The notes under the pieces are model-generated. The model did no database searches. It saw nothing but the letters and a program-made list of their open reading frames with translations, and was not told where the DNA came from. From positions 124,001-188,000 of the forward strand of contig VXMD01000082.1 in assembly GCA_009841255.1 (NCBI GenBank): a stretch of DNA of 64,000 bases, written 5' to 3'. The position numbers and the translations under genes were made by a program. How positions within the stretch are numbered: the stretch's first letter is position 1; each line of letters starts with the position of its first letter. This DNA comes from Candidatus Poribacteria bacterium. GTDB taxonomy: Bacteria > Poribacteria > WGA-4E > WGA-3G. Positions 1 through 64,000 of the stretch are shown here, piece after piece.

Positions 1-657
1 GTGGTGGAAAAACAAGACATCTCCCTGTTTGGCAACGACTTCCATCGGTTCGCCTAAATCCATCTTTGGAAATAGTGCACCAACATCGCGAACATGGTTT
101 GAAAATTCTGGGTTTTTCTTACGGAATTCTCGAATCCGTTGTGTACCTTCGGGCCATATCACAGTCGCTCCGCCGTGCACATTCACGTCCGTGAGGTAGG
201 TTAAACTGGTTGCTCGGAATGTCCCAGGATCCAACCGTAAATCCCGAAAGCCGCCATCCAAGTGAGGGGACGGACATTTCCACTCGGAACCCGAAACAGG
301 AAATTGATTGAGTGCCCAGATAGCATCCGGATGTTGACTCTTACAATGCGGAATCTCTGGATATTCGGAGGCGAGTTGCTTAATAATGGTGAGATACTCA
401 GGTGTACAACACGCTAAGACATCTGGATTCGTAACGCCGTAAAGCTCAACGCGCCTTCCGTCTGCCATTTTCTCCATATAAAAACCGGCGAGCGGCGGAC
501 GTTTGAAATGTCCCCATGAATCCGGATTATCCGCATCCATGCCCATCATGCGCCACATCGCTGCCTCCGCTTTTGTGACAGTCTCTTTCGGAATCAATCC
601 GGAAAGCAGTAAATAGCCTTCTTCTTCAAATCGCGTTAATTGTTCCTTTGAGAGCAT
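1..657 (-). CDS. Phytanoyl-CoA dioxygenase (PhyH) family protein, C-terminus off the window
   Basis: The minus-strand frame opens with ATG at 657 and runs without a stop to base 1, giving 219 residues of a protein that continues beyond the window. It starts like other PhyH proteins (MLSKEQLTRFEEEGYLLLSG). It contains an HLDGG segment near residue 134 that fits the HxD half of the Fe(II) facial triad, followed by the arginine-rich WPEGTQR stretch usual in the family. The distal His lies beyond the edge. PhyH enzymes are Fe(II)/2-oxoglutarate oxygenases; the substrate cannot be told. The start directly follows a leader of the interspersed A family. A second, divergent PhyH gene lies at 33672. 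Confidence 0.82.
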   Translation of the reverse strand, partial: MLSKEQLTRFEEEGYLLLSGLIPKETVTKAEAAMWRMMGMDADNPDSWGHFKRPPLAGFYMEKMADGRRVELYGVTNPDVLACCTPEYLTIIKQLASEYPEIPHCKSQHPDAIWALNQFPVSGSEWKCPSPHLDGGFRDLRLDPGTFRATSLTYLTDVNVHGGATVIWPEGTQRIREFRKKNPEFSNHVRDVGALFPKMDLGEPMEVVAKQGDVLFFHH

Positions 658-716
658 TTTTTAATCTATCGCTCCTAGACTGCCCTCCATTACATTACGG
701 GCAGGTTTTCGGTTAA
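658..716 (-). repeat. Leader element A, short GC-hairpin variant, upstream of PhyH gene
   Basis: Read on the minus strand, this is a CCTGCCC / GAGGGCAG hairpin with a GTAATGTAATG loop, followed by a short spacer and the tail ATTAAAAA directly before the ATG at 657. The same hairpin type recurs at 44333 and 50473. Bases 717-781 show nothing further that I recognise. Confidence 0.6.
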
Positions 717-781
717 GTCTCGACGCTGTTTGGAGATTTTGACGTTTCTTTCATCTTGGAAACATTAAACCAAAATTAGGG

Positions 782-872
782 TAGCCCGTAAGCGTAGCGG
801 AGGGCGGATATACGGGAAGACACGCCAACATCCAAACACCCCTTATCGAACCGAAAGGTATCATTAAAAATT
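782..872 (+). repeat. Leader element A, plus orientation, abutting a stop codon
   Basis: The element has a GCCC/GGGC hairpin, then GCGGATATACGG, then the GAACCGAAAGGTATC and ATTAAAAA tail. No plus-strand gene follows. The tail instead ends against the stop codon of the convergent PPK2 gene at 873. This is one of three copies whose tail meets a stop instead of a start. Confidence 0.65.
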
Positions 873-1685
873 TCAATCTCCAATTGTGAATTTGGTAATA
901 TCAACAGAAGGTTCGGGATACTGCATGTCGAGTCTCCTGAGCCTCTCAACAATACACTCCGTGATAACGAGGTTCCGATACCACTTCTTATTCGCGGGGA
1001 TTACATACCAAGGTGCCCAGTCGGTACTACACCTCTCGAGCATCACTTCGTAGGCTTGCATGTAATCGTCCCAATAGGCGCGTTCACGAACATCGGATTC
1101 CTCGACTTTCCAATGTTTCGTCGGATCGCTAATCCGAGATTCAAGCCGCGCTTTCTGTTCATCCTTTGAGATGTTAAGGAAAAATTTCAGGACGACTGTT
1201 CCATTTTCAACGAGCATCTTTTCAAAATCGTTGATCTGTTGATAACGCTGCGACCAGCTCTCCTCTGGCACCAGATTGTGTACCCGAACAACGAGGACAT
1301 CTTCATAATGCGAACGGTTAAAGATACCGATCTTCCCTTTCGATGGAACAGCTCTATGGGCACGCCATAAGAAATCACGGGAAAGTTCATCCGTAGAAGG
1401 GACTTTAAAACTAACAACATCGCAACCTTGGACGTTGATGCCAGCCATTACCCTCCGAATCGTGCCATCTTTGCCACACGTATCCATGCCTTGTAGGATG
1501 ATGAGCAGTGCGTGCTGATTTCCAGCGTAAAGCAGTTCCTGAAGTTTCAGGAGTTGCTTATGGAGTTTTTTCAGCCTACGCTTCGTTTGCCCTTTTTTTT
1601 CGTAAGCCCCCGTAAAATCGGGCACATAATCGTCCAGATTGACGGAATCACCGGGTTTAATAATATTCTTTGTCTCAAGTTCCAT
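873..1685 (-). CDS. ppk2: PPK2-family polyphosphate kinase
   Basis: This 270-residue cytosolic enzyme transfers phosphate between polyphosphate and nucleotides. The Walker A loop is GMDTCGKDG (residues 66-74). The Walker B region is IFNRSHYEDVLVVRVH near 121-136, both in the arrangement of PPK2 proteins. Length matches the one-domain PPK2 enzymes. Direction and nucleotide preference (AMP, ADP or GDP) cannot be fixed from sequence alone. The ATG follows an ATTAAAAAT tail like that of the interspersed leader. It stands alone between intergenic repeats, so no operon partner is implied. Confidence 0.92.
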   Translation of the reverse strand: MELETKNIIKPGDSVNLDDYVPDFTGAYEKKGQTKRRLKKLHKQLLKLQELLYAGNQHALLIILQGMDTCGKDGTIRRVMAGINVQGCDVVSFKVPSTDELSRDFLWRAHRAVPSKGKIGIFNRSHYEDVLVVRVHNLVPEESWSQRYQQINDFEKMLVENGTVVLKFFLNISKDEQKARLESRISDPTKHWKVEESDVRERAYWDDYMQAYEVMLERCSTDWAPWYVIPANKKWYRNLVITECIVERLRRLDMQYPEPSVDITKFTIGD

Positions 1686-1694
1686 ATTTTTAAT

Positions 1695-1832
1695 AGGTAT
1701 CGGTCTCCGGTTGTTGGTTATCGGTCTTCGGAAGAGCGATTGTCTATCGTCAGTTACAAGAGGATTTCGTTAAACGAAAATCTCTTAACTAAAAACTGAC
1801 TACCGAAAGGGTTGCGTAGCACCCCGAACCGA
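1695..1832. repeat. Intergenic palindromic repeat B
   Basis: Low-complexity GGTTATCGGT units are followed by AGAGGATTTCGTTAAACGAAAATCTCTT, which folds on itself, and then AACTGACTACCG. The same layout recurs at 41572, 45362, 48471, 52668, 57372 and 61955, always between genes except one copy in the kinase gene at 50684. Confidence 0.55.
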
Positions 1833-1839
1833 ACACCAA

Positions 1840-4800
1840 TTATTGCGATAAAGACTCATAGTAATTATCAACGAGTCTACGATACTCAGGCGGAACATCC
1901 TCCTTTGCGACCTGAGCGAGTCGTTTTTTCTCCTGTAGCGTATTAAGCCGCTCTTCGAGTGCGGTTTCTAACTTATCGAGGTCCCTAATAACGAATTCGT
2001 AGTTCGGAAATGGATTTGAGCGATTTCCGGGTCGGTAGTCCATCGTATCAAGCATACCGAGCCAGAGTCTATCAATTTCCCTGTCTGACTCTCTGCCACC
2101 TGTACGGGAAACCTCCTGATCCGCGGGCTCACCGGGGTTACCAGGTTGGTTCCCTCCTTGCCTTTGCATCGCCTCTTGTGCGCGTTGCATCTGCTCTTGA
2201 ATCTGCTGCTGTTGTTGCGCGAGTTGTTCCCGTCGACGCTGCTGTTCCTCCGTCTGTTCCTGACCTTCCATCGCTTGAAGTTCGCGCTGAATGTCCTGCA
2301 TCCGTTCCCGGGCTTGCTGAAGTTGTTCAAGCGCAGCTTCAAGTTGCTCTTCTTCGGTATTCGCCATACTGGCTCGCGCCTGTTGCAGATCCCCTTGTAC
2401 CTGCTCCAACGTATCTAAGACTTCCTGCTGATTCTGGTCAGCGGCTCGGAAATTCCGCCATTGCAAGGCGCGTTGCGCAGTCGCCATATCTCCGGCAGTC
2501 TGCTCTTCCACGAGCCGTCTTGTCGCATCCGCTACATCTTGGGCTGCCTCCGGATTGTCTGGAGCGAGCTGTTCCTGGATATTGCTCAGTGTACGCTCAA
2601 GTGCCTCCAGATTGCGTTGAAGTTCGCGCTGTTGATTGGCAAGCTCAGACGCTTGTTGGAAATCTTCAGGACGCATCTCTGATTGCTGAGAACGACCTCT
2701 AAGCTCCTGTGTCTGTTGCTGAACATCAGATTGTGCTTCCGTTAACTCCTGAAGTTGTTGAGATGCCCTATCAAGCGCAGCATCTGTGTATTCCACAGCG
2801 ACCTTTTCCAACTGTTCAATGGCTTCCTCAAGCCTCTCTTCCGCTTTCTGTCCCTTAGCGGCACTCAACTGTGGTTCTTCCTGTTGCATGCCCTGAGCGG
2901 CTTCCTCCATCTGTTCACCCGCCTGTTGCATCGACTGTCCAGCTTGATTTAGACGTTGTCCTTGGGTGCCTTGCCCATTTTGTTGCATGGTGTCGAGCTG
3001 CTGCGCCATTCGTTGTGCCTGTTGTGCCAACTGTTCTTGTTGTTGGCTGTTCTGCTGCATTTCACTCGGCGAAGGTTGGTTTTCACGCCCCAACTGTTGG
3101 CTTTGTTGACTCAGTTGCTGCTGCTCTCCTAACATCTGACGCGCGTGATCCAATATCTCCTGTGTCTGCTCTTGCATCTCCATATCGAGTTCGTTCTGTT
3201 GATTCTCAAGCTCGCTTTGCAGCTCTTCCATTTCAAGTTCAAGGTCCTCAGCGAGTTGAGGATTATTATTCCGCATCTGCATCAACACCTTCGGAATTTC
3301 AAGACTCACCTTTATGAGCAATTCAAGTGCTTCCTGCTCCGGCGGGATCGCCTCATCCGGACGGACAGCGTTCAAACTATCACTCGCTTCACCCATTCTG
3401 TCTATTGCCTCTTCCAAGTTCATTAAGATTTCGGGTGAAACGCCGGAGTTCATTTGCATCGCATCACTAAATTCATCCACGACCCGCTGCGTTTTATCCT
3501 TTAATTCGGTTTGTTTTTCACCCGTTTTCCGAACGGCAGCCTGATATTTCTGGGTAGCCGTCACAGGCTTCGCGCTAACGTGTTTCGATGTCTCTCGGAT
3601 AATCTCTTTCTGCGAACTAATTACATCCGAAAGTGGATTCGGCTCAGGCTCAGCCTGTCCGGGTTCTCCTTCTCCTTCGTGGAAATTCTCATTAAAAGGA
3701 CGGATTTCAATGAAGTAAATGTCGCTACTGGCTTCGCCGGGACCGGTGCGTGTGTTATTGTCGACAGCGTGCGCGTAGTAGGAGATAATATCCCCCGGTT
3801 CAACGTCAAATTCCTCCAGATAGAAGGTATAGGCACCATCCACAACGGGACGAGGGGCAGAATCAGGTCCGGATCCTACAACTGGAGTGGAAACGGAGGA
3901 TTCCATCACGAGTTCTCGCAATTCATCGGAACCGACGCGATACATGAGTTTTAATTCTGCAACGCCGTAGTCATCTGTTGCCTCAGCGATGATTCCCACC
4001 TCATCTAACTTTGTAACTTTCACATCTCGACCGGGTTCTTTGATAACAACTTCTGGCACAGCGTCTGGAATGGCTTTAATCGTGTATTCGATCGGTATCT
4101 CGTTGTTGAACCCATCAATGCATAACAACTGAATAGCATAACTTCCGTCCTCAACAACATCTATCGTAGTCGTCAGCGTGTTTCCATCAGAGATAACCAT
4201 TTGACTATCGGCTCTCGGTAGACCATTGTCGGCGTTTAGGACGTTCTCACCGGCACCAGACGGCTCTTGACCGACTGCTGATTGCCGACGACTGATGGCT
4301 ATTGACGCAGTCTGAATCGCTTTGTTCGTCGTAAGCCTGACCTCTGCTTGCGTGCCAACAACAGCATGAACATCCCCTGTCCCTGTTTGCACAACAGGTT
4401 TAAGACCCGTATAGCCAGGATACGTGTAAGCGACCGAAATCTCAGTCACCTTTGGCATTTCAAAGACTTCAACAGTGTAGCGTTCCGAAGTCGCCTCGTT
4501 CGCAACGACATAATATTCCATATCGGCATCAATGTTGAAAATTTCGTAGGCAAACCCGCGCTTATCGTTCGGGTTTCGCAACATGTTAATCTGCTGTTCG
4601 GTTGTTTTAGTTTTGGATGCGGAGACATTATTGGAAGTCACGCGATCACGATCATCGTGAGGGCGTGCATCCACTTGCTCGCCAATATTTCCATAAGTCA
4701 AGACGACCTTTTGAGTAGACTTACCGGTGACAGTCACATGAATCGGCAGACTCTTACCGCGGAGGATACGCGCATTTCCCGGTTCAACAGCGAGCCTGGT

Positions 4801-5382
4801 CGTCAAAATCGGATCCGTTTTCTCCCAAGGGACCAACACACGAAGCAGACCCGTCCGAATTTCCGTCGGAAACAGCAGTGAGAGCACAAAACAACCGACA
4901 ATGACCAAAGCCGCTATACCGACATGTTTACGGGTTCGACTGTGATCGATCGTTGCTCTGAAATTGATGCCTTTTACCCGTTCTGTGGTATCCTCAAGCA
5001 AGCGTTGGAGCATGTGTGCTTCAATCGGATCCGCCGATTCACGGTTTCCGAATTCGATGGCACTCACCAGCCGATCTTCAAGGTTCGGATGGTTGCGTTC
5101 AACGTTGAGGGCAACATCACGGAGCGTGATCGATTTCCGAAGCGGTTGAACGAGATACTTATACAATAGATAACCGATAACACCTACACCGATAACCAAT
5201 AAAGCGAGGCGTACAGTACTTGGGAGCGGCATCAGCCAATCAACTACGGCTTCACCCACCAGTAAAGCGATAACACCTGTTAGGACAATAGCAAACCCCG
5301 TCCAGAAGAGACTCCGTTTCCAGACGCGCCGTGCGTCTAAAACTCTCATTTGTAATTCTGTATAATTTTCTTTTGTATTCAC
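1840..5382 (-). CDS. DUF4175-like membrane protein with long Gln-rich coiled coil
   Basis: This is a 1180-residue protein of unknown function. Two membrane helices lie near residues 24-46 and 56-75, a third near 153-170, and the rest is probably extracytoplasmic. The N-terminus resembles DUF4175 proteins (RDVALNVERNHPNLEDRL). The middle holds beta-rich stretches. Residues about 690-1080 are extremely rich in Gln and Glu in heptad-like arrays, so a long coiled coil is expected. The start is GTG at 5382, chosen because a GGAGG lies 8 bases upstream. Long opposite-strand reading frames here come from the repeated Gln codons and are not genes. The Yip1-like gene lies just upstream on the same strand. 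Confidence 0.8.
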   Translation of the reverse strand: MNTKENYTELQMRVLDARRVWKRSLFWTGFAIVLTGVIALLVGEAVVDWLMPLPSTVRLALLVIGVGVIGYLLYKYLVQPLRKSITLRDVALNVERNHPNLEDRLVSAIEFGNRESADPIEAHMLQRLLEDTTERVKGINFRATIDHSRTRKHVGIAALVIVGCFVLSLLFPTEIRTGLLRVLVPWEKTDPILTTRLAVEPGNARILRGKSLPIHVTVTGKSTQKVVLTYGNIGEQVDARPHDDRDRVTSNNVSASKTKTTEQQINMLRNPNDKRGFAYEIFNIDADMEYYVVANEATSERYTVEVFEMPKVTEISVAYTYPGYTGLKPVVQTGTGDVHAVVGTQAEVRLTTNKAIQTASIAISRRQSAVGQEPSGAGENVLNADNGLPRADSQMVISDGNTLTTTIDVVEDGSYAIQLLCIDGFNNEIPIEYTIKAIPDAVPEVVIKEPGRDVKVTKLDEVGIIAEATDDYGVAELKLMYRVGSDELRELVMESSVSTPVVGSGPDSAPRPVVDGAYTFYLEEFDVEPGDIISYYAHAVDNNTRTGPGEASSDIYFIEIRPFNENFHEGEGEPGQAEPEPNPLSDVISSQKEIIRETSKHVSAKPVTATQKYQAAVRKTGEKQTELKDKTQRVVDEFSDAMQMNSGVSPEILMNLEEAIDRMGEASDSLNAVRPDEAIPPEQEALELLIKVSLEIPKVLMQMRNNNPQLAEDLELEMEELQSELENQQNELDMEMQEQTQEILDHARQMLGEQQQLSQQSQQLGRENQPSPSEMQQNSQQQEQLAQQAQRMAQQLDTMQQNGQGTQGQRLNQAGQSMQQAGEQMEEAAQGMQQEEPQLSAAKGQKAEERLEEAIEQLEKVAVEYTDAALDRASQQLQELTEAQSDVQQQTQELRGRSQQSEMRPEDFQQASELANQQRELQRNLEALERTLSNIQEQLAPDNPEAAQDVADATRRLVEEQTAGDMATAQRALQWRNFRAADQNQQEVLDTLEQVQGDLQQARASMANTEEEQLEAALEQLQQARERMQDIQRELQAMEGQEQTEEQQRRREQLAQQQQQIQEQMQRAQEAMQRQGGNQPGNPGEPADQEVSRTGGRESDREIDRLWLGMLDTMDYRPGNRSNPFPNYEFVIRDLDKLETALEERLNTLQEKKRLAQVAKEDVPPEYRRLVDNYYESLSQ

Positions 5383-5517
5383 CAGTTGCCTCCAGTTATG
5401 TCTTCATAGGAACGGTTTTCGTGTCAGTTTCTATCTGTCATTTGTCGCGTGTTGTTCGCAATAATCTGCCTTTCCTACATAGGTTTTGCCAACCCTCTCT
5501 CATAATCCACTGTGTAC

Positions 5518-6204
5518 TTAGGAGGCAAAGATGACTTCATACGAAATCATAAGTAGCCACAGAATCACCGCAGCGATACGAGATCTGGTCTTTTCCAGAT
5601 CAGCAAGCACGGCGATTGCTATTGCCATCACCGCGATGAGCCAGAGACTCAGCGGATTAATGTGACTGAGGAACACCAGCAGTTTAACGTTCGCATCGGA
5701 ATCAAAGAGCATGTGGAGTCCCGGAATCATTTTGAAGTCCGCTACGCTTTTGACATCGCTTGCGTCTCTAAAAACAAGCAAGAGCGCGGTGTTGACAAGT
5801 TGTATGACGCAATTGATCAGCGCAACATGGATAACAGCGGCATAGATATGCCGGAATCTTAATGTCTCATTTCTTAGCAGATATCGCGCCCCTAATTTGA
5901 GAAGAGCACCGCTAATGATAAATCCCAAAATCGCAAAGATAGGAAAGATGAAGATACCAATGTTCTTGAAAATCTGAGCGATACTTTCCGCCGCTTCAAG
6001 CTCTTCTGTCTGCAAATTACTTCTCGAAAGTGATGCATCAATCATCGCCTCGGTGTATGGCATGACAGCCCAACCGATGAGCACAGAAAACAGGTAAAAA
6101 ATAATAAAGGCGACTCCCGACCTCGGTTGGGATTTAAGACGTGTAAAGGTACTCCGTGGTTCAGCGATGAGGTCCCCGATGTTTTGCAAACTCTCTTTCA
6201 TCAT
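5518..6204 (-). CDS. Yip1-domain-like integral membrane protein
   Basis: This 228-residue protein has about five hydrophobic segments. Its N-terminus (LIAEPRSTFTRLKSQPRSGVAF) is typical of bacterial Yip1-family proteins, whose function is largely unknown. The start ATG at 6204 has GGAG three bases before it. It lies upstream of the DUF4175-like gene on the same strand with a 135-base gap, so they may be co-transcribed. A strong terminator-like hairpin at 6330-6379 separates it from the selenoprotein gene. Confidence 0.75.
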   Translation of the reverse strand: MMKESLQNIGDLIAEPRSTFTRLKSQPRSGVAFIIFYLFSVLIGWAVMPYTEAMIDASLSRSNLQTEELEAAESIAQIFKNIGIFIFPIFAILGFIISGALLKLGARYLLRNETLRFRHIYAAVIHVALINCVIQLVNTALLLVFRDASDVKSVADFKMIPGLHMLFDSDANVKLLVFLSHINPLSLWLIAVMAIAIAVLADLEKTRSRIAAVILWLLMISYEVIFAS

Positions 6205-6329
6205 TTTCTCCTACAGATTAGACAAACTCTTTCCGAAATGGTTCTTAAAGATGTGTTAGGTTGTAGGTTGATGTAAACATTGCAGGCCAATCGCCTCAGG
6301 GTACGGATAGTATAGCAAATTCCGAAGAA

Positions 6330-6379
6330 AAAAGCAAAGACATTCTCGCCTGCGCTCAAGGCATTCAGTCTTTGCTTTT
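6330..6379 (-). terminator. Rho-independent terminator
   Basis: On the minus strand GCAAAGAC and GTCTTTGC (extended by flanking A/T) pair around a 26-base loop and are followed by a run of T. It lies downstream of the redoxin gene and upstream of the Yip1-like gene. Confidence 0.65.
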
Positions 6380-6383
6380 CTAC

Positions 6384-6425
6384 AAAAAATTACGATTGAG
6401 AATCTATTCTACAGAAAAATCTCAA
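6384..6425 (-). terminator. Hairpin plus T-run overlapping the redoxin stop codon
   Basis: CTGATTGAGA and TCTCAATC pair across about 16 bases, followed on the minus strand by GTAATTTTTTG. The first arm overlaps the TGA stop of the redoxin. With the next hairpin it makes a double terminator. Confidence 0.5.
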
Positions 6426-7582
6426 TCAGGAGTTTGTTCAGGTGGTTCACTTTCTTCCGCCTCTAACTGCGTCTTTTGCCAACCGTAATCGACGCCGTTC
6501 TTGTAGAATTTATCTGGATGCTCCACTGCCCAAATTTGTTTATGGATAATCCAGTTCTGCGGGTCCAATGCCAAAGCCTTCCGCCATTCTGCCATCGCTT
6601 CCTCCTTTTTATCGATCTCCAACAAAACCAAGCCCAGTTGGAAACGCGCAGTCGCTTCAGGAGTCGTTTGGACATTTAGCGCATCTAAGGGTTTCACATC
6701 ACGGAGCAACTTCGCATTATAATCGGGATCTGACAACCATTTTTCAAGCATCGCGCGGGTTTTTTCATCTGCAACATTGATGTTGAAGGGTCCTTTCACC
6801 AATCGCCCTGCTTCATCGACCATAACACCATAAGGGATAGCTTTGAGGTCATAACGAGTGCCAAATATATTTTCTGAATCAACAAGCGTGACAAAATCGG
6901 CGTTTGCCACATCATGCCAAGGGCGTACGACGGACGTGCCTTGTGCATCGATCGCAATGGAGACAAGATTTAACTTCTCGCGGTGTTTGGCGTAAAACTG
7001 CTGCCAACCTGGCAGTTGTTCACGACACCCTCACCACGATCCCCAAACATAGAGGAGTGTCTTTTTTCCTCTGAAATCTCGTAAGCGTTTCGGTGTCCCT
7101 TCAAGGTCAGGGAGTGTGAATTCGGGGGCAAGATGCATGGGTTGAATAACCTCTAATTGGTTTGCTGATACCTCGTAGATTTCAAAGCCGAAGGGTTCAA
7201 CGACACGCGCTGGTTGGACATAAGTTATACCATCAACATCAACGAGACCCTTCTCACCATCTTGGAATTCGAGTGGCACACATAGTTCTGATACCACCCC
7301 GCCGCAGAGAACCACCATCTTCGCGCCTTCTGGGTACTCGACCTTCAAGTCGAGCCGTTTAGCGAAAGGTTCCAAAGGCACGAACCAATTACCCTCTTTA
7401 AGAATAGGAGGTGCGGCAAATGTGAGACGTTGGGCATCTATCGAAATATGAAAATCCTTTTTGTTCATATTCCCCTCTTCGGTCAACCCTACCCGTAAAC
7501 CTATTACACAGGACACCCCAACTACCAACATTACGAACCCTATTATCGCGCGCAGTTTGGAAGTCAATATTGCAATAATCAT
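6422..7582 (-). CDS. Probable selenoprotein: redoxin with in-frame TGA and C-terminal TPR region
   Basis: One reading frame is interrupted only by TGA at 7031-7033. Reading it as selenocysteine gives 386 residues. After one N-terminal membrane helix comes a copper-amine-oxidase-N-like domain (about residues 38-145). A TlpA/AhpC-type redoxin follows (APEFTLPDLEGTPKRLRDF), then the active site WGSW-U-GCREQLP. The thioredoxin fold continues with AIPYGVMVDEAGRL (cis-Pro), then a TPR-like tail. The TGA sits where redoxins have their first catalytic Cys, and a GGU-loop hairpin lies 15 bases downstream. The start overlaps the cytochrome c gene by ATGA, so the two are translationally coupled. Alternative: a Cys-to-stop mutation, giving two fragments. 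No selA, selB or tRNA-Sec gene is in the window. Confidence 0.75.
7001..7015 (-). promoter_or_regulatory. Candidate bacterial SECIS hairpin
   Basis: On the minus strand CTGCCA-GGT-TGGCAG forms a perfect six-pair stem with a GGU apical loop. The loop begins 22 bases after the TGA at 7031. Escherichia coli fdhF also carries GGU in the apical loop at a very similar distance, where SelB binds. Confidence 0.65.
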
Positions 7583-7947
7583 TGTGTCTTTTTCTCTCGA
7601 TGTTCTGAATCGTAAATTAGAAATTTAATGATCTCTTCCGCGGTCTTAGGCGTAAGCCCCGAACCCGGTTTCCGCATCATCTTATAGACATATTTTCGCC
7701 ATTCCGCTGCGGCAAAAGTCGAATTAATTGGGCGCGCAACGGTATGGCACCGGCTACATTTACGGGTAAAAAGTTCGTAAGCCTCCTGCATCTTAGGTGA
7801 ATAGGTGCTAACATTAATAAAGTTAGGTCCTTGATCCGCGGGATAGGTTTTAGGGGTTGTCTGCCGGACACGCAAAGCGTAAATCATTCCAATCCCGACG
7901 AGGAGGAGAACCCCCAACACGGTAATCCAAACAATAGATTGTTTCAT
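7579..7947 (-). CDS. Membrane-anchored cytochrome c
   Basis: This 122-residue protein has an N-terminal membrane anchor (residues 5-25) and one haem-binding motif, CSRCH (64-68), followed by a Met-containing segment (KMMRKPGSGLTP) able to supply the distal ligand. It resembles single-haem c-type cytochromes facing the periplasm. The stop codon overlaps the start of the redoxin gene by four bases, which points to a shared thiol/electron-transfer role, perhaps cytochrome maturation or thiol reduction. The Shine-Dalgarno is weak (TAAAAG). Confidence 0.85.
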   Translation of the reverse strand: MKQSIVWITVLGVLLLVGIGMIYALRVRQTTPKTYPADQGPNFINVSTYSPKMQEAYELFTRKCSRCHTVARPINSTFAAAEWRKYVYKMMRKPGSGLTPKTAEEIIKFLIYDSEHREKKTQ

Positions 7948-7975
7948 CTTTTAGTAAACTTAGATCCCCGAAACA

Positions 7976-8224
7976 TCACCTAAGTGAGTGCAGCGCGTTA
8001 ATGCTTACATCACCATCGTTTACAACATCCAATATCACGCGACTTCCATAAAGCAAAGACATTCCGACTAATGGTCCAGCGTCTGACTCTAATGTAGTCA
8101 CCTCGCGTTCTTCACCATCTCACAATACTGTCGCCAAATAAATATCAAAGTCCACCTCATTTCCATCACCGAGGAAAGCCGGTTGGTTGCCAATGCGTTG
8201 GAGTGTGAGGCGACTTATCAAAAA
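7976..8224 (-). pseudogene. Remnant of a clan AA (retropepsin-like) aspartic protease
   Basis: The minus-strand frame after the transketolase stop reads LQRIGNQPAFLGDGNEVDFD, then a TGA, then DGEEREVTTLESDAGPLVGM and SLLYGSRVILDVV. This is the C-terminal half of the small clan AA aspartic proteases, including the DPLVGMSLLYG-like signature. The N-terminal half with the catalytic DTG is gone. The TGA falls where the family often has Trp (TGG to TGA). It is therefore a decayed gene fragment, probably cut when transketolase was placed next to it. Confidence 0.65.
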
Positions 8225-10072
8225 TTAGGGTTTCAGTGCTTTCACTTTCTGAACAATAGCGTCCGTGCTAATGCCGTGATATTCCAAAAGCTCCTCCGGT
8301 TTCCCGGACCTCGGTACGCCTGTAACGGCAAGTTTGTGTACACAGATCCCTTTAGTCGCCACAGCTTCAAGGACAGCATCACCCAGTCCGCCTTCAGGAT
8401 AATGGTCTTCAACAGTGATGAGGGTGTTGTTCGTCTCAGATGCCGCCTTTTGTAGGGCTTCCTTATCAACTGGCTTAACGGAATACAGATCAATAATACG
8501 AACAGCAATCCCCTCTGCTGCAAGCCTCTCGTAAGCCTTCAACGCCTCGTGAAGCGCAACGCCTGCGGCAACAAGGGTCACTTTATCTTCACTACTTTCC
8601 CGAATAACTTTACATCCACCAATTGGGAAACTCTCATGTGCATTGTAGAGAATAGGGGTCGTTGGGCGTGAGGTGCGGAGGTAAACAATACCTTCGTATT
8701 CGGCAGCCTCAGCGACAAGCCGCTCAGCAGCAACCGCATCGCTTGGATACAGCACGACTGCTCCCGGAATCGCACGAAACATCGCGAGGTCCTCTAAACC
8801 CATCTGCGAGGGACCGTCTTCGCCAATGGAGACCCCACAGTGTGAACCGGCATATTTAATATTCGCCTGTGAGATCGCTGACATCCGAATCTGATCATAG
8901 GCGCGCGATAAAAATGCAGCAAACGTGGAGACAAAGGGAATTTTCCCGCGCTTTGCCAAACCGATGCCAGCACCGACCAAATTTTGTTCCGCGATAAACA
9001 TCTCGAAATAGCGGTTGGGATGGAGATCCATAAATTGTTCGGCATAGGTAGAGTTTTTCGTGTCCCCGTCCAAGGCGACAACATTAGGATTCGAGCTGCC
9101 AAGCTTCGCAAGCCCGGCACCGTAACCACTACGCGTTGCGATTTTTTCGTCCGCCGGATAATCAGGAGGTTCACATTCAGTTACGCCTGAACGATCGGTA
9201 CTCGCATTTACAGGGTTAGGCGATTTAATCTCAATAGGGACATCCGTCTGCAACGGACCCAGTTCAGTCAAAGCTTGATCCAGTTCCTCACCTTGGGCGA
9301 GTGCCTTTCCGTGCCAATTATCGGCGTTCTCAAGGAACGAAACCCCTTTTCCCTTAAAGGTTTTAGCGACGATCATCGTCGGTTTCTCATCCGAAGCCCT
9401 TGCTTGGTCGAGTGCGGGAAGGATTTCATCAAAATTGTGCCCATCAATGCCGATGGCTTGCCAACCAAACGCCTCAAAACGCTGACAATACGTATCAACA
9501 TCAAAGGCATACATAGTTCGTTGGCTTTGCCCTAAGGCATTAACATCCACAATTCCAATCAAATTATTAAGCTGGTAGTGTGACGCCAAAGCCGCCGCCT
9601 CCCAGACGCCACCTTCGGCAGTCTCACCATCGCCAAGCAGAACATAGACTCGGTAGTCAGAGGCGTCTAAGTATTTACCGTTGAGAGCCATGCCGAGTCC
9701 AAGCGATAAACCTTGTCCGAGTGACCCTGTTGCGACCTCTGTCCACTCAAATCGAGGGGTTGGATGTCCCTCCAAGATGCTGTCAATTTGTCGCAGCGTG
9801 CATAGTTTCTCAGTTGGGATAATACCGGCTTCGGCATAAGCCGCGTAAAGTAGGGGTGCTGCATGCCCTTTAGATAAGATGAATCTATCGTTGTTTGGGT
9901 TCCGAGCATCGGTTGTGTCATAACGCATCGCGTGGAAAAAGAGTGCTGAGACGATATCCGCAGCCGAGAGACACGTGGTCGGATGTCCAGAACCCGCCTC
10001 CGATGTGGAGATAACCGAATGAATACGTAGATTAGTCGCTTTTTGTTTGAGAAAATCTTTTAAGGTGTCCAC
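8225..10072 (-). CDS. tkt: Transketolase
   Basis: This is a complete thiamine-diphosphate transketolase of 615 residues, the size of the bacterial/animal-like single-chain form. GSGHP (27-31) and the ThDP/Mg motif GDGE (147-150) with VDVNALG near 176 define the N-terminal domain. The Pyr domain follows (IAEQNLVGAGIGLA), then the C-terminal domain. It moves two-carbon units in the non-oxidative pentose phosphate pathway. The start is GTG at 10072 after TAGGAAAAATTT. Its stop directly abuts a protease remnant. Confidence 0.95.
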   Translation of the reverse strand: MDTLKDFLKQKATNLRIHSVISTSEAGSGHPTTCLSAADIVSALFFHAMRYDTTDARNPNNDRFILSKGHAAPLLYAAYAEAGIIPTEKLCTLRQIDSILEGHPTPRFEWTEVATGSLGQGLSLGLGMALNGKYLDASDYRVYVLLGDGETAEGGVWEAAALASHYQLNNLIGIVDVNALGQSQRTMYAFDVDTYCQRFEAFGWQAIGIDGHNFDEILPALDQARASDEKPTMIVAKTFKGKGVSFLENADNWHGKALAQGEELDQALTELGPLQTDVPIEIKSPNPVNASTDRSGVTECEPPDYPADEKIATRSGYGAGLAKLGSSNPNVVALDGDTKNSTYAEQFMDLHPNRYFEMFIAEQNLVGAGIGLAKRGKIPFVSTFAAFLSRAYDQIRMSAISQANIKYAGSHCGVSIGEDGPSQMGLEDLAMFRAIPGAVVLYPSDAVAAERLVAEAAEYEGIVYLRTSRPTTPILYNAHESFPIGGCKVIRESSEDKVTLVAAGVALHEALKAYERLAAEGIAVRIIDLYSVKPVDKEALQKAASETNNTLITVEDHYPEGGLGDAVLEAVATKGICVHKLAVTGVPRSGKPEELLEYHGISTDAIVQKVKALKP

Positions 10073-10096
10073 AAATTTTTCCTAATCCTTTTGCGA

Positions 10097-10119
10097 CGCA
10101 AGCCGCGTGTGGGCTTGCG
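10097..10119. repeat. Perfect 8-bp hairpin
   Basis: CGCAAGCC and GGCTTGCG flank a seven-base loop between the TPR gene and transketolase. It could end transcription of the acidic TPR gene or be a short interspersed palindrome. No T-run follows, so the role is open. Confidence 0.4.
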
Positions 10120-10127
10120 GGACAATG

Positions 10128-10850
10128 CTATTTTGGGTTCAACTGATCCGTTCTCCGCTGAGCGGCTAACGAAAGATAATGTTCTTGACAATTCTGGATG
10201 AGACTCTCAAAAGCTACAATGGCTTGCGGAATGTCTTGCAGTTTGACGTACGCTTCTGCTTGCCAGTACATTGCCTTCGCCACAATCGAACTGGAATCTG
10301 TTACATTTTCTTCCGTGTGCTGGGTTTCGTTTTCTATAGCCTCTGCAAACTTTTCGATTGCGCGTTGATAATCTTTCTCCTCATAGTAGGCTGTCACCGC
10401 ATCTGCATAAGCGAGATTGTCCTGTTCCTGTGGTCGGAAAAACTCAACTTCAAACGCAGGCAATTCCAGCGGTGGGATATCTACTTCTAAATCTTCTTCG
10501 TCAGGCAATGCATCTATCGCTTCAGCAAGCCGTTGTTCGTATGCTTTAGGGTCCTCGTCATCTGTTTCTTCCGCGGTTTCTTCCTTTTTATCTTCAGGCT
10601 TTTCTACTGTCTCAGCCTCGACCGCTCCCTCAGCCTCTTCATCTTCACCTTCATCTTCATCCTCTTCTACGACTTCAGCTGCCGCGGCTTCACGAAAGGC
10701 GTGAGAGAGTGCAGTAGCCGCATCATCTAAGTCATCTTCCAAATCAACGGCATCCTCATCCTCTTCATCCAGATAGGGATCTTGTGATTCATCCTCAAAA
10801 TCGTCTGTTTCGTCAAAATCGTCTGTTTCGTCGTAACTATTAAATGTCAT
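10128..10850 (-). CDS. Acidic, low-complexity protein with C-terminal TPR repeat
   Basis: The product has about 240 residues. The first 110 are dominated by Asp and Glu with few hydrophobic residues and look disordered. From about residue 145 (LAYADAVTAYYEEKDYQRAIEKFAEA) there is a tetratricopeptide pair, with a second helical pair at YWQAEAYVKLQDIPQAIVAF. No signal peptide or membrane segment is seen. ATG at 10850 is chosen over an upstream TTG because GGAGG lies five bases before it. It is upstream of transketolase on the same strand. Function is unknown; a protein-protein scaffold is the likeliest role. Confidence 0.75.
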   Translation of the reverse strand: MTFNSYDETDDFDETDDFEDESQDPYLDEEDEDAVDLEDDLDDAATALSHAFREAAAAEVVEEDEDEGEDEEAEGAVEAETVEKPEDKKEETAEETDDEDPKAYEQRLAEAIDALPDEEDLEVDIPPLELPAFEVEFFRPQEQDNLAYADAVTAYYEEKDYQRAIEKFAEAIENETQHTEENVTDSSSIVAKAMYWQAEAYVKLQDIPQAIVAFESLIQNCQEHYLSLAAQRRTDQLNPK

Positions 10851-10887
10851 TTGTTCCTCCAAGTTTTTGTTCCTTTAGTGAAGAGTC

Positions 10888-10926
10888 GTCGGCAGTCAGC
10901 AAGAAATTCGCTTTGCTGACTGCCAA
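10888..10926. repeat. Palindromic hairpin downstream of LamG gene
   Basis: GGCAGTCAGCAA and TTGCTGACTGCC form a twelve-pair stem around a short loop just after the LamG gene. It resembles the GTCGGTTGTC units of repeat family B and may also act as a terminator. Confidence 0.45.
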
Positions 10927-10938
10927 AAGCCACTCTAC

Positions 10939-11763
10939 TTAGTACTTAGTCTTCACGCCTGCCCACGTGGTTGCCATCTTGTCAGTAGGATCAATCGCTA
11001 AGGCTGAATGCATACCATCCAACATCGTTTCAATGTCCGCTTGCTCCAAAGCGACATCAAAGATGACCACTTCATCAATAGTTACCGCCCCGAAGCGTGC
11101 GCCACCACAACAGTCATCAAATCCGATATTGACGGGACCGCTATCGGCATCAATCGGATTCTTCGCCAAATCTAAGGTGCTCGCTTCTTCCGCATCGATA
11201 TAGATTGCCCACTTCCCGGTCTTACTGTCAAAAGTGGTCGTGTACATGTGCCACTGGGTAATATCTTTGGGGCCAACATTCCCGTCGTTCCATCCCCCGG
11301 GTTTATTCCAACAGCCGCCGTTGCAAACGGGCCAGGCAACATTTTTCGTGCCTTGGTTGGGATGGATGATATAGGCGTTCCGCTTTTCAACCATCCAGCC
11401 GTGTTGGTTCCACGTATCATTTGGACTTTTCGCCCACGCTGAGACCGTGATCGCTTTCGTTGGGTTGTCATGTTCGGCGATCCGAACGAAAGCACCTTTA
11501 CCGTCAAATTCCAGTGCCTGTCCAAATTGCCCCTTCACCCATTGCGGTTTCCCTTCAAATTCGCCCTCCAGTCCATTCCCGGAATCATCGGTTGCCATAT
11601 TTCCTTTGCCTGCATCAAAAAGCCACATCCCGACAATCGTATCAGGATCGATTTCGGCAGAGGCCGTGGAGACGCACAAAACACCAATCCCAAAAAGACT
11701 GAAGCACACGAGGACTAAACTTACAAGAAAAAACTTGCTGCCAGAACTCATACTGAAATTCAT
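10939..11763 (-). CDS. Secreted LamG-domain protein with conserved C-terminal tail
   Basis: The 274-residue protein starts with a signal peptide (hydrophobic residues 10-34, cleavage near STASA). A concanavalin A-like LamG fold follows (IVGMWLFDAGKGN, GQALEFDGKGAFVRI, VTVSAWAK-like, TIDEVVIFDVAL). Such domains bind glycans or proteins outside the cell. The end, ALAIDPTDKMATTWAGVK, matches the ends of the secreted proteins at 32347 and 39484, a shared tail of unknown purpose. ATG at 11763 has GGAGG upstream. A near-consensus sigma-70 promoter lies at 11882-11910. Confidence 0.85.
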   Translation of the reverse strand: MNFSMSSGSKFFLVSLVLVCFSLFGIGVLCVSTASAEIDPDTIVGMWLFDAGKGNMATDDSGNGLEGEFEGKPQWVKGQFGQALEFDGKGAFVRIAEHDNPTKAITVSAWAKSPNDTWNQHGWMVEKRNAYIIHPNQGTKNVAWPVCNGGCWNKPGGWNDGNVGPKDITQWHMYTTTFDSKTGKWAIYIDAEEASTLDLAKNPIDADSGPVNIGFDDCCGGARFGAVTIDEVVIFDVALEQADIETMLDGMHSALAIDPTDKMATTWAGVKTKY

Positions 11764-11881
11764 TTGTACCTCCTGCTCAATATTACAAATTCAAGGACTT
11801 TATACATACATCTGCGCAATTTATACGGACGCTACAACTGTGCAAAAGCATAAATCGTCGCGAAAACATCAACATACATCT

Positions 11882-11910
11882 ATCATATCAGATTCATACG
11901 GACATGTCAA
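11882..11910 (-). promoter_or_regulatory. Sigma-70 promoter for the LamG gene
   Basis: On the minus strand TTGACA and TATGAT are separated by exactly 17 bases. The predicted start leaves a leader of about 110 bases before the LamG ATG. It faces away from the promoter at 12017. Confidence 0.75.
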
Positions 11911-12016
11911 GAAAAATTGAAATTCGAGTTGGAAATCGCGAGCACATCGCGTTCCTGCCACAAGAGGCTGGTGATGCCTGCTGAAAACTGAATGCCCGAC
12001 TTTATTCAAAAAATCG

Positions 12017-12045
12017 TTGACATGAAAGAAAGTGTCCCCTATAAT
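12017..12045 (+). promoter_or_regulatory. Consensus sigma-70 promoter
   Basis: TTGACA and TATAAT are both perfect matches, with a 17-base spacer. Transcription should start near 12052 and read into the membrane protein gene at 12165. The 400 bases between the two divergent genes hold this promoter and the one at 11882; nothing else is evident. Confidence 0.85.
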
Positions 12046-12164
12046 GTTCCTACACATTTATCTCAATATAGGAACTCGGGGTGTTTTTGCGAATCAACGC
12101 TGAATGCGCGTGTGGCATTCATCGGGATCTTTTCTGCGGATTTCCCCAGCCCCTCACAGAAAAT

Positions 12165-13223
12165 ATGAAGGAAATAGGGTTCATCTCTTTACTTTTAGTC
12201 TTTGGCATCCTGCCCGTGTTTGGACAGACCTCAAATGACAATCTGAAAGTTTCAGATTCGAAACAGTCCAACTTTGAACATGGAAAACCAGCGAGAGGTG
12301 TTCCTATTGCACAAGGCTTAATAGCACAGCATTTGGAAGGAACTGCTGACGAGTCCGCACAGCAAAGTAATGTTGTCAACGCGGAGAATGCGGGAACCAC
12401 TGCTGAAGGGGATGTACAATGGGAAAAGACGCGGCGGATATTTAAAATTATTAACGACTATCAGTTAGTAGAGGATGAGGTATTAACAACACTCGTTATA
12501 ATCGCGGCAGACGCAAGATTACAAGGGTACGTGACCGGCAACGTCCTGGTAATCGGCGGAGATATTCAACTATCGCCAGAGGCACAGGTGAAGGGGACGC
12601 TTCACATTATCGGCGGGCAAATTGAAGGAAACACACAAGGCGTAACGAACCTTCAAGTAAGTAATAACTGGCAGATGGTCCCCGCTGTGGCACATCTGCT
12701 AATGCATCCACACGCTTTTTGGGGCATCAGTGAACAAGCAAATTTTCGTCTAACACTGGTCAAGTGTGGTATCTCTTTTTTGATGTATTTGCTGATAGTA
12801 GCCGTGATTCCAAAACCGATAAACGCGGCAAGTGAACTTTTTGCCAGAAGACCTATCGGTAGCATCTTATTTGGCATCCTGATGTTAGTCATGATACCGC
12901 TCTTCCTTACACTGCTGACACTGTCAATTATCGGTGTGCCATTCATGCTACTGTCCCTTTCCCTCTTGGTTCCCTTGGCAATCTGTGGTAAGGCAGCGAT
13001 TTTTCTGACGCTCGGTAGCACCCTTTTTTCGGGACGATGGCGGCCGCTCGCTGTTATATTTGGTTACCTCCTCTACTTCATGGCAACAGCCTTGCCGTAT
13101 ATTGACTCGGTGGCGTTTCTCCTTGTCAATAGTGTCGCCATTGGACTCTGCCTACTCAGTGGTATCCGTATGATACGTTCGCAAGAACCGCGTAGAAACA
13201 TTTCTTGGTTGGAAAGGGTGTAG
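12165..13223 (+). CDS. Exported bactofilin-like N-domain plus multi-pass membrane protein
   Basis: The chosen ATG at 12165 starts a clear signal peptide (MKEIGFISLLLVFGILPVFGQ); a GTG at 12081 would place 28 non-signal residues before it. After a variable linker, residues about 130-180 read as short beta repeats (LQGYVTGNVLVIGGDIQLSP, VKGTLHIIGGQIEG), as in polymer-forming/bactofilin-like domains. At least four membrane helices follow to the C-terminus. The total is about 352 residues. It is followed six bases later by a BatA-like gene, so the two form an operon behind the consensus promoter. The exact function is not known. Confidence 0.75.
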   Translation: MKEIGFISLLLVFGILPVFGQTSNDNLKVSDSKQSNFEHGKPARGVPIAQGLIAQHLEGTADESAQQSNVVNAENAGTTAEGDVQWEKTRRIFKIINDYQLVEDEVLTTLVIIAADARLQGYVTGNVLVIGGDIQLSPEAQVKGTLHIIGGQIEGNTQGVTNLQVSNNWQMVPAVAHLLMHPHAFWGISEQANFRLTLVKCGISFLMYLLIVAVIPKPINAASELFARRPIGSILFGILMLVMIPLFLTLLTLSIIGVPFMLLSLSLLVPLAICGKAAIFLTLGSTLFSGRWRPLAVIFGYLLYFMATALPYIDSVAFLLVNSVAIGLCLLSGIRMIRSQEPRRNISWLERV

Positions 13224-13228
13224 CCAGC

Positions 13229-14239
13229 ATGCAGTTAGCGTCCCCTCTCTTCCTTAGTTTGTTCATTGTGATTCCGCTACTGATATTCGCTTTGCGGTGG
13301 TTACGTGGGAAACCGACAAGCGTTCCGATCGTGCGTTTTTCTGATTTCAAACACGGATTTGCATCAAGTATCCAGCAGATGCGGCATACGCCGTCAGTTA
13401 AAGCGTTGCCGATACTGCGCGGGATTAGATTCATTGTCCTTGCACTCCTCATTATCTCCCTTGCCCGTCCGCAACTCTCTCAAAGCCGTGAACATAAATT
13501 CACTGAAGGTATTGACATCTTCTTAGTCCTCGACATCTCAGAAAGTATGCGGGCAGAGGATTTCGAAGGGACGAATCGCATCCAAATTGCTAAATCAGTC
13601 GTCAACGATTTTCTAAGGCACCGCCAAAATGATCGTATCGGCTTAGTTGTTTTCGCCGGTGAAAGTTTTACGCTCTGCCCTTTAACGTCGGATTATTCGG
13701 TGTCCGTAGAACTGCTCAGAGATGTAGAGATCGGGCAACTCGAGGACGGCACGGCTATCGGTGATGCGCTTGCAACGGCTACCCATCGGTTACGCGCCTC
13801 GGAATCAAAAATAAAGATTATCATTCTCTTAACCGACGGTGAAAACAACGCTGGTAGCATTGAACCGAAAGCAGCAGCTTTTTTCGCAGCGTCCTTCGAG
13901 ATTAAGGTCTACACTATCGGGATGGGAAAAGAGGGGGGTGCACGCATTCCTTACGCCGATAGGACCTTCGGCAAACGCTATCGAGAAGTCTTAACCTATC
14001 TCGACGAGGATACTCTGAAACAGATTGCCAACATAACAGGAGGTCGCTATTTTCGTGCCACAGACACGCAATCGCTGAAACACATCTACGCAGAAATTGA
14101 TCGTTTCGAAAAGACAAAATTTGAGACAGTCTTTTCAGTTGCCTACAAGGAGTTGACGGCATATTTTCTAATACCCGCCGTACTCCTACTGGGAACCGAG
14201 ATCCTACTGAGCAACACGGTGTTACGGAAAATTCCTTAA
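13229..14239 (+). CDS. VWA-domain BatA-like membrane protein
   Basis: The protein has about 336 residues, with two N-terminal membrane helices (LFLSLFIVIPLLIFAL and FIVLALLIISLA), a von Willebrand A domain and a C-terminal helix. The MIDAS motif is DISES in VLDISESMRAEDF, followed by TDGENNAG. This arrangement is that of BatA, found in Bacteroides-type aerotolerance operons together with MoxR ATPase and BatD, none of which is visible here. ATG at 13229 is preferred over TTG 13205 because GGAAAGG lies just upstream. It is coupled to the preceding membrane protein gene. Confidence 0.85.
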   Translation: MQLASPLFLSLFIVIPLLIFALRWLRGKPTSVPIVRFSDFKHGFASSIQQMRHTPSVKALPILRGIRFIVLALLIISLARPQLSQSREHKFTEGIDIFLVLDISESMRAEDFEGTNRIQIAKSVVNDFLRHRQNDRIGLVVFAGESFTLCPLTSDYSVSVELLRDVEIGQLEDGTAIGDALATATHRLRASESKIKIIILLTDGENNAGSIEPKAAAFFAASFEIKVYTIGMGKEGGARIPYADRTFGKRYREVLTYLDEDTLKQIANITGGRYFRATDTQSLKHIYAEIDRFEKTKFETVFSVAYKELTAYFLIPAVLLLGTEILLSNTVLRKIP

Positions 14240-14365
14240 TTTTATACTATTGTTTGGACCATTTCTGTGAAGTTCAAGTCCCTGTCTCCAAAGCATTTCT
14301 GATTTTTCGCAACGTTTCAGACAGGACCACAACTCGCAGAAATAGGTTATAGAAGGAATGACATA

Positions 14366-14451
14366 GCCTGCAACAACGGCGCAGGCGGATATACGGACAG
14401 AAACGTCACTTAACCAATTCACCTGAACGAACCGCAAGGTAAAATTAAAAA
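14366..14451 (+). repeat. Leader element A, full copy, directly before a start codon
   Basis: A GCCTGC/GCAGGC hairpin with AACAACGGC loop is followed by GGATATACGGACAG, a variable middle, and the tail AACCGCAAGGTAAAATTAAAA that ends at the ATG of the isomerase gene. Bases 14240-14365 show no gene. Confidence 0.75.
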
Positions 14452-15213
14452 ATGGAAAATATTATTGCATGTAATTTGGGAAGTTACCGACAGTTTCGCG
14501 CCGGGGCGTATGCCCACTTAGCAGAAATCGGTCTAACGAACGTGGAAATCGGTGTACCTGCGTCTGAATCCGTCGATACCCTCTGCGCAGAATTGAACGC
14601 GCACGGACTCACCGCTACCAGCCTGCTCGGCAGTTGTGACGTTCAGTCTGAAACAGCCGTCTCAGATTTCCAGACGACGCTGGATATCGCTGATCAGATG
14701 GGCGTGAAGATTATCTTTGTCAGCGTGCACGCCGGAGATGTCGACCTGAGTGCGGTTTATGATCGGCTCCGCGCCATCGGCGAAAATGCCGCCCCCGTAG
14801 GTATTAAGGTCTGTCTGGAAACACATCCTGACCTGGTACATAATGGCGAGGTCGCGCTTAAAACGATGCAAGCCGTGAATCATCCCAACATCTGTGTCAA
14901 TTTTGACACTGGCAACGTTTACTATTACAATCACAATGTAACGGCTGTTACGGAAGTCCAGAAAGTTCTCGGACACGTTGGTGCCGTCCATCTCAAGGAT
15001 ACAAACGGCGGCTATCGAACGTGGAATTTCCCGGCACTCGGTGAGGGCGTTGTCGATTTTAAAGCGGTATTTCAGACGTTGAACGATGCAGGTTTCTACG
15101 GTCCCTTCACAATGGAGTTGGAAGGGATTGAGGGTGAAAACCTCGATGAGGCAGGTGCCCAAGCACGGGTCGCAGGCTCACTGCAGCATTTAAAAGACAT
15201 AGGAGTGATATAA
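14452..15213 (+). CDS. Sugar phosphate isomerase/epimerase-like TIM-barrel protein
   Basis: This 253-residue protein belongs to the AP-endonuclease-2/xylose isomerase-like superfamily. Metal-ligand positions typical of the fold are visible: CLETHPDL, NFDTGN, HLKDTNGG and MELEGIE. Members isomerise or epimerise sugars and inositols; the substrate is unknown. The stop overlaps the next start (TAATG), placing it first in an isomerase-cupin-aldo/keto reductase operon, which suggests carbohydrate conversion. The start lies at the end of a leader A element, whose AAGG serves as a weak, distant Shine-Dalgarno. Confidence 0.88.
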   Translation: MENIIACNLGSYRQFRAGAYAHLAEIGLTNVEIGVPASESVDTLCAELNAHGLTATSLLGSCDVQSETAVSDFQTTLDIADQMGVKIIFVSVHAGDVDLSAVYDRLRAIGENAAPVGIKVCLETHPDLVHNGEVALKTMQAVNHPNICVNFDTGNVYYYNHNVTAVTEVQKVLGHVGAVHLKDTNGGYRTWNFPALGEGVVDFKAVFQTLNDAGFYGPFTMELEGIEGENLDEAGAQARVAGSLQHLKDIGVI

Positions 15214-15578
15214 TGGATACGAATCTTTGTGTCATCCACCTGAGTGAAGGTGAGCGCATCGGCGATGCGCTCGGGAACGTTTTGGATACCCCGGATATGA
15301 CAACAATCGGGGCTTTCGCTGTTTCCAAAGAAAACCCCACTGAACTTCACTATCACGACTTCGACGAATACTGGTATTTCACAGAAGGCATAACGACAGT
15401 CACACTCCGAACACCTGACGGAAAATCTCAATCCTATCGTATCGGTCCTGGGGACTTGGTTGTTACACCGAAAGGTGTCGAGCACGGTCATACCCCAGAT
15501 AATGTCGTTCAAGGCGTGCAGTGGGTGAGTGTGATTCCCCCCGATGCTCGTCGTGGACATTTGCATCGAGATTTTTAA
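15213..15578 (+). CDS. Small cupin protein
   Basis: This 121-residue, single-domain cupin has HYHDFDEYWYFTEG giving His46, His48 and Glu52, and VTPKGVEHGH giving His91 or His93 as metal ligands. Cupins of this size often act as sugar isomerases or small-molecule binders. It overlaps the preceding isomerase by one base and has GGAG eight bases before its ATG. Its stop codon is formed inside a reversed leader-A tail. Its role is probably in the same sugar pathway as its neighbours. Confidence 0.85.
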   Translation: MDTNLCVIHLSEGERIGDALGNVLDTPDMTTIGAFAVSKENPTELHYHDFDEYWYFTEGITTVTLRTPDGKSQSYRIGPGDLVVTPKGVEHGHTPDNVVQGVQWVSVIPPDARRGHLHRDF

Positions 15579-15591
15579 TTTTACCTTGCGG
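15572..15591 (-). repeat. Tail fragment of leader element A, reversed
   Basis: The sequence TTTTTAATTTTACCTTGCGG is the reverse complement of the element tail. It supplies the TAA stop of the cupin gene, and its GCGGAGG end serves as the ribosome binding site of the next gene. Confidence 0.55.
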
Positions 15592-15600
15592 AGGTAGGCT

Positions 15601-16503
15601 ATGTTGACACAATCATCCCCTTTGCCATTGCGACGCTTAGGACGAACAGAATTAGAGGTCACATGCCTCGGTATGGGAGGCGCAGGCATCGGTAGAGGCG
15701 ATGTCACCGACGATGAAGCGATTGAAGCCGTCCACCGAGCCATTGACTTAGGGATAAACTATCTCGACACTGCACCCCTCTACGGTGAGAGTGAAAGACG
15801 GGTAGGGTTGGCACTTGCCGACGGTTGGCGTGAGAAGATTTACCTCGCCACGAAGATAGGAACGCACCCTGAATGGCGCGGCGATTTTAGTGCCTCGGGG
15901 ACGCGTCGCAGTGTCGAAAATAGCCTGCGTCTACTCGGCACCGATTGTCTCGATGTCTGCTTAGTGCATGACCCAGACAGTATGGACCCCGTTGTGGCAA
16001 AAGACGGTGCATTCGACGAACTCCAACGGATGCGCGAGGAAGGACTGCTTAAGTTTATCGGGCTCGGGGTTCGACAACACGAATTTCACAAAACTGCCAT
16101 CGAAACCGGTGTTGTTGACGTAATTCTAACGTATCTGGATTACACGCTCCTGAGCCAAACGGCAAACGATTGGTTATTACCGCTTGCCGCTGAAAATGAC
16201 ATCGGCGTTATCAACGGAAGCCCCATTGCGATGGGGTTGCTTTCAGGGATTGAGCCAGATGTATCCGCTGAAAGGATGCACTTAGACACATCTGACGCTG
16301 AAAAAGCACATCGACTTTGGCAGTGGGCAACCGACAACAATTTGAATGTCCTGAATCTCGCCATTCAATTCTGTTTCCGTCAACTTCGCATCGCGATGAG
16401 TCTGACCGGTTCTAAGAATGCGGCAGAAGTAGAGCAGAATTTCGCCGCCGCCACGACCCTGGTTTCCGATGATATATGGGAACAGTTGCAAGCACTGTTA
16501 TAG
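15601..16503 (+). CDS. Aldo/keto reductase
   Basis: This is a 300-residue NAD(P)H-dependent oxidoreductase with the complete tetrad Asp56, Tyr61, Lys85 and His123 (DTAPLYGES, ATKIG, LVHDPD). It resembles the L-fucose/D-threo-aldose dehydrogenase branch, which oxidises sugars, more than reductases of xenobiotic aldehydes. That assignment is by motif impression only. GGAGG lies seven bases before the ATG. It is third in the isomerase-cupin operon, which supports a role in sugar oxidation. Confidence 0.9.
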   Translation: MLTQSSPLPLRRLGRTELEVTCLGMGGAGIGRGDVTDDEAIEAVHRAIDLGINYLDTAPLYGESERRVGLALADGWREKIYLATKIGTHPEWRGDFSASGTRRSVENSLRLLGTDCLDVCLVHDPDSMDPVVAKDGAFDELQRMREEGLLKFIGLGVRQHEFHKTAIETGVVDVILTYLDYTLLSQTANDWLLPLAAENDIGVINGSPIAMGLLSGIEPDVSAERMHLDTSDAEKAHRLWQWATDNNLNVLNLAIQFCFRQLRIAMSLTGSKNAAEVEQNFAAATTLVSDDIWEQLQALL

Positions 16504-16601
16504 ACGCTGCCGGTTTCGAGTTCAATGAATTTGTAATCCGCCCCCTTGCTTATGACAGGTTTAACAGAAAAACGATAAACGATAGAAGATGGTATAGGGT
16601 T

Positions 16602-17183
16602 TCACACGGATTCAAGATTGTCAGGGCTGTTCAGATAGGGTGTCAAGACTTCTTGGAGTTGGAGGCGTGCGTTGCGGAGATGGCTTTTGATGGTGCCTTC
16701 AGAACCGTTCAAACGGGCGGCTATGGCTTTAATAGGTAGTTCGTCATGGTAATATAACACGAAGACACGGCGGCGGATAGGGGTGAGTTCGGCGATGGCT
16801 TCTCGGAGCTGCGCGCGAAGTTCGGCGCGTTCGAGGTCTCGACACGGGCTGGGGTGTGTCTGTTGGATGCGGTGGGAGTCAATGGCATGTAAGGGTTCAA
16901 GGGCATGGTCGTGCTTTTGCTTGCGGAAGTGGTCGGTGATGACATTCTCGGCGATACAATACACCCAAGAATAAAAAGACGAATCACAACGGAAGCCTGA
17001 GATGCCACGATATGCCTTTAGCCATGTCTCTTGTGTCAAGTCCTTTGCCGTCTCGGTATTTTCGACGCGTCGAGTGATGTGTCGCAACAAGCGGTCATGG
17101 TATTTGCGGACAAGGTAATCAAACGCTTCCGTCTCGCCGTGTTGGGTGCGCTCAATGTGTTGCTTTTCGTCGATTCCTAACAA
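16602..17183 (-). CDS. ECF-type RNA polymerase sigma factor
   Basis: This 193-residue protein has sigma region 2 (about 15-85, TKDLTQETWLKAYRGI-like) and region 4 (about 130-180, IKAIAARLNGSEGTIKSHL). No anti-sigma gene or fused sensor domain is evident. The start is TTG at 17183, preceded by GGAA. It is the last gene of a minus-strand series GT39, flippase-like, 88-residue protein, GspC-like, sigma, with gaps of 17 bases or overlaps, so it is probably co-transcribed with surface-glycan genes. Confidence 0.88.
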   Translation of the reverse strand: MLGIDEKQHIERTQHGETEAFDYLVRKYHDRLLRHITRRVENTETAKDLTQETWLKAYRGISGFRCDSSFYSWVYCIAENVITDHFRKQKHDHALEPLHAIDSHRIQQTHPSPCRDLERAELRAQLREAIAELTPIRRRVFVLYYHDELPIKAIAARLNGSEGTIKSHLRNARLQLQEVLTPYLNSPDNLESV

Positions 17184-17199
17184 CGTTTATCTATTCCTT

Positions 17200-17745
17200 T
17201 CATTTGATTAAGGGTGTCGTGTCGAGGGTGAAGGTTCGGTGTTGACCGTTTCTTTGGAGTGTTACCTGTTTCGACTGGATGTCGGTGACGGTGGTGTCAG
17301 CGTCAAGTTTATTGCCGATACGGACGGTGTAAGTCCTTCCCGCAGGGGTCTTTTGGAGGATCGCCTGTTTGGGGGTGTTTTCCGTTCTGGGGATGAGGGT
17401 GCCGATCAAGCGATAGGGTTCTCGCGGGTGTGGCGGTGTCCACCCGAGCGGATGAAACAGGTTGTTGTCAACGATGGTGCGATAGAACTCGGTTTTTTGA
17501 AAGTCCGTGAGCGAGTCGTGCGGTGTCGTGGAACGGCTGCGGAACACTCGGGGAGAGACATCTATTGTCTCCACTTGTATTTCTATTTTCGGTGGCGTGT
17601 GCATCAGCAAGACAAAGAGTAGCAAAACGACACCACTACCGACACCGATGCTGATGAATACACTCGTTTTTCGAGGATTCCGAGACAGAATGTGTGCCGT
17701 GTGTGTCCGCGATGCGGTCGTATTCTGTCGTATCGATCTTCTCAT
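17200..17745 (-). CDS. GspC/PulC-like membrane-anchored protein
   Basis: The product has 181 residues with one membrane helix at about 29-48. Its C-terminal domain is FYRTIVDNNLFHPLGW, then YRLIGTLIPR and VRIGNKLDADTTVTDIQSKQ. This matches the homology-region of type II secretion GspC/PulC (NNLF, GT, GD/N-L-L patterns). It lacks a PDZ domain. No other secretion genes are next to it; its neighbours are a sigma factor and lipid/glycan genes. The start overlaps the upstream stop by ATGA. Confidence 0.7.
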   Translation of the reverse strand: MRRSIRQNTTASRTHTAHILSRNPRKTSVFISIGVGSGVVLLLFVLLMHTPPKIEIQVETIDVSPRVFRSRSTTPHDSLTDFQKTEFYRTIVDNNLFHPLGWTPPHPREPYRLIGTLIPRTENTPKQAILQKTPAGRTYTVRIGNKLDADTTVTDIQSKQVTLQRNGQHRTFTLDTTPLIK

Positions 17746-18008
17746 TTTGCTTTCTCCACCTTGATGCTCTTTTCAAGGGGAATGCGAATCGGGGTATCCT
17801 GTGTTCCTGTTTCTATTTCGTAGGTTTCGAGGGGACGCAGGGTGATCTGTGTGCCAACTTTTAGGAAACTTTCAAACCACCAGGCGTTCTCGCCACGGAT
17901 GTGAAATGTGTATGTTTCACCCGCGGGCGTTTCTCCTGTGATACGGACGTTTTCCGTGTTCACTCGGTGTCTCTCAGTAATTCTGAGGTGAAGAATGTTT
18001 TTCATCAC
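17742..18008 (-). CDS. Small conserved-looking protein of unknown function
   Basis: The product has 88 residues and no signal peptide or membrane segment. It is beta-rich in appearance (VRITGETPAGETYTFHIRG, ITLRPLETYEIE). It overlaps the flippase-like gene upstream by 35 bases and the GspC-like gene downstream by four, so translation is probably coupled. I do not recognise the family. The tight packing is the main support that it is real. Confidence 0.55.
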   Translation of the reverse strand: MMKNILHLRITERHRVNTENVRITGETPAGETYTFHIRGENAWWFESFLKVGTQITLRPLETYEIETGTQDTPIRIPLEKSIKVEKAK

Positions 18009-18927
18009 ATCTCCTGTTAATCAAAAAAGCAATGGCTGCCAAAACCATCTCCGCCGATAGCATCCAGAGCCGACAGAGCAGCGCGACGAGTGTGGCCTCT
18101 TTTGCGGGCATATAGTGTGCTAATAACACGCCGAGAAGTCCCTCGCGTATTCCCAACCCACCTGGTGTTAGAAAACTCAAGAACCCGACAATCCAAGCAA
18201 ACGCATAACTCGCGGTGAGAACGCCAACGTCTGCCCATCGCACGGGGGCGATACTTCGGAGAAAAAGGAAAAAGGCTAATCCTTGACAAAGCCACAAGAG
18301 GCTATGGGAGGCAACGACCGTTCCCCACAAGCGCGATGTTTTCAGCAGCGGCATGAGTGTTTTGAGGAACGCTTTGGCATAGTGTGCTATTTTGGGTATC
18401 AAAAAGACAAAACCTGTCAGGCCCCCTATCACAGCGAGCACCCAAAACAAAGTGTGTCCTGAGAATGTTTCAAGCACACCTGTTGCCGTCTGTCGCATCC
18501 CATCTGAAAACAGCAGAGACATCGCTATCAACCCACCGATTGCTGTCTCTATGCCGACGTGTAAGGTCAAACTGCTGGCAGTGGCGGCTTTGCTCAACCC
18601 GAAACGAGGACTCAGTGAGAGGAGTCTCACAACGCCCCAGATCCGACCGGGGAGATAGCGCATGATGTTCGCGAGATGGAAGATTGTAAAGGCATCGCAA
18701 GAAGGAACGTGTTTTCTCGACAGACTGCTGAGCAGGGCAGCAAAGGGGTAGGTGTAAACACTTCGGTAAAAAAGTAACACACCAAACGAGAGAACGATCC
18801 CCTGCCACTGAAACGCGACTTTTTTCAGCTCGGTGTGTGTTTCCACAAAGTTCCTGATGAGAAAAAAGAGGAGGACCCCAGCGATCAAAAAGCCGATGTA
18901 CCGGCGGAACGTTGTCATCAAAAGCAT
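17974..18927 (-). CDS. Lysylphosphatidylglycerol synthase TM / flippase-like membrane protein
   Basis: This 317-residue protein has about eight membrane helices. Signature stretches are FHLANIMRYLPGRIWGVVRL and FLTPGGLGIREGLLGVLL, typical of the LPG_synthase_TM (UPF0104/AglD-like) family. In MprF this domain flips lysyl-lipids; free-standing members occur in glycan and glycolipid gene clusters. It follows the GT39 gene by six bases and precedes the 88-residue protein. A role in lipid-linked sugar handling is inferred from that context. Confidence 0.85.
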   Translation of the reverse strand: MLLMTTFRRYIGFLIAGVLLFFLIRNFVETHTELKKVAFQWQGIVLSFGVLLFYRSVYTYPFAALLSSLSRKHVPSCDAFTIFHLANIMRYLPGRIWGVVRLLSLSPRFGLSKAATASSLTLHVGIETAIGGLIAMSLLFSDGMRQTATGVLETFSGHTLFWVLAVIGGLTGFVFLIPKIAHYAKAFLKTLMPLLKTSRLWGTVVASHSLLWLCQGLAFFLFLRSIAPVRWADVGVLTASYAFAWIVGFLSFLTPGGLGIREGLLGVLLAHYMPAKEATLVALLCRLWMLSAEMVLAAIAFLINRRCDEKHSSPQNY

Positions 18928-18933
18928 CCGTTT

Positions 18934-20712
18934 TCATTCTCCAGGGGTCTCAAGGACACGATAAATCCAGACATAATCTACCGCATTTAAGCGTACCACC
19001 GCTTCAAGCGCGCGGGGTATATCTTCGTCGTGCTGTAATGCTGAAATAGGCACGCCGTCTTTCGGATGAGAATCTTTCGCAATGCCTTGAAGCTGTTTGT
19101 CTCGTAAATACTCAACGTGGTAATCGAAGGTGAGGGCGTTTGGCTGCTTCGAGGGTAGATTCCCACGTTTGACCGAGGTGCTGCCGTGGAAGTATCGATT
19201 CACGTTTCGACTAAACAGAGTCGCCCGTACCTGTAGTTTTTCAGCATTCGGCTGGGCGTTGAGGTAGTCGGCAGCTAAATCTAAACCGACACCGGTGATA
19301 CTGCTGACATTTTCAGAGACCCATTTCCCGGATAACAGCGGAAAATAGTAGGTTTGATAATACGGATGAAGCCGTAACACCGGCACGATTTGCAGAACAA
19401 CAAGACTTACTAGAAAAAGATACCGCCACCTTTTCATTAAAAGGGATTCTGAGACCTGAAGTGCTCCTATCGTTGCTAAAAGACAAAGGGAGGGGAGAAA
19501 AATAACGATATAGCGGGCGATTTTCTTTGCCAGTAGACTCAATCCGAGTAAGTAGAACAGGGCGAAACACACAAGAACGGCGGTGACGCGAAAAACTTTA
19601 GGATCCACGTGCTGTTGCTTCCACACCAGATAAATCGCTGCACCGATTAACAGGAGTGTTAAAGGACCGCTCCAAACAAACCACATCACCGGATAATAGA
19701 GGATACCCGGGTCATAACGGATGTCTCCTAAAAACAACTTCGGCAACTCATGTGCTACGGTGAAAGCATCATACATCCCCGCCAAAACATTCTTCGCTAC
19801 AAATAAGGACGCTCCCAGAACAACGAGCACGCCGAAACTGATTACAAAAAATGCCTTCGGATTCAAAAAGGTTTCTTCTGACACTGAAAGTCTTTTCCAA
19901 ATCCAATAAAGGGAAACTATACAGACAAAGAAAAGCGTGGGGGAAATCCAAAAGTTACCCATCTTGAATGTCCACATATAGGGCCAAACGACAAGGACAG
20001 TGAGCAGAGCCACACACAAGAATAAGAGTGCACCCCAGAGCATTTTCACCCCGGACAAGTCCTTTTGTTTGATATACCAGACTAACAAAATCGGTAGAAA
20101 CAAAATGAACGCACCCGCGAGACTTTTAGAAAGACACGCCAAACCCCAAAAAAATCCTGAAAAAATGAGATATCGTCGCCGTGGGGGGGCACCTTCGAGA
20201 TAGGAGAGCCACAACAATAGCGTTAAAAACAGAAATTCGGACGTGAGCGCATCTGTGTGGAGCCTCCGACTTTCGGCAAGAAGAAACGGCTCAAAGGCTA
20301 AAAAGAGTGATCCCACGGCGGCAAGACGGGCATTGAATAAACGGTATAAAATGCACGCCGCGAGTAAAACGATTACCCCCGTGAGATAGGCGATAGGAAA
20401 CCGCATTTGTGCAAGGAGTGCGGGATTGAAAAAATCCAGTATGGAAAGCACGCTCATATTGGTAAGCGATTTTCTGTCATTAGCGTTCCACATTGCTGCC
20501 CCGCCGAGCCACATTGTTGTTACACCTGGATGATGGGTGGTAAAAGTATCCGTAAACAGACCGGTTTCCAGTGCGGAAATGAAACGGTGAGAACGCTTCA
20601 TCCACGTGCTTTCGTCGCTTGACCAGTGGGCTGAAAGCGACAAGACGCGCGGCAAAAATGTAACGAGCATCAAAAATATGAAAAAAAAAACAATAGCAAT
20701 TCGTTTCTGCAC
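18934..20712 (-). CDS. GT39/ArnT-like membrane glycosyltransferase
   Basis: The product has about 592 residues, 10-12 membrane helices in the N-terminal two thirds and a soluble C-terminal domain. The first external loop holds the acidic motif HWSSDESTW followed by HHPGVTTMW, like family 39 and ArnT-type transferases that use polyprenyl-phosphate sugars. GTG at 20712 is chosen because GGGAGG lies eight bases upstream; an ATG at 20736 would put that Shine-Dalgarno inside the coding region. It is paralogous to the gene at 21912 (same motifs and C-terminal ending). Likely role: glycosylation of a surface lipid or protein. Confidence 0.85.
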   Translation of the reverse strand: MQKRIAIVFFFIFLMLVTFLPRVLSLSAHWSSDESTWMKRSHRFISALETGLFTDTFTTHHPGVTTMWLGGAAMWNANDRKSLTNMSVLSILDFFNPALLAQMRFPIAYLTGVIVLLAACILYRLFNARLAAVGSLFLAFEPFLLAESRRLHTDALTSEFLFLTLLLWLSYLEGAPPRRRYLIFSGFFWGLACLSKSLAGAFILFLPILLVWYIKQKDLSGVKMLWGALLFLCVALLTVLVVWPYMWTFKMGNFWISPTLFFVCIVSLYWIWKRLSVSEETFLNPKAFFVISFGVLVVLGASLFVAKNVLAGMYDAFTVAHELPKLFLGDIRYDPGILYYPVMWFVWSGPLTLLLIGAAIYLVWKQQHVDPKVFRVTAVLVCFALFYLLGLSLLAKKIARYIVIFLPSLCLLATIGALQVSESLLMKRWRYLFLVSLVVLQIVPVLRLHPYYQTYYFPLLSGKWVSENVSSITGVGLDLAADYLNAQPNAEKLQVRATLFSRNVNRYFHGSTSVKRGNLPSKQPNALTFDYHVEYLRDKQLQGIAKDSHPKDGVPISALQHDEDIPRALEAVVRLNAVDYVWIYRVLETPGE

Positions 20713-20743
20713 GCCGATCGCCTCCCCCCTTTTCATCTATTCT

Positions 20744-20763
20744 TAACGTGAGTTTGATAAAAG
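20744..20763. repeat. Solitary copy of a MITE terminal inverted repeat
   Basis: The sequence TAACGTGAGTTTGATAAAAG closely matches the arms of the 85-bp element at 33445-33529. Only one arm is present here, just upstream of the GT39 gene. The rest of 20737-20869 shows nothing I recognise. Confidence 0.45.
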
Positions 20764-20869
20764 TGGGATGTCGGGTTTCGCTACCGCTATTTCGTCAAAA
20801 AGTGCTTTGAAAAAGGGTGTATCTGTCGAAATTTTGCGTTTTTTCGGTTGTTCTACCGCTCTACCCGAC

Positions 20870-21909
20870 CTACGGATTTATTTTCAAACTGGCGTTATTC
20901 TTAGTACTTAACACCGTTTCCACCGTGTATGCTTTCACCCACTTGGCATTAGCAAAGGAAATTATTTCACCCAATAGCCCAAATCCGAAGATGAAAAATC
21001 CACCAGTGATACTCGTCCAAATCACTCCGATTACAAAGTCCCCCTTGGATGGGGAGGCTATCAGGAGAAAACTGCCAAGCAATACCAATATGACACCGAG
21101 CCGTCCGAAAAAACGGAGGGGACGTTGCTTGCATCGAAAAATAAAAAAACGTGCCAGCATTCCGAGTTCCGTCGGTAACTGTTGTTGGCTGACCTTTGAC
21201 TTTTTTCTAGTGCCCCGCCGCGGGGCAAAGGTAGAGATAATCAACTTGAAGGCTATAATATCAAGCATGATTCGCCAGATCCTGCCAAGACCACACTTGC
21301 TCTTCCCAAAGCGACGCGGATGATGTTTCACGACTATTTCTCCGATGCGCGCCCCTACCACCTGAGACATCGCCGGTATGAACCGGGGCATCTCTCCATA
21401 AAGCGGCACCTGTTTTATGATGTCGGCACGATATGCTTTCAGTGAGCATCCATTATCGTGGATCGGGATTCCCATCACCTGACCGATTATCCAATTCGCA
21501 ACGATAGAGGGGACGCGGCGCGTCAAAAATTTATCCTGTCGTTCTTTCCGCCATTCGCACACTACGTCGTAGCCTTCGTCCATTTTTTCAAGGAGCTTTG
21601 GAATATCAGCAGGATCGTTTTGCAGATCACCATCCATGCTGACAATCCGCTGTCCTCGCGCGAACTCAAAACCCGCTGCCATTGCGGCGGTCTAACCCGT
21701 ATTCTTTTGAAATCTAATAACTACCAATTGCGGAAACTGTTTGCTGAGTTCCGAAAGCACAGCAAAGGTTTCATCGAGGCTCCCGTCGTCTACGAATAAC
21801 ACCTCATAGGCATCCCCTATTGTCTCACAGACAGGGTGAATCTTTTCAAAGAGGGTACAATGTTCTCTGCTTCGTTGTAAACGGGAATGACAATGGATAG
21901 AAAGGACAT
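20870..21909 (-). pseudogene. Broken GT2 glycosyltransferase (dolichol-phosphate sugar synthase/ArnC-like)
   Basis: The intact gene would start at ATG 21909 (MSFLSIVIPVYNEAENIVP). One base appears missing in a C-run at 21853-21855, so the frame shifts before LFEKIHPVCETIGDAYEVL. A second lesion is TAG at 21692-21694, where the family reads Gln (NTG-Q-TAAMAAGF), a CAG-to-TAG change. The remainder is normal: DGDLQNDP, GCSLKAYR, then two C-terminal membrane helices. Such enzymes load a sugar onto polyprenyl phosphate for GT39-type transferases, and two of those flank it. The ATG lies three bases after the GT39 stop. Either a pseudogene or two sequencing errors. Confidence 0.75.
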
Positions 21910-21911
21910 AT

Positions 21912-23672
21912 TTATGGTATTTCTTTTCCAGTGAGATGGTAAATCCAAACATGCTCCATCCCGTTGAGGGTGATCACTGCCTCAAGTTCTCCATTCCGGG
22001 CCCCTGTTTGTGGAACCCGCCCGATTTGTGAATCTCGGATATAAACGACTTCATAATCAGGAGAGAGCCCCGTTTCTTTATCTGCCCGATATGCATATCC
22101 GTGGAAGTAATTTTTCACAAACTCGGAGGCTAAGGGGGACACTTGCACCACGAGCGACTCTGGATTCGGTTTGTTGTTGAGATAGTTTGCCGCTATATCC
22201 ACGCCGGAACCTTCTCCTACGGTGATAATCTTTGTGATGTCAGTCACCTTCCAGCAGAGATTATAGTAGGTGCCGTAATATGGATGGAGGCTGAGAACCG
22301 GCAAGATTTGAAAAAAAAAGAAACCTACTCCTGCGACACTCGCTATCAGGATTTTCAACCCCTGAGGCTGTCCACCCCGATACACATTAAGCCATGCCCC
22401 AATCCATCGAAGGGTTTCCACGATTCCTATCGCGGCGAGGACATCTAATAGGAGAAAGGCGGGTAACAGATAGCGAGAAAACTTTTTACTTGTTGCCGAG
22501 AGGCACACCGTGAAAAGGACAACACACGCAAAAATTGCGAGTCCTGTTTTGAAATGTCGGGCATCCGTATCAGAGTGTTTCCGATGTTTCCATAGCAAGA
22601 CCATGCCGACGACGGCAAAGGGGAACAGAAGCGGCGTGCTTTTGATCGTCAGCACAAATGGATAGAAGAGCCAACCGGGGTCATTAACAACCTTTCCCAG
22701 AAAGAAGTGTTCGACTTCGTGGGGGGTGGTAACTGCCCAGTTGACCTTTTCAAAGACAATCCAAACGGTTTGAACCGCACGGCGGACACAGACGAATATC
22801 TGTGCTGTGCCTAATACCACTAGCCAGATGAGAGTCCTGTGTTTGTTCTCTAAATCCTCTTTTAGGAAAAAAAAAGTGAACATGAAAAGACACAATGCCA
22901 TAAGTCCGAAAAGTGGCATCCAAAAAACCGGCCAGAGGCAGAAAACGGTGAGGAGAGTACAGTTGAGGAAAGGAACCAGCTCGCGAACGTGCATCAAAAA
23001 ACGATGCCACCATCTGAGGCTGTTCCAAGCAGATCCAAATAAGAATAGACACAAAGGAACACATATCAGTAAAATCAGGGCGTAACTCTTGGAAAGTAGC
23101 GCAAGCCCACAGGTTACACCTGAACACACAAGGAAACGACGATCGGATCTATTCTGGCAATAGATGAGCAATAACACCAGCGTCAGGAGGATAAATATAC
23201 TGGCAAGTGCGTCGGTGTGGACGCGGCGCGTTTGTGCCAAAAAGAGAGGGGAGGACGCAAAGCAAGCGAAACTCGCCAGAGCTACCCACTGTCCAAAGAG
23301 ACGATAGAGTAATAGACACGCAGCACCTATGCCTAGCCATACAAAAATACCAATGAAAAATCGAGCATGGGCGAGATTTAGAACATCCAAGTCCGAGGGC
23401 GTAAAAAACGTGCGTATTCCTGCAATCCACATCGTCATTACACCCGGATGGTGTGTAATAAAGGTTTGAGAAAAATTACCAGCTTTGACAGCGACCATGA
23501 ATCTGGCACTGCGGTGAAGCCAGCGGGATTCATCACTGTTCCAGTGCGCGTCTAAAAGCGTCAGTCTTGGTATAGAAAAGAGAAAAAATAGGCACCTCTG
23601 CTTTAAACATTTCCACCGATCCGAGTTGCGTTTCAACAGAATCGACTGTCTCTGCAGACGGTTGCGTTTCAA
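21912..23672 (-). CDS. GT39/ArnT-like membrane glycosyltransferase with disturbed N-terminus
   Basis: The frame encodes 586 residues with the first-loop motif DAHWNSDESRW and HHPGVMTMW, many membrane helices and a C-terminal domain ending GMEHVWIYHLTGKE, paralogous to the gene at 18934. The only starts upstream of the motif are TTG codons in a region that, in another frame, encodes the C-terminus of the small anchored protein at 23533. The first membrane helix is shortened. A frameshift in the T-run near 23585 would join an ATG at about 23610 to this frame, so the true start is unresolved. Confidence 0.75.
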   Translation of the reverse strand: MKRNRLQRQSILLKRNSDRWKCLKQRCLFFLFSIPRLTLLDAHWNSDESRWLHRSARFMVAVKAGNFSQTFITHHPGVMTMWIAGIRTFFTPSDLDVLNLAHARFFIGIFVWLGIGAACLLLYRLFGQWVALASFACFASSPLFLAQTRRVHTDALASIFILLTLVLLLIYCQNRSDRRFLVCSGVTCGLALLSKSYALILLICVPLCLFLFGSAWNSLRWWHRFLMHVRELVPFLNCTLLTVFCLWPVFWMPLFGLMALCLFMFTFFFLKEDLENKHRTLIWLVVLGTAQIFVCVRRAVQTVWIVFEKVNWAVTTPHEVEHFFLGKVVNDPGWLFYPFVLTIKSTPLLFPFAVVGMVLLWKHRKHSDTDARHFKTGLAIFACVVLFTVCLSATSKKFSRYLLPAFLLLDVLAAIGIVETLRWIGAWLNVYRGGQPQGLKILIASVAGVGFFFFQILPVLSLHPYYGTYYNLCWKVTDITKIITVGEGSGVDIAANYLNNKPNPESLVVQVSPLASEFVKNYFHGYAYRADKETGLSPDYEVVYIRDSQIGRVPQTGARNGELEAVITLNGMEHVWIYHLTGKEIP

Positions 23673-23895
23673 CAGAATCGACTGTCTCTACAGACGGTTG
23701 CGTTTGATCCACACCCCCCTGATGCACCTGTGTTTTCTCTGAAGATTTCACCACCGGCGGGGGGTGGGTTGTCTTGTAAACCCTCACAGGCACTCGTCGT
23801 GCCTGTGACTTGTAAGTATTGACTCCCAAGAATCCTGCGATTCCGATACAAACGAGGACACAGCACCAAAAAAACTTAGATTCAAACAAAGACAT
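23533..23895 (-). CDS. Small membrane-anchored protein with repeated TVDSVETQPS units
   Basis: The product has about 120 residues. ATG at 23895 is preceded by GGAGAGG. One membrane helix (residues 6-26) is followed by a basic-hydrophobic VPVRVYKTTHPPPVV segment and a Ser/Thr/Glu-rich repeat encoded by a 36-base tandem duplication. The last 25 residues overlap the GT39 gene in another frame and may be an artefact of the same frameshift. Function unknown. Confidence 0.5.
   Translation of the reverse strand: MSLFESKFFWCCVLVCIGIAGFLGVNTYKSQARRVPVRVYKTTHPPPVVKSSEKTQVHQGGVDQTQPSVETVDSVETQPSAETVDSVETQLGSVEMFKAEVPIFSLFYTKTDAFRRALEQ
23625..23705. repeat. 36-bp tandem repeat
   Basis: Two nearly perfect 36-base units (23625-23660 and 23661-23696, one mismatch noticed) and the start of a third encode a 12-residue repeat in the small anchored protein. 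Confidence 0.8.
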
Positions 23896-24041
23896 AATAG
23901 AACAACCTCTCCTTGATTTTCGCAGAAAAAGACACAACACGCATTCTCTGGACGTAAAAAAATGTGTCTTTTCGGCTCAGAAAAAGACAATTACGCCTGT
24001 TGGGTATAGAAAAAAGCGGCTTTGTTGCCAACGGTTCGGAT

Positions 24042-24392
24042 TCACATCAGATATTCGGAACCTTTACGGATTTCCTCGATCGGATAAGCCACAGCGACCC
24101 CTATCATGGCTGCCCCCCCAAATGTGATGATGACACCACCCAGGGTCGTTACGGTTGCTGCGACCCCGCTACCCACACAAATAGCTCTCGTAATCCAGAT
24201 GATTCCGATACTTCCCGCGATAGCACCCGAAAAAAACCATTCGCACGTTTGCGTCCAACCGGCGGGCGGGTAAATCGGCAAAAAATGAAAGTATACCATG
24301 TGAACGAATATCAATACCGTTAGAATTTCTAACGGAGTGATCATATTCTGGCTCCATGCAAGGGGGTGCCAAAGTCTTTTCATCTTGAACAT
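24042..24392 (-). CDS. Small membrane protein of unknown function
   Basis: The product has 116 residues and about three hydrophobic helices (ILTVLIFVHMVYFHFL, FSGAIAGSIGIIWI, VTTLGGVIITFGGAAMIGVAVAY). ATG at 24392 has AGGAG seven bases upstream. No family is recognised. Two copies of the GTGCTAAC/GTTAGCAC motif lie in its upstream region, and the same motif precedes the ECF sigma gene upstream, so it may be a target of that sigma factor. Confidence 0.65.
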   Translation of the reverse strand: MFKMKRLWHPLAWSQNMITPLEILTVLIFVHMVYFHFLPIYPPAGWTQTCEWFFSGAIAGSIGIIWITRAICVGSGVAATVTTLGGVIITFGGAAMIGVAVAYPIEEIRKGSEYLM

Positions 24393-24441
24393 TTTTATCT
24401 CCTTATTGTTGTATTCTCTGGCAATCCTCTTGTTGTATAAG

Positions 24442-24500
24442 GTGCTAACCTAAAAGACCCAGAAAAGATAACCTATTCTATGCTACAATTAGGTTAGCAC
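24442..24500. promoter_or_regulatory. Inverted GTGCTAAC motifs before the small membrane protein gene
   Basis: GTGCTAAC (24442-24449) and its reverse complement GTTAGCAC (24493-24500) flank about 43 AT-rich bases upstream of the gene starting at 24392. The same octamer occurs at 25351 upstream of the ECF sigma gene. The rest of 24393-24665 shows nothing clear. Confidence 0.4.
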
Positions 24501-24665
24501 TGTCCATACTCTATCTATGGCAGTGCAGCGTCGATGGGTGCTGGAATCACCCTCGGCGCACCTCAAAACTCTGAGAGGCTGCCAATGCTTACAAATAGCG
24601 ATTTTATTCAAACAGATAAAAATCGTCAAGAAAAAATCACCCCTGCACACCATTGAATTGCAGGC

Positions 24666-25178
24666 TCACTTTGCTTTTTTGGGTGTAAGTGACACACCGA
24701 GACGCTCACGGACGACTTTTCGTATCTTATTCCGGCGTGACTTCACGGTGTTTGGCGAGATCTTGAGCGCGGCTGCTGATCCAGCCTCTGTCAGTCCCCG
24801 CTCCCACAATTCAAAGACTTCTACGTAAATGAAGCCCAACCCCTCAACTATCTCCCGGACTTCATGGACGCGTTCATCCAAGTGATACTGCCGCATACGC
24901 TCATCCGCTTCTTGTTCAGCGACGCTCGTGTAGTGTTCGTCAGCAGCTTCCCTGATGAGTCCGCGTTTTTTGGCATCCGTAAGGAACGCTTTGCATTTGC
25001 TACGCACAACTTGTTTCAGCCACTGCTCGGCTGACGCTATATCATCTGCCTGCCGGCGGATGCGTCGCACAATCGCGAGGACGGTCTCTTGATAGATATC
25101 CGCTTCTTCCTCGACATTACCGATTTCATAATGGATGATGGTTTTCAGGAGCCTCTCATATTTCTTGATAAGAGCCAC
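24666..25178 (-). CDS. ECF-like sigma factor, start uncertain
   Basis: The frame has region 2-like helices (EEEADIYQETVLAIVRRI) and a region 4 helix-turn-helix (TEAGSAAALKISPNTVKSRRNKI). The GTG at 25178 is probably not the start. The same frame continues upstream as SDEILLARIQNGDDDALVAL, the usual N-terminal helix of these proteins, back to about 25262, but without an in-frame ATG, GTG or TTG. An ATG lies in another frame near 25259. Either a rare start codon is used or there is a small frameshift. Its neighbour downstream is a small membrane protein with a matching upstream motif. Confidence 0.75.
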   Translation of the reverse strand: MALIKKYERLLKTIIHYEIGNVEEEADIYQETVLAIVRRIRRQADDIASAEQWLKQVVRSKCKAFLTDAKKRGLIREAADEHYTSVAEQEADERMRQYHLDERVHEVREIVEGLGFIYVEVFELWERGLTEAGSAAALKISPNTVKSRRNKIRKVVRERLGVSLTPKKAK

Positions 25179-25338
25179 AAGTGCGTCATCATCTCCATTC
25201 TGAATGCGTGCTAGCAGTATTTCATCCGAAGGATTTGTGAGGTCTTCTGTCTCTATCCATACAACAAGACCTTGAAAAAGACAGAAAAGGTCACAGTGCG
25301 GCAGAAAATTACTTTATTTCTTGCCATACCCTCTGTTT

Positions 25339-25359
25339 TGTGCTATAGTTGTTAGCACA
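25339..25359. promoter_or_regulatory. TGTGCTA...TAGCACA palindrome upstream of ECF sigma gene
   Basis: Seven-base arms surround a seven-base centre. It contains GTTAGCAC (25351-25358), shared with 24442-24500. It lies between the divergent ECF sigma and SDR genes and could be an operator or part of the sigma-dependent promoter. Confidence 0.4.
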
Positions 25360-25374
25360 TAAAATTAAGAAGTA

Positions 25375-25459
25375 GCCTGCAACAACGGCGCAGGCGAATA
25401 TACGAAACATACGCCATAGTTTCAACGCATGTTGTTTAACCGCAAGGAAAAATTAAGAG
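25375..25459 (+). repeat. Leader element A, full copy, before the SDR start
   Basis: GCCTGCAACAACGGCGCAGGC hairpin, then GAATATACGAAACATACGCC, and the tail TTAACCGCAAGGAAAAATTA ending four bases before the ATG. Confidence 0.75.
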
Positions 25460-26209
25460 ATGAGATTTCAGGGAAAGGTTGCATTGGTAACCGGTGGGAG
25501 CCGTGGGATAGGACGGGCCACGGCAATCAAACTCGCCAGTGAAGGAGCGACTGTTGCCGTCCACTATTCTCGCGCCGTTGAAAAAGCAGAATCAGTCTGT
25601 AAGCAGATTCACGATTTGGGGCAGAAAGCAATACCCGTCCAAGCTGATATCGCCGATAGAGACGCCGTGGACAGAATGGTCGCGACGGTGACGGAAGAAC
25701 TTGGTGCAATCGAACTGCTTGTAAACAACGCCGGAGATGTCGGTGATATGGCGTTCGACGAACTCGCGCCTGAACACTGGGACCGGATTATTGCGATTAA
25801 CCTCACAGGTCCGTTCAACGTGTTATGGGCAGTCAAACCCGGGATGATTGCACAACAGTTTGGACGTATTGTCAACGTGTCATCAATCGCGGCATTGGCA
25901 GTCCGTCCGAACCAACTACCATACGCCGCAGCAAAAGCCGGTGTCATTGCGCTGACGAAATCGTGCTGCGGACCGCTTGCACCGCACAATATCCGCATCA
26001 ATTCGGTCGCACCAGGGGCAATCGCCACAGATATGTTAGGAGAAGTCTCATCAGAGATGGTGGAACAACTCCGGTCTACGACACCGCTCGGCAGGCTCGG
26101 TGAACCGGAAGAGATGGCAGATGTGATAGCGTTCCTCCTGAGCGAGGAATCGAGTTATATGACAGGCTCCACGGTGATTGCAAGCGGGGGCAGAATTCTC
26201 ATTCCGTAA
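25460..26209 (+). CDS. Short-chain dehydrogenase/reductase (FabG-like)
   Basis: This 249-residue classical SDR has the cofactor loop TGGSRGIG (11-18), NNAG (89-92), and catalytic Ser142, Tyr155 and Lys159 (YAAAK). It is closest in look to 3-oxoacyl-ACP reductases, but many sugar and alcohol dehydrogenases share these motifs, and no fatty-acid genes are nearby. The gene ends 11 bases inside the 3' end of the convergent gene at 26199. The start is set by the leader A element, whose tail ends just before the ATG. Confidence 0.9.
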   Translation: MRFQGKVALVTGGSRGIGRATAIKLASEGATVAVHYSRAVEKAESVCKQIHDLGQKAIPVQADIADRDAVDRMVATVTEELGAIELLVNNAGDVGDMAFDELAPEHWDRIIAINLTGPFNVLWAVKPGMIAQQFGRIVNVSSIAALAVRPNQLPYAAAKAGVIALTKSCCGPLAPHNIRINSVAPGAIATDMLGEVSSEMVEQLRSTTPLGRLGEPEEMADVIAFLLSEESSYMTGSTVIASGGRILIP

Positions 26210-27464
26210 GCGCAAGCCGCGTCTCACCAACCTCTAAATCGAACGCAACGAAGGTCTGTTTTCCTTCAATGAGAAACGTATCCGGTTGAAAATCGCGTCG
26301 GGAATGAACTTCGCGGAGGTCCCAACCGTTAACCTGTACATGGCGTATCGGGGCATCAAGAGCCAGCGTAAAGTTTGCTGTCGGGAATTGGGTAAAGAGA
26401 TGAATCTCGTGCTGTTCCTCCATTACGGTAATCTCGGTAAGTTCACGTGCCATATAGTAGTGGGCAATCTCTGAATTTTTCATCCAGAGTGTCTTCGTGG
26501 CATCGGGATCATAAGCGTCAAGCCGCGCCTTGACGGTTTTGAGTATATCAAACCCGCATTTTTCACCGTTGAAATAAAATCCGGGCCAATGCCCCACAAG
26601 AACACAGGGCAATTCCTTTTCGAGAATCGGCGGCAAGCGACCGCCCTGTAAATCTTCAGTAATGAACCGGTCAGCATCACCCAAATCGTAGCCTGTCCAG
26701 CCGCCGAACCAGTCACCTGCACATGAGACAATACTGGCAATCGCAATCCCTTTCTCTTTCTCAGGATACCAGATCGGCACATCCGGCAGCTCATCGTGTT
26801 TGAGCCAGAGGAAGTAGAACGGACGCGGGTTGTTATTGACATGTTGAGAAGCGGTTAGCACGGCTTTCGCATACGCCGCCTCCTGACGTTTTCCAAAGGC
26901 ACCGGGGCTCGTCACGCCCTCACACGGAATACCGACATTATCAAGCATTTCCATCGCCGTGATGATGTAGTCTGTGAGCCTATTATCAACAGGCGGATCG
27001 ACCCATTCGACCTGTTCCCATTCTTCGGTGAGACTGAATGTGTCCAGATCAACGACAGCGGTATGCGTGAGCATCTCCGGTGTCAAGTCGAAACTCGGCC
27101 AAATCAGTTCCCTGTAGATTCGCAGCCACGAATGATATTCGTGTGTTGGAAAGTCTGGGAACCCTTCATCAACGCGTCCGACGCCTGCGGGATAGGGAAT
27201 CAAACTAAATTTGCCCTTCACACCGTTTTCCCAGCACCATTCCGCCCATTCATAAGCGAAATCTGCGGGGATTGTGGGGGGGATGCTCTTCAGTTGCGTG
27301 GCGTTGCCTTCCCATCGTTCTGGCGGGATATTCGGTTGATGTCGCGCTTTCCAGGCGTGCCGTTGGTGTATCCAGTAGTAGGTGAGATTGACCACCGGAC
27401 ACGAATCGTCAACGATAAGTGATAAAGGGGTTCTTAGCAATGGGTTGCAAACGGTAATATTCAT
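26199..27464 (-). CDS. Uncharacterised protein, possibly polysaccharide-deacetylase-like
   Basis: The product has 421 residues and no signal peptide. Near the N-terminus is LSLIVDDSCPVVNL and later VKGKFSLIPYPAGVGRVD, THTAVVDLDT and GVTSPGAFGKR. The early Asp-Asp pair followed by spaced polar motifs recalls the carbohydrate deacetylase fold, but I cannot identify the His pair, so the assignment is weak. The C-terminal 90 residues look like a beta-sandwich. The ATG at 27464 has no obvious Shine-Dalgarno. It converges with the SDR gene. Confidence 0.6.
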   Translation of the reverse strand: MNITVCNPLLRTPLSLIVDDSCPVVNLTYYWIHQRHAWKARHQPNIPPERWEGNATQLKSIPPTIPADFAYEWAEWCWENGVKGKFSLIPYPAGVGRVDEGFPDFPTHEYHSWLRIYRELIWPSFDLTPEMLTHTAVVDLDTFSLTEEWEQVEWVDPPVDNRLTDYIITAMEMLDNVGIPCEGVTSPGAFGKRQEAAYAKAVLTASQHVNNNPRPFYFLWLKHDELPDVPIWYPEKEKGIAIASIVSCAGDWFGGWTGYDLGDADRFITEDLQGGRLPPILEKELPCVLVGHWPGFYFNGEKCGFDILKTVKARLDAYDPDATKTLWMKNSEIAHYYMARELTEITVMEEQHEIHLFTQFPTANFTLALDAPIRHVQVNGWDLREVHSRRDFQPDTFLIEGKQTFVAFDLEVGETRLALTE

Positions 27465-27617
27465 AAGAAGTCTGGACTATGATTTGTGTGATTCAATGAT
27501 TTACCATGATTGTCGGAGACCTTATCATCACAGTAATCGTGATAATCATAGTATAACTTTAGCACACGCTCCGCAAAACAGCAAGGCAAATTAGAAGTTA
27601 TTCGCTAACAGTAAGCT

Positions 27618-27660
27618 TTGATGGGTTGTTGCCGACAACCAACAACTGAAAACCATTCTG
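27618..27660. repeat. Fragment of repeat family B
   Basis: GTTGTTGCCGACAACCAACAACTGAAAACC is a small palindrome of the same GTT/AAC-rich type as the larger B repeats, placed just after the permease gene. Confidence 0.4.
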
Positions 27661-27662
27661 TG

Positions 27663-29108
27663 CTACTTTACCTCGCTCATCAGGAACGAGACCTGTGCCA
27701 TAATGAAGAAGAGTAGATTAAACAGCACCAATAAACCGACTTGGGATAACACACTCCGATAGGAAATCTGCTCCGAAAATACCGGAACAGCATTCGGATC
27801 CACAGGTTTTTGGGATAACCCCTCTTTCACAGGATAGATATGGAGACTCTCTGGGTCACCCTGGTCTTCCGTTTTAACGAAGTCTATGAATGTCTGTCGG
27901 TAGCGGCGCGCTTGTTTGACAAAATTCATATAACCGACGATACTCGTGTTCGCGAGTCCCTCCATTGCATACTGAAAAGTCGCTATCGGAGAGATTTGGG
28001 TGAGATCTCGAGCGAGTTGCACCTGTTGAAGCTGCTGGTCAATGTGTCCATCGGCAATTTGTGTGTCCGTATCGTTGATTGCTGTGAAGTATTCCGCCCA
28101 GAGACGCGTCACGGAAATTCTTTCAAGAGAAGGTGATTTTTTTAACCGCTTTGGAGAACCGCGTTGCCACTCGTCCTCGATCTGGTCTAATTGCGCCCGT
28201 CTTCGCATGGAGATTTCATCAACAGATGGAATCGGATTCAGGTTACTGACAAAGGTACCCAGTAAACTCGGGAAAACAAATGCCAAGCAGACCCAAGTTA
28301 ACAACAGCCACACCAAACTTGTGATAGCATTTGAAACGCGACTTGAAAAGAACAATCCAAGAAAAATAAAGACAGAGATGTGCAACGCAAAAAGCCCGAC
28401 TATCCCCAAAATTCTCAGCCAGTCCGCCGAGTCAAATGGGATACTGCCGATGAGAAGAATGATTAAGAGGTTGAGTAGAACACCCATAACAAGTGGCACC
28501 ATGAGGGTCACAAACGCCCCGAGGTATTTCCCTAACAATACCTGTCCGCGGGAGACCGTGTTCGACATTATCAGGCTCAGCGTGCCGCGCGCCCGTTCCC
28601 CAGCGATAGCATCAAACGTGAATAGGATCGCAAAGAAACTCATCAGGACCCCGATGAAGACCCAGTTAATTTTCACGCGTCCTGTCGAATTGCTACCAGA
28701 ATTTACGACCTCATACTCTAACCTCAATGGGTGTCGCCACGCGTAGTCCTCATCCTCAATACCGCTACTTCGACTAATATTGTAATCGCTTTTCAATTTA
28801 ATAGAACGCGATACGACTTCATCAACACCACCGGCACAGAATATCAGACGACTGGGGTGTTTCGGGATATCCCCAGGTCCCCTAAGTGCTAACTCTGCTA
28901 AACTTACGTTCGCTTGCTCTTTAATATGTTTCCTATTTTGTCTCACTCGTTCGTTATAGGCATTAATCTGGTCAGTATAACCCCTATCGCCGAGGCTATA
29001 GATCAAAGCATTCGCCACAAACAAAACAGGCAGGAGGATTATCATCAAGGCAAACCGGAGGGTCGTGAGATTGTGATGAATTTCTTTTTTTGCAATGTAC
29101 CATATCAT
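27663..29108 (-). CDS. ABC-2 type transporter permease
   Basis: This 481-residue protein has a first helix at about 17-40, a 110-residue external domain, five helices (FIGVLMSFFAILFTFDAIAGERARGTL onward), a second soluble loop and a last helix. The signature FDAIAGERARGTLSLIMSNTVSRGQVLLGKYLG is that of ABC-2 permeases with large external loops. Its partner at 29342 has the same design. No ATPase gene is in the neighbourhood. ATG at 29108 follows a leader-A tail (CCGGCAAGGAATAATGAAAAT). Substrate unknown. Confidence 0.88.
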   Translation of the reverse strand: MIWYIAKKEIHHNLTTLRFALMIILLPVLFVANALIYSLGDRGYTDQINAYNERVRQNRKHIKEQANVSLAELALRGPGDIPKHPSRLIFCAGGVDEVVSRSIKLKSDYNISRSSGIEDEDYAWRHPLRLEYEVVNSGSNSTGRVKINWVFIGVLMSFFAILFTFDAIAGERARGTLSLIMSNTVSRGQVLLGKYLGAFVTLMVPLVMGVLLNLLIILLIGSIPFDSADWLRILGIVGLFALHISVFIFLGLFFSSRVSNAITSLVWLLLTWVCLAFVFPSLLGTFVSNLNPIPSVDEISMRRRAQLDQIEDEWQRGSPKRLKKSPSLERISVTRLWAEYFTAINDTDTQIADGHIDQQLQQVQLARDLTQISPIATFQYAMEGLANTSIVGYMNFVKQARRYRQTFIDFVKTEDQGDPESLHIYPVKEGLSQKPVDPNAVPVFSEQISYRSVLSQVGLLVLFNLLFFIMAQVSFLMSEVK

Positions 29109-29150
29109 ATTTTCATTATTCCTTGCCGGTCGGTCAGGCGGATTTGGGAT
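29109..29150 (-). repeat. Leader element A tail upstream of ABC permease
   Basis: On the minus strand CCTGACCGACCGGCAAGG followed by AATAATGAAAAT ends at the ATG. The hairpin part is not recognisable. Confidence 0.5.
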
Positions 29151-29252
29151 TTCACGGACTCTTCCATATATCTAAGGGAACACCCAAGCAAAAACACCTC
29201 TTCATTACATTACAGGCTAGGGGTTTTATTTTAATTTGAACCAAGACAGTAG

Positions 29253-29336
29253 CCTGCAACAACGGCGCAGGCAGATTTAAGGAACGCCCTTCAAAGTCCA
29301 AACGCACGTCGTTACTCCGCAAGGTAAAATTAAAAA
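29253..29336 (+). repeat. Leader element A, full copy, abutting a stop codon
   Basis: GCCTGCAACAACGGCGCAGGC hairpin, then AGATTTAAGGAACGCCC, and the tail CCGCAAGGTAAAATTAAAAA. No plus-strand gene follows. The tail ends five bases before the stop of the convergent permease gene at 29342. Confidence 0.75.
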
Positions 29337-29341
29337 CCTTT

Positions 29342-30865
29342 TCAACTCATATCATACCGTAGGAAGGACACATAAGCCGCCATGAATAGAACGATATTCC
29401 ATGCCAATAAAATCAGAACATCCACAGAAGCGCGTGCGAAACTTTCTGAGAGGGAAAGCCTTTTATGTTTAAAAACAGGCAGATCCGCCAAATCCGCAGC
29501 CCCCTGATCTGTAGAGAACCATGCGCGCGAAGAAAACGCCTCTTTATCCTTCAGATACTCAACAATCTCACGTTTATAGGCTCTGGATCCCTCAATAAAA
29601 TCGTTATAACTCTGCCGGTCGGTCCCTGCTATTGTCCCGACAGCGAAGTGATATACGTCTGCGAACGAGATACGGGAGAGCGCGTCTGCAAACTTTGTAT
29701 TTTTCTCTCGTTCTGCCGCAGGTTTGTTGAGAATCTCCTCCGCTTTATTCGCATATTCAGCCCGAAGCCGCTCTTGATACCCTAAAAGCTCTTGGAAGAT
29801 AGTGGTATCTGCCTTGTCAACACTTGTGACGCTATAACGCCTTAGTCTGAAATAGCCTCCAGTCGTGGAACTCGAGCCTAATCCCGTCGAACTCGTCTCA
29901 GGTTCCCAAGTAATGGACGCTTGCAAATCGTCGTAGCCTCTCTGTTTGAAGTAGGCATCCCGTTCCCTTTTATACTCGTCCCAGACATCGAAGGCAGGTT
30001 GGAGAAACGTTCCCTCAGATTTCGACACATACGGCGAGAATTTATCCACTGCGAACGTTACAACATTCGCATGAACACTCGTCAGAATCACCCAGATAAA
30101 CATGGAAAGGATTAAGGTCGTTGCAGCTGTCTTCGTCCAAACCGACAGGAGCAATCCCAGAAGGTACCACGTCGATACGTACAACAACGAAACACCGAAC
30201 ATCAGGACAATATGGGCAATATCGTTTCCATCAAAGCCGGTAACCGGAGAAGAGACAGCGATGAGGAGTGCCACGATTAAACTCACCAAAACAATCGGGA
30301 ACAGCGATAGCATTCCGCCGAGATATTTTCCCAAGATTACTGTATCCCTCGGTATCGAATTGGATAATACAAGCTTCAGCGTGCCGTCTTCCCTCTCTCC
30401 CGAAACGGTATTGTAAGCAAACAGAATCGCCAACGCGCTCAGCACGATTTTGAAGATAAAAACCACATCAACAGAGAGGAACATCGCGAGGAAAGGGTTG
30501 TCCGAACCTCGTTTCTGTGTCGGTGCCTCCCACATAGGGGAAGAAAATACAAAAATAGGCTTTCCTAACTCAACGGTGACCGTATTTGCTCCGTCATTCT
30601 CCGTTCCGACGTTAAAGATACTCAACGGATTCGGTTTCCGGTGCGCTTTGGGTTTGATGTCGACATAGAGATCCCATTCCTGCGCTTCCGTCTCTGCCTC
30701 CCGGAGAGCAGTGTTATACCCCGACAAACGTTTCTCGTAATCGTCCACCTGAACGAAAACGGCAACAGCCGTTGAAAGCACGCACACAACAAACCCAATC
30801 ATAAATCGGGATGTTAACACATTCGAGACGAATTCTCGTTGGATAACCAGCCACAGTGTCTGCAT
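29342..30865 (-). CDS. ABC-2 type transporter permease, paralogue
   Basis: This 507-residue protein has the same layout as the gene at 27663: one N-terminal helix, external domain, a helix bundle starting SALAILFAYNTVSGEREDGTLKL, a second large loop and a final helix. The motif SGEREDGTLKLVLSNSIPRDTVILGKYLGG is the ABC-2 signature. GGAGG lies four bases before the ATG. The two permeases probably form a heterodimer; the ATPase must be elsewhere. Confidence 0.88.
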   Translation of the reverse strand: MQTLWLVIQREFVSNVLTSRFMIGFVVCVLSTAVAVFVQVDDYEKRLSGYNTALREAETEAQEWDLYVDIKPKAHRKPNPLSIFNVGTENDGANTVTVELGKPIFVFSSPMWEAPTQKRGSDNPFLAMFLSVDVVFIFKIVLSALAILFAYNTVSGEREDGTLKLVLSNSIPRDTVILGKYLGGMLSLFPIVLVSLIVALLIAVSSPVTGFDGNDIAHIVLMFGVSLLYVSTWYLLGLLLSVWTKTAATTLILSMFIWVILTSVHANVVTFAVDKFSPYVSKSEGTFLQPAFDVWDEYKRERDAYFKQRGYDDLQASITWEPETSSTGLGSSSTTGGYFRLRRYSVTSVDKADTTIFQELLGYQERLRAEYANKAEEILNKPAAEREKNTKFADALSRISFADVYHFAVGTIAGTDRQSYNDFIEGSRAYKREIVEYLKDKEAFSSRAWFSTDQGAADLADLPVFKHKRLSLSESFARASVDVLILLAWNIVLFMAAYVSFLRYDMS

Positions 30866-30891
30866 GACTTACCTCCGATAACGGGCTTCGG

Positions 30892-30958
30892 TTCGTAGTA
30901 GGGCGATTTATCGCCCCTTCGGCCCCAAAGAACGCGCAATGAATTGCGCTACTACGAA
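30892..30958. repeat. Compound palindrome (element C)
   Basis: Outer arms TTCGTAGTA and TACTACGAA enclose two internal hairpins, GGGCGATTTATCGCCC and GCGCAATGAATTGCGC. The design is that of a short non-coding mobile or processed palindrome. A related hairpin is at 45387. Confidence 0.6.
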
Positions 30959-30981
30959 CAATAATTATGAACCCATCTCAA

Positions 30982-32316
30982 TTATTTATCCTCCAAGGAT
31001 TGTCCGGATTGCCTATCCCCTTTTTCAAGGAGGGCAATACCAACACGTTGCAAACTCTCAGGTGTTCCGATACGCCATTTCCCATCTATCATACTCACAA
31101 ACACAAGTGCGTCCCGACCCGCGGCCAATCCGCGAAGTGCCCAATTGGTGTAAGCAACCGGTTCTCCACTTGTCCACTGCCATTCGGTTTGATTTTCTAC
31201 AGGAGTCAACCCGATCAAAAACGGATCCCGTCCGAATACTTCCACGAGCCACTTCTGTTCTGCTTCGTCGTTAATCGATACCAAATGCGCTTCTTCAGCA
31301 ATCGCCATGGCACGGGCATCCTTCCAAGTCTTACACTGAATCCTTTTGTAAGCATGTCCATTGGTAAGATTCACCACCCATGTTCCTATTAGGTTCGGCA
31401 TCTGTGGGACTGACGGGGCTTGAACCTTTTTTGGTATCGATGGGACTGGTGGCGGCACTTGGACATCCTCCGGAAGCGGCGTTGGCGCATTCGGAACAGG
31501 TGGTATTGAAGCCTTGCTCAATCGGAACACCAAATCATGACGGCGTTGTTCCTCCGCGATCTTAAACGTTTCTCCCATTGCCGTGTCCCCTTGATATTCC
31601 ACAGACACTGTGCAAAACGCCGGCAAATTCACATACATCACAATGTAACCATCCGAATCTGTATAGGTTGGACTCCTGCTGCCTTTCCCGCTATTAACAC
31701 CATCTAAACTCCGATAGTGTAGGTGCAACTTTGTGGCTGCGTCGGTTAAAGGGGTTCCATCCGCCAAGAGGACTCGGCAGCGGATGCGCATTCGAGGCCG
31801 CACCCTTACTGTTATATCTTTGATGTCCACCCTTGACTTTATGTAAAGCGGGATGCCACCTACAGCTGATACTTTCTTCGGTTCGACTTCAAAAGTAGAC
31901 AGGAACCTAATACGCTGCTCATGCGATATCTGGAAATTTGACCTGTCACTTGTCAAGAAACGTAAGCCTCCGATCTCAATAGCGTGAATCTCCTTATCGG
32001 ATTCAAAGGTTCCTGTTTTTGGGATCACTACCAATTTCGCGTGTCCGGGAACTATGTCGTTGATTCGGAAGTCTCCTGCTGCATCGGTTCGCGCATGTCG
32101 CATCGGCGTGGGCATCTGCCACATCTCGCCATCAATCATGTCAATCGGCTGAATTCCCAACGTGAGATCGGAAACGGGATTCCCTTCCATATCGATAACG
32201 CGCCCAGAGAGGGTACTCGCGTCTTCTTCAGCACTACTGGGCAAAGGTGCAGCGAGTAAAAGTGCCAAAATCCCAACGAGAGCTGCAGGCGGGTGTCTGA
32301 AGTTTGGAAATCTCAT
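30982..32316 (-). CDS. Secreted protein: carboxypeptidase-regulatory-like domain plus C-type lectin domain
   Basis: The 444-residue protein has a signal peptide (to about residue 29). A beta-sandwich CarboxypepD_reg-like domain follows (TLSGRVIDMEGNPVSDL, ARTDAAGDFRINDIVPG), then a second beta domain and a Pro-rich linker (270-310). The C-type lectin fold is at about 315-425: NGHAYKRIQCKTWKDARAMA, AHLVSINDEAEQKWL, FLIGLTP, EWQWTSGEPVAYTNWA. GGAGAAA precedes the ATG. It lies 30 bases after the LamG gene, so both are read from the ECF-like promoter at 33381. Likely a surface or extracellular sugar binder. Confidence 0.82.
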   Translation of the reverse strand: MRFPNFRHPPAALVGILALLLAAPLPSSAEEDASTLSGRVIDMEGNPVSDLTLGIQPIDMIDGEMWQMPTPMRHARTDAAGDFRINDIVPGHAKLVVIPKTGTFESDKEIHAIEIGGLRFLTSDRSNFQISHEQRIRFLSTFEVEPKKVSAVGGIPLYIKSRVDIKDITVRVRPRMRIRCRVLLADGTPLTDAATKLHLHYRSLDGVNSGKGSRSPTYTDSDGYIVMYVNLPAFCTVSVEYQGDTAMGETFKIAEEQRRHDLVFRLSKASIPPVPNAPTPLPEDVQVPPPVPSIPKKVQAPSVPQMPNLIGTWVVNLTNGHAYKRIQCKTWKDARAMAIAEEAHLVSINDEAEQKWLVEVFGRDPFLIGLTPVENQTEWQWTSGEPVAYTNWALRGLAAGRDALVFVSMIDGKWRIGTPESLQRVGIALLEKGDRQSGQSLEDK

Positions 32317-32346
32317 GATCGTTTTCTCCTTTTAAAGGTTTTAGTA

Positions 32347-33180
32347 TCAATTCTTCCATACCGAACCTTTGATATCCCCCCAAGTAGTGGCAACCTTACC
32401 TTTGGGTGAGACCGCCAAAGCCCCTCCCATTACTTTTCTGATTTCAGATTGCGTCAGGGCGCGTCGCCATAAACCTACTTCGTCAATTGAACCGTTTTTG
32501 AAGGTATATTGTGGATGGTTCTTGGCACACCCGATGCGCAGGTCCGCGTCATTAACACCAATGAATTTAAATTTTGTTTTGTGGTCAGAAAGAATTTTGC
32601 CGTCCAGATAGATTCCCACGCCTTTGCCATCGTAAGTTCCAGTGATGTGATGCCACTCCTTATCCACCATTCGCCCCCAGGTCCTGAAGAGCCATGTACC
32701 GCCTCTATCTTCGTCTAATTTGCCCAAGATCATTTCGATATTTGGATCATCAAGATTCCTCAGAAACCCAGGATTTTCGGGATCAGGGAATAGTCCTAAG
32801 CCATAGGACTTCTCCTTCTCATCCAAGATATGGCTCCCATTATCAAACAACTGTCCCAAAGCTGTGTCCCAATTTTCATGATACACCCACGCCATCATTG
32901 TGATCTCGTCTTCGATTTTTAGCAGATCGTCGGCAGGAATATGGATGCAATCACCATCTTTCGCTTCAGCGGCAATATGCATAGCGTTCCCATACTTACC
33001 TTCGATAAAATCTATATTTCCAACGACTTCGGCATCAAGATCGTTGCCGGATGCATCGAGAATTTTCTTGCCTTTGACGTTGTCAAAAGTAAAATAAAGG
33101 ACGAGATTCTTCTCCAGTTCAGCAATTGCTTGGCTCGCTGTGAATAGCACAGCGATGAAAAGAAATGCTAACCATTTCAT
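32347..33180 (-). CDS. Secreted LamG-domain protein with conserved C-terminal tail
   Basis: The product has about 277 residues from ATG 33180, chosen because CGGAGG lies seven bases upstream and a signal peptide follows (MKWLAFLFIAVLFTASQAIA). The LamG fold is recognisable from LVLYFTFDNVKGKKILDASG, GKYGNAMHIAAEAKDG and SIDEVGLWRRALTQSEI. The ending GALAVSPKGKVATTWGDIK matches the tails at 10939 and 39484. It is first in an operon with the lectin protein. The ECF-like promoter at 33381-33409 lies about 200 bases upstream. Confidence 0.87.
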   Translation of the reverse strand: MKWLAFLFIAVLFTASQAIAELEKNLVLYFTFDNVKGKKILDASGNDLDAEVVGNIDFIEGKYGNAMHIAAEAKDGDCIHIPADDLLKIEDEITMMAWVYHENWDTALGQLFDNGSHILDEKEKSYGLGLFPDPENPGFLRNLDDPNIEMILGKLDEDRGGTWLFRTWGRMVDKEWHHITGTYDGKGVGIYLDGKILSDHKTKFKFIGVNDADLRIGCAKNHPQYTFKNGSIDEVGLWRRALTQSEIRKVMGGALAVSPKGKVATTWGDIKGSVWKN

Positions 33181-33380
33181 TGGTATTTCCTCCGATTCGT
33201 ATTGTGAACATCCTTGCTTTAGCCTTGAAAAGTCCATGAGGTTTCAAAGCTCGTTGAGTCAATAACTGACCTACACTTTCACTCGGCAGATGGATATTGA
33301 TGCGGAATGATTTCAACAATTTCATCTTCAGCTGGAATCTCAAGGGGCAATTTGAGAAATATATATTGCCTTGTGACGTT

Positions 33381-33409
33381 ATGTCGCGTTTTAGGGAAGG
33401 AAAGGTTGC
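33381..33409 (-). promoter_or_regulatory. ECF-type promoter candidate for the LamG/lectin operon
   Basis: On the minus strand GCAACC and CGACAT are 17 bases apart, preceded by TTTTAT. A 48-base block (33369-33416) containing it is repeated at 37878-37925 with about 40 identical positions. The same pattern occurs before both sigma fusion genes. Confidence 0.6.
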
Positions 33410-33427
33410 ATAAAATGAATTTTATGC
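33408..33427. promoter_or_regulatory. GCATAAAAT palindrome overlapping the ECF-type promoter
   Basis: GCATAAAAT and ATTTTATGC are perfect nine-base arms around GA. The palindrome touches the -35 element and recurs, with a partly degraded right arm, at 37917. Confidence 0.5.
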
Positions 33428-33444
33428 CATTTTTTTCCTATTTA

Positions 33445-33529
33445 TAACGTGAGTTCCATAAAAGCATCGTATAAAGAGAACCTCTTTGGTATAATGAGAT
33501 AAGCTTAAACCTTTATAGAACTCACGTTA
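33445..33529. mobile_element. MITE-like element with 20-bp terminal inverted repeats
   Basis: The left arm TAACGTGAGTTCCATAAAAG and the inverted right arm TAACGTGAGTTCTATAAAG bound 85 bases with no coding capacity. A single arm occurs at 20744. Flanks are TA-rich, compatible with a TA target site. A TATAAT inside lies upstream of the PhyH gene. The remainder of 33428-33671 shows nothing else. Confidence 0.55.
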
Positions 33530-33671
33530 ACTTTGATGAATTTCAGAATGACTTGGACATTATGACCCGTGAGTTTTCGGGCACCTACAAAGGGGTTTCT
33601 GCTACAAGATGTCTATTTATCTTTATAAGTCACCATAAACAATCTGAATTTTCGCGTCAAAGGAGGCGTAA

Positions 33672-34802
33672 ATGGATACTGTATCTACGCATAACTGTTT
33701 CCCGGAAAGCCGTGTGGACGATCTGTTACGATCGGAAGTGCTTCAGGCGTTTGATCGTGCTACGTTTGAGCGCGATGGATATTGGGTGTGGGAAGGGATA
33801 CTGACAGACACTGCCCGTAAACGGTGGACAGATAGCTTGCAGAAGTTACAGCAGATGAACGATGCGATCCTCATGGATACGGAGTGGGATGCTATTGACT
33901 TTGAGGCGCGGGGATTTCCTCCACCTTTGCCGGAACAAATCACACCGGAGTTTTTGGCAGCGTGCTGTGGAGGTTCAGAGCAAATGCCGGGTTTCCTCAG
34001 AACCGCTGAGTTGCGTCGATATATGCACACCTACGGGCTATTCGGACCGGGAGCCGCGTTGGTCACGCATGGGTTCGAGTCGCAAGGCGTTATGCCGGAA
34101 TACTTCCCTGCTGGATATGATGACTTTATCATGGATGTGACCAGTGCTCACCCGCAAATGATGGCACTATTCACGAAACTTTTCGGAGACCGATTCATAC
34201 TTGACCACTGTTTTATGCTCAACCGGGCGATCGGTTCAAAAGGGCGTCGATGGCATGCACATCAGTATCGGGATGGGCAGTACGAAGTTGAGGACCCCAT
34301 TGGGACTGGAAACGCCCTTACCACTGAATTTCTAAAACGACAGTGTATTCGGACGCTGTGCTATCCAGAAGGGGCAACCATCGAAGATGGTGGAGAACTT
34401 GCAATTATCCCTGGAGCGCATCTCTATCGCATTCCGTACAAATGGAGCACAGAACGGCCCGATGATGACACTGCCATGAAAGCAGGGTGGTTGAAGGGTA
34501 AGATCCACGCCTTTACAGGGAAACCATTAGAAATTGTACACCTCTCGCTACCGCCCGGAAGCATGGTATCCTTTGTCCATCATATGCCGCATTATGTTGG
34601 TTACCGAAAGCCGGGGACGACGACTCGGTGGGGACTCCTTATGGCGTATCGAACGCCCGACCCGGATGCTGAACCGGAAAAGTGGACAAATGGTATTCCC
34701 ACCCATTGGGTGGAACAGACCGCGGCTCAAGGAAAACTGTCTGCGGCGGCGCAGCGTGTGTTCAAGGCTGATAATCCCATCCATAGGCATCTACAGAACT
34801 GA
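33672..34802 (+). CDS. Phytanoyl-CoA dioxygenase (PhyH)-like protein
   Basis: This 376-residue protein begins like PhyH proteins (FERDGYWVWEGILTDTARKRW). It has RRWHAHQYRDGQYEVEDP, in which His-X-His replaces the usual HxD. Later come GGELAIIPGAHLYR and SMVSFVHHMPHYVGYRKPGTTTRW, which hold the distal His and the 2-oxoglutarate-binding Arg. The facial triad is therefore not fully canonical. GGAGG lies six bases before the ATG. It stands alone on the plus strand. Confidence 0.78.
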   Translation: MDTVSTHNCFPESRVDDLLRSEVLQAFDRATFERDGYWVWEGILTDTARKRWTDSLQKLQQMNDAILMDTEWDAIDFEARGFPPPLPEQITPEFLAACCGGSEQMPGFLRTAELRRYMHTYGLFGPGAALVTHGFESQGVMPEYFPAGYDDFIMDVTSAHPQMMALFTKLFGDRFILDHCFMLNRAIGSKGRRWHAHQYRDGQYEVEDPIGTGNALTTEFLKRQCIRTLCYPEGATIEDGGELAIIPGAHLYRIPYKWSTERPDDDTAMKAGWLKGKIHAFTGKPLEIVHLSLPPGSMVSFVHHMPHYVGYRKPGTTTRWGLLMAYRTPDPDAEPEKWTNGIPTHWVEQTAAQGKLSAAAQRVFKADNPIHRHLQN

Positions 34803-34836
34803 ATCATTCGGCGATATATGCAGGAGTAGAATAAAA

Positions 34837-37821
34837 TCACCGACTGTTGCCCAACATTCCTGACCAGATGGCGTGTTGCAAATCATTTCTCTCTGTCCTC
34901 TTCGTGATGGTAACATCAATAGTATCCGCCTCCAACGGCGGCTTTTTAGATGTGTCCCCCTTTAAGGTGACAGGTAGGGTAACTTTTTCACCCTCTCTTT
35001 CAAGGGTCAACTCCACCACATCATCGGACTTCCAATCCCTGGCAACCCTTCTGATGTCGTCAAACGTTTTCACCGGTGTGCCGTTGATGCCTACCAATTG
35101 GTCATTATCTTGATACTGACGTGAATTGTCGATAAACATACCTCCGCCTGGAGGTCCCCCGAATCCACCAATACCGAGCATTTCATGCACAATATAACCA
35201 ATACGAGGCAGTCTTTCACCAAATTCTATCTCAACATCCACACCTGCGTCTTTAAGGTATTCCTCTAAGGGCAATTGTTCCGTCCCTGTCACATATTTGC
35301 GGAAGAACGGTTTAAAATCCTCGCCTGCAATTCGACTCACAATTCTGATGACATCTCTCATTGTATAAGGGACACCCGTGAGACCAAACTCGCGATACAT
35401 CTGTTTCATCACATCGTCTAAGCTGCTCCGATTTTCCGTAAGGGAGCGGATCTGCAAGTCCAAAGCCGCAGCAATCAGACTCCCACCGTCATAGACAAGC
35501 TCTCGGTTAGCGGTTTTGTCTTCACCCGCCTCGCGGATAGAAAACTCACCCTGTTGAGAGAGATACGCCTCCCATATCCGTTCAAGATTTCTGAGAAAAT
35601 CGGTTTCAGAAACAAGTCCAAGGCGGACAGAGACGATCTCTGAATAGTATTGGGTAAAACCGGCACAAAACCAGTATTCTTGCTCCTTAAAACTGATGGC
35701 ACCTGTTCCCTCCCGGATATCAATATAACTCCCATTCCAGAGATAGCAAACCAAACGCGCTACCGGCGGTAGCCAAAAACCTCTGTTGACTTCGTCCAAG
35801 GTCTCACCGATCAGAATACTCATGCTACGTCGGGAGACACCACCGCTCCTATAGCCTTCTGTGCCATAAGGGTTAGCGACAAATAGCAGTTGATCTTTTG
35901 GCGTGCCACCGAAAATCCCTGAATATACATGGAGAAGTGCCGCAACAACTTGTGCTACCTCATCCATAGCTTCTTTAAGGCGTCCACCGAGAGCAAGCAC
36001 AATCTTGGTTTCTGCCCCGGTTTCTACCAGACGTTCAGCATGCTCGCCGATCACAAGATATGCATACATCAGGTCGTTCTGATCTGTAATGATGAAACGA
36101 TGTCTATCCGGTTCAATCCGTTTCCAAGGCGTTGAGACTGACCAATTATCAGGCACATCAACATACAGTTCAATATCGTCTACTTCGTCGACAATAAACA
36201 GCGCATATCCGGTCCAGAAAACACAGTCATCCTGGGCATAAGGGGCTTCATCCCTGCCCCAATGCCACTCCCGTTCATCATGATTCAGTAATACTTTGTA
36301 ACGCAGTGTTATTGGTGACGCATTGCGTGTTTCAACCGCCCACTGCGTTTTGTCAATTTCCTCGATAATCAGGGTCCTCCCATTCGCATGAGTAACAGTC
36401 AAGTCCTGCAGATAATGACCATATCCATCGTCCAGCCATTCAGTCCCAAAACGACTCATGGATAAGAGCAGCGGCTTTTGTCCTCCTTTTGTGCCGCTGT
36501 TAACTTTCGGTGTAAGTACACATTTGACATGCGCCACTCGCGGATTATCAGCATCAATTTTGACCTCATACCTTGCCGAGGCAAGTTCCATCGGGTTCTC
36601 AAGATTTTCTAACTGACGGAAATTCCGGATGACGTTCCATTCCTCAATAACGGCTTCGTTGCGATAGGTGTTATGCCATTTGTAGGTCCACTGCGTGCCT
36701 ATCTGTACGGGGAAATACGCCTCGTTCTGAAGCGGAATTTCATACTTAAGCAATTCGGCTTCCGTGACAACACCATTCGAGTGCTCATAGCGCATCTTCA
36801 CAAGCCCAACGCCCCTCGCGAACCAGAGATAACGCGTCCCGTTTACAAGGGCGTTTCGCAATTCAGCATCGGTATCTTCAACATCAGCGTCCGTGAAAAC
36901 GGTTTTATGCTTCAGACACGCCGAGAAAGTGCCTGCGGATACATTGACTGTCTCATAATCTTCTAAGGTTGCCGTCGCTTGTGATTTCCAAGCCCCTTCC
37001 TGTTCCCAAGAACTACCGATAACCAACGGAAATCTAAAGATGTCAACCCAACCGTGTTTCAGATAGTGCAGCAACATGTACATCGGCGATGGATCCCCAC
37101 CACCCCATCCTCTCGTATGGAATCCAGAAGATGTGAAGACTGTATCGGTATGGTTGAAATTGAAACCCCCTTCTGCTAAATGTTTTCCGGTTTCTGTTGC
37201 GGCAGTCGCTTGAAAGTCAACGCGACGCGGCTCGCTTTTTAACAAATTTGTGCCCAAGGTTTCGCGAAGCATCGATTCCTCCGTTTCTAATCGTTTCCGA
37301 GCTCGGTACAGCCGACTCTTTACTGTGTTCAGCGATACATCTAAAAGATCGCTCACCTCTTCACACGTTAAACCTTTGTAATAGTGCAATACCATCACAG
37401 AACGTTCATTGACTGGCAGCTTCTGGAGGAGGCGTTCCACGACCTCACGCAGTCCATGTGTTGACGCTTGCGTCTGCTGTTCCTCAAGATAGCGTGCATA
37501 GGACAACTTCTCCAATTCAGATTTTGGCATCGCATCCAGCGACTGCATCGTAATAGGTTTCCGCCGTAGCCATTCAATGCACTGCCGCTTCGCTATGACA
37601 TGTAACCACCCCGAAAAACGATTGGGGTCTTTCAAACTTGGAAGCGACTTAAAAGCCTGGATGAAGGTATCCTGTGTAATCTCCTGTGCGGCGTGGAAAT
37701 CACCGATCTCACACCAGGCGAGCGAATGAACCCACTTCCGGTGTTTTTCGACCAGCACGGTGAACGCACTTTCATCACCCGACAAGATGCGTTGAATCAG
37801 ATCAACATCTTCATTTTTCAC
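34837..37821 (-). CDS. ECF sigma factor fused to degenerate M61-peptidase-like and PDZ domains
   Basis: This is a 994-residue protein. Residues 1-185 are a complete ECF sigma factor: region 2 with EITQDTFIQAFKSL, region 4 with LTCEEVSDLLDVSLNTVKSRLYRARKRL. After a long beta-rich middle, residues about 560-850 resemble M61 glycyl aminopeptidases (YWFCAGFTQYYSEIVSVRLGL, FKPFFRKYVTGTEQLPLEEYL). The zinc motif HExxH is replaced by VARLVCYLWN, so it should not be a peptidase. A PDZ domain (about 880-960, DNDQLVGINGTPVKTFDDI) ends the protein. No membrane helix is evident. GTG at 37821 is chosen from GGAGG upstream and alignment with the sigma fusion at 58873. It carries its own ECF-type promoter. 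Confidence 0.87.
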   Translation of the reverse strand: MKNEDVDLIQRILSGDESAFTVLVEKHRKWVHSLAWCEIGDFHAAQEITQDTFIQAFKSLPSLKDPNRFSGWLHVIAKRQCIEWLRRKPITMQSLDAMPKSELEKLSYARYLEEQQTQASTHGLREVVERLLQKLPVNERSVMVLHYYKGLTCEEVSDLLDVSLNTVKSRLYRARKRLETEESMLRETLGTNLLKSEPRRVDFQATAATETGKHLAEGGFNFNHTDTVFTSSGFHTRGWGGGDPSPMYMLLHYLKHGWVDIFRFPLVIGSSWEQEGAWKSQATATLEDYETVNVSAGTFSACLKHKTVFTDADVEDTDAELRNALVNGTRYLWFARGVGLVKMRYEHSNGVVTEAELLKYEIPLQNEAYFPVQIGTQWTYKWHNTYRNEAVIEEWNVIRNFRQLENLENPMELASARYEVKIDADNPRVAHVKCVLTPKVNSGTKGGQKPLLLSMSRFGTEWLDDGYGHYLQDLTVTHANGRTLIIEEIDKTQWAVETRNASPITLRYKVLLNHDEREWHWGRDEAPYAQDDCVFWTGYALFIVDEVDDIELYVDVPDNWSVSTPWKRIEPDRHRFIITDQNDLMYAYLVIGEHAERLVETGAETKIVLALGGRLKEAMDEVAQVVAALLHVYSGIFGGTPKDQLLFVANPYGTEGYRSGGVSRRSMSILIGETLDEVNRGFWLPPVARLVCYLWNGSYIDIREGTGAISFKEQEYWFCAGFTQYYSEIVSVRLGLVSETDFLRNLERIWEAYLSQQGEFSIREAGEDKTANRELVYDGGSLIAAALDLQIRSLTENRSSLDDVMKQMYREFGLTGVPYTMRDVIRIVSRIAGEDFKPFFRKYVTGTEQLPLEEYLKDAGVDVEIEFGERLPRIGYIVHEMLGIGGFGGPPGGGMFIDNSRQYQDNDQLVGINGTPVKTFDDIRRVARDWKSDDVVELTLEREGEKVTLPVTLKGDTSKKPPLEADTIDVTITKRTERNDLQHAIWSGMLGNSR

Positions 37822-37889
37822 GATTCCCCTCCGAGTTATTTGATAGCAAGTTTCGGCTTGCAAGCTTCGCCGAAATGCCTTGTGACGCT

Positions 37890-37918
37890 ATGTCGTATTT
37901 TAACGGGGGTAAGGTTGC
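37890..37918 (-). promoter_or_regulatory. ECF-type promoter candidate for the sigma-M61 fusion gene
   Basis: GCAACC and CGACAT on the minus strand are 17 bases apart, leaving a leader of about 60 bases. It sits inside the 48-base block shared with 33369-33416, which supports autoregulation. Confidence 0.62.
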
Positions 37919-37936
37919 ATAAAATGCATTTTATTT
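37917..37936. promoter_or_regulatory. AT-rich palindrome next to the ECF-type promoter
   Basis: ATAAAATGCATTTTAT (37919-37934) is a perfect 16-base palindrome, related to GCATAAAATGAATTTTATGC at 33408. Position suggests an operator over the -35 region. The remaining bases to 38106 show no gene. Confidence 0.5.
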
Positions 37937-38106
37937 AAAATTTTTTTCATGGGACATGCAAAATAGGTCAACATACTGAGAACAAGAAAGGATGGAAGAG
38001 TGAGAGAGTGGTAGGGAAGAATGGAAGGTTGGAGGCACATCCTTCTACCCTTCCAACGCAGTTCCAATCTTCTCCCAACCACAAAGGAATGTTATACGCT
38101 CAGATT

Positions 38107-39204
38107 CTAATAATCGGCGATGGAGCCATCTGCCAATCGACTGTTGGGCCAGGTGAAACGTCTACCCTCTTCCTGACCGACCTCAATCACTTTTGCCTCA
38201 TCCACTTCAACCCCTAAGCCGGGTCCTTCTGGAAGTGAAACGTAACCCTCTCCGTCCATCTCCCACGTTTTGTGGGCAACACCGTCTGGCAGAACGTTTT
38301 CATAGCCCTCGTGGATAAGGAAAAATGGCACGGCAGCGGATAAGTGAAAACTCGCAGTGAGCCCGAGGTAGGACATCGTGCAATGCGGCGCGATCGGCAC
38401 GTGATGCGCTTCGGCGAGTGCTGCTACCTTTTTGACTTGTGTAATACCACCACCGTGTCCACAATCGGGTTGAAGGATGTCAATCACTTGCGCTTCAAGG
38501 ATTTCGCGAACCTCCCATATTGTGCGGTCGCGCTCCCCCGTGGCGAGTGGGACAGGGACGGATTCCCGAATTTTACGCATCACTTCGATATTGCCCGGAA
38601 CCCATGCCTCTTCTAAAAAGAGTAGGTCATCTGGCTGGAGATAACTCGCGAATTGCTTGACAATCGGCGGGGGTAGGCAACTATGCGCGTCAAACATCAC
38701 CGCGCCATCGGAACCGACCTGTTCCCGTGCATCGCGCACGCGCTGGACAAGATCGGCAATTTCATCAGGGGTGCCAGCAAACGGCTTGGAACCTCCCGGT
38801 CCGGTCTTAATCGCTTTCGGACTCGGATATTTCCAAATTTTATCACGACATGGACCCCCGAGCAAACGATAGACCGGCACTTCCCAGAGCTTCCCAGCAA
38901 TATCCCAGAGTGCCATATCAATAGCGGAGATGGTATGCACCATCAAACCGCCACCTCGGATGTTGCGATGTGCGCGGAACAACCGCTGCCAATGATGCTC
39001 AATCCGCGTCGGGTTTTCCCCGATAATCAGTTCGGACAAGGAACGCGCTAACGCACAGGTGACGGTCGTCTCCATATTATTGATCTCACCCCATCCCGTA
39101 ACACCCATGTTCGTTTCAATCTTGACGTAGGCTTTCACACCCATCGGAAAAGCCTCAAGGTTCTTCACTCGAATCTGCGAACCTTTATCTTCATAATCTG
39201 CCAT
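38107..39204 (-). CDS. Enolase-superfamily dehydratase, galactonate-dehydratase-like
   Basis: This 365-residue enzyme belongs to the mandelate racemase/muconate lactonising group. Ligand and acid-base residues are visible: Asp172 and His174 (FDAHS), Glu198 (LEEAW), Glu224 (ATGER) and His274 (IAPHC). Their spacing equals that recalled for E. coli D-galactonate dehydratase (183, 185, 209, 235, 285), so an acid-sugar dehydratase is likely. The start is ATG 39204, just after a leader A tail; the frame extends upstream only through that element. It stands alone on the minus strand. Confidence 0.88.
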   Translation of the reverse strand: MADYEDKGSQIRVKNLEAFPMGVKAYVKIETNMGVTGWGEINNMETTVTCALARSLSELIIGENPTRIEHHWQRLFRAHRNIRGGGLMVHTISAIDMALWDIAGKLWEVPVYRLLGGPCRDKIWKYPSPKAIKTGPGGSKPFAGTPDEIADLVQRVRDAREQVGSDGAVMFDAHSCLPPPIVKQFASYLQPDDLLFLEEAWVPGNIEVMRKIRESVPVPLATGERDRTIWEVREILEAQVIDILQPDCGHGGGITQVKKVAALAEAHHVPIAPHCTMSYLGLTASFHLSAAVPFFLIHEGYENVLPDGVAHKTWEMDGEGYVSLPEGPGLGVEVDEAKVIEVGQEEGRRFTWPNSRLADGSIADY

Positions 39205-39311
39205 TTTTAATTTTTCCTTCGATAAAGTGTACTTCTGAGAATCCGCCTGCGTGTTTTTGCTTGGGGTCTTTGCTTGGGCGTTTCTGCGTATTTCTGCGTA
39301 TTGTTGCAGGC
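39205..39311 (-). repeat. Leader element A with enlarged hairpin, before dehydratase
   Basis: On the minus strand GCCTGCAACAATACGCAG begins the copy. A CGCAGAAA-repeat insert and CACGCAGGCGGAT follow, and the tail GAAGGAAAAATTAAAA meets the ATG. The insert type also occurs at 54268. Bases 39312-39483 show nothing recognisable. Confidence 0.65.
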
Positions 39312-39483
39312 TACATTGGATCGTAGAAATGTGTATCAACCCTATACTGCTTTCTATAGTTTGCAACGTCTGTGAAAGTTTGTCAAGATTTTAGGGAGAT
39401 TCCGTTCTTCAAGAGGCTTGCCAGTAGGCTCTTCACACCCCGTCCTTGGGACATTTTAGCAGAATGCACTTCAGGGTACGTCC

Positions 39484-40191
39484 TTAAAATTGTTTTAAGT
39501 TTCCCCATACTGTTGCGAGTTTCGCGTGGGGCGTTACGGACAATCCACCTTTATCTGGAATACGGGGTCCCGTGATCTTAAAATTATCAAATCTCGCTGT
39601 GTAATTCGCGATCCCTAACCCAACTCTACCGGCAGGAAAGTCAGGGAATCCATGGAGGGGTTCTAAAGTTATCGGATCCAGAACCCGCTTCCCATTTATC
39701 CAGAAGGTCAACTGGTTTCCATGCACGCTCAATTTGAAGGTTGACCATTTCCGTAATCTCAATAAGGGGTGAGGTTCTCGAGCGTAAACCAAAAACGCTC
39801 TGCCATGCAAATCACCACCAAAACATTCCGCCACGGGTGCTGCTTGATCTGAGCTCTCAATTCCACATACCACACCCCATGTCCCTTCAATCCGAGCAGC
39901 AATTGCAACGTTCCCAGGTCCGTGTTTCCCAAGTGGTTTAACATCAAATTCAATTTCATAATCTCGCCACGTCTCTTCTCCAATTGTTAGTAAACGAGTT
40001 ATGGTTCCAGCATTACTTATTCCCTGAAGTTCACCATCAATAATCTCCCAAGAACCGGGATCATCAAAACCGAACATCACCAATGGTTGCCAATCGACAA
40101 GTTCCCCGTTATCAAAAGTATCCAGAAATGTCCCCGCCAAAGCGGAGAAAGCGAAAAAAAATATCCCTAACCCGATGAACACTAATTTCAT
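39484..40191 (-). CDS. Secreted DUF1080/LamG-like protein with conserved C-terminal tail
   Basis: The product has 235 residues from ATG 40191 (GGAGG eight bases upstream), with a signal peptide (MKLVFIGLGIFFFAFSALA). One jelly-roll domain follows: LDTFDNGELVDWQPL, WRDYEIEFDVKPLG, LRKWSTFKLSVHGNQLTFWINGKRV, GRVGLGIANYTARFDNFKI. This is the pattern of 3-keto-disaccharide hydrolase (DUF1080) and related glycan-binding proteins. The end GLSVTPHAKLATVWGNLK matches the tails of the two LamG proteins. A degenerate TTATGCACC motif lies upstream at about 40344. Confidence 0.82.
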   Translation of the reverse strand: MKLVFIGLGIFFFAFSALAGTFLDTFDNGELVDWQPLVMFGFDDPGSWEIIDGELQGISNAGTITRLLTIGEETWRDYEIEFDVKPLGKHGPGNVAIAARIEGTWGVVCGIESSDQAAPVAECFGGDLHGRAFLVYAREPHPLLRLRKWSTFKLSVHGNQLTFWINGKRVLDPITLEPLHGFPDFPAGRVGLGIANYTARFDNFKITGPRIPDKGGLSVTPHAKLATVWGNLKQF

Positions 40192-40376
40192 TATAATTAC
40201 CTCCAGAAAATTTACCAAAGTTCACCTAACCAACACTCGGTAACTTTGCATCTCGTGTGATACACACCTACCTAAAGAAAGCCAAAACCACCAAGAGACA
40301 TTGGAATCCTTTTATAATTAAAGATATGTTGTTGAAACGGAAAAGGTGCATAACTTTGAAAAAATAACATAAATCA

Positions 40377-40440
40377 GATATACGGAAAGGAACGCCATAG
40401 TCCAATCCCATACGCCTTAACCGCAAGGAAAATTAGAAAA
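40377..40440 (+). repeat. Leader element A, partial copy lacking the hairpin
   Basis: GATATACGGAAAGGAACGCC, variable middle, and TTAACCGCAAGGAAAATTAG. It ends about 60 bases before the oxidoreductase ATG. A second CCGAAAGGGTAAAAATTG tail lies at 40448. Confidence 0.6.
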
Positions 40441-40501
40441 TCATTGACCGAAAGGGTAAAAATTGATAGAATCCTTGCTAATACAGAAGGAGGCTAAACA
40501 G

Positions 40502-41569
40502 ATGGCAAATCAGACATATCGAGTTGGAATCATCGGCTGCGGCGGAATGGGTAGATCTCATTCCAGAGCATGGACCGCACAGCCCAAAGCGCAAGTTGTC
40601 GCAGCAATGGACATCTATGAAGAAGCGGCGCAACGCGTCTCGGACGAATACGATGTCCCCGCTATCTATACCGACGTTGATGAAATGTTGGCAAAAGAGG
40701 ATTTGGACATCGTCAGCATCACAACGTGGCAGGGACCGCGGGCGGAAGCTACCGTCGCAGCGGCGAAAGCAGGTGTGAAAGGTATTATCGGCGAGAAACC
40801 GATGGCAGCCTCACTTGGACAAGCCGACGCTATGCTCGCCGCCTGTGAAGAGAACGATGTCAAACTTATCATCGGCCACCAAGGTAGATACGCGCCCGCA
40901 AATATCGAAACCCGTCGGCTTGTCGCCGCAGGAGCGATCGGTGAACCGACAACCGTCCACCACAGCGCAAAAAGGCACGCAGGACTGCTGAACACAGGCA
41001 CACACGCCATTGATGGCTGGCGTTTCATTCTGTCCGATCCCGAAACGCTCTGGGTCATTGGACAGACCGCTCGGACGACCGATCGGTGGGAACGCCGCAC
41101 AATCTGTGAGGACCTCTGTATGGGCTTAGTCTGCTTTGAAGGCGGGGCACGTGGCATCTACGAAGGTGATCTGCCCGAACCGTCAGTCTCCCACCCCAAA
41201 ATCGCTGGAACAGAGGGGCAAATTCGCAATGGATCTGACGGCACACTTCTGCTCCAAAACGGGGACGCGAAGGGCTGGCAAACCATTACACCACCCCCAC
41301 AAACAAAAAATCAGTACGATGAATTCATCGAGTGGATTGAGGGTGAAATCCCTGACCATCGCGGCAGTGGCGTTCAGGCACGCTATACGCTTGAAATCAT
41401 GATGGCTATCTATGAATCCTTGCGTATCAAGGACGTCGTCCACATGCCGATGGAAACCAAGGAACTACCGTTGGAACTCATGGTTAACGACGGCACGCTT
41501 CCCGTCTTAGTAGAGGGAAAATACGATTTGCGAAGACCTTTCGATGGGCAGACGTGGAAAAAGCCTTAA
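40502..41569 (+). CDS. Gfo/Idh/MocA family oxidoreductase
   Basis: The product has 355 residues from ATG 40502, preceded by AGGAGG. The N-terminal Rossmann fold has GIIGCGGMGRSH (residues 9-20), and EKPMA around residue 99 carries the conserved Lys of the family. The C-terminal half is the alpha/beta dimerisation and substrate domain. These enzymes use NAD(P) to oxidise or reduce sugars, inositols and related compounds. The substrate is not evident; the downstream neighbours are respiratory genes, so it is probably a single-gene unit. Confidence 0.9.
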   Translation: MANQTYRVGIIGCGGMGRSHSRAWTAQPKAQVVAAMDIYEEAAQRVSDEYDVPAIYTDVDEMLAKEDLDIVSITTWQGPRAEATVAAAKAGVKGIIGEKPMAASLGQADAMLAACEENDVKLIIGHQGRYAPANIETRRLVAAGAIGEPTTVHHSAKRHAGLLNTGTHAIDGWRFILSDPETLWVIGQTARTTDRWERRTICEDLCMGLVCFEGGARGIYEGDLPEPSVSHPKIAGTEGQIRNGSDGTLLLQNGDAKGWQTITPPPQTKNQYDEFIEWIEGEIPDHRGSGVQARYTLEIMMAIYESLRIKDVVHMPMETKELPLELMVNDGTLPVLVEGKYDLRRPFDGQTWKKP

Positions 41570-41571
41570 GG

Positions 41572-41712
41572 GTTATCAGTTATCGGTTCGCATTGCTACG
41601 CAATGCTTTCAGTTTTCAGTTAAGAGGTTTTCGTTTAACGAATCTTTCTTGTAACCGACAGCCGACTACTGAAAGGATTTTCGCAGAAAATCCGTACTGA
41701 TAACCATTAAAA
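41572..41712. repeat. Intergenic palindromic repeat B
   Basis: GGTTATCAGTTATCGGTTCGCATTGC, then TTTTCAGTTAAGAGGTTTTCGTTTAACGAA, then CTGATAACCATTAAAAA; the two ends are inverted repeats of each other. It lies just before the Rieske gene. Confidence 0.6.
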
Positions 41713-41725
41713 AAGGAGAAGATGG

Positions 41726-42193
41726 ATGGCAAAGCAGGGCAGACGCTCATTTTTGGAGATCGCGACGGCGTTTATGGGTGGAGTGCTAAGCCTCGCTGCT
41801 GGTATCCCACTCATCGGTTTTGCAATTTCGCCTGCCTTTAAAAAAGGGGAGTCGAAATGGGTGGACTTGGGCCTCACTGACCGGCTCAAAAACAGCCATT
41901 TTAAAAAGGTAGACTATACCTTCACTGCAAAAGACGGCTGGGTCAAAGCGACGAAAAAACGCTCTGTCTATGTAACTGACGCAGGTAACGGAGAGTGGAA
42001 CGTCTTTTTGCGAACGTGTTCACACCTCGGTTGCCTCGTCCGATGGGATGAACAGAAGGAATCTTTCCTCTGTCCGTGCCACGGTGCAGTGTTCGACCAG
42101 AACGGAATCGTTGTTGCCGGACCGCCACCACGTCCCTTGCAGAAACTCCAAACGAAAGTTGAAGCGGGGATTTTATACGTGAAGGAGACTTAA
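41726..42193 (+). CDS. Rieske iron-sulfur protein of a cytochrome bc-type complex
   Basis: This 155-residue protein has a twin-arginine-like N-terminus (GRRSFLEIATAF) and one membrane anchor. The cluster motifs are CSHLGC (98-103) and CPCHG (116-120), giving Cys98, His100, Cys116 and His119 as ligands and Cys103-Cys118 as the disulfide. It overlaps the cytochrome b start by one base (TAATG). A cytochrome c1 or c subunit gene is not adjacent. The complex moves electrons from quinol to cytochrome c at the cytoplasmic membrane. Confidence 0.95.
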   Translation: MAKQGRRSFLEIATAFMGGVLSLAAGIPLIGFAISPAFKKGESKWVDLGLTDRLKNSHFKKVDYTFTAKDGWVKATKKRSVYVTDAGNGEWNVFLRTCSHLGCLVRWDEQKESFLCPCHGAVFDQNGIVVAGPPPRPLQKLQTKVEAGILYVKET

Positions 42194-43422
42194 TGCGGCA
42201 ATTTCTCAACGAGCGTCTCCCGTTAGCGGAGGTCTCCGCACATCTACGCAAACCTCTGCCGAAACACATCAACCTACTTTTTTCACTCGGCAGCTTGGCG
42301 ATGTTCCTACTCCTGCTTCAGGCAGCCACAGGTGCCTTTCTGGCGTTATACTATTCGCCTTCACCGGAACACGCCCATAACGCGGTAACGTATATCAGCG
42401 AAGAGGTCCCCTTTGGGGCATTTGTGCGTGGCTTGCACCATTGGGGTGCAAGTGCGATGGTCATCATCGTTTTTCTGCATCTGCTTCGGGTCGTCATTTA
42501 CAGTTCATACAAAGCCCCACGTGAATTGACATGGATCGTCGGGGTTCTTTTACTACTGGTTGTACTCGGCTTCGGATTCACCGGTTATCTCCTTCCGTGG
42601 GACGAGAAAGCGTATTGGGCGACGGTTGTCGGTGTCGAAATCGCCAGCACTGCCCCCATATTAGGCGATTTTGTCGCGAAGGTCTTGCGCGGCGGAACGG
42701 AGATAGGTGCGGTGACACTGTCTCGGTTTTACGCGCTCCACACAATCTGGTTGCCGTGGGTGACTTTTGGTCTGGTCGGTGTGCATCTCTTCTTCGTCCG
42801 CTACTACGGTTCTTCAGGCAAGACACAGAACACGCCAGAAGAGATGAAGATGGGAAAACCGTTCTATCCGGATCAGGTCTTTGAAGACGTCGTTGGGATG
42901 CTCATCCTCTTTATAGTCCTGGCAGCCGTTGCGCTGTTCGTGCCTGTCCCACTCGAAGATGTCGCCGATCCGACGAATGCGAACTACGATCCGCGACCGG
43001 AATGGTATTTCCTATTCCTGTTTCAACTGCTGAAGTATTTCCAAGGTCCTCTCGAAATCGTTGGAACCTTTGTAATCCCGACGGTTGGTATGGTGCTACT
43101 GCTATTCCTCCCATTTTTAGACAGAAGTGAGCGCACTGTCCTCTGGAAACGCCCCGTTGCATTGACGGTCACAACTGTCTGTGTCGCGGGAGTTGTCGGG
43201 TTAACGATCCTCGGTGCGAGTTCTCCGAAACTTGAAACGACGGATGCCACCACCGTCCAAGAGGCACCACAACCCGCAGAGGAAGTCCAAAAGTCTGCCA
43301 CATCAGATACAGAAGAAGGAGAAGAGGTTTTCGATTTCCAACTTACGGAAGAAGAAATTGAGGGAACAGAAGAAGAGGAAGAGGTCTTTGACTTTCAACT
43401 AACAGAAGAAGAATTGCAATAG
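42193..43422 (+). CDS. Cytochrome b (bc-type complex) with acidic repeated tail
   Basis: This 409-residue protein has about eight membrane helices. Haem ligands are expected in RGLHHWGASAMVIIVFLHLLRV and ALHTIWLPWVTFGLVGVHLF. The quinol-site PEWY (RPEWYFLF) is present, so the b6-like and subunit-IV-like parts are fused. After the last helix comes an unusual acidic tail of about 55 residues ending in two copies of EEVFDFQLTEEE with different codons. It is translationally coupled to the Rieske gene. Confidence 0.93.
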   Translation: MRQFLNERLPLAEVSAHLRKPLPKHINLLFSLGSLAMFLLLLQAATGAFLALYYSPSPEHAHNAVTYISEEVPFGAFVRGLHHWGASAMVIIVFLHLLRVVIYSSYKAPRELTWIVGVLLLLVVLGFGFTGYLLPWDEKAYWATVVGVEIASTAPILGDFVAKVLRGGTEIGAVTLSRFYALHTIWLPWVTFGLVGVHLFFVRYYGSSGKTQNTPEEMKMGKPFYPDQVFEDVVGMLILFIVLAAVALFVPVPLEDVADPTNANYDPRPEWYFLFLFQLLKYFQGPLEIVGTFVIPTVGMVLLLFLPFLDRSERTVLWKRPVALTVTTVCVAGVVGLTILGASSPKLETTDATTVQEAPQPAEEVQKSATSDTEEGEEVFDFQLTEEEIEGTEEEEEVFDFQLTEEELQ

Positions 43423-43505
43423 TGGGTCTCGGAGTGACTTACATCTGAAAACACAAGTTGAATGCCATAGAGACGTTGCGTACTTGCTGATTTTGAGGAG
43501 GGACG

Positions 43506-44330
43506 CTATCTATCAAACATCTGCTCGGCAGCGCGGATCTGTTCCTCAAGATAAGGGATCCCCTCAGCACGCTTTAAGAAAATCTCCAGATAACGACGCA
43601 TCATGAGCGGATCGTCATTTTTTTCATACGCTTGCGCAAGACGATAATAGGCTTCTGCATCGCTGTCATCAAGGGATAAGCCTTTTTCATAGGATTGGAT
43701 GGCGCGCAGAAATTCTCCGTTCTCCTCGTAAGCGAGACCGAGATTAAAATAGGTATCAGCGTCTCCCGCCTCTATTTCGAGGGCAGCCTCGTAGTTTTGA
43801 ATAGCCTCCTGATACATTTCGCGGCCGAGGTAGGCACTCGCCATATTGTAGTAGGCATCGGCAAAAGTTGGCTCTGTCTCAATTGCGCTTTGAAAGGCGG
43901 CAAGCGCCTCCTCGAACTGGTCTGTCATGTCGTAAGCATAACCGAGATTGTTGTAGAAGGCGGGGTTTCCAGGCGATAACTCAAGCGCAGTGTCGAACGT
44001 CTCAATCGCAAGTACAAACAAACCGAGATCGGCGTAAACCAAACCGAGGTTGTTATAGGCGTGATGATGCTGATCATCAAGCGCAATGGCGTTTTGAAAA
44101 GACTCCATAGCATTCTCGTATTCACCGAGTTCACGATAGGCTATGCCGAGTTGAATATACCCTTCCGCATCTGTCGGATTGAGTGCCTGTCCCATTCTGA
44201 GCCTTAACACATCACGTTGAAGCTCGCGCTGCTGTTGCTGCGTTTGATCGGAAGGATTACATCCGGACAGTAAACAGGTTAAGAGCCCTATTACGACAAA
44301 ATACCTAACGTTTTTTAATTTATGTGCCAC
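43506..44330 (-). CDS. TPR lipoprotein
   Basis: This 274-residue protein starts with a lipoprotein signal (VVIGLLTCLLSGC, lipobox Cys at residue 25) and then about six tetratricopeptide repeats (for example AEGYIQLGIAYRELGEYENAMESF and HHAYNNLGLVYADLGLFVLAIETF). It is likely anchored to a membrane outside the cytoplasm and used as a protein-binding scaffold. The start is GTG 44330. It converges with the cytochrome b gene. Confidence 0.85.
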   Translation of the reverse strand: MAHKLKNVRYFVVIGLLTCLLSGCNPSDQTQQQQRELQRDVLRLRMGQALNPTDAEGYIQLGIAYRELGEYENAMESFQNAIALDDQHHHAYNNLGLVYADLGLFVLAIETFDTALELSPGNPAFYNNLGYAYDMTDQFEEALAAFQSAIETEPTFADAYYNMASAYLGREMYQEAIQNYEAALEIEAGDADTYFNLGLAYEENGEFLRAIQSYEKGLSLDDSDAEAYYRLAQAYEKNDDPLMMRRYLEIFLKRAEGIPYLEEQIRAAEQMFDR

Positions 44331-44332
44331 TG

Positions 44333-44362
44333 TCCTGCCCTCCCTTACATTTCGGGCAGATT
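44333..44362 (-). repeat. GC-hairpin variant of leader element A
   Basis: CTGCCCGAAATGTAAGGGAGGGCAG hairpin directly upstream of the TPR lipoprotein gene, as at 658 and 50473. Confidence 0.5.
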
Positions 44363-44444
44363 TTCGGTGAACGCACGACTGAAATAAGGATATGTATGAT
44401 TTTTTAAGAGGTGCTTCACATTCTTCATAACATCAAAAACGTAA

Positions 44445-44530
44445 GCCTGCAACAACGGCGCAGGCGACTCATGGAAATAGAACGCCAAAGCTCAAACTCA
44501 CGTCATTTAACCGCAAGGAATAATTAAAAT
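44445..44530 (+). repeat. Leader element A, full copy, before amidohydrolase start
   Basis: GCCTGCAACAACGGCGCAGGC hairpin, then GACTCATGGAAATAGAACGCC, and the tail TTAACCGCAAGGAATAATTA ending at the ATG. Confidence 0.75.
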
Positions 44531-45364
44531 ATGATTATTGATACACATACACATTTCTACGATCCAACGCGCCCCGAAGGCGTACCCTGGCCGAATCCAG
44601 ATGACGATGTGCTTTACCGAAAGGTGATGCCTGAAGACTACAAAGCACTCGCAGTCCCCGAAGGTGCGACAGGCACTGTCGTCGTCGAGGCGAGCAAATG
44701 GCTTGAGGACAATCAATGGATTCTGGACCTCGCCGCAGATGAACCTTTCATTGTAGGGTTTGTTGGGCATTTAGAACCCGACGATTCGGATTTTGAAGCG
44801 TCTTTGGCAAGGTTTTCCGCGAACCCACTCTTTCGCGGGATACGCCTCGGTGGTGGACATCTACGCGCCATCGGTGACGACACATTTTTAGCCAATATTG
44901 AGAAATTAGCCGCAAACGAACTCGCCTTGGATCTATTGATTAACCCTGAGATGTTATCAACACTGCCCACCTTGGTTGAACATACGCCCGAGATGCACAT
45001 TGTGATCAATCACATCGCAGGCGCGCGAATATCAGAGGAACCCCCCGATCCGGGTTGGGTTTCCGCCATCCACGAAGTCGCTCGCTACCCGAACATCTAT
45101 TGCAAAGTATCTGGACTCGCAGAACACACAGGGCAAATTCCCGCGCCGACAGATGTCACCTATTACACCCCAACGATAGACGTCTTATGGGATGCATTTG
45201 GCGAGGATCGGCTTATCTACGGGAGTAATTGGCCCGTATCCGAACGTTTTGCGCCCTACAACGTCGTGCAACAGATAGTGAACGACTACTTCAGTGCGAA
45301 AGGTGATGCAGTCAAAGCAAAATTCTTCTATCAGAACGCCCAGACAGCGTATCGACTTAAATAG
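44531..45364 (+). CDS. Amidohydrolase-2 family protein (sugar lactonase-like)
   Basis: This 277-residue TIM-barrel hydrolase has MIIDTHTHFYD (His6 and His8 metal motif), VINHIAGARI, and IYGSNWPVS near 229-237, which carries the conserved Asp/Asn region. This set is typical of the family with L-fucono-lactonases and 2-pyrone-4,6-dicarboxylate lactonases. A role in sugar-lactone opening fits the many sugar enzymes in the window but is inferred. The leader A element sets the start. Confidence 0.87.
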   Translation: MIIDTHTHFYDPTRPEGVPWPNPDDDVLYRKVMPEDYKALAVPEGATGTVVVEASKWLEDNQWILDLAADEPFIVGFVGHLEPDDSDFEASLARFSANPLFRGIRLGGGHLRAIGDDTFLANIEKLAANELALDLLINPEMLSTLPTLVEHTPEMHIVINHIAGARISEEPPDPGWVSAIHEVARYPNIYCKVSGLAEHTGQIPAPTDVTYYTPTIDVLWDAFGEDRLIYGSNWPVSERFAPYNVVQQIVNDYFSAKGDAVKAKFFYQNAQTAYRLK

Positions 45365-45508
45365 TTATCAGTTTTTAATGGTTGTTGATTTGTAGGGGTT
45401 GGGTAACCCAACCCTTACGAGGCATCTGTTAAACGATAACCTCTTAACTTATAACTTATAACCACTAATAACCGAAAGTGAGCGCAGCGAACGTACTGAT
45501 AACCATTA
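45362..45508. repeat. Intergenic palindromic repeat B with internal hairpin
   Basis: The TAGTTATCAGTTTTTAATGG and GTACTGATAACCATTAAG ends are inverted repeats. Inside is GGGTTGGGTAACCCAACCC (45387-45419, flanked by GTAG/TTAC), which resembles element C. It lies between convergent genes and overlaps the stop codon of the amidohydrolase. Confidence 0.6.
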
Positions 45509-46075
45509 AGCTACCCAGCGGATAAACTCACCTGCGGGTTGTCGTTTCGGAGCACCGACGTCGGCGGGATACCCCGTATAGAAAAAGCCGATGATGTACT
45601 CTTGGGACGAATCAATTCCGAGCAACTCATACGTCTGTTCTTCGAGCGTAATCCTACCGGTGCTCCACTGCATACCGACCCCGGCATCCCATGCCGCGAG
45701 CTGAACGTTCTGCACTGCACAGCAGGCAGCGGCATAATCTTCCCGTCGACGTTGCTCATCACCCTCCTGTATGCACGAAACGGCGATAATCGTCGGCTTG
45801 GACATGAATTTCTCGTAAGCCAGTTCACCGATTTTTGCGAGATTTTCGGCATCAACGTGGTCGGGTGTATCCTCAATCTTAATCTCGCGGTAGCGGTCTG
45901 CGAGGATTAGTTTTGTTTTTTCACCGATCACGATGAAACGCCACGGCTCGGTGACATGGTGGTTGGGTGCCCATATCCCAAAACTGAAAACCTGTTCGAT
46001 GACATCGTTGGGTATCGGTTCCGGTTTGAACTTAAAAATGGTGCGTCGTGAAAGAATCGCGTCTTTAACATCCAT
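45506..46075 (-). CDS. Nitroreductase-family FMN protein
   Basis: The product has 189 residues. The N-terminus MDVKDAILSRRTIFKFKPEPIP is the classic nitroreductase start with the FMN-phosphate-binding RR. PNHHVTEPWRFIVIGE and a C-terminal GYPADVGAPKRQP follow. The family reduces nitro compounds, quinones or flavins using NAD(P)H. GGAGGG precedes the ATG at 46075. No operon partner is evident. Confidence 0.9.
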   Translation of the reverse strand: MDVKDAILSRRTIFKFKPEPIPNDVIEQVFSFGIWAPNHHVTEPWRFIVIGEKTKLILADRYREIKIEDTPDHVDAENLAKIGELAYEKFMSKPTIIAVSCIQEGDEQRRREDYAAACCAVQNVQLAAWDAGVGMQWSTGRITLEEQTYELLGIDSSQEYIIGFFYTGYPADVGAPKRQPAGEFIRWVA

Positions 46076-46164
46076 AAGTGAATCCCTCCTTATGGGATTT
46101 AATTATACCCTACTGATTAGTTAATTGCAAGATATCGGTTTCCTCACAATTTGACAACTCTGCA

Positions 46165-47613
46165 CTAAGGTGTTACAGGCTTAACACAACGGAAACCGAA
46201 ATCATCGTTTGAAAAATTAGGGGGACCGTAGTCAATATCAGAAATTTTTACGTCTCGAGCAAACCTAATCCAAGAACCACCACGTAATACGCGCGACGAT
46301 TTACGATTAAAAAATCCATTTATAATGTCTGTGACACTATCAGCACCAGCAATTGGATTGCGACCAGGTGAAGTTTTGTAAAAATCGCTGTCAGGCTCAT
46401 CAAGACACCACTCCCAAACATTACCCACCATATCATACAATCCATACCTGTTAGGTGGATAACTACCAACAGGAGTTGTACCGCCAACATTCCTTGCGTG
46501 GTTTGCCTTACTGAAATCAATCGAATTACCCCACGGATACCTTTGATCTGTTAATCCACCACGCGCTGCTTTTTCCCATTCTGCTTGTGTCGGAAGACGC
46601 TTATCTACCCATTTCGCATAAGCCCTTGCACCATGCCAACTCACATTGGCAACAGCATGGTCGCCTTTACCAATAGGATAATTATTTCCACTCCAGTCTT
46701 TCAGATAGTTCCCATCATGATATCTCCAAGGAATATGATCTTTCTGCCACTGTGGATTGGCATCAACAAACATCTTATATTGTGCATTTGTAACCTCATA
46801 TACATCCATGTAAAATGCATCAACGTAGACAGTATGTATCCACTTCTCGCCATCGAATGCCTTATCATTGCTCCCCATTTGAAACTCACCTGCGGGAATC
46901 AAAACCATGTTAGGATCGGATGGACTCAGAAGAATTTGAGCCTTACCAGAAACTTCTACCCCCTGATCAGGTGTTAAAACCTCATCAGCATCAGAGGGAC
47001 TGAAAGGATTTTCCACCTCTTGAAGTATACCGCCTATCATCCTAAAATGCTTCTTGATTGCTTTTTTGGGGTCATGTAAGGGCTCACCTTTTTTGACCTC
47101 CCGCCTAATATAGGTGATAGACACAGTGTCCCTGTGTGTATCAGCCAAAGCGATCTCTTCAATGCGCGCGCGATCTCCCAGACCGACGTCGTCAACAGTT
47201 CGGAACGTCTTTTTATCCACTACATTGAGATCCAAAAAGACACCCGATCCACCTCCCCAGTCAGCTAAAAGCACAAAAATATAGCGATTACTTTCAACAG
47301 TATCCTGAGGGAAGATGGTGTAACTACTATGAGAAGTACGTCCATATATTTCATGTTTTTCAGTCAAGACGATTCGATCAGGATAATGGGTTACGCCTTC
47401 ACCTTCAAAAATCACTTCATCATTCCCATCTCCGCTTGACCACGTAACAATGAAAGTAATTTTGGTAAGTGCTTCCTCCAGAGGCATTCCCAATTCAACA
47501 AAACCCTCAATAGATTCTTTCTGCGGCCCTGTCACAGTCGGCTGTTGCGCAGACACAACTTGCTGGCTCAAGGCGAGTAACAGCAGGCAGATGATTATGC
47601 AAAAAATCTTCAT
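46165..47613 (-). CDS. Secreted SUMF1/formylglycine-generating-enzyme-like protein
   Basis: The product has about 482 residues from ATG 47613 (GGAGA upstream), with a signal peptide (MKIFCIIICLLLLALSQQVVSA). A beta-rich N-terminal domain of about 200 residues has no family I recognise. The C-terminal half is a SUMF1-type C-type-lectin-like fold: MVLIPAGEFQMGSND, DVYEVTNAQYKMFVD, LPTQAEWEKAARGG, YGLYDMVGNVWEWCLD, RVLRGGSWIRFARD. The catalytic Cys pair of true formylglycine-generating enzymes is not evident, so a binding role is as likely. It lies downstream of the prepilin peptidase. Confidence 0.87.
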   Translation of the reverse strand: MKIFCIIICLLLLALSQQVVSAQQPTVTGPQKESIEGFVELGMPLEEALTKITFIVTWSSGDGNDEVIFEGEGVTHYPDRIVLTEKHEIYGRTSHSSYTIFPQDTVESNRYIFVLLADWGGGSGVFLDLNVVDKKTFRTVDDVGLGDRARIEEIALADTHRDTVSITYIRREVKKGEPLHDPKKAIKKHFRMIGGILQEVENPFSPSDADEVLTPDQGVEVSGKAQILLSPSDPNMVLIPAGEFQMGSNDKAFDGEKWIHTVYVDAFYMDVYEVTNAQYKMFVDANPQWQKDHIPWRYHDGNYLKDWSGNNYPIGKGDHAVANVSWHGARAYAKWVDKRLPTQAEWEKAARGGLTDQRYPWGNSIDFSKANHARNVGGTTPVGSYPPNRYGLYDMVGNVWEWCLDEPDSDFYKTSPGRNPIAGADSVTDIINGFFNRKSSRVLRGGSWIRFARDVKISDIDYGPPNFSNDDFGFRCVKPVTP

Positions 47614-47675
47614 ATCTTCTCCATAACTACGGCACACGGCGTGTGCCTGATCGAGATTACAAATCCCTCCTACAA

Positions 47676-48464
47676 TTAATACCATCCCACGAATTGCAAG
47701 TACTTATGCCAGAGGCTATCACCGCACAAAAGTACCAACAGAGCGGCACCTGCGAGGAAGGGACCATAAGGGATCGGGCTTTGGCGGCTTTTTACACCAG
47801 AGGCAATGAGGACAGTCCCGACAATCGCACCGCTGAATGCAGAAAAGGCTATCACCATCGCGAGTTCGGGCCACGCTCCGAGAAACAATCCGATGAGTGC
47901 CATCAGCTTGATGTCGCCACCCCCCATCGCTTTTTTGCGTAAGACAGCACTTCCAATTACGGCAATTAACCATAACATCAGCCAGCCAGCAACGGCACCG
48001 ATGAGACGTGTGAGCAGATACCAAACATCCGCACGTTGATACGCGATCGCGCAGACAATAACCAAACCGAGGATCAACCCCGTCACAATGAGGACGTTTG
48101 GAATAATATAGTGCCTCACATCAATGACAGAAATCGGCAACAATACAGCAATGAAAGTAAGCGCGAGTAGCAGTTCGAGGGTCAACCCGAAGTGGTAGAA
48201 CATGAACAGAAACAGCACTGCTGTTGCCAGTTCAACCAATGGATATACAACGGAAATTTTCGCCTTACAAGACCGACATCTTCCCCGTAAAAGCAGATAA
48301 CTTAAAACGGGGATGTTGTCATAAAAGCTTATGAGTTCATTACATTCGGGGCAAAAGGAGCGGCGTGGCGAATGAATGGATACGTCCGGGAGCGGAATGC
48401 GATAGATACACACATTGAGAAAACTACCGATTGCGGCACCCAACACGAAAATAAAAATCGGCAT
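47676..48464 (-). CDS. Prepilin peptidase (A24 family)
   Basis: This 262-residue membrane enzyme has the N-terminal GSFLNVCIYRIP motif and four zinc-type Cys (38, 41, 63, 66). The two catalytic Asp lie in ISVIDVRHYIIPN and MGGGDIKLMALIG. It cleaves and often methylates type IV pilins and pseudopilins at the membrane. The pseudopilin gene at 48574 lies just upstream on the same strand and is a natural substrate. Confidence 0.95.
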   Translation of the reverse strand: MPIFIFVLGAAIGSFLNVCIYRIPLPDVSIHSPRRSFCPECNELISFYDNIPVLSYLLLRGRCRSCKAKISVVYPLVELATAVLFLFMFYHFGLTLELLLALTFIAVLLPISVIDVRHYIIPNVLIVTGLILGLVIVCAIAYQRADVWYLLTRLIGAVAGWLMLWLIAVIGSAVLRKKAMGGGDIKLMALIGLFLGAWPELAMVIAFSAFSGAIVGTVLIASGVKSRQSPIPYGPFLAGAALLVLLCGDSLWHKYLQFVGWY

Positions 48465-48470
48465 ATTTTT

Positions 48471-48572
48471 ATGGTTAACAGTTGTCGGTTGTCGGTTAAC
48501 GGTCAGAGCATCTCTTTAACCGAAAACTGATAACCGATAACCACTCCTCCGACAACTAACAACCGATAACTC
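48471..48572. repeat. Intergenic palindromic repeat B
   Basis: GGTTAACAGTTGTCGGTTGTCGG and its inverted partners CTGATAACCGATAACC and CGACAACTAACAACCG fold over each other. It fills the gap between the prepilin peptidase and pseudopilin genes. Confidence 0.6.
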
Positions 48573-48573
48573 A

Positions 48574-49008
48574 CTACCACCAATACTTTTCACCGAGACG
48601 CGCGTCCGCATGATAGACTCTGCTGATCTCCGCGACACCGCCGATTCGATATTTTTCGGGGACACGCGGGTGATTTTTCGCAATTCCTACCTTGTAGATA
48701 TTTTGATGGAGAACATAGTTCCCACCCCAAGGTGTCTTCGGAATAGATTCCAGATAGTTCCCACGCCATCCTTCAACACCAGGATCTTTTATCAAGGCAT
48801 CTAAATTTGTTGGATACGCACCGGTGTGCTTGAAGTATTTCTTGATGGCAAGGGCAATGGTTTCGACCTCTATATCCGCCGTGCTCACCTTTCGATATTC
48901 CTGCCATGGTGGGAAAGAAAGTGCCACAATGACAACGGCTATAATAACAAGGATAAGAAGCTGAAGTCGAGTCATCCCGCTGTTTTCGGTAATGTCTTTC
49001 TTTCGCAT
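48574..49008 (-). CDS. Type II/IV pseudopilin (GspG-like)
   Basis: This 144-residue protein has the prepilin site G11-M12 (NSGMTRLQLLILVIIAVVIVAL). A GspG-like globular part follows: IALAIKKYFKHTGAYPTNLDALIKDP and SIPKTPWGGNYVL. Position +5, normally Glu, is Gln16, which is unusual because Glu5 guides assembly and methylation. It sits between an NtrC-type regulator and a prepilin peptidase, suggesting a pilus or type II secretion module under sigma-54 control. Confidence 0.82.
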   Translation of the reverse strand: MRKKDITENSGMTRLQLLILVIIAVVIVALSFPPWQEYRKVSTADIEVETIALAIKKYFKHTGAYPTNLDALIKDPGVEGWRGNYLESIPKTPWGGNYVLHQNIYKVGIAKNHPRVPEKYRIGGVAEISRVYHADARLGEKYWW

Positions 49009-49044
49009 GGGTCTTTTTGGAGAATCGGAGTTCCCTCCTACAAT

Positions 49045-50472
49045 TTAACTCGCAGAACTCGGTCGCGAAATGCCATATCGGTTCATTTTCTTGTACAAGT
49101 TGCTCCGTTCCACCTGTAATGCTTCTGCGGTACGTCGGATGTTCCACTTATTTTCTTCCAAAGCCGCAAGGATGCATTGCGCTTCGGCAGTATCCATCAT
49201 CTTGCTCAGAGCCGTCCCAGGTGTGTAGAGCGGTATCCCCAGAGCAGACTGTAAGGCATCTTGATTCAGAGTTGCACCTGGCGATGAATATGAGGAAGTA
49301 GGTTGAGGTGTCAATAACAAAGCCTCGGCGACATCGGGTGCCATCACAACATTTCGATTTACCATAATCAGGAGACGTTCAACGATGTTTTTTAACTCTC
49401 GGATGTTCCCAGGCCACTTGTAACTTTGAAACACAGTATAAGCCCTTGGATCAATGACTTTTGGATGGGATGCCATATTGAGTTGCAAACGCTCAGCAAA
49501 GTATTTTACTAACATCGGAATATCTTCTGTACGTTCTCGAAGCGGTGGAACGGTAATAGGTACAACATTAAGCCGATAGAAAAGGTCACGTCGAAACCCC
49601 CCCTTTTCAATCTCTTCAGGGAGGTGTTTATTAGTTGCTGCGATAATTCGAACATCTACCGTCCGAATTTGATTTCCTCCAAGACGTTCGACTTCACCGG
49701 TTTCAATGACGCGCAGGACCTTCGCTTGCGCTTTTAAACTCATATCGCCAATTTCATCAAGAAAGATAGTTCCACCGTGAGCGAGTTCAAAACGTCCCTG
49801 TCTTCGTGAATCTGCACCAGTAAAAGCACCGCGTTCATGTCCAAAGAGTTCACTCTCAATGAGTTCATCGGGCAGAGCGGCACAGTTGAGGGGAATAAAG
49901 GTTTTCGCGGCACGTCTGCTCTGTCGGTGGATCGCATTCGCAACAAGTTGCTTACCCGTGCCATTCTCGCCAGAGATGAGAACACCGAGCTTACTCCCCG
50001 CGACCCGTTCAATCTGTGAGCGGAGGTGCGAAATAACAGCACTCTCACCTACCATTTCGTCGGTGGGTGTAATTTGTGATTTTAGAATCTCATTTTCTTG
50101 CGATAAGCGTGATATATCCAAAAACGGCTGAACACTGGAGAGAATTTTATCAATACTAATCGGTTTTGCGATATATCGCTTTGCCCCGAGTTCCATCGTC
50201 TTAACAGCAATTTCAATATCTTGTTGCGCAGACATCATCACCACATTTAACTCTGGATAGCGTTCACGAAGTTTTACAAGCGTCTGAACACCATCCATTC
50301 CATTTTCCATGCGGATATCCAACAGCACAAGATCTACATCGGACTTGACGCACTGTTGCAATGCTGCCTCACCACTCGCCGCTGTGAGAGCTTGGTACCC
50401 GCGCATTTTGAGCCCTTGGGACAACATTTTAAGCGTATTTTTTTCGTCATCTACAATCAGAATGGTTTCCAT
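49045..50472 (-). CDS. NtrC-family sigma-54-dependent response regulator
   Basis: This 475-residue protein has a receiver domain with phospho-acceptor Asp52 (LVLLDIRM), an AAA+ domain with Walker A GENGTGKQLV and the sigma-54 loop GAFTGA, and a C-terminal Fis-type helix-turn-helix (WNIRRTAEALQVERSNLYKKMNRYGI). It activates sigma-54 promoters when phosphorylated. The histidine kinase upstream on the same strand is the likely partner; the pseudopilin downstream is a likely target, as in PilS-PilR systems. Confidence 0.95.
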   Translation of the reverse strand: METILIVDDEKNTLKMLSQGLKMRGYQALTAASGEAALQQCVKSDVDLVLLDIRMENGMDGVQTLVKLRERYPELNVVMMSAQQDIEIAVKTMELGAKRYIAKPISIDKILSSVQPFLDISRLSQENEILKSQITPTDEMVGESAVISHLRSQIERVAGSKLGVLISGENGTGKQLVANAIHRQSRRAAKTFIPLNCAALPDELIESELFGHERGAFTGADSRRQGRFELAHGGTIFLDEIGDMSLKAQAKVLRVIETGEVERLGGNQIRTVDVRIIAATNKHLPEEIEKGGFRRDLFYRLNVVPITVPPLRERTEDIPMLVKYFAERLQLNMASHPKVIDPRAYTVFQSYKWPGNIRELKNIVERLLIMVNRNVVMAPDVAEALLLTPQPTSSYSSPGATLNQDALQSALGIPLYTPGTALSKMMDTAEAQCILAALEENKWNIRRTAEALQVERSNLYKKMNRYGISRPSSAS

Positions 50473-50523
50473 ATTTTTAATTACGGTGCTGGTGCCTGCC
50501 CTCCATTCTATTCTGGGCAGGTA
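50473..50523 (-). repeat. Leader element A, GC-hairpin variant, before the regulator gene
   Basis: CTACCTGCCCAGAATAGA then ATGGAGGGCAGG forms the hairpin, and ACCGTAATTAAAAAT ends at the ATG. Bases 50524-50683 show no gene. Confidence 0.55.
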
Positions 50524-50683
50524 GTTGGTTTTCTCAAACGGATACTCTTAGCGCTGCAGTTAATAGGGAGCAAGTTTAGTCTTCAATGCCCATTACCTAA
50601 TCTTCGGTTTCCAGTTCACTCACCAAGTTCGTGCGCGGTATTAATTCTTCATCCGCCGATGTAGATTCCCCAGAGTGGGTCTC

Positions 50684-52660
50684 TCAGTCATGGGGAAAAT
50701 GGATACGGACAGTCGTGCCTACGCCTTCAGTGCTTTGAAAGTCTATCTCAGCACCGTGCTCCGTGACAATCCTTCTAACAATCGGCACGCCGAGCCCTCT
50801 ACTACTTGCCTCCGACTTTGTCGTGTAATAAGGCACAAAGAGATTCGCCATAGTCTCTTCGGACATACCGTGACCAGTATCTTGAATTTCCAGCGAAATC
50901 GTACCATTAATGGCTGTCGGCTCTCGGCTGTCGGCTGTCGGTGCATAGCGATTGCTATCGCTTTCATCTGCCACCAGATTCTCTTGCTGACTGCCATTTG
51001 GTGTGAAATAGGTTTTAACCTTAAGCAATCCGCCCTCAGGCATCGCTTCAATTGCATTTTTCAGAAGATTGCCAAGTGCTTGTGTAATCTGTTCTGGATC
51101 AACTAAAAGCAGAGGAAGCGGAACTAACTCAGTGCTAACTTTAATTTTTGAGAGGTTTTCAAGCCAAAACTCCTCAGTAGAACCTTGTAGTACCGAGTCT
51201 ACCTGCTCTGAACTCATCGGTGCGATTTCATTCTCCTGCTCAAGGTCCGGTATGTGTCTACCGGTGTACAACGTCAGAACAGATCTCACAATGTCATTCA
51301 ACTGGCTCCATTTCCGCTGGGGCTTTGGCACTCGTGCGAATTGATGGAACTCATCTATGAGTTTACCGATCCGGTCCACTTCTTCAATGACTGTGTCGGT
51401 ACACTCACTGAATATTTGCTCAAAAACTTCAGGATTCGATTTCGCCTGCTGCAGGTTTTCAACAGAGAGCCGAATCGGAAAGAGCGGGTTTTTAACCTCA
51501 TGTGCCACCTGCCGTGCAGCATCCCTCCAAGTCGCAGCACGTTCCGCCGCCATGCGCTCTTCCATGCTTTGCTTCAGGTCCTGTGCCATTTGATTGAATC
51601 CCTCAGCAAGCTGCCCCACCTCGTTATGGGATTGGATTTTAACGCGATGATCAAGATCACCCGCTGCAATATGACCAACTCCCTCACGTAGAACCGCGAT
51701 AGGACGAGTAATCCGACGACTCATGATATAACTGATGAGATAAACTAACGCGAGTCCACCGATACCACTTAAAAGCAGCGTGATCGTAAGTTGCTGCTGC
51801 CATCTCACTTGACGTTCATGCGAATATGCAACGACCAAACCAACAGAAGGCACCTCGCGCGTCATCGTAAAGGGTGAGTTGAAAGGTGTTATCCGAAAAG
51901 CCGTAAAAGCGCGCCCATCGGTCTCTTCCGTTCCCTGTAAAAAGACTTTTTGCTCTGGCAGCCAACTCGGGAGCAATTTAAACCATCCTCTTCCTTGCGC
52001 CGTCTGAGAGGCGAAATTTAACGGTAGCCAATCCTCCCCTGTTGTCTGCGATTCGGTGTCGAAAGATGCTGTGTCCGACATTTGGGACCTTCCTACAAGG
52101 AAGATCGGATGCTCATCTGATTGGATGCTCGTTTGGGTTGTCTCTAACCACGTTTGCAAGAGGCGGCCCCCCGTCACAAATCCCCAATCGCCGGCTTCCG
52201 TTACCTGAACGACATATTGTAGCCCCAAATCGCTCTGTTCGGGAATACTTCTGAGTTGTATATGTCCCTTCTCGTTGTCCGACGGATTATATAGTGGGTT
52301 CCTTCTTCCTACACGTGTATCGGGATATAGCAGTCTTCCGTCCGGAGCACCATACTCTAAAAGATCAAACTCTGGTGCCGGTAGATAACTAAACGGCGCT
52401 CCTCTTTCTATGACATCATGCAGCCTTACATCATTGGCAGTGGCATGGACCTCTTTCTGAATTTGGTTGAGCAACTTTTGATAATTGTTTGAAATCTGGG
52501 CTTGAATCCGCTCAACATAAGTTTCAATTTCCCGTCTAAAAGCGCGCCGAATCAGGAAACTGGTACTCCCAAAGATAACGCCAAACATGACAAGAAAGAC
52601 GAAGCCGTAAGCGATAAATATTTTATCATGGAATCGTAAACCGGAAAGCCTATTCCTCAT
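50684..52660 (-). CDS. NtrY-like membrane sensor histidine kinase
   Basis: This 658-residue protein has a first helix at about 14-34, a 240-residue external sensor, a second helix near 286-309, a HAMP domain, and a HisKA domain with ARQVAHEVKNPLFPIRLS. The HATPase domain is NLLKNAIEAMPEGG, IQDTGHGMSE and SRGLGVPIVRRIV. Between the N and G1 boxes lies an insert of about 30 residues (DSNRYAPTADSREPTAIN) encoded by DNA like the intergenic B repeat. It likely phosphorylates the regulator at 49045. Confidence 0.93.
   Translation of the reverse strand: MRNRLSGLRFHDKIFIAYGFVFLVMFGVIFGSTSFLIRRAFRREIETYVERIQAQISNNYQKLLNQIQKEVHATANDVRLHDVIERGAPFSYLPAPEFDLLEYGAPDGRLLYPDTRVGRRNPLYNPSDNEKGHIQLRSIPEQSDLGLQYVVQVTEAGDWGFVTGGRLLQTWLETTQTSIQSDEHPIFLVGRSQMSDTASFDTESQTTGEDWLPLNFASQTAQGRGWFKLLPSWLPEQKVFLQGTEETDGRAFTAFRITPFNSPFTMTREVPSVGLVVAYSHERQVRWQQQLTITLLLSGIGGLALVYLISYIMSRRITRPIAVLREGVGHIAAGDLDHRVKIQSHNEVGQLAEGFNQMAQDLKQSMEERMAAERAATWRDAARQVAHEVKNPLFPIRLSVENLQQAKSNPEVFEQIFSECTDTVIEEVDRIGKLIDEFHQFARVPKPQRKWSQLNDIVRSVLTLYTGRHIPDLEQENEIAPMSSEQVDSVLQGSTEEFWLENLSKIKVSTELVPLPLLLVDPEQITQALGNLLKNAIEAMPEGGLLKVKTYFTPNGSQQENLVADESDSNRYAPTADSREPTAINGTISLEIQDTGHGMSEETMANLFVPYYTTKSEASSRGLGVPIVRRIVTEHGAEIDFQSTEGVGTTVRIHFPHD
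50905..50972. repeat. Repeat-B-like sequence inside the kinase coding region
   Basis: GGCTGTCGGCTCTCGGCTG followed by TCGGTGCATAGCGATTGC resembles the start of the B repeat at 41580 (GTTATCGGTTCGCATTGC). It stays in frame and adds residues to the ATPase domain. Confidence 0.5.
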
Positions 52661-52667
52661 TTTTTTT

Positions 52668-52768
52668 ATAGTTCTCAGTTCTCAGCTCTCAGCTCTCAGT
52701 TAAGAGGTTCTCGTTTAAGAATTCTCTTGTGACTGTTAACCGATATCTGTTAACTGCCCACCCCTAAA
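52668..52768. repeat. Intergenic palindromic repeat B
   Basis: Tandem GTTCTCAGCTCTCAG units lead into TCAGTTAAGAGGTTCTCGTTTAAGAATTCTCTTG and GTTAACCGATATCTGTTAACTG. It separates pgi from the kinase gene. Confidence 0.55.
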
Positions 52769-54147
52769 AAAGATCGGAAATTCTGTTTATAGCCTTCAAC
52801 CCCATCCTGCAGATATGTTAACTCACTCCCGCCATTATTGTCAAGATGTAACCCCTGGAGCCTACCTTTCACGGCAATAGTGTCCATTAAGAGACGCATC
52901 AATTGACAAACAGACTGAATATCCCGCTTCGAGACGGTCAGCGTTGCGGTGGGAACACTGTTATCACTAAAGTCTAAAGCAGTCCCACGATACGAAGCAG
53001 TCTGCATGTGCGTCATGGATAAACCTTCAAACACGGTTAATTTGCTGTCCATTCCAGTCTCTTTCGGCAGTACTAAATCGGGACCAAGTTCCTCCCAATG
53101 GATAAACAAAACGACTTTATCTCTGGGACCGGCGATAATACCGTTGAGAATAGAGTGATTGCTCGTGGGTCCCTTCGCACTTATGACATTAGCACCCCCG
53201 TTGCGTTCCTGAATAGATTCCGTATAAAGCTGGACAAACCATTCACCGAGACAGCTACTATCAGCGTAGTTGTAAAAGACAATGGTTCCTTTTCTATCAA
53301 CTTCTTCAAAGAGATGAACCCATCGCGCCAATTGATAGGCGATGTTATCCTGATGATTATAAGCGAGATTAAAGGCCGCTTGTGCCTGACTCACACCTTC
53401 AATAACGGCACGAATTCGGGTATCGGGAGTTTCGCCCTTTCCAGCTGTCATAGCTAGGAAAAACAACCCGACTGGAGAGAAAGCCGAAAACCGTCCGCCA
53501 ACGCCATCGGGAACAGGAAGCAGTGTATCCCCGTAGAAAGGTGATTGTTTATGCATTCGGAAGAGCACACTATCGGCGGTTAATCCGGTAGTGGCAAGGA
53601 CTTGTTGCTGCCAATTTACATCATCAAGCGCATCACGGATAACCATCAACGCAGCCATAGTTTCGGTCGTTGTTCCGGATTTGCTAATAACATTAAAGAG
53701 TGTTTTATCAAGGAGGCCTCTCGCTTTGAGCATTTCAAGTAAGCCCGAAAGCTTGCGCGGATCGAAGGTATCGCCTGCGAAATAGACTTCGGGGGCACCC
53801 CCGCGTTCTTCAACCGACAGCGAGTTATGATACGGATGGTTGAAGGAATCGTGGAAGACACGGGCACTCAGGTCAGAACCCCCCACTCCAATGGTGACCA
53901 ACACCGAAAACGCCTCACGTGCGCGTGTGGCTGATGCCGCGACCTGGGCAATATCCTCGGCTTGGAGATGACTGCGGGTCCACGCACGAAGTCCATGCGC
54001 CAACTCAGTAAGCGGTGCTTCCGTTTCCTCTTGAAATAGAAGGTGAATCCTTTGCAAAGCGGTATCAACCTTCTGTTGCGACGCCTGCGGGAACGAATCA
54101 ACCCTCCCATTTTCAACTAAAAAATGTAACTTGTTGATCAAATCCAT
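52750..54147 (-). CDS. pgi: Glucose-6-phosphate isomerase
   Basis: This 465-residue enzyme of glycolysis/gluconeogenesis interconverts glucose-6-phosphate and fructose-6-phosphate. The SIS domain motifs are TIGVGGSDLSARV, SKSGTTTETMAAL, and GGRFSAFSPVGLF. The catalytic Glu region (WFVQLYTES) and HSILNGIIAG are present. Length is like that of bacterial PGI. The start ATG follows a leader-A tail (CCGCAAGGTACGTTTAAAAA). Together with transketolase it covers central sugar metabolism but is not in an operon with it. Confidence 0.94.
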   Translation of the reverse strand: MDLINKLHFLVENGRVDSFPQASQQKVDTALQRIHLLFQEETEAPLTELAHGLRAWTRSHLQAEDIAQVAASATRAREAFSVLVTIGVGGSDLSARVFHDSFNHPYHNSLSVEERGGAPEVYFAGDTFDPRKLSGLLEMLKARGLLDKTLFNVISKSGTTTETMAALMVIRDALDDVNWQQQVLATTGLTADSVLFRMHKQSPFYGDTLLPVPDGVGGRFSAFSPVGLFFLAMTAGKGETPDTRIRAVIEGVSQAQAAFNLAYNHQDNIAYQLARWVHLFEEVDRKGTIVFYNYADSSCLGEWFVQLYTESIQERNGGANVISAKGPTSNHSILNGIIAGPRDKVVLFIHWEELGPDLVLPKETGMDSKLTVFEGLSMTHMQTASYRGTALDFSDNSVPTATLTVSKRDIQSVCQLMRLLMDTIAVKGRLQGLHLDNNGGSELTYLQDGVEGYKQNFRSFLGVGS

Positions 54148-54236
54148 TCTCCATTTTTTAAACGTACCTTGCGGAAAAACAACGGGGTCCGTGCTTGAAA
54201 GGTTTCTTCTTAAATCCGCGCTCCACTTCGTTACGC
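54148..54236 (-). repeat. Leader element A upstream of pgi
   Basis: On the minus strand GTAGCGCGTAACGAAGTGG begins the copy. GCGCGGATTTAAG and the tail TTTCCGCAAGGTACG and TTTAAAAAATGGAG follow, ending at the ATG. The hairpin resembles the one at 782. Confidence 0.6.
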
Positions 54237-54267
54237 GCTACGGTTTCGAATTATGAGGAAGACAGCA

Positions 54268-54437
54268 GCCTGCAACAATACGCAGAAATACCGGATTTAG
54301 TCTGGGGTTAGACTAAACCCATTCCTTGTATTACATTGCAAAAACACGCAGGCGGATCTACGGAAAGACACCTTATGCATCAAACCCACCTAACCGAACC
54401 GCAAGGAAACATTAAAAAACCGAACTGTAAGGTAAAT
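54268..54437 (+). repeat. Leader element A with enlarged hairpin and doubled tail, at a stop codon
   Basis: GCCTGCAACAATACGCAG begins the copy. A roughly 70-base insert, CACGCAGGCGGATCTACGG and then two successive CCG..AAGG..ATT.AAAAA tails follow. The last tail merges with the stop codon of the convergent cupin gene. Confidence 0.65.
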
Positions 54438-54806
54438 TTAAAAAATTCTGCCATACTTGTCTGAAAGACGAACGATATCCTCTTCGTCAAAGTGCCCAAA
54501 CGCAATTTCGAGTATTCGATAGTCCTTAGATTCCCCGATAAGTTGATGTTTAGCACCTTGCGGAATAAATACGGGTTCCATGGGGGTGGGACGCTGAATT
54601 GTGCCATCAAGGTTTATACAAGCCCCCTCATCAAGCGGAATCCATAATTCACTGCGATGGTGGTGATACTGATAACTTACCTGCTCGCCTGCCCGAATTT
54701 CCAAAATTTTGACGGTAACGGGTTGATTGAGGACGTATTGTATAAAACGCCCCCAAGGTTTTTCAATTGTTATGATTTCCTGAAGTTCTTTCGGGCATAC
54801 AGCCAT
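54438..54806 (-). CDS. Mannose-6-phosphate isomerase type II-like cupin
   Basis: This 122-residue single cupin has EKPWGRFIQYVLNQPVTVKI, YQYHHHRSELWIPLDEG and PQGAKHQLIG. This is the isomerase half of ManC-type bifunctional enzymes, here alone without the guanylyltransferase part. It could isomerise mannose-6-phosphate or another sugar. GGAG precedes the ATG at 54806. Its TAA stop lies within the tail of a leader A element. Confidence 0.87.
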   Translation of the reverse strand: MAVCPKELQEIITIEKPWGRFIQYVLNQPVTVKILEIRAGEQVSYQYHHHRSELWIPLDEGACINLDGTIQRPTPMEPVFIPQGAKHQLIGESKDYRILEIAFGHFDEEDIVRLSDKYGRIF

Positions 54807-54978
54807 GATCCAATTCTCCGTGCCGAATCGTTTGAAAACCTACCTATAGATGAAAAAATACTTACCAAAATATAATAGATAGTGTATCATATCAGTAGCC
54901 TATAGTCAACTCAAAAGAGGCACATACTTAAACACAGTCCAAACCGCATAGACGGGTTTGGGTTTACCCAAGACAGCA

Positions 54979-55062
54979 GCCTGCAACAACGGCACAGGCG
55001 GGTCTACGGAAAGACACCTTATGCATCAAACCCACCTCACCGAACCACAAGGTATAATTAAA
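54979..55062 (+). repeat. Leader element A overlapping a gene start
   Basis: GCCTGCAACAACGGCACAGGC hairpin, GGGTCTACGGAAAGACACC, then ATGCATCAAACCCACC and the tail CACAAGGTATAATTAAAAAC. The middle is nearly identical to the copy at 54268. Here it runs into the coding sequence without a following ATG. Confidence 0.7.
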
Positions 55063-56082
55063 AACCTTATTGAGAATAGCATCTCCGAAAAGGTGTTTCC
55101 GGGTGCCGTCGTCTGTATCCTTACTGATAAAAAAGTGCTTTATCACGAGGCGTTTGGGTATCGATGGGTGAAACCGAAAAAACTACCGATGCTTCGCACG
55201 ACGGTATTCGATTTAGCCTCGCTGACGAAACCGATTGCCATAGGAACGCTTTGCATGCAGTTCGTTGAGAGAGGCAAACTTTCCTTGGATACACCCGCAG
55301 AGAAATATCTACCCGAGTTCAGACATGAAGGCGTGACGCTTAAACACCTGCTGACACATACTTCAGGACTCCCCGCGTGGTTACCCGTCTATCTGCGCGC
55401 ACCATCACGTACAGATGTAATCTCCTATCTCGGAGATGTTCCCCTGGAAACTCAACCTGGGAAGAAAGTCGTGTACAGCTGCTTGGGATATATTGTGTTA
55501 GGCACACTCTTTGAAAGGGTCGTAGGAAAATCTCTGGATAAATTGGCACGAGATCAGATTTTCGCGCCACTGGGTATGGAATGGACGCGGTTCAACCCAC
55601 CACAAGCATGGCGTGAGCACTGTGCCGCAACAGAGGATTCCAACAGTTTCGAACGCCGGATGGTGAACTACGAACGCTACGATTGGCGAGAAGGTGTGAT
55701 CATCGGACAGGTCCACGATGAAAACGCACATTTCCTCGGCGGCGTTTCCGGCAATGCTGGACTTTTCTCTACGGCAAAAGACCTCAGTCTGTTCTGCCGA
55801 ACGTTGATGGACAACGGTGGTGGACTGTTACGCTCGGAGAGTCTCTCTACGATGCAACAGGTCGCTTCGGCGGAGGGAGAACGCCGGGGCATCGGTTGGG
55901 TCGTGACAGACGACGGCTGTCTCTACCATACAGGGTTCACTGGCACTTCAATACGAATCTGTCTAAAAAGAAGACTTGCAGCGATTCTGTTGACAAATCG
56001 AGTGCATCCCGATGCTGATCGGCGTGGCATTATCGAATTCCGAAAAATCTTCCACGATATAGTTTTCGGTGGTCAGCTTTAA
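55021..56082 (+). CDS. S12-type serine hydrolase (beta-lactamase class C fold)
   Basis: The product has about 353 residues. Motifs are Ser67-x-x-Lys70 (LASLTKP), the Tyr motif YSCLGY, and HTGFTG near the end. This is the fold of class C beta-lactamases, DD-peptidases and the B. subtilis AmiE/YbbE amidase. The start is uncertain: ATG 55021 lies within a leader A element, and homology-like sequence begins after it (ENSISEKVFPGAVVCIL). It is followed by namZ and anmK, as in murein-recycling clusters, so an amidase or peptidase acting on cell-wall fragments is likely. Confidence 0.82.
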   Translation: MHQTHLTEPQGIIKNLIENSISEKVFPGAVVCILTDKKVLYHEAFGYRWVKPKKLPMLRTTVFDLASLTKPIAIGTLCMQFVERGKLSLDTPAEKYLPEFRHEGVTLKHLLTHTSGLPAWLPVYLRAPSRTDVISYLGDVPLETQPGKKVVYSCLGYIVLGTLFERVVGKSLDKLARDQIFAPLGMEWTRFNPPQAWREHCAATEDSNSFERRMVNYERYDWREGVIIGQVHDENAHFLGGVSGNAGLFSTAKDLSLFCRTLMDNGGGLLRSESLSTMQQVASAEGERRGIGWVVTDDGCLYHTGFTGTSIRICLKRRLAAILLTNRVHPDADRRGIIEFRKIFHDIVFGGQL

Positions 56083-56175
56083 GAACCGTCAGTTTTTATT
56101 TTTAATAACCAAGTTTAAGTATCAACATTCAAGTTCTGAAGCCACCGTTAGGCTGGAAAGTTGGAACTATGCACA

Positions 56176-57366
56176 ATGGCAGATCATTTAAAAACTGAAT
56201 TAGGGTTGAATGTTCTCCTCACGGAGAAAAGCGACTGGATTCGAGGCAAGTCAATTGGGCTGATTACAAACCACACAGGGGTTGATACCACCTTACGGGG
56301 TAATTATCGACTTTTCGCGGAGGCGTCATTGTGTCGGCTTTCCGCGATCTTTTCTCCAGAACATGGGTTCTGGGGCGCGGTCCAAGATGGCATTGCCGTT
56401 GACAGCCTTGATGTTTCAGATGAAAACGCATCCCATTCTCACCGCACGAGCGTCCCGGTCTATAGTTTATATGGACAATCAGTCCGTCCAACAGTCAGCC
56501 AGCTTGAGGGTATTGATCTACTCGTCTATGATATGCAGGATGTCGGTGCGCGTTACTATACCTATATCTCGACGCTGCTACATGCAATGGAAGCCGCTAG
56601 CGATCAAGGCATTGAGTTCATTGTCGCAGACCGCCCGAATCCGATTACGTGCAATGCTGTGGAGGGATCAATATTGGAACGTGGGTTTGAATCGTTTGTC
56701 GGCATACATAGGGTGCCTGTTCGTTACGGCTTGACAATTGGCGAATTGGCAATGCTATTGAAGGCAGAGCGTGTCCCAACATGCCCGCTAAACGTTGCAT
56801 GGATGCACGGATACGCACGCGACATGTGGTACGATGACACCGGCTTGCAGTGGGTGCCACCCTCGCCCAACATGCCGACGCTCACAACTGCAATCCTCTA
56901 TCCAGGTTTATGCTTATTTGAAGGAACAAATATGAGCGAAGGCAGGGGAACGACAAAGCCATTTGAATACATCGGCGCGCCTTGGTGCAACGGTGAAAAA
57001 TGGGCTGAGATACTCAATGCGTTGTGTCTACCCGGTGTCCTGTTCCGTCCCGTTGTTTTTACACCTGCCCCAGTTGCTGAAAACACAAAGCACGCGAAAC
57101 AGACGTGCGGCGGCGTTGCAATCCATATTACCGATAGAGAACGCTTTCTGCCAATAGAAACGGCTATCCACATGTTATCCACTTTAATCACCGAATACAG
57201 AGACGTGTTTGCGTTCCGACCCGCGCACTTCGATCGGTTAGCAGGAAACAGCCAGCTCCGAAATGCCTTGTTGGATAGAGAGCCACTGGATAAGGTTCTG
57301 GTACGGTGGAGCGATGAACTTCAGATATGGCGTGAAAATACAACACAGTATCACATCTATGATTAG
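56176..57366 (+). CDS. namZ: Exo-beta-N-acetylmuramidase NamZ-like (DUF1343)
   Basis: This 396-residue protein matches the DUF1343/YbbC family: GKSIGLITNHTGVD, IFSPEHGFWG, DLLVYDMQDVGARYYTY, FIVADRPNP and YPGLCLFEGTNMSEGRGTTKPFE. The family, represented by B. subtilis NamZ, releases MurNAc from the non-reducing end of peptidoglycan fragments. No signal peptide is seen. The ATG at 56176 is the only one near the start, though the Shine-Dalgarno is weak. It lies between the S12 hydrolase and anmK. Confidence 0.9.
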   Translation: MADHLKTELGLNVLLTEKSDWIRGKSIGLITNHTGVDTTLRGNYRLFAEASLCRLSAIFSPEHGFWGAVQDGIAVDSLDVSDENASHSHRTSVPVYSLYGQSVRPTVSQLEGIDLLVYDMQDVGARYYTYISTLLHAMEAASDQGIEFIVADRPNPITCNAVEGSILERGFESFVGIHRVPVRYGLTIGELAMLLKAERVPTCPLNVAWMHGYARDMWYDDTGLQWVPPSPNMPTLTTAILYPGLCLFEGTNMSEGRGTTKPFEYIGAPWCNGEKWAEILNALCLPGVLFRPVVFTPAPVAENTKHAKQTCGGVAIHITDRERFLPIETAIHMLSTLITEYRDVFAFRPAHFDRLAGNSQLRNALLDREPLDKVLVRWSDELQIWRENTTQYHIYD

Positions 57367-57371
57367 AAGTA

Positions 57372-57422
57372 ATTAGGAGTCAGTTGTCAGTTATCAGTAA
57401 AGAGGTTTTTTTAGACCCAGAC
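57372..57422. repeat. Intergenic repeat B, partial
   Basis: GAGTCAGTTGTCAGTTATCAGTAAAGAGG, the left half of the B layout, lies between namZ and anmK. The rest to 57485 shows no gene. Confidence 0.45.
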
Positions 57423-57485
57423 ACGGAGTCCGTAATGAAATTAGGTTCTCCTTAAATGGCATAATTTGTCTTTGCTTTACATTTG

Positions 57486-57560
57486 GAGGGCGGATTTGAG
57501 GTAGGCACGTCAAAGATAAAACCTACTTCGTTTAACCGCAAGGAAAAATTAAAAAATTTT
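57486..57560 (+). repeat. Leader element A, before anmK
   Basis: GGAGGGCGGATTTGAGGTAGG, variable middle, and the tail TTTAACCGCAAGGAAAAATT with further A. It ends at an ATG (57561) that is out of frame with anmK. Confidence 0.65.
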
Positions 57561-57601
57561 ATGAACTTCTTAACAAAAAGAAAAAGTATGTTATCGGTCT
57601 G

Positions 57602-58750
57602 ATGTCCGGCACCTCCGTCGATGGCATTGATGCCGCCATTGTTGAAATTACGGGTCACAGTTTGGAAACGGCGGTAGACCTAATCGCTTTTGAGACTTTT
57701 CCTTTTCCACCCGATGTGCCGCAACGTATCCTTGCCCTCTGTCAACCCGATACGGGCCGCGTTGACGACATTTGTGAGATGAACTTTTACATCGGGCATC
57801 TCTTCGCGGAGGCTGTCAAACATATCCTCGAAAAAAAAGGAATTCCAGCCAGCGACATTGACCTCATCGGCTCACACGGCCAGACGATTCATCACCTCCC
57901 GGGAGACCCAAACACCGATTGTAAGAATTCCCGCTATCCGTCAACATTGCAAATTGGTGAACCTGCGGTTATCGCACACGAAACCGGTATTCCTACCATC
58001 GCCGACTTTCGGGTGGCAGATATGGCGGCAGGCGGGCAAGGCGCACCGTTAGTCGCATATCCAGACTATCTGCTGTTCCACGACAGCGTTAAAATAGTCG
58101 GACTTTTGAACATCGGAGGGATCGCGAACCTTACAGTGCTGCCCGCAAACGGATCGTTCGATTCGGTTTCTGCCGCAGACACAGGACCGGGAAATATGTG
58201 TATTGATGCAGTCGTGAGCGAAATAACGGGTGGGAAAGAACGTTATGACAAAGCCGGGCAACGTGCCGCGCAGGGGACCCCTTACCAACCTCTTATTGAT
58301 GAATGGTTAACGCACCCATTTTTCCAACTGACACCACCGAAGACGACTGGACGCGAGATGTTCGGACATACCTTTGCAATGGAGTGTCTGGAAGCGTGCC
58401 GTAAACATGAACTGTCAGACGACGACGCTATTGCAACTCTGACCGAATTGACAGTCCAGACGGTTGCGCTTTACATTTCAAAATTTGTGTCGAAGGAGCA
58501 GCATCCAATAGACATACTCTATGTGAGCGGCGGCGGGGTACACAACCAGACGATCATGCGACGCCTCAGCGAAGTGTTAGTGAATACAACCGTTGAATCT
58601 GTGGATACCTCAGGCATCTCGGCGGATGCAAAGGAAGCGATAGCGTTCGCAATCCTGGCGAATGAATCACTTCACGGGCAGGGTGGGAATCTGCCGTCCG
58701 CTACAGGCGCGTCTGTGCGGAAAATTTTGGGAAAATTTGTGTGTCCCTAA
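57602..58750 (+). CDS. anmK: Anhydro-N-acetylmuramic acid kinase
   Basis: The product has 382 residues from ATG 57602. MSGTSVDGIDAAIVE is the ATP-binding start; GSHGQTIHHLP, GGIANLT, DTGPGNMCID and SGGGVHNQTI complete the kinase fold. It phosphorylates anhydroMurNAc in murein recycling. The frame extends upstream as KKYVIGL, which the family normally has. The natural ATG at 57561, right after the leader A tail, is out of frame by one base and would join if an A-run (57575-57585) had one more A. So the gene is either frameshifted there or starts late. Confidence 0.9.
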   Translation: MSGTSVDGIDAAIVEITGHSLETAVDLIAFETFPFPPDVPQRILALCQPDTGRVDDICEMNFYIGHLFAEAVKHILEKKGIPASDIDLIGSHGQTIHHLPGDPNTDCKNSRYPSTLQIGEPAVIAHETGIPTIADFRVADMAAGGQGAPLVAYPDYLLFHDSVKIVGLLNIGGIANLTVLPANGSFDSVSAADTGPGNMCIDAVVSEITGGKERYDKAGQRAAQGTPYQPLIDEWLTHPFFQLTPPKTTGREMFGHTFAMECLEACRKHELSDDDAIATLTELTVQTVALYISKFVSKEQHPIDILYVSGGGVHNQTIMRRLSEVLVNTTVESVDTSGISADAKEAIAFAILANESLHGQGGNLPSATGASVRKILGKFVCP

Positions 58751-58796
58751 TAAATACTGCTATTTAACCAAAACCTCCTATTTTTTCCAGAATTAT

Positions 58797-58825
58797 GCAC
58801 CCGTTTCACTCCTAAACAGCGTCAC
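58797..58825 (+). promoter_or_regulatory. ECF-type promoter candidate for the sigma-WD40 fusion gene
   Basis: GCACCC and CGTCAC are 17 bases apart, preceded by TTAT and with CCTAAACAG in the spacer, like TAAAACG at 33381. The predicted leader is about 40 bases. Confidence 0.58.
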
Positions 58826-58872
58826 CAGATACGAATCCGAAATGGCAAACCATTTCTTTTTGGAGACGACTC

Positions 58873-61800
58873 ATGAAAAACGACGATATTCAACTTATCC
58901 AACGCGTCCTTGCCGGCAACGATGATGCCTTCTCCGTGCTTGTGAAAAAGTATAAGAAACAGGTTCACGCACTCGCGTGGCGGAAAATTGGGGATTTCCA
59001 CATCGCGGAGGAGATTACGCAGGACACATTCCTGAAGGCATACAAGAAACTTGCAACACTGAAGAAGCCGCAACGGTTTGCAAGTTGGCTTTATGTCATT
59101 GCCGCAAACCGATGCAGTTCGTGGCTCCGAAAAAAACGTTTGTGGACGCAGCCATTGGAGCAGTTGGAGGAAACGGACATCGAGCAGCAACAAAGAGCAA
59201 CGTATTCTCGGTATGTCATTGAGGAAAACGAACGGATAGCCGCAGCTGCACAACGCGATGTCGTCAAAAAATTGCTTGCGAAACTCCAAGAGAGCGAACG
59301 TACCGTCATCACGCTTCACTACTTCGGTGAGATGTCATGCACAGAGATTGGCGCGTTTCTGGGTGTATCCGCAAATACAATCAAAAGTCGCCTCCATCGC
59401 GCACAGCAGCGTTTAAAGAAGGAGGAACCGATGATAAGAGAGGCTTTAGATAACTTCCAAATTACGCCGAATCTCACAGAGAACATTATGCGGGAAATCG
59501 CTCGTATCAAACCCTATACACCGTCCAGCAGTAAACCCTTCATGCCGTGGGCAATTGCTGCTTCCACGATTGCAGTAGTCCTGCTGATGTTAGGCATCGG
59601 AAACCATCAATACTTAGGGCGTTTTCAAAAGCCATACAGTTTCGATGCAACTTCAGAGATGAAGATTGAACTCATTGAGGCACCGCTTGTGCTGGACTTT
59701 GTCTCCAAAACAGATAAACGAACGGAATTTGGAGATCCGGACACGCCCAATAAGAGCAGGACACCTGAACGGAAACCTAATGATATCCCAGCATTATATG
59801 GGGAAGCACAAACGGAGGCAACCGTCGAAAATTACGCGAAATGGGAACTCCCAAAAGAGGCAAAAGCGCGCTTAGGAAAGGGAGGGATCAATGCGATGCA
59901 ATTCTCACCCGATGGCACACAACTCGCCGTCGGTAGTAATATCGGCGTCTGGCTCTATGACGTGGAGACGGGTAAAGAAATATCCCTATTCGCAGGAATG
60001 TGCCAATCTCTTTCATTTTCACCCGATGGACGTTATCTTGTCAACGGTGGTGGTCTGTATAGAACAACCAAAATCCAAGTGTGGGACACAACCACGGGTT
60101 ACAAAGTGGCACTCATTGACGCTCCAGCTTCTGCCGCAGCGTTGCGGTTTTCCGCAGACAGTAAAAGGCTTATCAGTTTGAGCAGTTGGGGAGACACAAT
60201 CAGTCGGTGGGATATTAAGACTGGACAAGGAATTACAGAAAACCTTGAAGAACGACAATTTGCCTCGGGGACACGGTTTCCTGAAGCTCACGCGCTCACG
60301 TATGACAAAATTGCGATTGGGAGTATAGAAGGGAAAATTCAGTTGTGGAACACAATAACTGGTGAAAAGTTATCCTCCCTCAGAGAGCATTCAGATTTAC
60401 TCGATCAACCCTTAGGCGCGCCTTCACGCCCACCTCCACTGAATCGAAAACAGGTCTTGGCATTGGCATTTTCACCGAATGGCACGCGGCTCGCCAGCGG
60501 AAGTAAGGATAAAGCAGTCCAATTATGGGATAACACCACCAATAGCGAACCGATTGTGCTTCAAAAACATACGGGTTGGACAAATGTACTGGCATTCTCT
60601 CCTAACGGAAAGATGCTTGCAAGTGGGAGTACTGATAAGACGGTGCAGTTGTGGAATACCGACACGGGTGAACCGATTGCAACACTTACGGGACATCTCA
60701 ACGGTATTAATGCGTTAGCGTTTTCGCCCGATGGCACCACACTCGCAAGTGGAAGTACGGACGGCACGATCCGGTTCTGGAATATTAAGACGGGAGATGT
60801 CCTCGCTCCTCGTATCACCGGACATACGGAGTGGGTAAAAGGAGTGACTTTCTCCAAAGATAGTTCCACACTTGTCAGTGTGGCGTTCAATGGTGCCATT
60901 AATTTTTGGGATGTAAAAACATCACAAAGAACCAATCACCAAATTGCTGGACACCGAGATTGGTTAGCGACTTTAGCGTTTTCACCGGATGGCACGCGGC
61001 TCGCCAGCATCGGCGCGGAAAGTACTATGGTCATAGGTTTTGGTCGTGTGACATATCCTGATTCTCTGGTTCGTTTGACTGACGTAAGTACAGGGCGCCA
61101 GGTAGCAACCCTGAAGGATAAGAAAGGTGCCTCAAATTTGGTGTTTTCGCCGGATGGCAAAACAGTAGCCTTCGGCAATCACGATGAAATTCGTTTGTGG
61201 AATACGGAAACAGATAGCACTCTTGATATTCCTCTCTCTGATCAGGATGATGTTCAAAATATCCTTCACAATGCCCATGAAAATGGGGCACCGGGTATGA
61301 TGCCTCACCAAATGCCTCAAATTAGTGCTTTGGTGTTCTCACCAGATGGAACAAGACTTGCCAGTGCAACCATGGAGGGAAACGTTCATATGTGGGACAC
61401 GGAAACTGGAATTGGCTTAGTTTCTCTCACAGAGCAGGATCCAGACGATGTAAAGTATGGCGTGAAAGCGGCGGCAGATGCTGATCCTGACGCAACCATA
61501 GTAAGCACCACATTTCCCGACGTAACTGTCGTGTATCGAGATCCTATCACAGCGCTGGCATTTTCTGCAAACGGTAAATTGCTTGCCGCGGGAAGTCGTA
61601 AGCAGATTCGTCTCTGGAACATGGGAACTGGGAATTGGGGAAAAGGAATCTCCTCAATTAACAATCGCAAAGATAGCAGAGAGGTTTTTCACGGTTCTGA
61701 GGTATTGGTGTTTTCGCCAGATAGTACCGTGCTTATCAATGGCGATGGAAACGGCAGAATCCAGTTGTGGGACATAACAACAGGAGACGAAATCATTACT

Positions 61801-61941
61801 CTCAATGGACATATGGAAGGTGTGGAGACGTTGCAATTTTCACCCGACGGCAACACACTCGTCAGTGCAGGACAGGACGGAACAATTCTCTTATGGGACT
61901 GGAACGAAATCCTCAACGGTTTGCCTGTACAGGATAAATAG
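58873..61941 (+). CDS. ECF sigma factor fused through a membrane helix to WD40 repeats
   Basis: This is a 1022-residue protein. Residues 1-185 are a complete ECF sigma factor (EITQDTFLKAYKKLATL; MSCTEIGAFLGVSANTIKSRLHRAQQRL). A helix at about 224-241 crosses the membrane. From about residue 335 there are at least ten WD40 blades (repeats of LAFSPDGTRLASGS and VQLWNTDTGE), which should lie outside the cytoplasm. GGAGA precedes the ATG. Inside the gene AAGGAGG lies five bases before an in-frame ATG at 59431, so a version without the sigma part could be made. Sigma and sensor in one chain removes the need for a separate anti-sigma. Confidence 0.88.
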   Translation: MKNDDIQLIQRVLAGNDDAFSVLVKKYKKQVHALAWRKIGDFHIAEEITQDTFLKAYKKLATLKKPQRFASWLYVIAANRCSSWLRKKRLWTQPLEQLEETDIEQQQRATYSRYVIEENERIAAAAQRDVVKKLLAKLQESERTVITLHYFGEMSCTEIGAFLGVSANTIKSRLHRAQQRLKKEEPMIREALDNFQITPNLTENIMREIARIKPYTPSSSKPFMPWAIAASTIAVVLLMLGIGNHQYLGRFQKPYSFDATSEMKIELIEAPLVLDFVSKTDKRTEFGDPDTPNKSRTPERKPNDIPALYGEAQTEATVENYAKWELPKEAKARLGKGGINAMQFSPDGTQLAVGSNIGVWLYDVETGKEISLFAGMCQSLSFSPDGRYLVNGGGLYRTTKIQVWDTTTGYKVALIDAPASAAALRFSADSKRLISLSSWGDTISRWDIKTGQGITENLEERQFASGTRFPEAHALTYDKIAIGSIEGKIQLWNTITGEKLSSLREHSDLLDQPLGAPSRPPPLNRKQVLALAFSPNGTRLASGSKDKAVQLWDNTTNSEPIVLQKHTGWTNVLAFSPNGKMLASGSTDKTVQLWNTDTGEPIATLTGHLNGINALAFSPDGTTLASGSTDGTIRFWNIKTGDVLAPRITGHTEWVKGVTFSKDSSTLVSVAFNGAINFWDVKTSQRTNHQIAGHRDWLATLAFSPDGTRLASIGAESTMVIGFGRVTYPDSLVRLTDVSTGRQVATLKDKKGASNLVFSPDGKTVAFGNHDEIRLWNTETDSTLDIPLSDQDDVQNILHNAHENGAPGMMPHQMPQISALVFSPDGTRLASATMEGNVHMWDTETGIGLVSLTEQDPDDVKYGVKAAADADPDATIVSTTFPDVTVVYRDPITALAFSANGKLLAAGSRKQIRLWNMGTGNWGKGISSINNRKDSREVFHGSEVLVFSPDSTVLINGDGNGRIQLWDITTGDEIITLNGHMEGVETLQFSPDGNTLVSAGQDGTILLWDWNEILNGLPVQDK
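59419..59433 (+). promoter_or_regulatory. Internal Shine-Dalgarno and ATG in the sigma-WD40 gene
   Basis: AAGGAGG, a five-base gap and ATG at 59431 mark a possible internal start after the sigma domain. The same bases serve as the actual start of the duplicate gene at 62109. Confidence 0.45.
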
Positions 61942-61950
61942 TGTTATAAT
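61921..61950 (+). promoter_or_regulatory. Possible sigma-70 promoter for the second WD40 gene
   Basis: TTGCCT and TATAAT with an 18-base spacer overlap the end of the sigma-WD40 gene. The -10 is perfect, the -35 weaker. Confidence 0.45.
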
Positions 61951-61954
61951 AGGC

Positions 61955-62015
61955 ATCGGTTATCGGTTGTCGAAGGAATGTTCTAAGGAAACGAAATCTC
62001 TTTTGACAGTTAACC
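61955..62015. repeat. Intergenic repeat B, partial
   Basis: ATCGGTTATCGGTTGTCG, AAACGAAATCTCTTTTGACAG and TTAACCACC follow the B layout between the two WD40 genes. Confidence 0.45.
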
Positions 62016-62108
62016 ACCATCCAAAATCTAATTCTATGAGATACGCAATAGCTGCCGCCTTCGGATCTGCTCAAGTGCATATAGCAGTGTTTGAAGAAGG
62101 AGAAATCG

Positions 62109-64000
62109 ATGATAAGAAACGCTTTAGGTAATTTTCAAATCACGTCGAATTTCACCAAGAACGTCATGTCATGGACAATCGCAGTGGTCTTGCTAATGCT
62201 AAGTGTTGGGAACCATCCTGTCCAGGCACAAGCAGATGAAACCATCGAAGATTACGCAAAATGGGAACTCCCGAAAGAGGCAAAAGCGCGCCTGGGTAAA
62301 GGCGGAATCAATGCGATGCAATTCTCACCCGATGGCACACAACTCGCAGTAGGCAGCAATATCGGGATCTGGCTCTATGATGTAGAGACCGGCAAAGAAC
62401 TGTCGCTCTTTGTCGGTATGTGCCAAGCCCTTGCATTTTCACCCGATGGACGCTACCTTGCCAACGGTGGCGGAAAGTATACAATGGGCGAAATCCAAGT
62501 GTGGGAGATAGCTACTGGTCACAAAGTCCCATTCGTTGATGGACTCTCTCCCGCCTCAGCGCTTTGGTTCTCTGAAGATGGGAAAACACTTGTTAGTTTG
62601 GACAATTGGGGCGACACGGTCAGTCAGTTGGACATTGAAACTGGACAAGCAAATATAAAACATATCCAAGAACGACAAGTCACCGGGAGCCGCGGTCCTG
62701 CAGTCTACGCCCTCGCGCATGACAAATTTGCGGTCGGAAACAGGAATGGGAAGATTCAGTTGTATGACACATCAACGGGCAAAATGTTATCGACGCTCAG
62801 AGGACACGCAGATTTATCACTTCAACCGTTAGATACCGCTCCGGATAAACCTGTATTTCCTCCACCACATAGGAGTAAAAGTCAAGTCTTAGCATTGGCA
62901 TTTTCACCCGATGGCACACATCTCGCCAGTGGAAGTCAGGATAAAACAGTCCGACTCTGGGATCTCACCGATGACGACAAATGGATTACCCTCCAAAAAC
63001 ACACTGGTTGGATAAACGTGTTGGCATTCTCTCCTGACGGAACGATGCTTGCCAGCGGAAGTACCGATAAGACAGTGCAGTTATGGAACCCTGCTACGGG
63101 AGATCTGCTTGCGATACTTACGGGACATCTCAACGGTATTACTGCTCTGGCGTTTTCGCCCGATGGCACTATACTCGCAAGTGGGAGCGCAGATGGAGCG
63201 GTCCTATTTTGGAGCACCGAAAATGGAGATTCGCTATCTACTCCTATTATTGGACACACTGGGAGCGTGAAAGCAGTCGCTTTCTCTAACGGCGGTTCTA
63301 CGCTTGCCAGTGTGGCGTTTAACGGCATAATTACATTCTGGGATCTGAAGACCTCAAAAAAATCTGATAGTCAAGTTGCAGGACCCCGAGATTGGTTCCT
63401 AACTTTAGCCCTTTCGCCCGATGCCACGAAACTTGCCAGCGTTGGAGCGGATGGGAACGTAATCCCTGGATTTATTTCTTCTTGGCGACCGGATCCGTTA
63501 ATTCGTTTGACAGAAGCGAGCACGGGCAATGAGATAGCGACGCTTATGGATCGCATGAATCCCTCAAACCTGACTTTTTCACCCAATGGAAAAACGGTGG
63601 CTTTTAGTAATCACGATAAAATTCGTTTATGGAATATAGAGACAGATAGTCATCTTGATATCCAACGCTCACATCCGAATGATATTCACAACGACCGTCC
63701 CAATCCACCTGGAAACGGTGCATTAGGGATACCACCAGGTAGAAGGTTTCGACCAATGCCATCAATCAGCGCTTTAGCGTTTTCGCCTGATGGAACACGA
63801 ATTGTCAGCGCGACGATGGAAGGACAGATTCAGATGTGGGATGCGGAGATGGGGATTGAACTCACTTCCCTCGTAGAGCAGGAACCGGACGGTGCAACAC
63901 ATGAAGTGAAAGATGGAGGTATGACAGTGACAACCTCATATAAGGATCCTATTTTTGCGTTGGCATTCTCTCCAAATGGCAAACGGCTTGCCGCGGGAAG
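62109..64000 (+). CDS. Secreted WD40-repeat protein, partial duplicate of the sigma fusion, runs off the window
   Basis: The frame is open from ATG 62109 to the window end (630 codons). It starts MIRNALGNFQIT, matching MIREALDNFQIT at residue 187 of the gene before it, and the two stay alike through the WD40 blades. The sigma domain is absent. The hydrophobic stretch now ends in VQAQA-DE, a signal-peptidase site, so the product should be exported and free. AAGGAG upstream derives from the former coding sequence. It is a tandem partial gene duplication. Confidence 0.87.
   Translation, partial: MIRNALGNFQITSNFTKNVMSWTIAVVLLMLSVGNHPVQAQADETIEDYAKWELPKEAKARLGKGGINAMQFSPDGTQLAVGSNIGIWLYDVETGKELSLFVGMCQALAFSPDGRYLANGGGKYTMGEIQVWEIATGHKVPFVDGLSPASALWFSEDGKTLVSLDNWGDTVSQLDIETGQANIKHIQERQVTGSRGPAVYALAHDKFAVGNRNGKIQLYDTSTGKMLSTLRGHADLSLQPLDTAPDKPVFPPPHRSKSQVLALAFSPDGTHLASGSQDKTVRLWDLTDDDKWITLQKHTGWINVLAFSPDGTMLASGSTDKTVQLWNPATGDLLAILTGHLNGITALAFSPDGTILASGSADGAVLFWSTENGDSLSTPIIGHTGSVKAVAFSNGGSTLASVAFNGIITFWDLKTSKKSDSQVAGPRDWFLTLALSPDATKLASVGADGNVIPGFISSWRPDPLIRLTEASTGNEIATLMDRMNPSNLTFSPNGKTVAFSNHDKIRLWNIETDSHLDIQRSHPNDIHNDRPNPPGNGALGIPPGRRFRPMPSISALAFSPDGTRIVSATMEGQIQMWDAEMGIELTSLVEQEPDGATHEVKDGGMTVTTSYKDPIFALAFSPNGKRLAAG

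Follow-up and report, generated by a model that had tools for sequence, protein, structure and literature searches.

The 64,000-nucleotide stretch of Candidatus Poribacteria DNA analysed here (the window) was found to carry on its minus strand a gene in which an ECF sigma factor is joined to a module of the M61 peptidase type, together with genes for a LamG-domain protein, a lectin-type protein and two ABC-2 permeases on the same strand (Table 1). The fusion gene is one uninterrupted frame, open from 37863 to 34837 in the ORF analysis, and the GTG at 37821 is its real start, with GGAGGGG 5-11 nt upstream, so that the coordinates given to the gene in a first-pass annotation (34837-37821) hold. 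The TTG at 37863 was rejected as the start, as it falls in the leader right behind the -10 element and is without a ribosome-binding site. Residue numbers used here are those of the 1008-aa frame counted from this TTG.

Table 1 Features of the fusion locus and of its predicted targets, in positions of the window.
Feature	Position	Strand	Basis or remark
Sigma-M61 fusion gene	34837..37821	-	GTG start, GGAGGGG at 37832-37826; 994 aa
ECF sigma domain, sigma2 + sigma4, residues 16-195	37279..37818	-	Pfam r2/r4; PDB SigW/RpoE; dN/dS 0.09-0.10 in window pairs
Candidate internal translation start (Met198)	37270..37282	-	GGAGG 37282-37278, ATG 37272-37270; 19/19 orthologues
LolA/DUF3108-like beta domain (weak assignment), residues 210-425	36589..37236	-	AF2 pLDDT 89; Foldseek LolA3 9tp6 3e-5, DUF1329 4z48; weak DUF3108_like
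Peptidase M61 N-terminal domain, residues 426-600	36064..36588	-	Pfam PF17899, 39.8 bits
M61 catalytic-type domain, pseudo-enzyme, residues 601-890	35194..36063	-	Pfam PF05299; Foldseek 4fgm/8j9c/7xyo
Ruined HExxH (RLVCY), residues 703-707	35743..35757	-	Alignment to active paralogues
Ala734 in place of third zinc ligand Glu	35662..35664	-	Alignment to active paralogues
PDZ domain, residues 895-985	34909..35181	-	Weak Pfam PDZ_2/PDZ_6; aligns in active M61 paralogues
ECF-type promoter of fusion gene	37892..37919	-	TGCAACCTT (37919-37911), N15, CGAC (37895-37892); conserved ahead of orthologues
Second promoter copy, ahead of LamG gene	33383..33410	-	0 mismatches to extended motif
LamG-domain protein, secreted, bearing the genome-wide C-terminal tail; predicted target	32347..33237	-	Pfam Laminin_G_3; promoter upstream
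C-type-lectin/CarboxypepD_reg protein, predicted target run	30982..32316	-	Pfam; same strand, 30 bp behind LamG
ABC-2 permease (ABC2_membrane_2/DUF3526), predicted target run	29342..30865	-	Pfam
Second ABC-2 permease, same predicted run	27663..29108	-	Pfam; conserved neighbour

Domains and distribution of the fusion protein

Pfam profiles placed sigma region 2 at residues 37-102 and region 4 at 140-192 and found no match to region 3 in the fusion, which is the arrangement of an ECF (sigma70 group 4) factor; TIGR02937 matched with 94 bits (cut-off 42.9). Further along, Peptidase_M61_N was matched at 432-599 (39.8 bits, cut-off 23), Peptidase_M61 at 727-774 (28.1 bits, cut-off 22) and PDZ at 918-967, the last with 20.4 bits and thus under its cut-off of 27. 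In a phmmer search of the PDB the front of the protein was related to SigW/RpoE and the back to 4fgm (492-881, 4e-13) and 8j9c. An AlphaFold2 model (mean pLDDT 77), computed on an alignment of collected loci, had the M61 structures 4fgm (8.5e-29), 8j9c and 7xyo as its top Foldseek matches, in line with an M61 fold. The structure prediction and profile search proposed in the first-pass annotation recovered the M61 domains, and its description of a sigma factor joined to an M61-type pseudo-peptidase was borne out.

That annotation had not described the 215-residue domain between the sigma and M61 parts. When modelled alone this domain reached a pLDDT of 89, and its closest PDB matches were LolA3, a DUF1329 protein and a YmcC-like fold, with TM scores of about 0.4, which is weak; a LolA/DUF3108-like identity is tentatively assigned, in agreement with a weak DUF3108-like Pfam match. 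No transmembrane (TM) helix or signal was predicted in any segment of the fusion, and a location entirely in the cytoplasm is therefore expected. It contains no anti-sigma domain, and no anti-sigma gene was seen among the neighbouring genes listed, part of which were searched with profiles. The WD40-like repeats that are a trait of ECF57 and WD40-type ECF factors were not found in the fusion by Pfam.

The full fusion, about 1000 aa long and with a module 63-86% identical to that of the window, is kept in at least 30 genomes, belonging to the window genus and to some members of another genus, and a match to the M61 module is present in 48 of 85 genomes of the phylum. All named relatives are Candidatus Poribacteria, where the search outside this phylum was one for close similarity alone; Poribacteria are known chiefly from sponges (PMC3909097). 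The survey of sigma-M61-PDZ fusions suggested in the first-pass annotation thus yielded full-length orthologues in many independent assemblies, and chance or an assembly or frameshift artefact was ruled out by these independent MAGs.

Loss of the zinc site and the active relatives

The segment VARLVCYLWN, which had been proposed to replace the zinc motif, does align to (A/G)HExxHxxWN of intact relatives, with RLVCY occupying the position of HExxH and Ala734 that of the third ligand, so that the fusion has neither the HExxH nor the downstream Glu ligand of an active M61 enzyme. HExxH is destroyed in all 30 orthologues checked, its replacements including RLVCY, RLFCY, YMVSS, HMVSS, HVVGY, RVAGY, NVIGY and GVVCY. 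Most of them have Ala at the position of the third ligand, while the sigma-less relatives retain both HExxH and WFxEG. A zinc site rebuilt from other residues was rejected, as no conserved His, Asp, Glu or Cys substitute occurs across the orthologues.

In an M61 tree built without the motif columns the dead copies form a single clade (SH-aLRT 99), identical to this sigma-fused subfamily, and in the most parsimonious history HExxH was lost once and a sigma factor was joined to the module twice. Across the M61-PDZ part, eight columns fixed in the active enzymes are lost in the dead clade, four of them in active-site motifs (704, 707, 734 and 738), and 65 of the 94 active-invariant columns in 600-889 are still present. 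The dN/dS values are 0.15-0.22 for the dead catalytic domain and, in pairs with the window copy, 0.09-0.10 for the sigma domain, which rules out a decaying pseudogene. The kept columns and these ratios imply that fold and surface are selected without catalysis; loss of the active site and purifying selection, as read from the sequences, indicate a module that has lost catalysis and retained a function.

Sister to the dead clade is a group of soluble M61 proteins of about 800 aa, with no signal or TM helix and catalytically intact. In about ten genomes such an active sister sits directly downstream of the fusion. Its start codon is in most cases overlapped by the stop codon of the fusion, chiefly as TGATG and also as TAATG, or else the gene ends overlap, with an SD (Shine-Dalgarno) sequence just ahead. 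As judged from these junctions, the active sister is translationally coupled to the fusion, with which it has the whole module in common at 63-66% identity. Additional active, TM-anchored M61 copies lie further on in several genomes. The window genome has no other M61 gene, and in some other genomes too the dead copy occurs without an active paralogue.

A separate fusion of the order sigma-TM-LolA-like-M61-PDZ was noticed in two loci of the window genus (L112:1471-4788, plus strand, and L119:427-3666, minus strand). It has the same module as the window fusion, joined to a paralogous ECF sigma, but differs in the TM helix after sigma, in an intact HExxH and Glu ligand, and in a sigma domain only about 50% identical, and is therefore an independent fusion; it would correspond to a sigma factor that spans the membrane and whose outer part is a peptidase, apparently an active one.

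In most genomes one ABC-2 permease gene or a pair of them follows downstream of the fusion, at times within 60 nt, and the counterpart of the first permease in Table 1 is directly downstream of it in several relatives. In the window this run is broken by a phytanoyl-CoA-dioxygenase-like gene on the opposite strand, and the LamG, lectin and permease genes have a separate promoter copy.

Promoters, predicted targets and related sigma factors

ECF promoters have AAC in the -35 and CGxC in the -10 element. A motif of this type, AAC at -35 and CGTC or CGAC at -10, precedes the fusion gene, and the upstream regions of the orthologues have in common the sequence TTTTATGCAACCTT-N8-TAAAA-YR-CGACATAACGTCA or near variants. 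When the 42-base extended promoter was searched with up to 3 mismatches, the 5.73-Mb genome gave two sites, both in the window (37924-37883 and 33415-33374), and a reversed-pattern control gave none. Over 59 family genomes 34 sites were found, again against 0 for the control. All 23 genomes with an extended site have the fusion, and 10 genomes with the fusion have no site at that stringency. The co-occurrence has a Fisher p of 6e-9 in the authors' own tally, in which shared ancestry is ignored and five M61 proteins of about 1000 aa from another genus are counted as fusion without motif. Two of these five, L071 and L072, which are also two of the 10 without a site, proved to be joined to sigma and to have a ruined HExxH, and their genes have the core motif and lack the extended form. 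As the motif was defined on the same sequences, the evidential weight lies with the genome-wide counts and the control.

Apart from the fusion gene, the extended sites stand ahead of active TM-M61 genes (L091, L092, L097, L098), of genes for secreted proteins with a LolA-like domain (L091, L092, L095, with a similar protein in L165), of LamG genes (the window, L094, L117), of an ABC-2 permease that is the counterpart of 29342-30865 (L164) and of a gene for a 441-aa protein that has an active M61 gene next in line (L094). They are absent ahead of 16 distant active M61 genes, those of distant M61 lipoproteins included. From this placement we infer that the sigma domain of the fusion would read the extended promoter. 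Its core resembles the promoters of other sigmas of the family, so cross-recognition is possible.

About 28 ECF paralogues of the same clade, 39-54% identical to the sigma domain of the fusion, are encoded in the window genome. Nearly all have long and differing C-terminal parts, among them sortilin/BNR propellers, WD40, Kelch, PD40, Reg_prop and TPR with AhpC/TSA, and in 18 of the 28 a TM helix lies right behind sigma. A related promoter, agreeing in at least 11 of 12 letters, precedes 16 of the 28, where 0.33 is expected from shuffles; among the other ECF rows it precedes 1 of 18. The pattern points to an output module held in common, to which different sensors can be attached.

Several members of the wider family were noted. 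The window itself holds a second same-clade fusion at 58816-61938 on the plus strand, composed of sigma, a TM helix and a large WD40 propeller, with WD40-like repeats as in ECF57 or WD40-type ECF factors and a CGTC-type promoter just upstream (TGCACCCGTTTCACTCCTAAACAGCGTC). Two fusions end in TPR and an AhpC/TSA redoxin and are possible redox-sensing sigmas (L030:8039-10276 and L011:2074-4269, both minus strand). Three proteins of about 415-424 aa consist of sigma and a LolA-like domain and stop where M61 would start (L033:2628-3899, minus strand; L157:355-1608 and L162:770-2014, plus strand); their promoters are of the CGAC type in L157 and L162 and of the CGTC type in L033, so the LolA-like domain alone may suffice as a regulatory extension. 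One sigma of the clade shares its frame with a complete DnaN sliding clamp, in which all three Pfam domains are present (L028:16553-18361, minus strand, G000:C49). Cooperation of sigma and clamp is a feature of T4 late transcription, which this protein recalls; its DnaN part has an SD and ATG of its own, and the gene may thus be an in-frame junction and not a working fusion. Another ECF sigma is in frame with SAICAR synthetase (PurC), also with an internal SD and ATG (L024:1144-2739, plus strand, G000:C41), and is adjoined by a gene for sigma with a helix-turn-helix region (L024:2980-4182). The CGTC-type promoter was also found ahead of genes for an ABC ATPase, a MoxR ATPase, a MacB-like permease, an ABC exporter and a PA14-domain protein (L171, L172, L173, L174, L175; G000:C33, C41, C49, C38), which are candidates for the regulon of the wider sigma family.

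Possible modes of regulation and known systems

The first-pass annotation had proposed a one-component sensor, and this is still the most natural reading, strengthened by the co-location and predicted co-regulation with active paralogues. The fusion is probably a soluble, auto-regulating ECF sigma gated by its pseudo-M61 module and driving a local regulon of peptidase, transporter and envelope genes, as argued by the loss of HExxH, the selection on the module, the adjacent active sisters, the rare promoter and the precedent of ECF41. An aminopeptidase would have been duplicated, have lost catalysis and have become the built-in regulator of the sigma factor, in the form of the LolA-like domain and the inactive M61-PDZ part. 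Still folded and presumably still binding, the module would sense something that the active paralogues also handle, be it a peptide, a lipopeptide or a partner protein, and would thereby control the access of sigma2 and sigma4 to RNA polymerase, with no anti-sigma factor as a second protein. Once active, the sigma would transcribe its own gene, in positive autoregulation, and would drive from a near-identical promoter the local regulon. In relatives this would comprise active M61 and LolA-like secreted proteins, in the window genome the LamG/lectin proteins together with the ABC-2 permease pair.

Within this scheme the module would gate sigma, and its ligand may be something that active M61 enzymes process, either a peptide or, given the LolA-like domain, a lipopeptide. 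As the window genome has the dead copy alone, detection of an active paralogue's substrate cannot be the full explanation there. ABC-2 permeases and envelope proteins among the predicted targets are consistent with a transport or envelope response. A broader proposal is advanced tentatively, as a possibility somewhat short of probable: a silenced peptidase copy, fused to sigma, responds to the ligand of its active sisters by turning on their genes, the fusion being one of about 28 ECF sigmas per poribacterial genome that use one promoter grammar and interchangeable sensors (propellers, redoxins, LolA-like domains, the pseudo-peptidase) as a plug-in sensor system.

The module might instead act through a partner. 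Pseudo-M61 would then pair, by way of the PDZ/M61 surface, with an active M61 paralogue or another protein, and this pairing would keep sigma silent for as long as the enzyme has no substrate bound; the enzyme would be a trigger enzyme. The coupling of the active sisters and the shared module speak for such pairing, and ECF42-type TPR extensions are thought to act via partner proteins (PMC8999054); it is nonetheless rather unlikely, as the window genome and some others have the dead copy and no active paralogue, and the dead copy is still under purifying selection. Two products might also arise from the one gene. All 19 orthologues examined have GGAGGARnnnATG at Met198, in every one the sole in-frame start-like codon with GGAGG or AGGAG; Glu195 is the lone all-GAG column among 23 invariant Glu columns, and the sigma-less paralogues start at nearly the same position. 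Conservation of both SD and ATG makes a free pseudo-M61 product possible alongside the fusion, for which the pattern is suggestive only. Were sigma to act as the fusion or after cleavage, free pseudo-M61 could serve as a dominant regulator or as a decoy. This mechanism has a small share of the probability, since internal starts within ORFs are often unused, the rows compared are related, and an SD-like sequence at the equivalent of Met198 in a WD40-fused paralogue means that protein constraint may explain part of the conservation.

Proteolysis offers another route, in which the C-terminal module is an autoinhibitory tail that is cut off, the freed sigma domain then acting. Other extended ECFs, IutY and ECF52, are activated by proteolysis (PMC8999054), and the TM helix of 18 paralogues is compatible with intramembrane cleavage, but the fusion has no such helix and a simple tail needs no strongly conserved, folded pseudo-active-site domain, which makes this reading quite improbable. 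The first-pass annotation had further linked the PDZ domain to a C-terminal tail found on three secreted proteins of the window; if the domain reads this tail, the fusion would be a sensor of secretion or misfolding. The tail core, K-L-[ATS]-T-T-W-G, is indeed present on three such proteins (32347-33237, 10942-11790 and 39484-40218), but the genome has 39 sites for it (control 0) and the ends are VWKN and TKY in the two ORFs found by scan and KQF in 39484-40218, so that the terminal residues a PDZ would read are not conserved. Moreover, the tail proteins are secreted and the sigma fusion is predicted to be cytoplasmic, and PDZ is ancestral in M61 and present in the active enzymes. One indirect link is left, in that the tail-bearing LamG gene is itself a predicted target, and recognition of the tail by the PDZ domain is most improbable. 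In LamG proteins and similar secreted ones the core was seen towards the C-terminal end, and it is perhaps a surface-sorting or anchoring tag.

If gating by the pseudo-M61 module is correct, the locus would be a clean example from nature of an enzyme that has become a regulator of transcription, with active and dead copies adjoining, a single loss of catalysis and selection maintained. The rarity of the promoter lets the regulon be read from sequence, and the gating of anti-sigma-free ECF sigmas becomes directly testable in dominant uncultured sponge symbionts. About 28 different C-terminal parts on one sigma clade form a rich set in which sensors can be compared against a constant output.

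M61 peptidases (Peptidase_M61_N, Peptidase_M61 and PDZ; 4fgm, 8j9c, 7xyo) have the same fold, domain order and most conserved non-catalytic residues as the fusion, which differs from them in the loss of HExxH and usually of the third Glu ligand, in being joined to sigma and in being cytoplasmic. A metallopeptidase fold with a ruined zinc site is likewise used in regulation by pseudo-metallopeptidases such as AEBP1, in a review whose text makes no mention of M61 or sigma factors (PMC11266112). No paper on poribacterial ECF fusions or on sigma-peptidase fusions was found in the literature search, nor an M61 or pseudo-enzyme extension among the ECF groups in the literature searched. Anti-sigma-free ECFs with fused regulatory extensions are already known (PMC8999054), whereas no sigma factor joined to an inactive copy of an adjoining enzyme was met in the literature searched. 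For ECF41 the adjoining genes are the only detected targets and have a conserved promoter in common (PMC3426412, PMC8999054). Extended ECFs of the ECF41 type combine sigma2 and sigma4 with a C-terminal sensory domain and have local targets that share a promoter, an arrangement that is predicted for the fusion as well; in the fusion, the extension of about 800 aa is a peptidase that has lost its activity, and the genes of the active sisters lie next to it and are predicted targets.

Follow-up and report, generated by a model that had tools for sequence, protein, structure and literature searches.

How did a sensor histidine kinase of Candidatus Poribacteria come to have about 30 extra residues in its ATPase domain, between the N and G1 boxes? 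The original prediction, made from the letters of the window (the whole stretch of 64,000 nucleotides analysed here), was that a copy of an intergenic repeat, family B, had been inserted there in frame. The Poribacteria are sponge-associated; the genome that contains this kinase is a MAG of 5.73 Mb in 87 contigs, and the kinase is also encoded by named relatives, which are Candidatus Poribacteria MAGs.

The host kinase and its extra residues

The features of the kinase locus are as follows.

50684-52660, minus strand: host gene, a HAMP-HisKA-HATPase_c sensor histidine kinase of 658 aa (Pfam)
50690-51100, minus strand: HATPase_c domain, interrupted by the repeat (Pfam, residues 521-657)
50909-50998, minus strand: in-frame repeat copy (~90 bp) in the kinase gene, sense AATGGCAGTCAGCAAGAG...GCCGACAGCCATT, peptide NGSQQENLVADESDSNRYAPTADSREPTAI
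50911-50941, minus strand: 3' arm of this copy, about four heptad units (GCCGACA/GCCGAGA; TRF period 7)
49045-50472, minus strand: NtrC-type response regulator adjoining the kinase (Pfam Response_reg, Sigma54_activat and HTH_8)

The end points of the copy were placed by eye, and the profile alignment described below covers 50906-50995; TRF finds period 7, with 4.3 copies, at 50912-50941. As proposed, the reading frame is kept through the insertion, with HisKA preceding it and HATPase_c spanning it. All NCBIfam matches shown for the kinase, the nearest models being LIC_11548 and AtoS, fall below the cut-off, and the label 'NtrY-like' is therefore a description of type only. The adjoining NtrC-type regulator is the presumed partner of the kinase.

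Comparison with relatives bears out the surplus of about 30 residues: the stretch from NAIEA to DTGxGM measures 65 aa here versus 35 in all ten order-level orthologs. In addition, alignment to the solved kinase 3d36 breaks exactly at the insert, leaving 35 residues between two aligned blocks versus 4 in 3d36. Since the sequence boxes and motifs are intact in the nine orthologs aligned, the kinase with its loop probably stays active. Structure prediction for this region (300 aa, nine sequences) was poor, with a mean pLDDT of 48.3, and sets the loop between two strands, at a pLDDT of ~33-35.

The loop in related kinases

We searched 36 genomes of the genus, the window's included, 35 of which contain the relevant part of the kinase (the gene in G015 is truncated). 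All 35 orthologs have 54-95 aa between NAIEA and DTGxGM, mostly unrelated in sequence, and a sister subclade (L011, L014-L016) has an unrelated stretch that is likewise 65 aa long, which argues against an insertion into a plain kinase. The class-level homologue L226 also has an unrelated stretch of 65 residues at this place. None of the distant homologues compared has the window's residues encoded by unrelated DNA, and in this respect the prediction holds; unrelated residues are what was found at the site.

On a tree built without the loop, the window's species falls in a starred clade of nine species, in which the stretch measures 65, 75, 54, 78, 86, 92, 92, 95 and 78 aa. A heptad score of at least 15 out of 18 is reached by nine of the 35 orthologs, six of them from the nine-species clade and the others forming a separate clade of three (L019, L021, L027), a distribution that requires three changes on the tree. 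A score of only 15 (shuffle P 0.02-0.035 among 46 rows tested) makes L027, L051 and L054 weak by heptads alone; the outgroup row L219, with a score of 13, has a P of 0.025 as well.

A dispersed repeat with inverted heptad arms

The heptad signal itself is real and above chance. GTCGGCTGTCGG, at up to one mismatch, has 5 matches in the window against 0.19 expected, and a pattern of three degenerate heptads (TCRGYTN), at up to two mismatches, has 28 against 0.82, the largest shuffle giving 3. The literal motif GCATAGCGATTGC has a single exact match in the window, at 50943, and a weak excess when two mismatches are allowed (4 matches versus 1.49 expected), so that literal motifs alone are insufficient to define the family. 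The degenerate pattern has 166 exact matches in the own genome versus 4 for the reversed control, and 35-391 matches per genome in the 36 genus genomes versus 0-9 in 24 others. An earlier reading, that there was no repeat family, came from a genome-wide scan with literal motifs (none, or 4 matches against 3 for the reversed control), and was overturned by the degenerate heptads and then by a BLAST search with the loop.

That BLAST-type search, with the 107-bp loop region against 60 genomes, returned the orthologous kinases together with near-full-length copies elsewhere in related genomes, for example at 79% identity on contig C101 of G034 (the best, E 4e-14), 76% on C353 of the same genome, 78% on C328 of G013 and 76% in G018. 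The non-kinase matches, at 72-79% identity over 55-90 bp, lie in intergenic DNA and in other genes and include the non-heptad core. An alignment of 23 of these non-kinase copies shows what they share: GCAGTCA-type heptad arms, AAGAG, a core resembling TCTTGTGGCAG..AAAACGATAGCAAC.GCCACA and, on the 3' side, an arm of GCCGACA-type heptads that ends close to GCCATTA. The repeat is thus ~107 bp long, with two inverted arms of degenerate 7-bp units around a core that begins AAGAG, and its termini resemble AATRGC...GCYATT by eye. RNAalifold kept just 4 base pairs in the model of the 23 copies (R1, 107 positions), and the DNA of ten copies folds only moderately better than shuffles (z -0.64 to -4.38). 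An Rfam search of the window at gathering scores gave 0 matches.

The profile of the 23 non-kinase copies matches the kinase loop at an nhmmer E of 5e-20, and the kinase copy is the top match of R1 in its own genome (E 8.9e-15). Because the kinase loop served to recruit the 23 copies, a procedure that favours this loop and open copies, the profile leans towards it; less circular evidence is provided by the loop BLAST and by a second window copy at 4200-4290, which lay outside the set used to build the profile. At E<=0.001, R1 matches all 36 genus genomes (at least 18-65 matches each, among 65 candidates scored per genome), and of the 24 genomes from outside the genus 19 have none and five have 1-2. 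The own genome has at least 87 R1 rows at E<=0.01 among 150 candidates scored, palindrome mirror rows included.

Within the genus kinases the profile (E<=0.01) detects ten of 35 orthologs, comprising eight of the nine species of the window's clade plus L019 and L021; at the same threshold it has no match in L007, L027, the remaining 23 genus kinases or 11 outgroup rows. The repeat in the kinase is accordingly neither recent nor special to the window's strain, being present in eight of nine species. A second, adjacent copy is detected in the loops of L052, L053, L054 and L008 at E<=0.01, and weakly in those of L055 (0.03) and L051 (0.08), while the 3' arm differs among close orthologs by three units (21 bp).

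These results bear on an alternative in which the stretch is a hypervariable, low-complexity hydrophilic linker that grows by 7-bp slippage and resembles the repeat by convergence on S/N/D/E/Q-rich codons. Such a linker would suit the long loops of all 35 genus orthologs, mostly without similarity to the repeat, as well as the 21-bp difference in the heptad array between close species. It sits poorly with a match that extends through a non-heptad core, at the identities given above, to intergenic DNA and other genes, and with the 23 other genus kinases that have similar loops and no profile match. The loop BLAST and profile results already disfavour it, and we regard it as unlikely. A related candidate, the loop as an ancestral linker with heptad expansion only, was dropped after the loop-DNA BLAST found dispersed copies.

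Relation to the AT-rich intergenic elements

Heptad-armed elements also lie elsewhere in the window.

1707-1806, plus strand: heptad-armed element with AAGAG...CTCTT core
41569-41672, plus strand: heptad-armed element, taken as intergenic
48478-48573, plus strand: intergenic heptad-armed element
52668-52740, plus strand: intergenic AT-rich relative with heptad arms and AAGAG...CTCTT core, just upstream of the kinase

No kinase row is matched at E<=1 by a profile built from 12 AT-rich intergenic elements, and a stricter pattern for these elements found only 2. Since their profile misses the kinase loop, the AT-rich elements are related to it by architecture more than by core. The original prediction holds in part: the extra kinase residues come from an in-frame copy of a dispersed repeat, as the loop BLAST and R1 indicate.

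Separately, in three species (L186-L188) a C25-propeptide protein contains, in frame, the AT-rich heptad element that is usually intergenic, and a candidate 921-codon frame in the own genome (L098 on contig C30, 1162-3924) has two AT-type heptad clusters, at 1315 and 2930.

Copies inside genes

The repeat had been thought to lie, apart from the kinase, only between genes. This does not hold, given a second in-frame copy in the window and 16 of 49 places in the own genome that lie in open frames.

4200-4290, minus strand: second in-frame copy, in ORF 1843-5382 (DUF4175, 1180 aa; Pfam), matched by the 23-copy profile at nhmmer E 1.7e-11

The 49 are the distinct own-genome places examined (30 loci less one mirror, and 20 more), the remaining rows being mirrors or weaker. 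A place was counted as genic if an open frame of at least 150 codons covered the repeat and continued for 15 codons past each of its ends, with ORFs called mechanically. All 16 genic places are in the sense of the model. Their hosts are the kinase, the DUF4175 protein, a C25-propeptide protein, CarB, a SpoIIE phosphatase with receiver, a propeller protein, RecG, an ion channel, a T2SSK/HHH protein, an SLT transglycosylase, a TPR protein, RecD2 and four proteins without a Pfam match (L290, L303, L308, L317). The copy in the ion channel is close to the N-terminus and could lie ahead of the true start. In other genomes of the genus, Pfam and NCBIfam identify the hosts as CarA, Der, RNase J (two species), LpxK, an Omp85/PD40 protein, a propeller protein and an MFS protein.

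Twelve of the 23 model copies lie in frames of at least 200 codons, ten in sense and two in antisense, the latter probably spurious; recruitment favoured copies resembling the open copy, so the genic fractions in this set are inflated. Of 13 genic copies with the TCAG..AAGAR motif, 12 use one frame, xQQE. Some sense frame is free of stops in 29 of the 49 places and some antisense frame in 13, and the sense bias is therefore partly a stop filter.

Sites without the insert

In CarB, SGGQKENPVAGEAYNNRYNEPLTTEGLRLPKA is found only in the window's species and is missing from the 29 other genus orthologs aligned (30 of the 36 genomes entered the alignment). For RecG, a longer stretch of SQQ type is found in the five nearest species (L156-L160), and 17 other genus and eight other orthologs are shorter. 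Three of 19 orthologs of the C25-propeptide protein (L186-L188) carry an element of the AT type, whose arms are heptads and whose core is TTTGTTAAACG..CTCTT-like; the AT-rich profile detects L187 and L186 at better than E 0.01, and L188 at 0.01. Because the flanks differ in sequence too, these are not exact empty sites: the differences between them include replacement besides insertion, and none of them shows a clean target-site duplication or an exact empty site.

The repeat might instead be a domesticated linker, recruited to tune the kinase or other hosts through the length of the loop and maintained by selection. Its retention in eight of nine clade species and its presence in conserved enzymes are what one would expect of such a linker. 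Nevertheless, the stretch varies strongly in length within the clade (54-95 aa), L007 has largely lost the repeat, and CarB in the other species aligned is without the insert, all of which looks like tolerance; we consider domestication very unlikely. Lastly, an artefact of MAG assembly or binning, conceivable for an 87-contig MAG, is extremely improbable, given that the insert also occurs in the kinases of several other genomes, including a single-contig one (L052, from G010), and in the named records L036-L038.

Other repeats in the window

A second repeat family, with nine copies in the window, ends in CCGCAAGG(T/A)AAAATTAAAAA, often after GCCTGCAACAACGGCGCAGGC, and stops a few bases before an ATG at several loci. 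Its copies lie at

822-872
14403-14453
25411-25461
29288-29338
40392-40442
44482-44532
54370-54420
55016-55066
57507-57557

A hairpin-like repeat, CTGCCCTCCATTACATT..GGGCAG, has three copies, at 680-714, 44335-44369 and 50496-50530. Between 59806 and 64000, direct repeats that are long but imperfect (300 nt; 82% and 77%) lie some 2.4 kb from one another and have units spaced at 126 nt; our guess is that these encode WD40-type repeat proteins.

Discussion

Taken together, these data make it likely that the extra stretch of the kinase is translated from a copy of a small, MITE-like mobile palindrome, non-autonomous and confined to a single genus of Poribacteria. The best reading is that the repeat is tolerated in frame in loops and works like the Rickettsia palindromic elements (RPEs). 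Under such a scheme, copies moved by a putative transposase would land widely, and most coding insertions would break the gene and be lost. The survivors would be those in loops or linkers with no stop on the sense strand, and with time they would drift until they were ordinary hydrophilic linkers. In the kinase, the repeat may have entered or overwritten an N-G1 loop that was already long and variable, before the nine-species clade diversified; it would later have been duplicated beside itself in some species, and its 3' arm would have gained or lost three heptads (21 bp).

By arithmetic, a change of three 7-bp units is 21 bp and keeps the frame. Furthermore, since 7 leaves a remainder of 1 when divided by 3, a stop-free heptad array encodes the same heptapeptide in every frame of its strand. 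We put forward as a hypothesis that this property has had an evolutionary role. More tentatively, the 7-bp unit could make the element nearly frame-neutral, a mobile source of linkers that supplies housekeeping proteins with disordered, hydrophilic loops open to tuning, some of them preserved by selection; we hold this to be possible and rather doubtful.

Rickettsia is the best-known case of mobile palindromes translated in frame. According to PMC2229807, 19 reading frames of Rickettsia contain in-frame RPEs of 105-146 bp, a guanylate kinase with such an RPE remains active, and other small non-autonomous MITE-type repeats (ERIC, NEMIS or Correia, YPAL) may also fuse in frame. RPE-containing protein groups are listed in PMC2635572, and a 2024 review (PMC10969869) regards RPE fusion as unusually frequent and thinks a comparable mechanism conceivable in other prokaryotes. 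The Poribacteria repeat resembles the RPEs in being a short, apparently palindromic repeat with an open frame that is both intergenic and in frame in genes for conserved proteins. With 107 positions it falls within the RPE-type range of ~100-150 bp and is dispersed, and it has a preferred frame and orientation, a preference that partly follows from stop codons and open-frame selection. The likeness is one of description. The Poribacteria are a different phylum, and the arms of their repeat are degenerate 7-bp arrays. It shares with ERIC, NEMIS and YPAL small size, non-autonomy and possible in-frame fusion, but the TIR/TSD of those families were not identified in it.

Coding palindromic repeats in Wolbachia protein genes, reportedly described by Ogata in 2005, also seem comparable, as coding palindromes in protein genes. 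Cyanobacterial heptanucleotide STRR repeats are arrays of 7-bp units between genes; they differ from the Poribacteria repeat, which has two inverted arms around a core and copies within genes. REPs too are dispersed palindromes, but at 20-40 bp and extragenic (PMC3733652) they are unlike a repeat of ~107 bp that is partly genic. In the Poribacteria literature on heptanucleotide, intergenic and palindromic repeats and on transposable elements, as far as it was covered (few subscription journals), the repeat is described in no title or abstract. The kind is thus already known; what seems new, within this coverage, is the family, its phylum and its build with heptad arms.

The Poribacteria repeat is a candidate case of in-frame palindromes in an unrelated phylum and, because these genomes are 4-7 Mb in size, one without a tie to the reduced genomes of intracellular bacteria. 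The 36 related species make it possible to trace on a tree how the inserted peptides are gained, lost and worn away, and whether they are junk or raw material for protein evolution thereby becomes testable.
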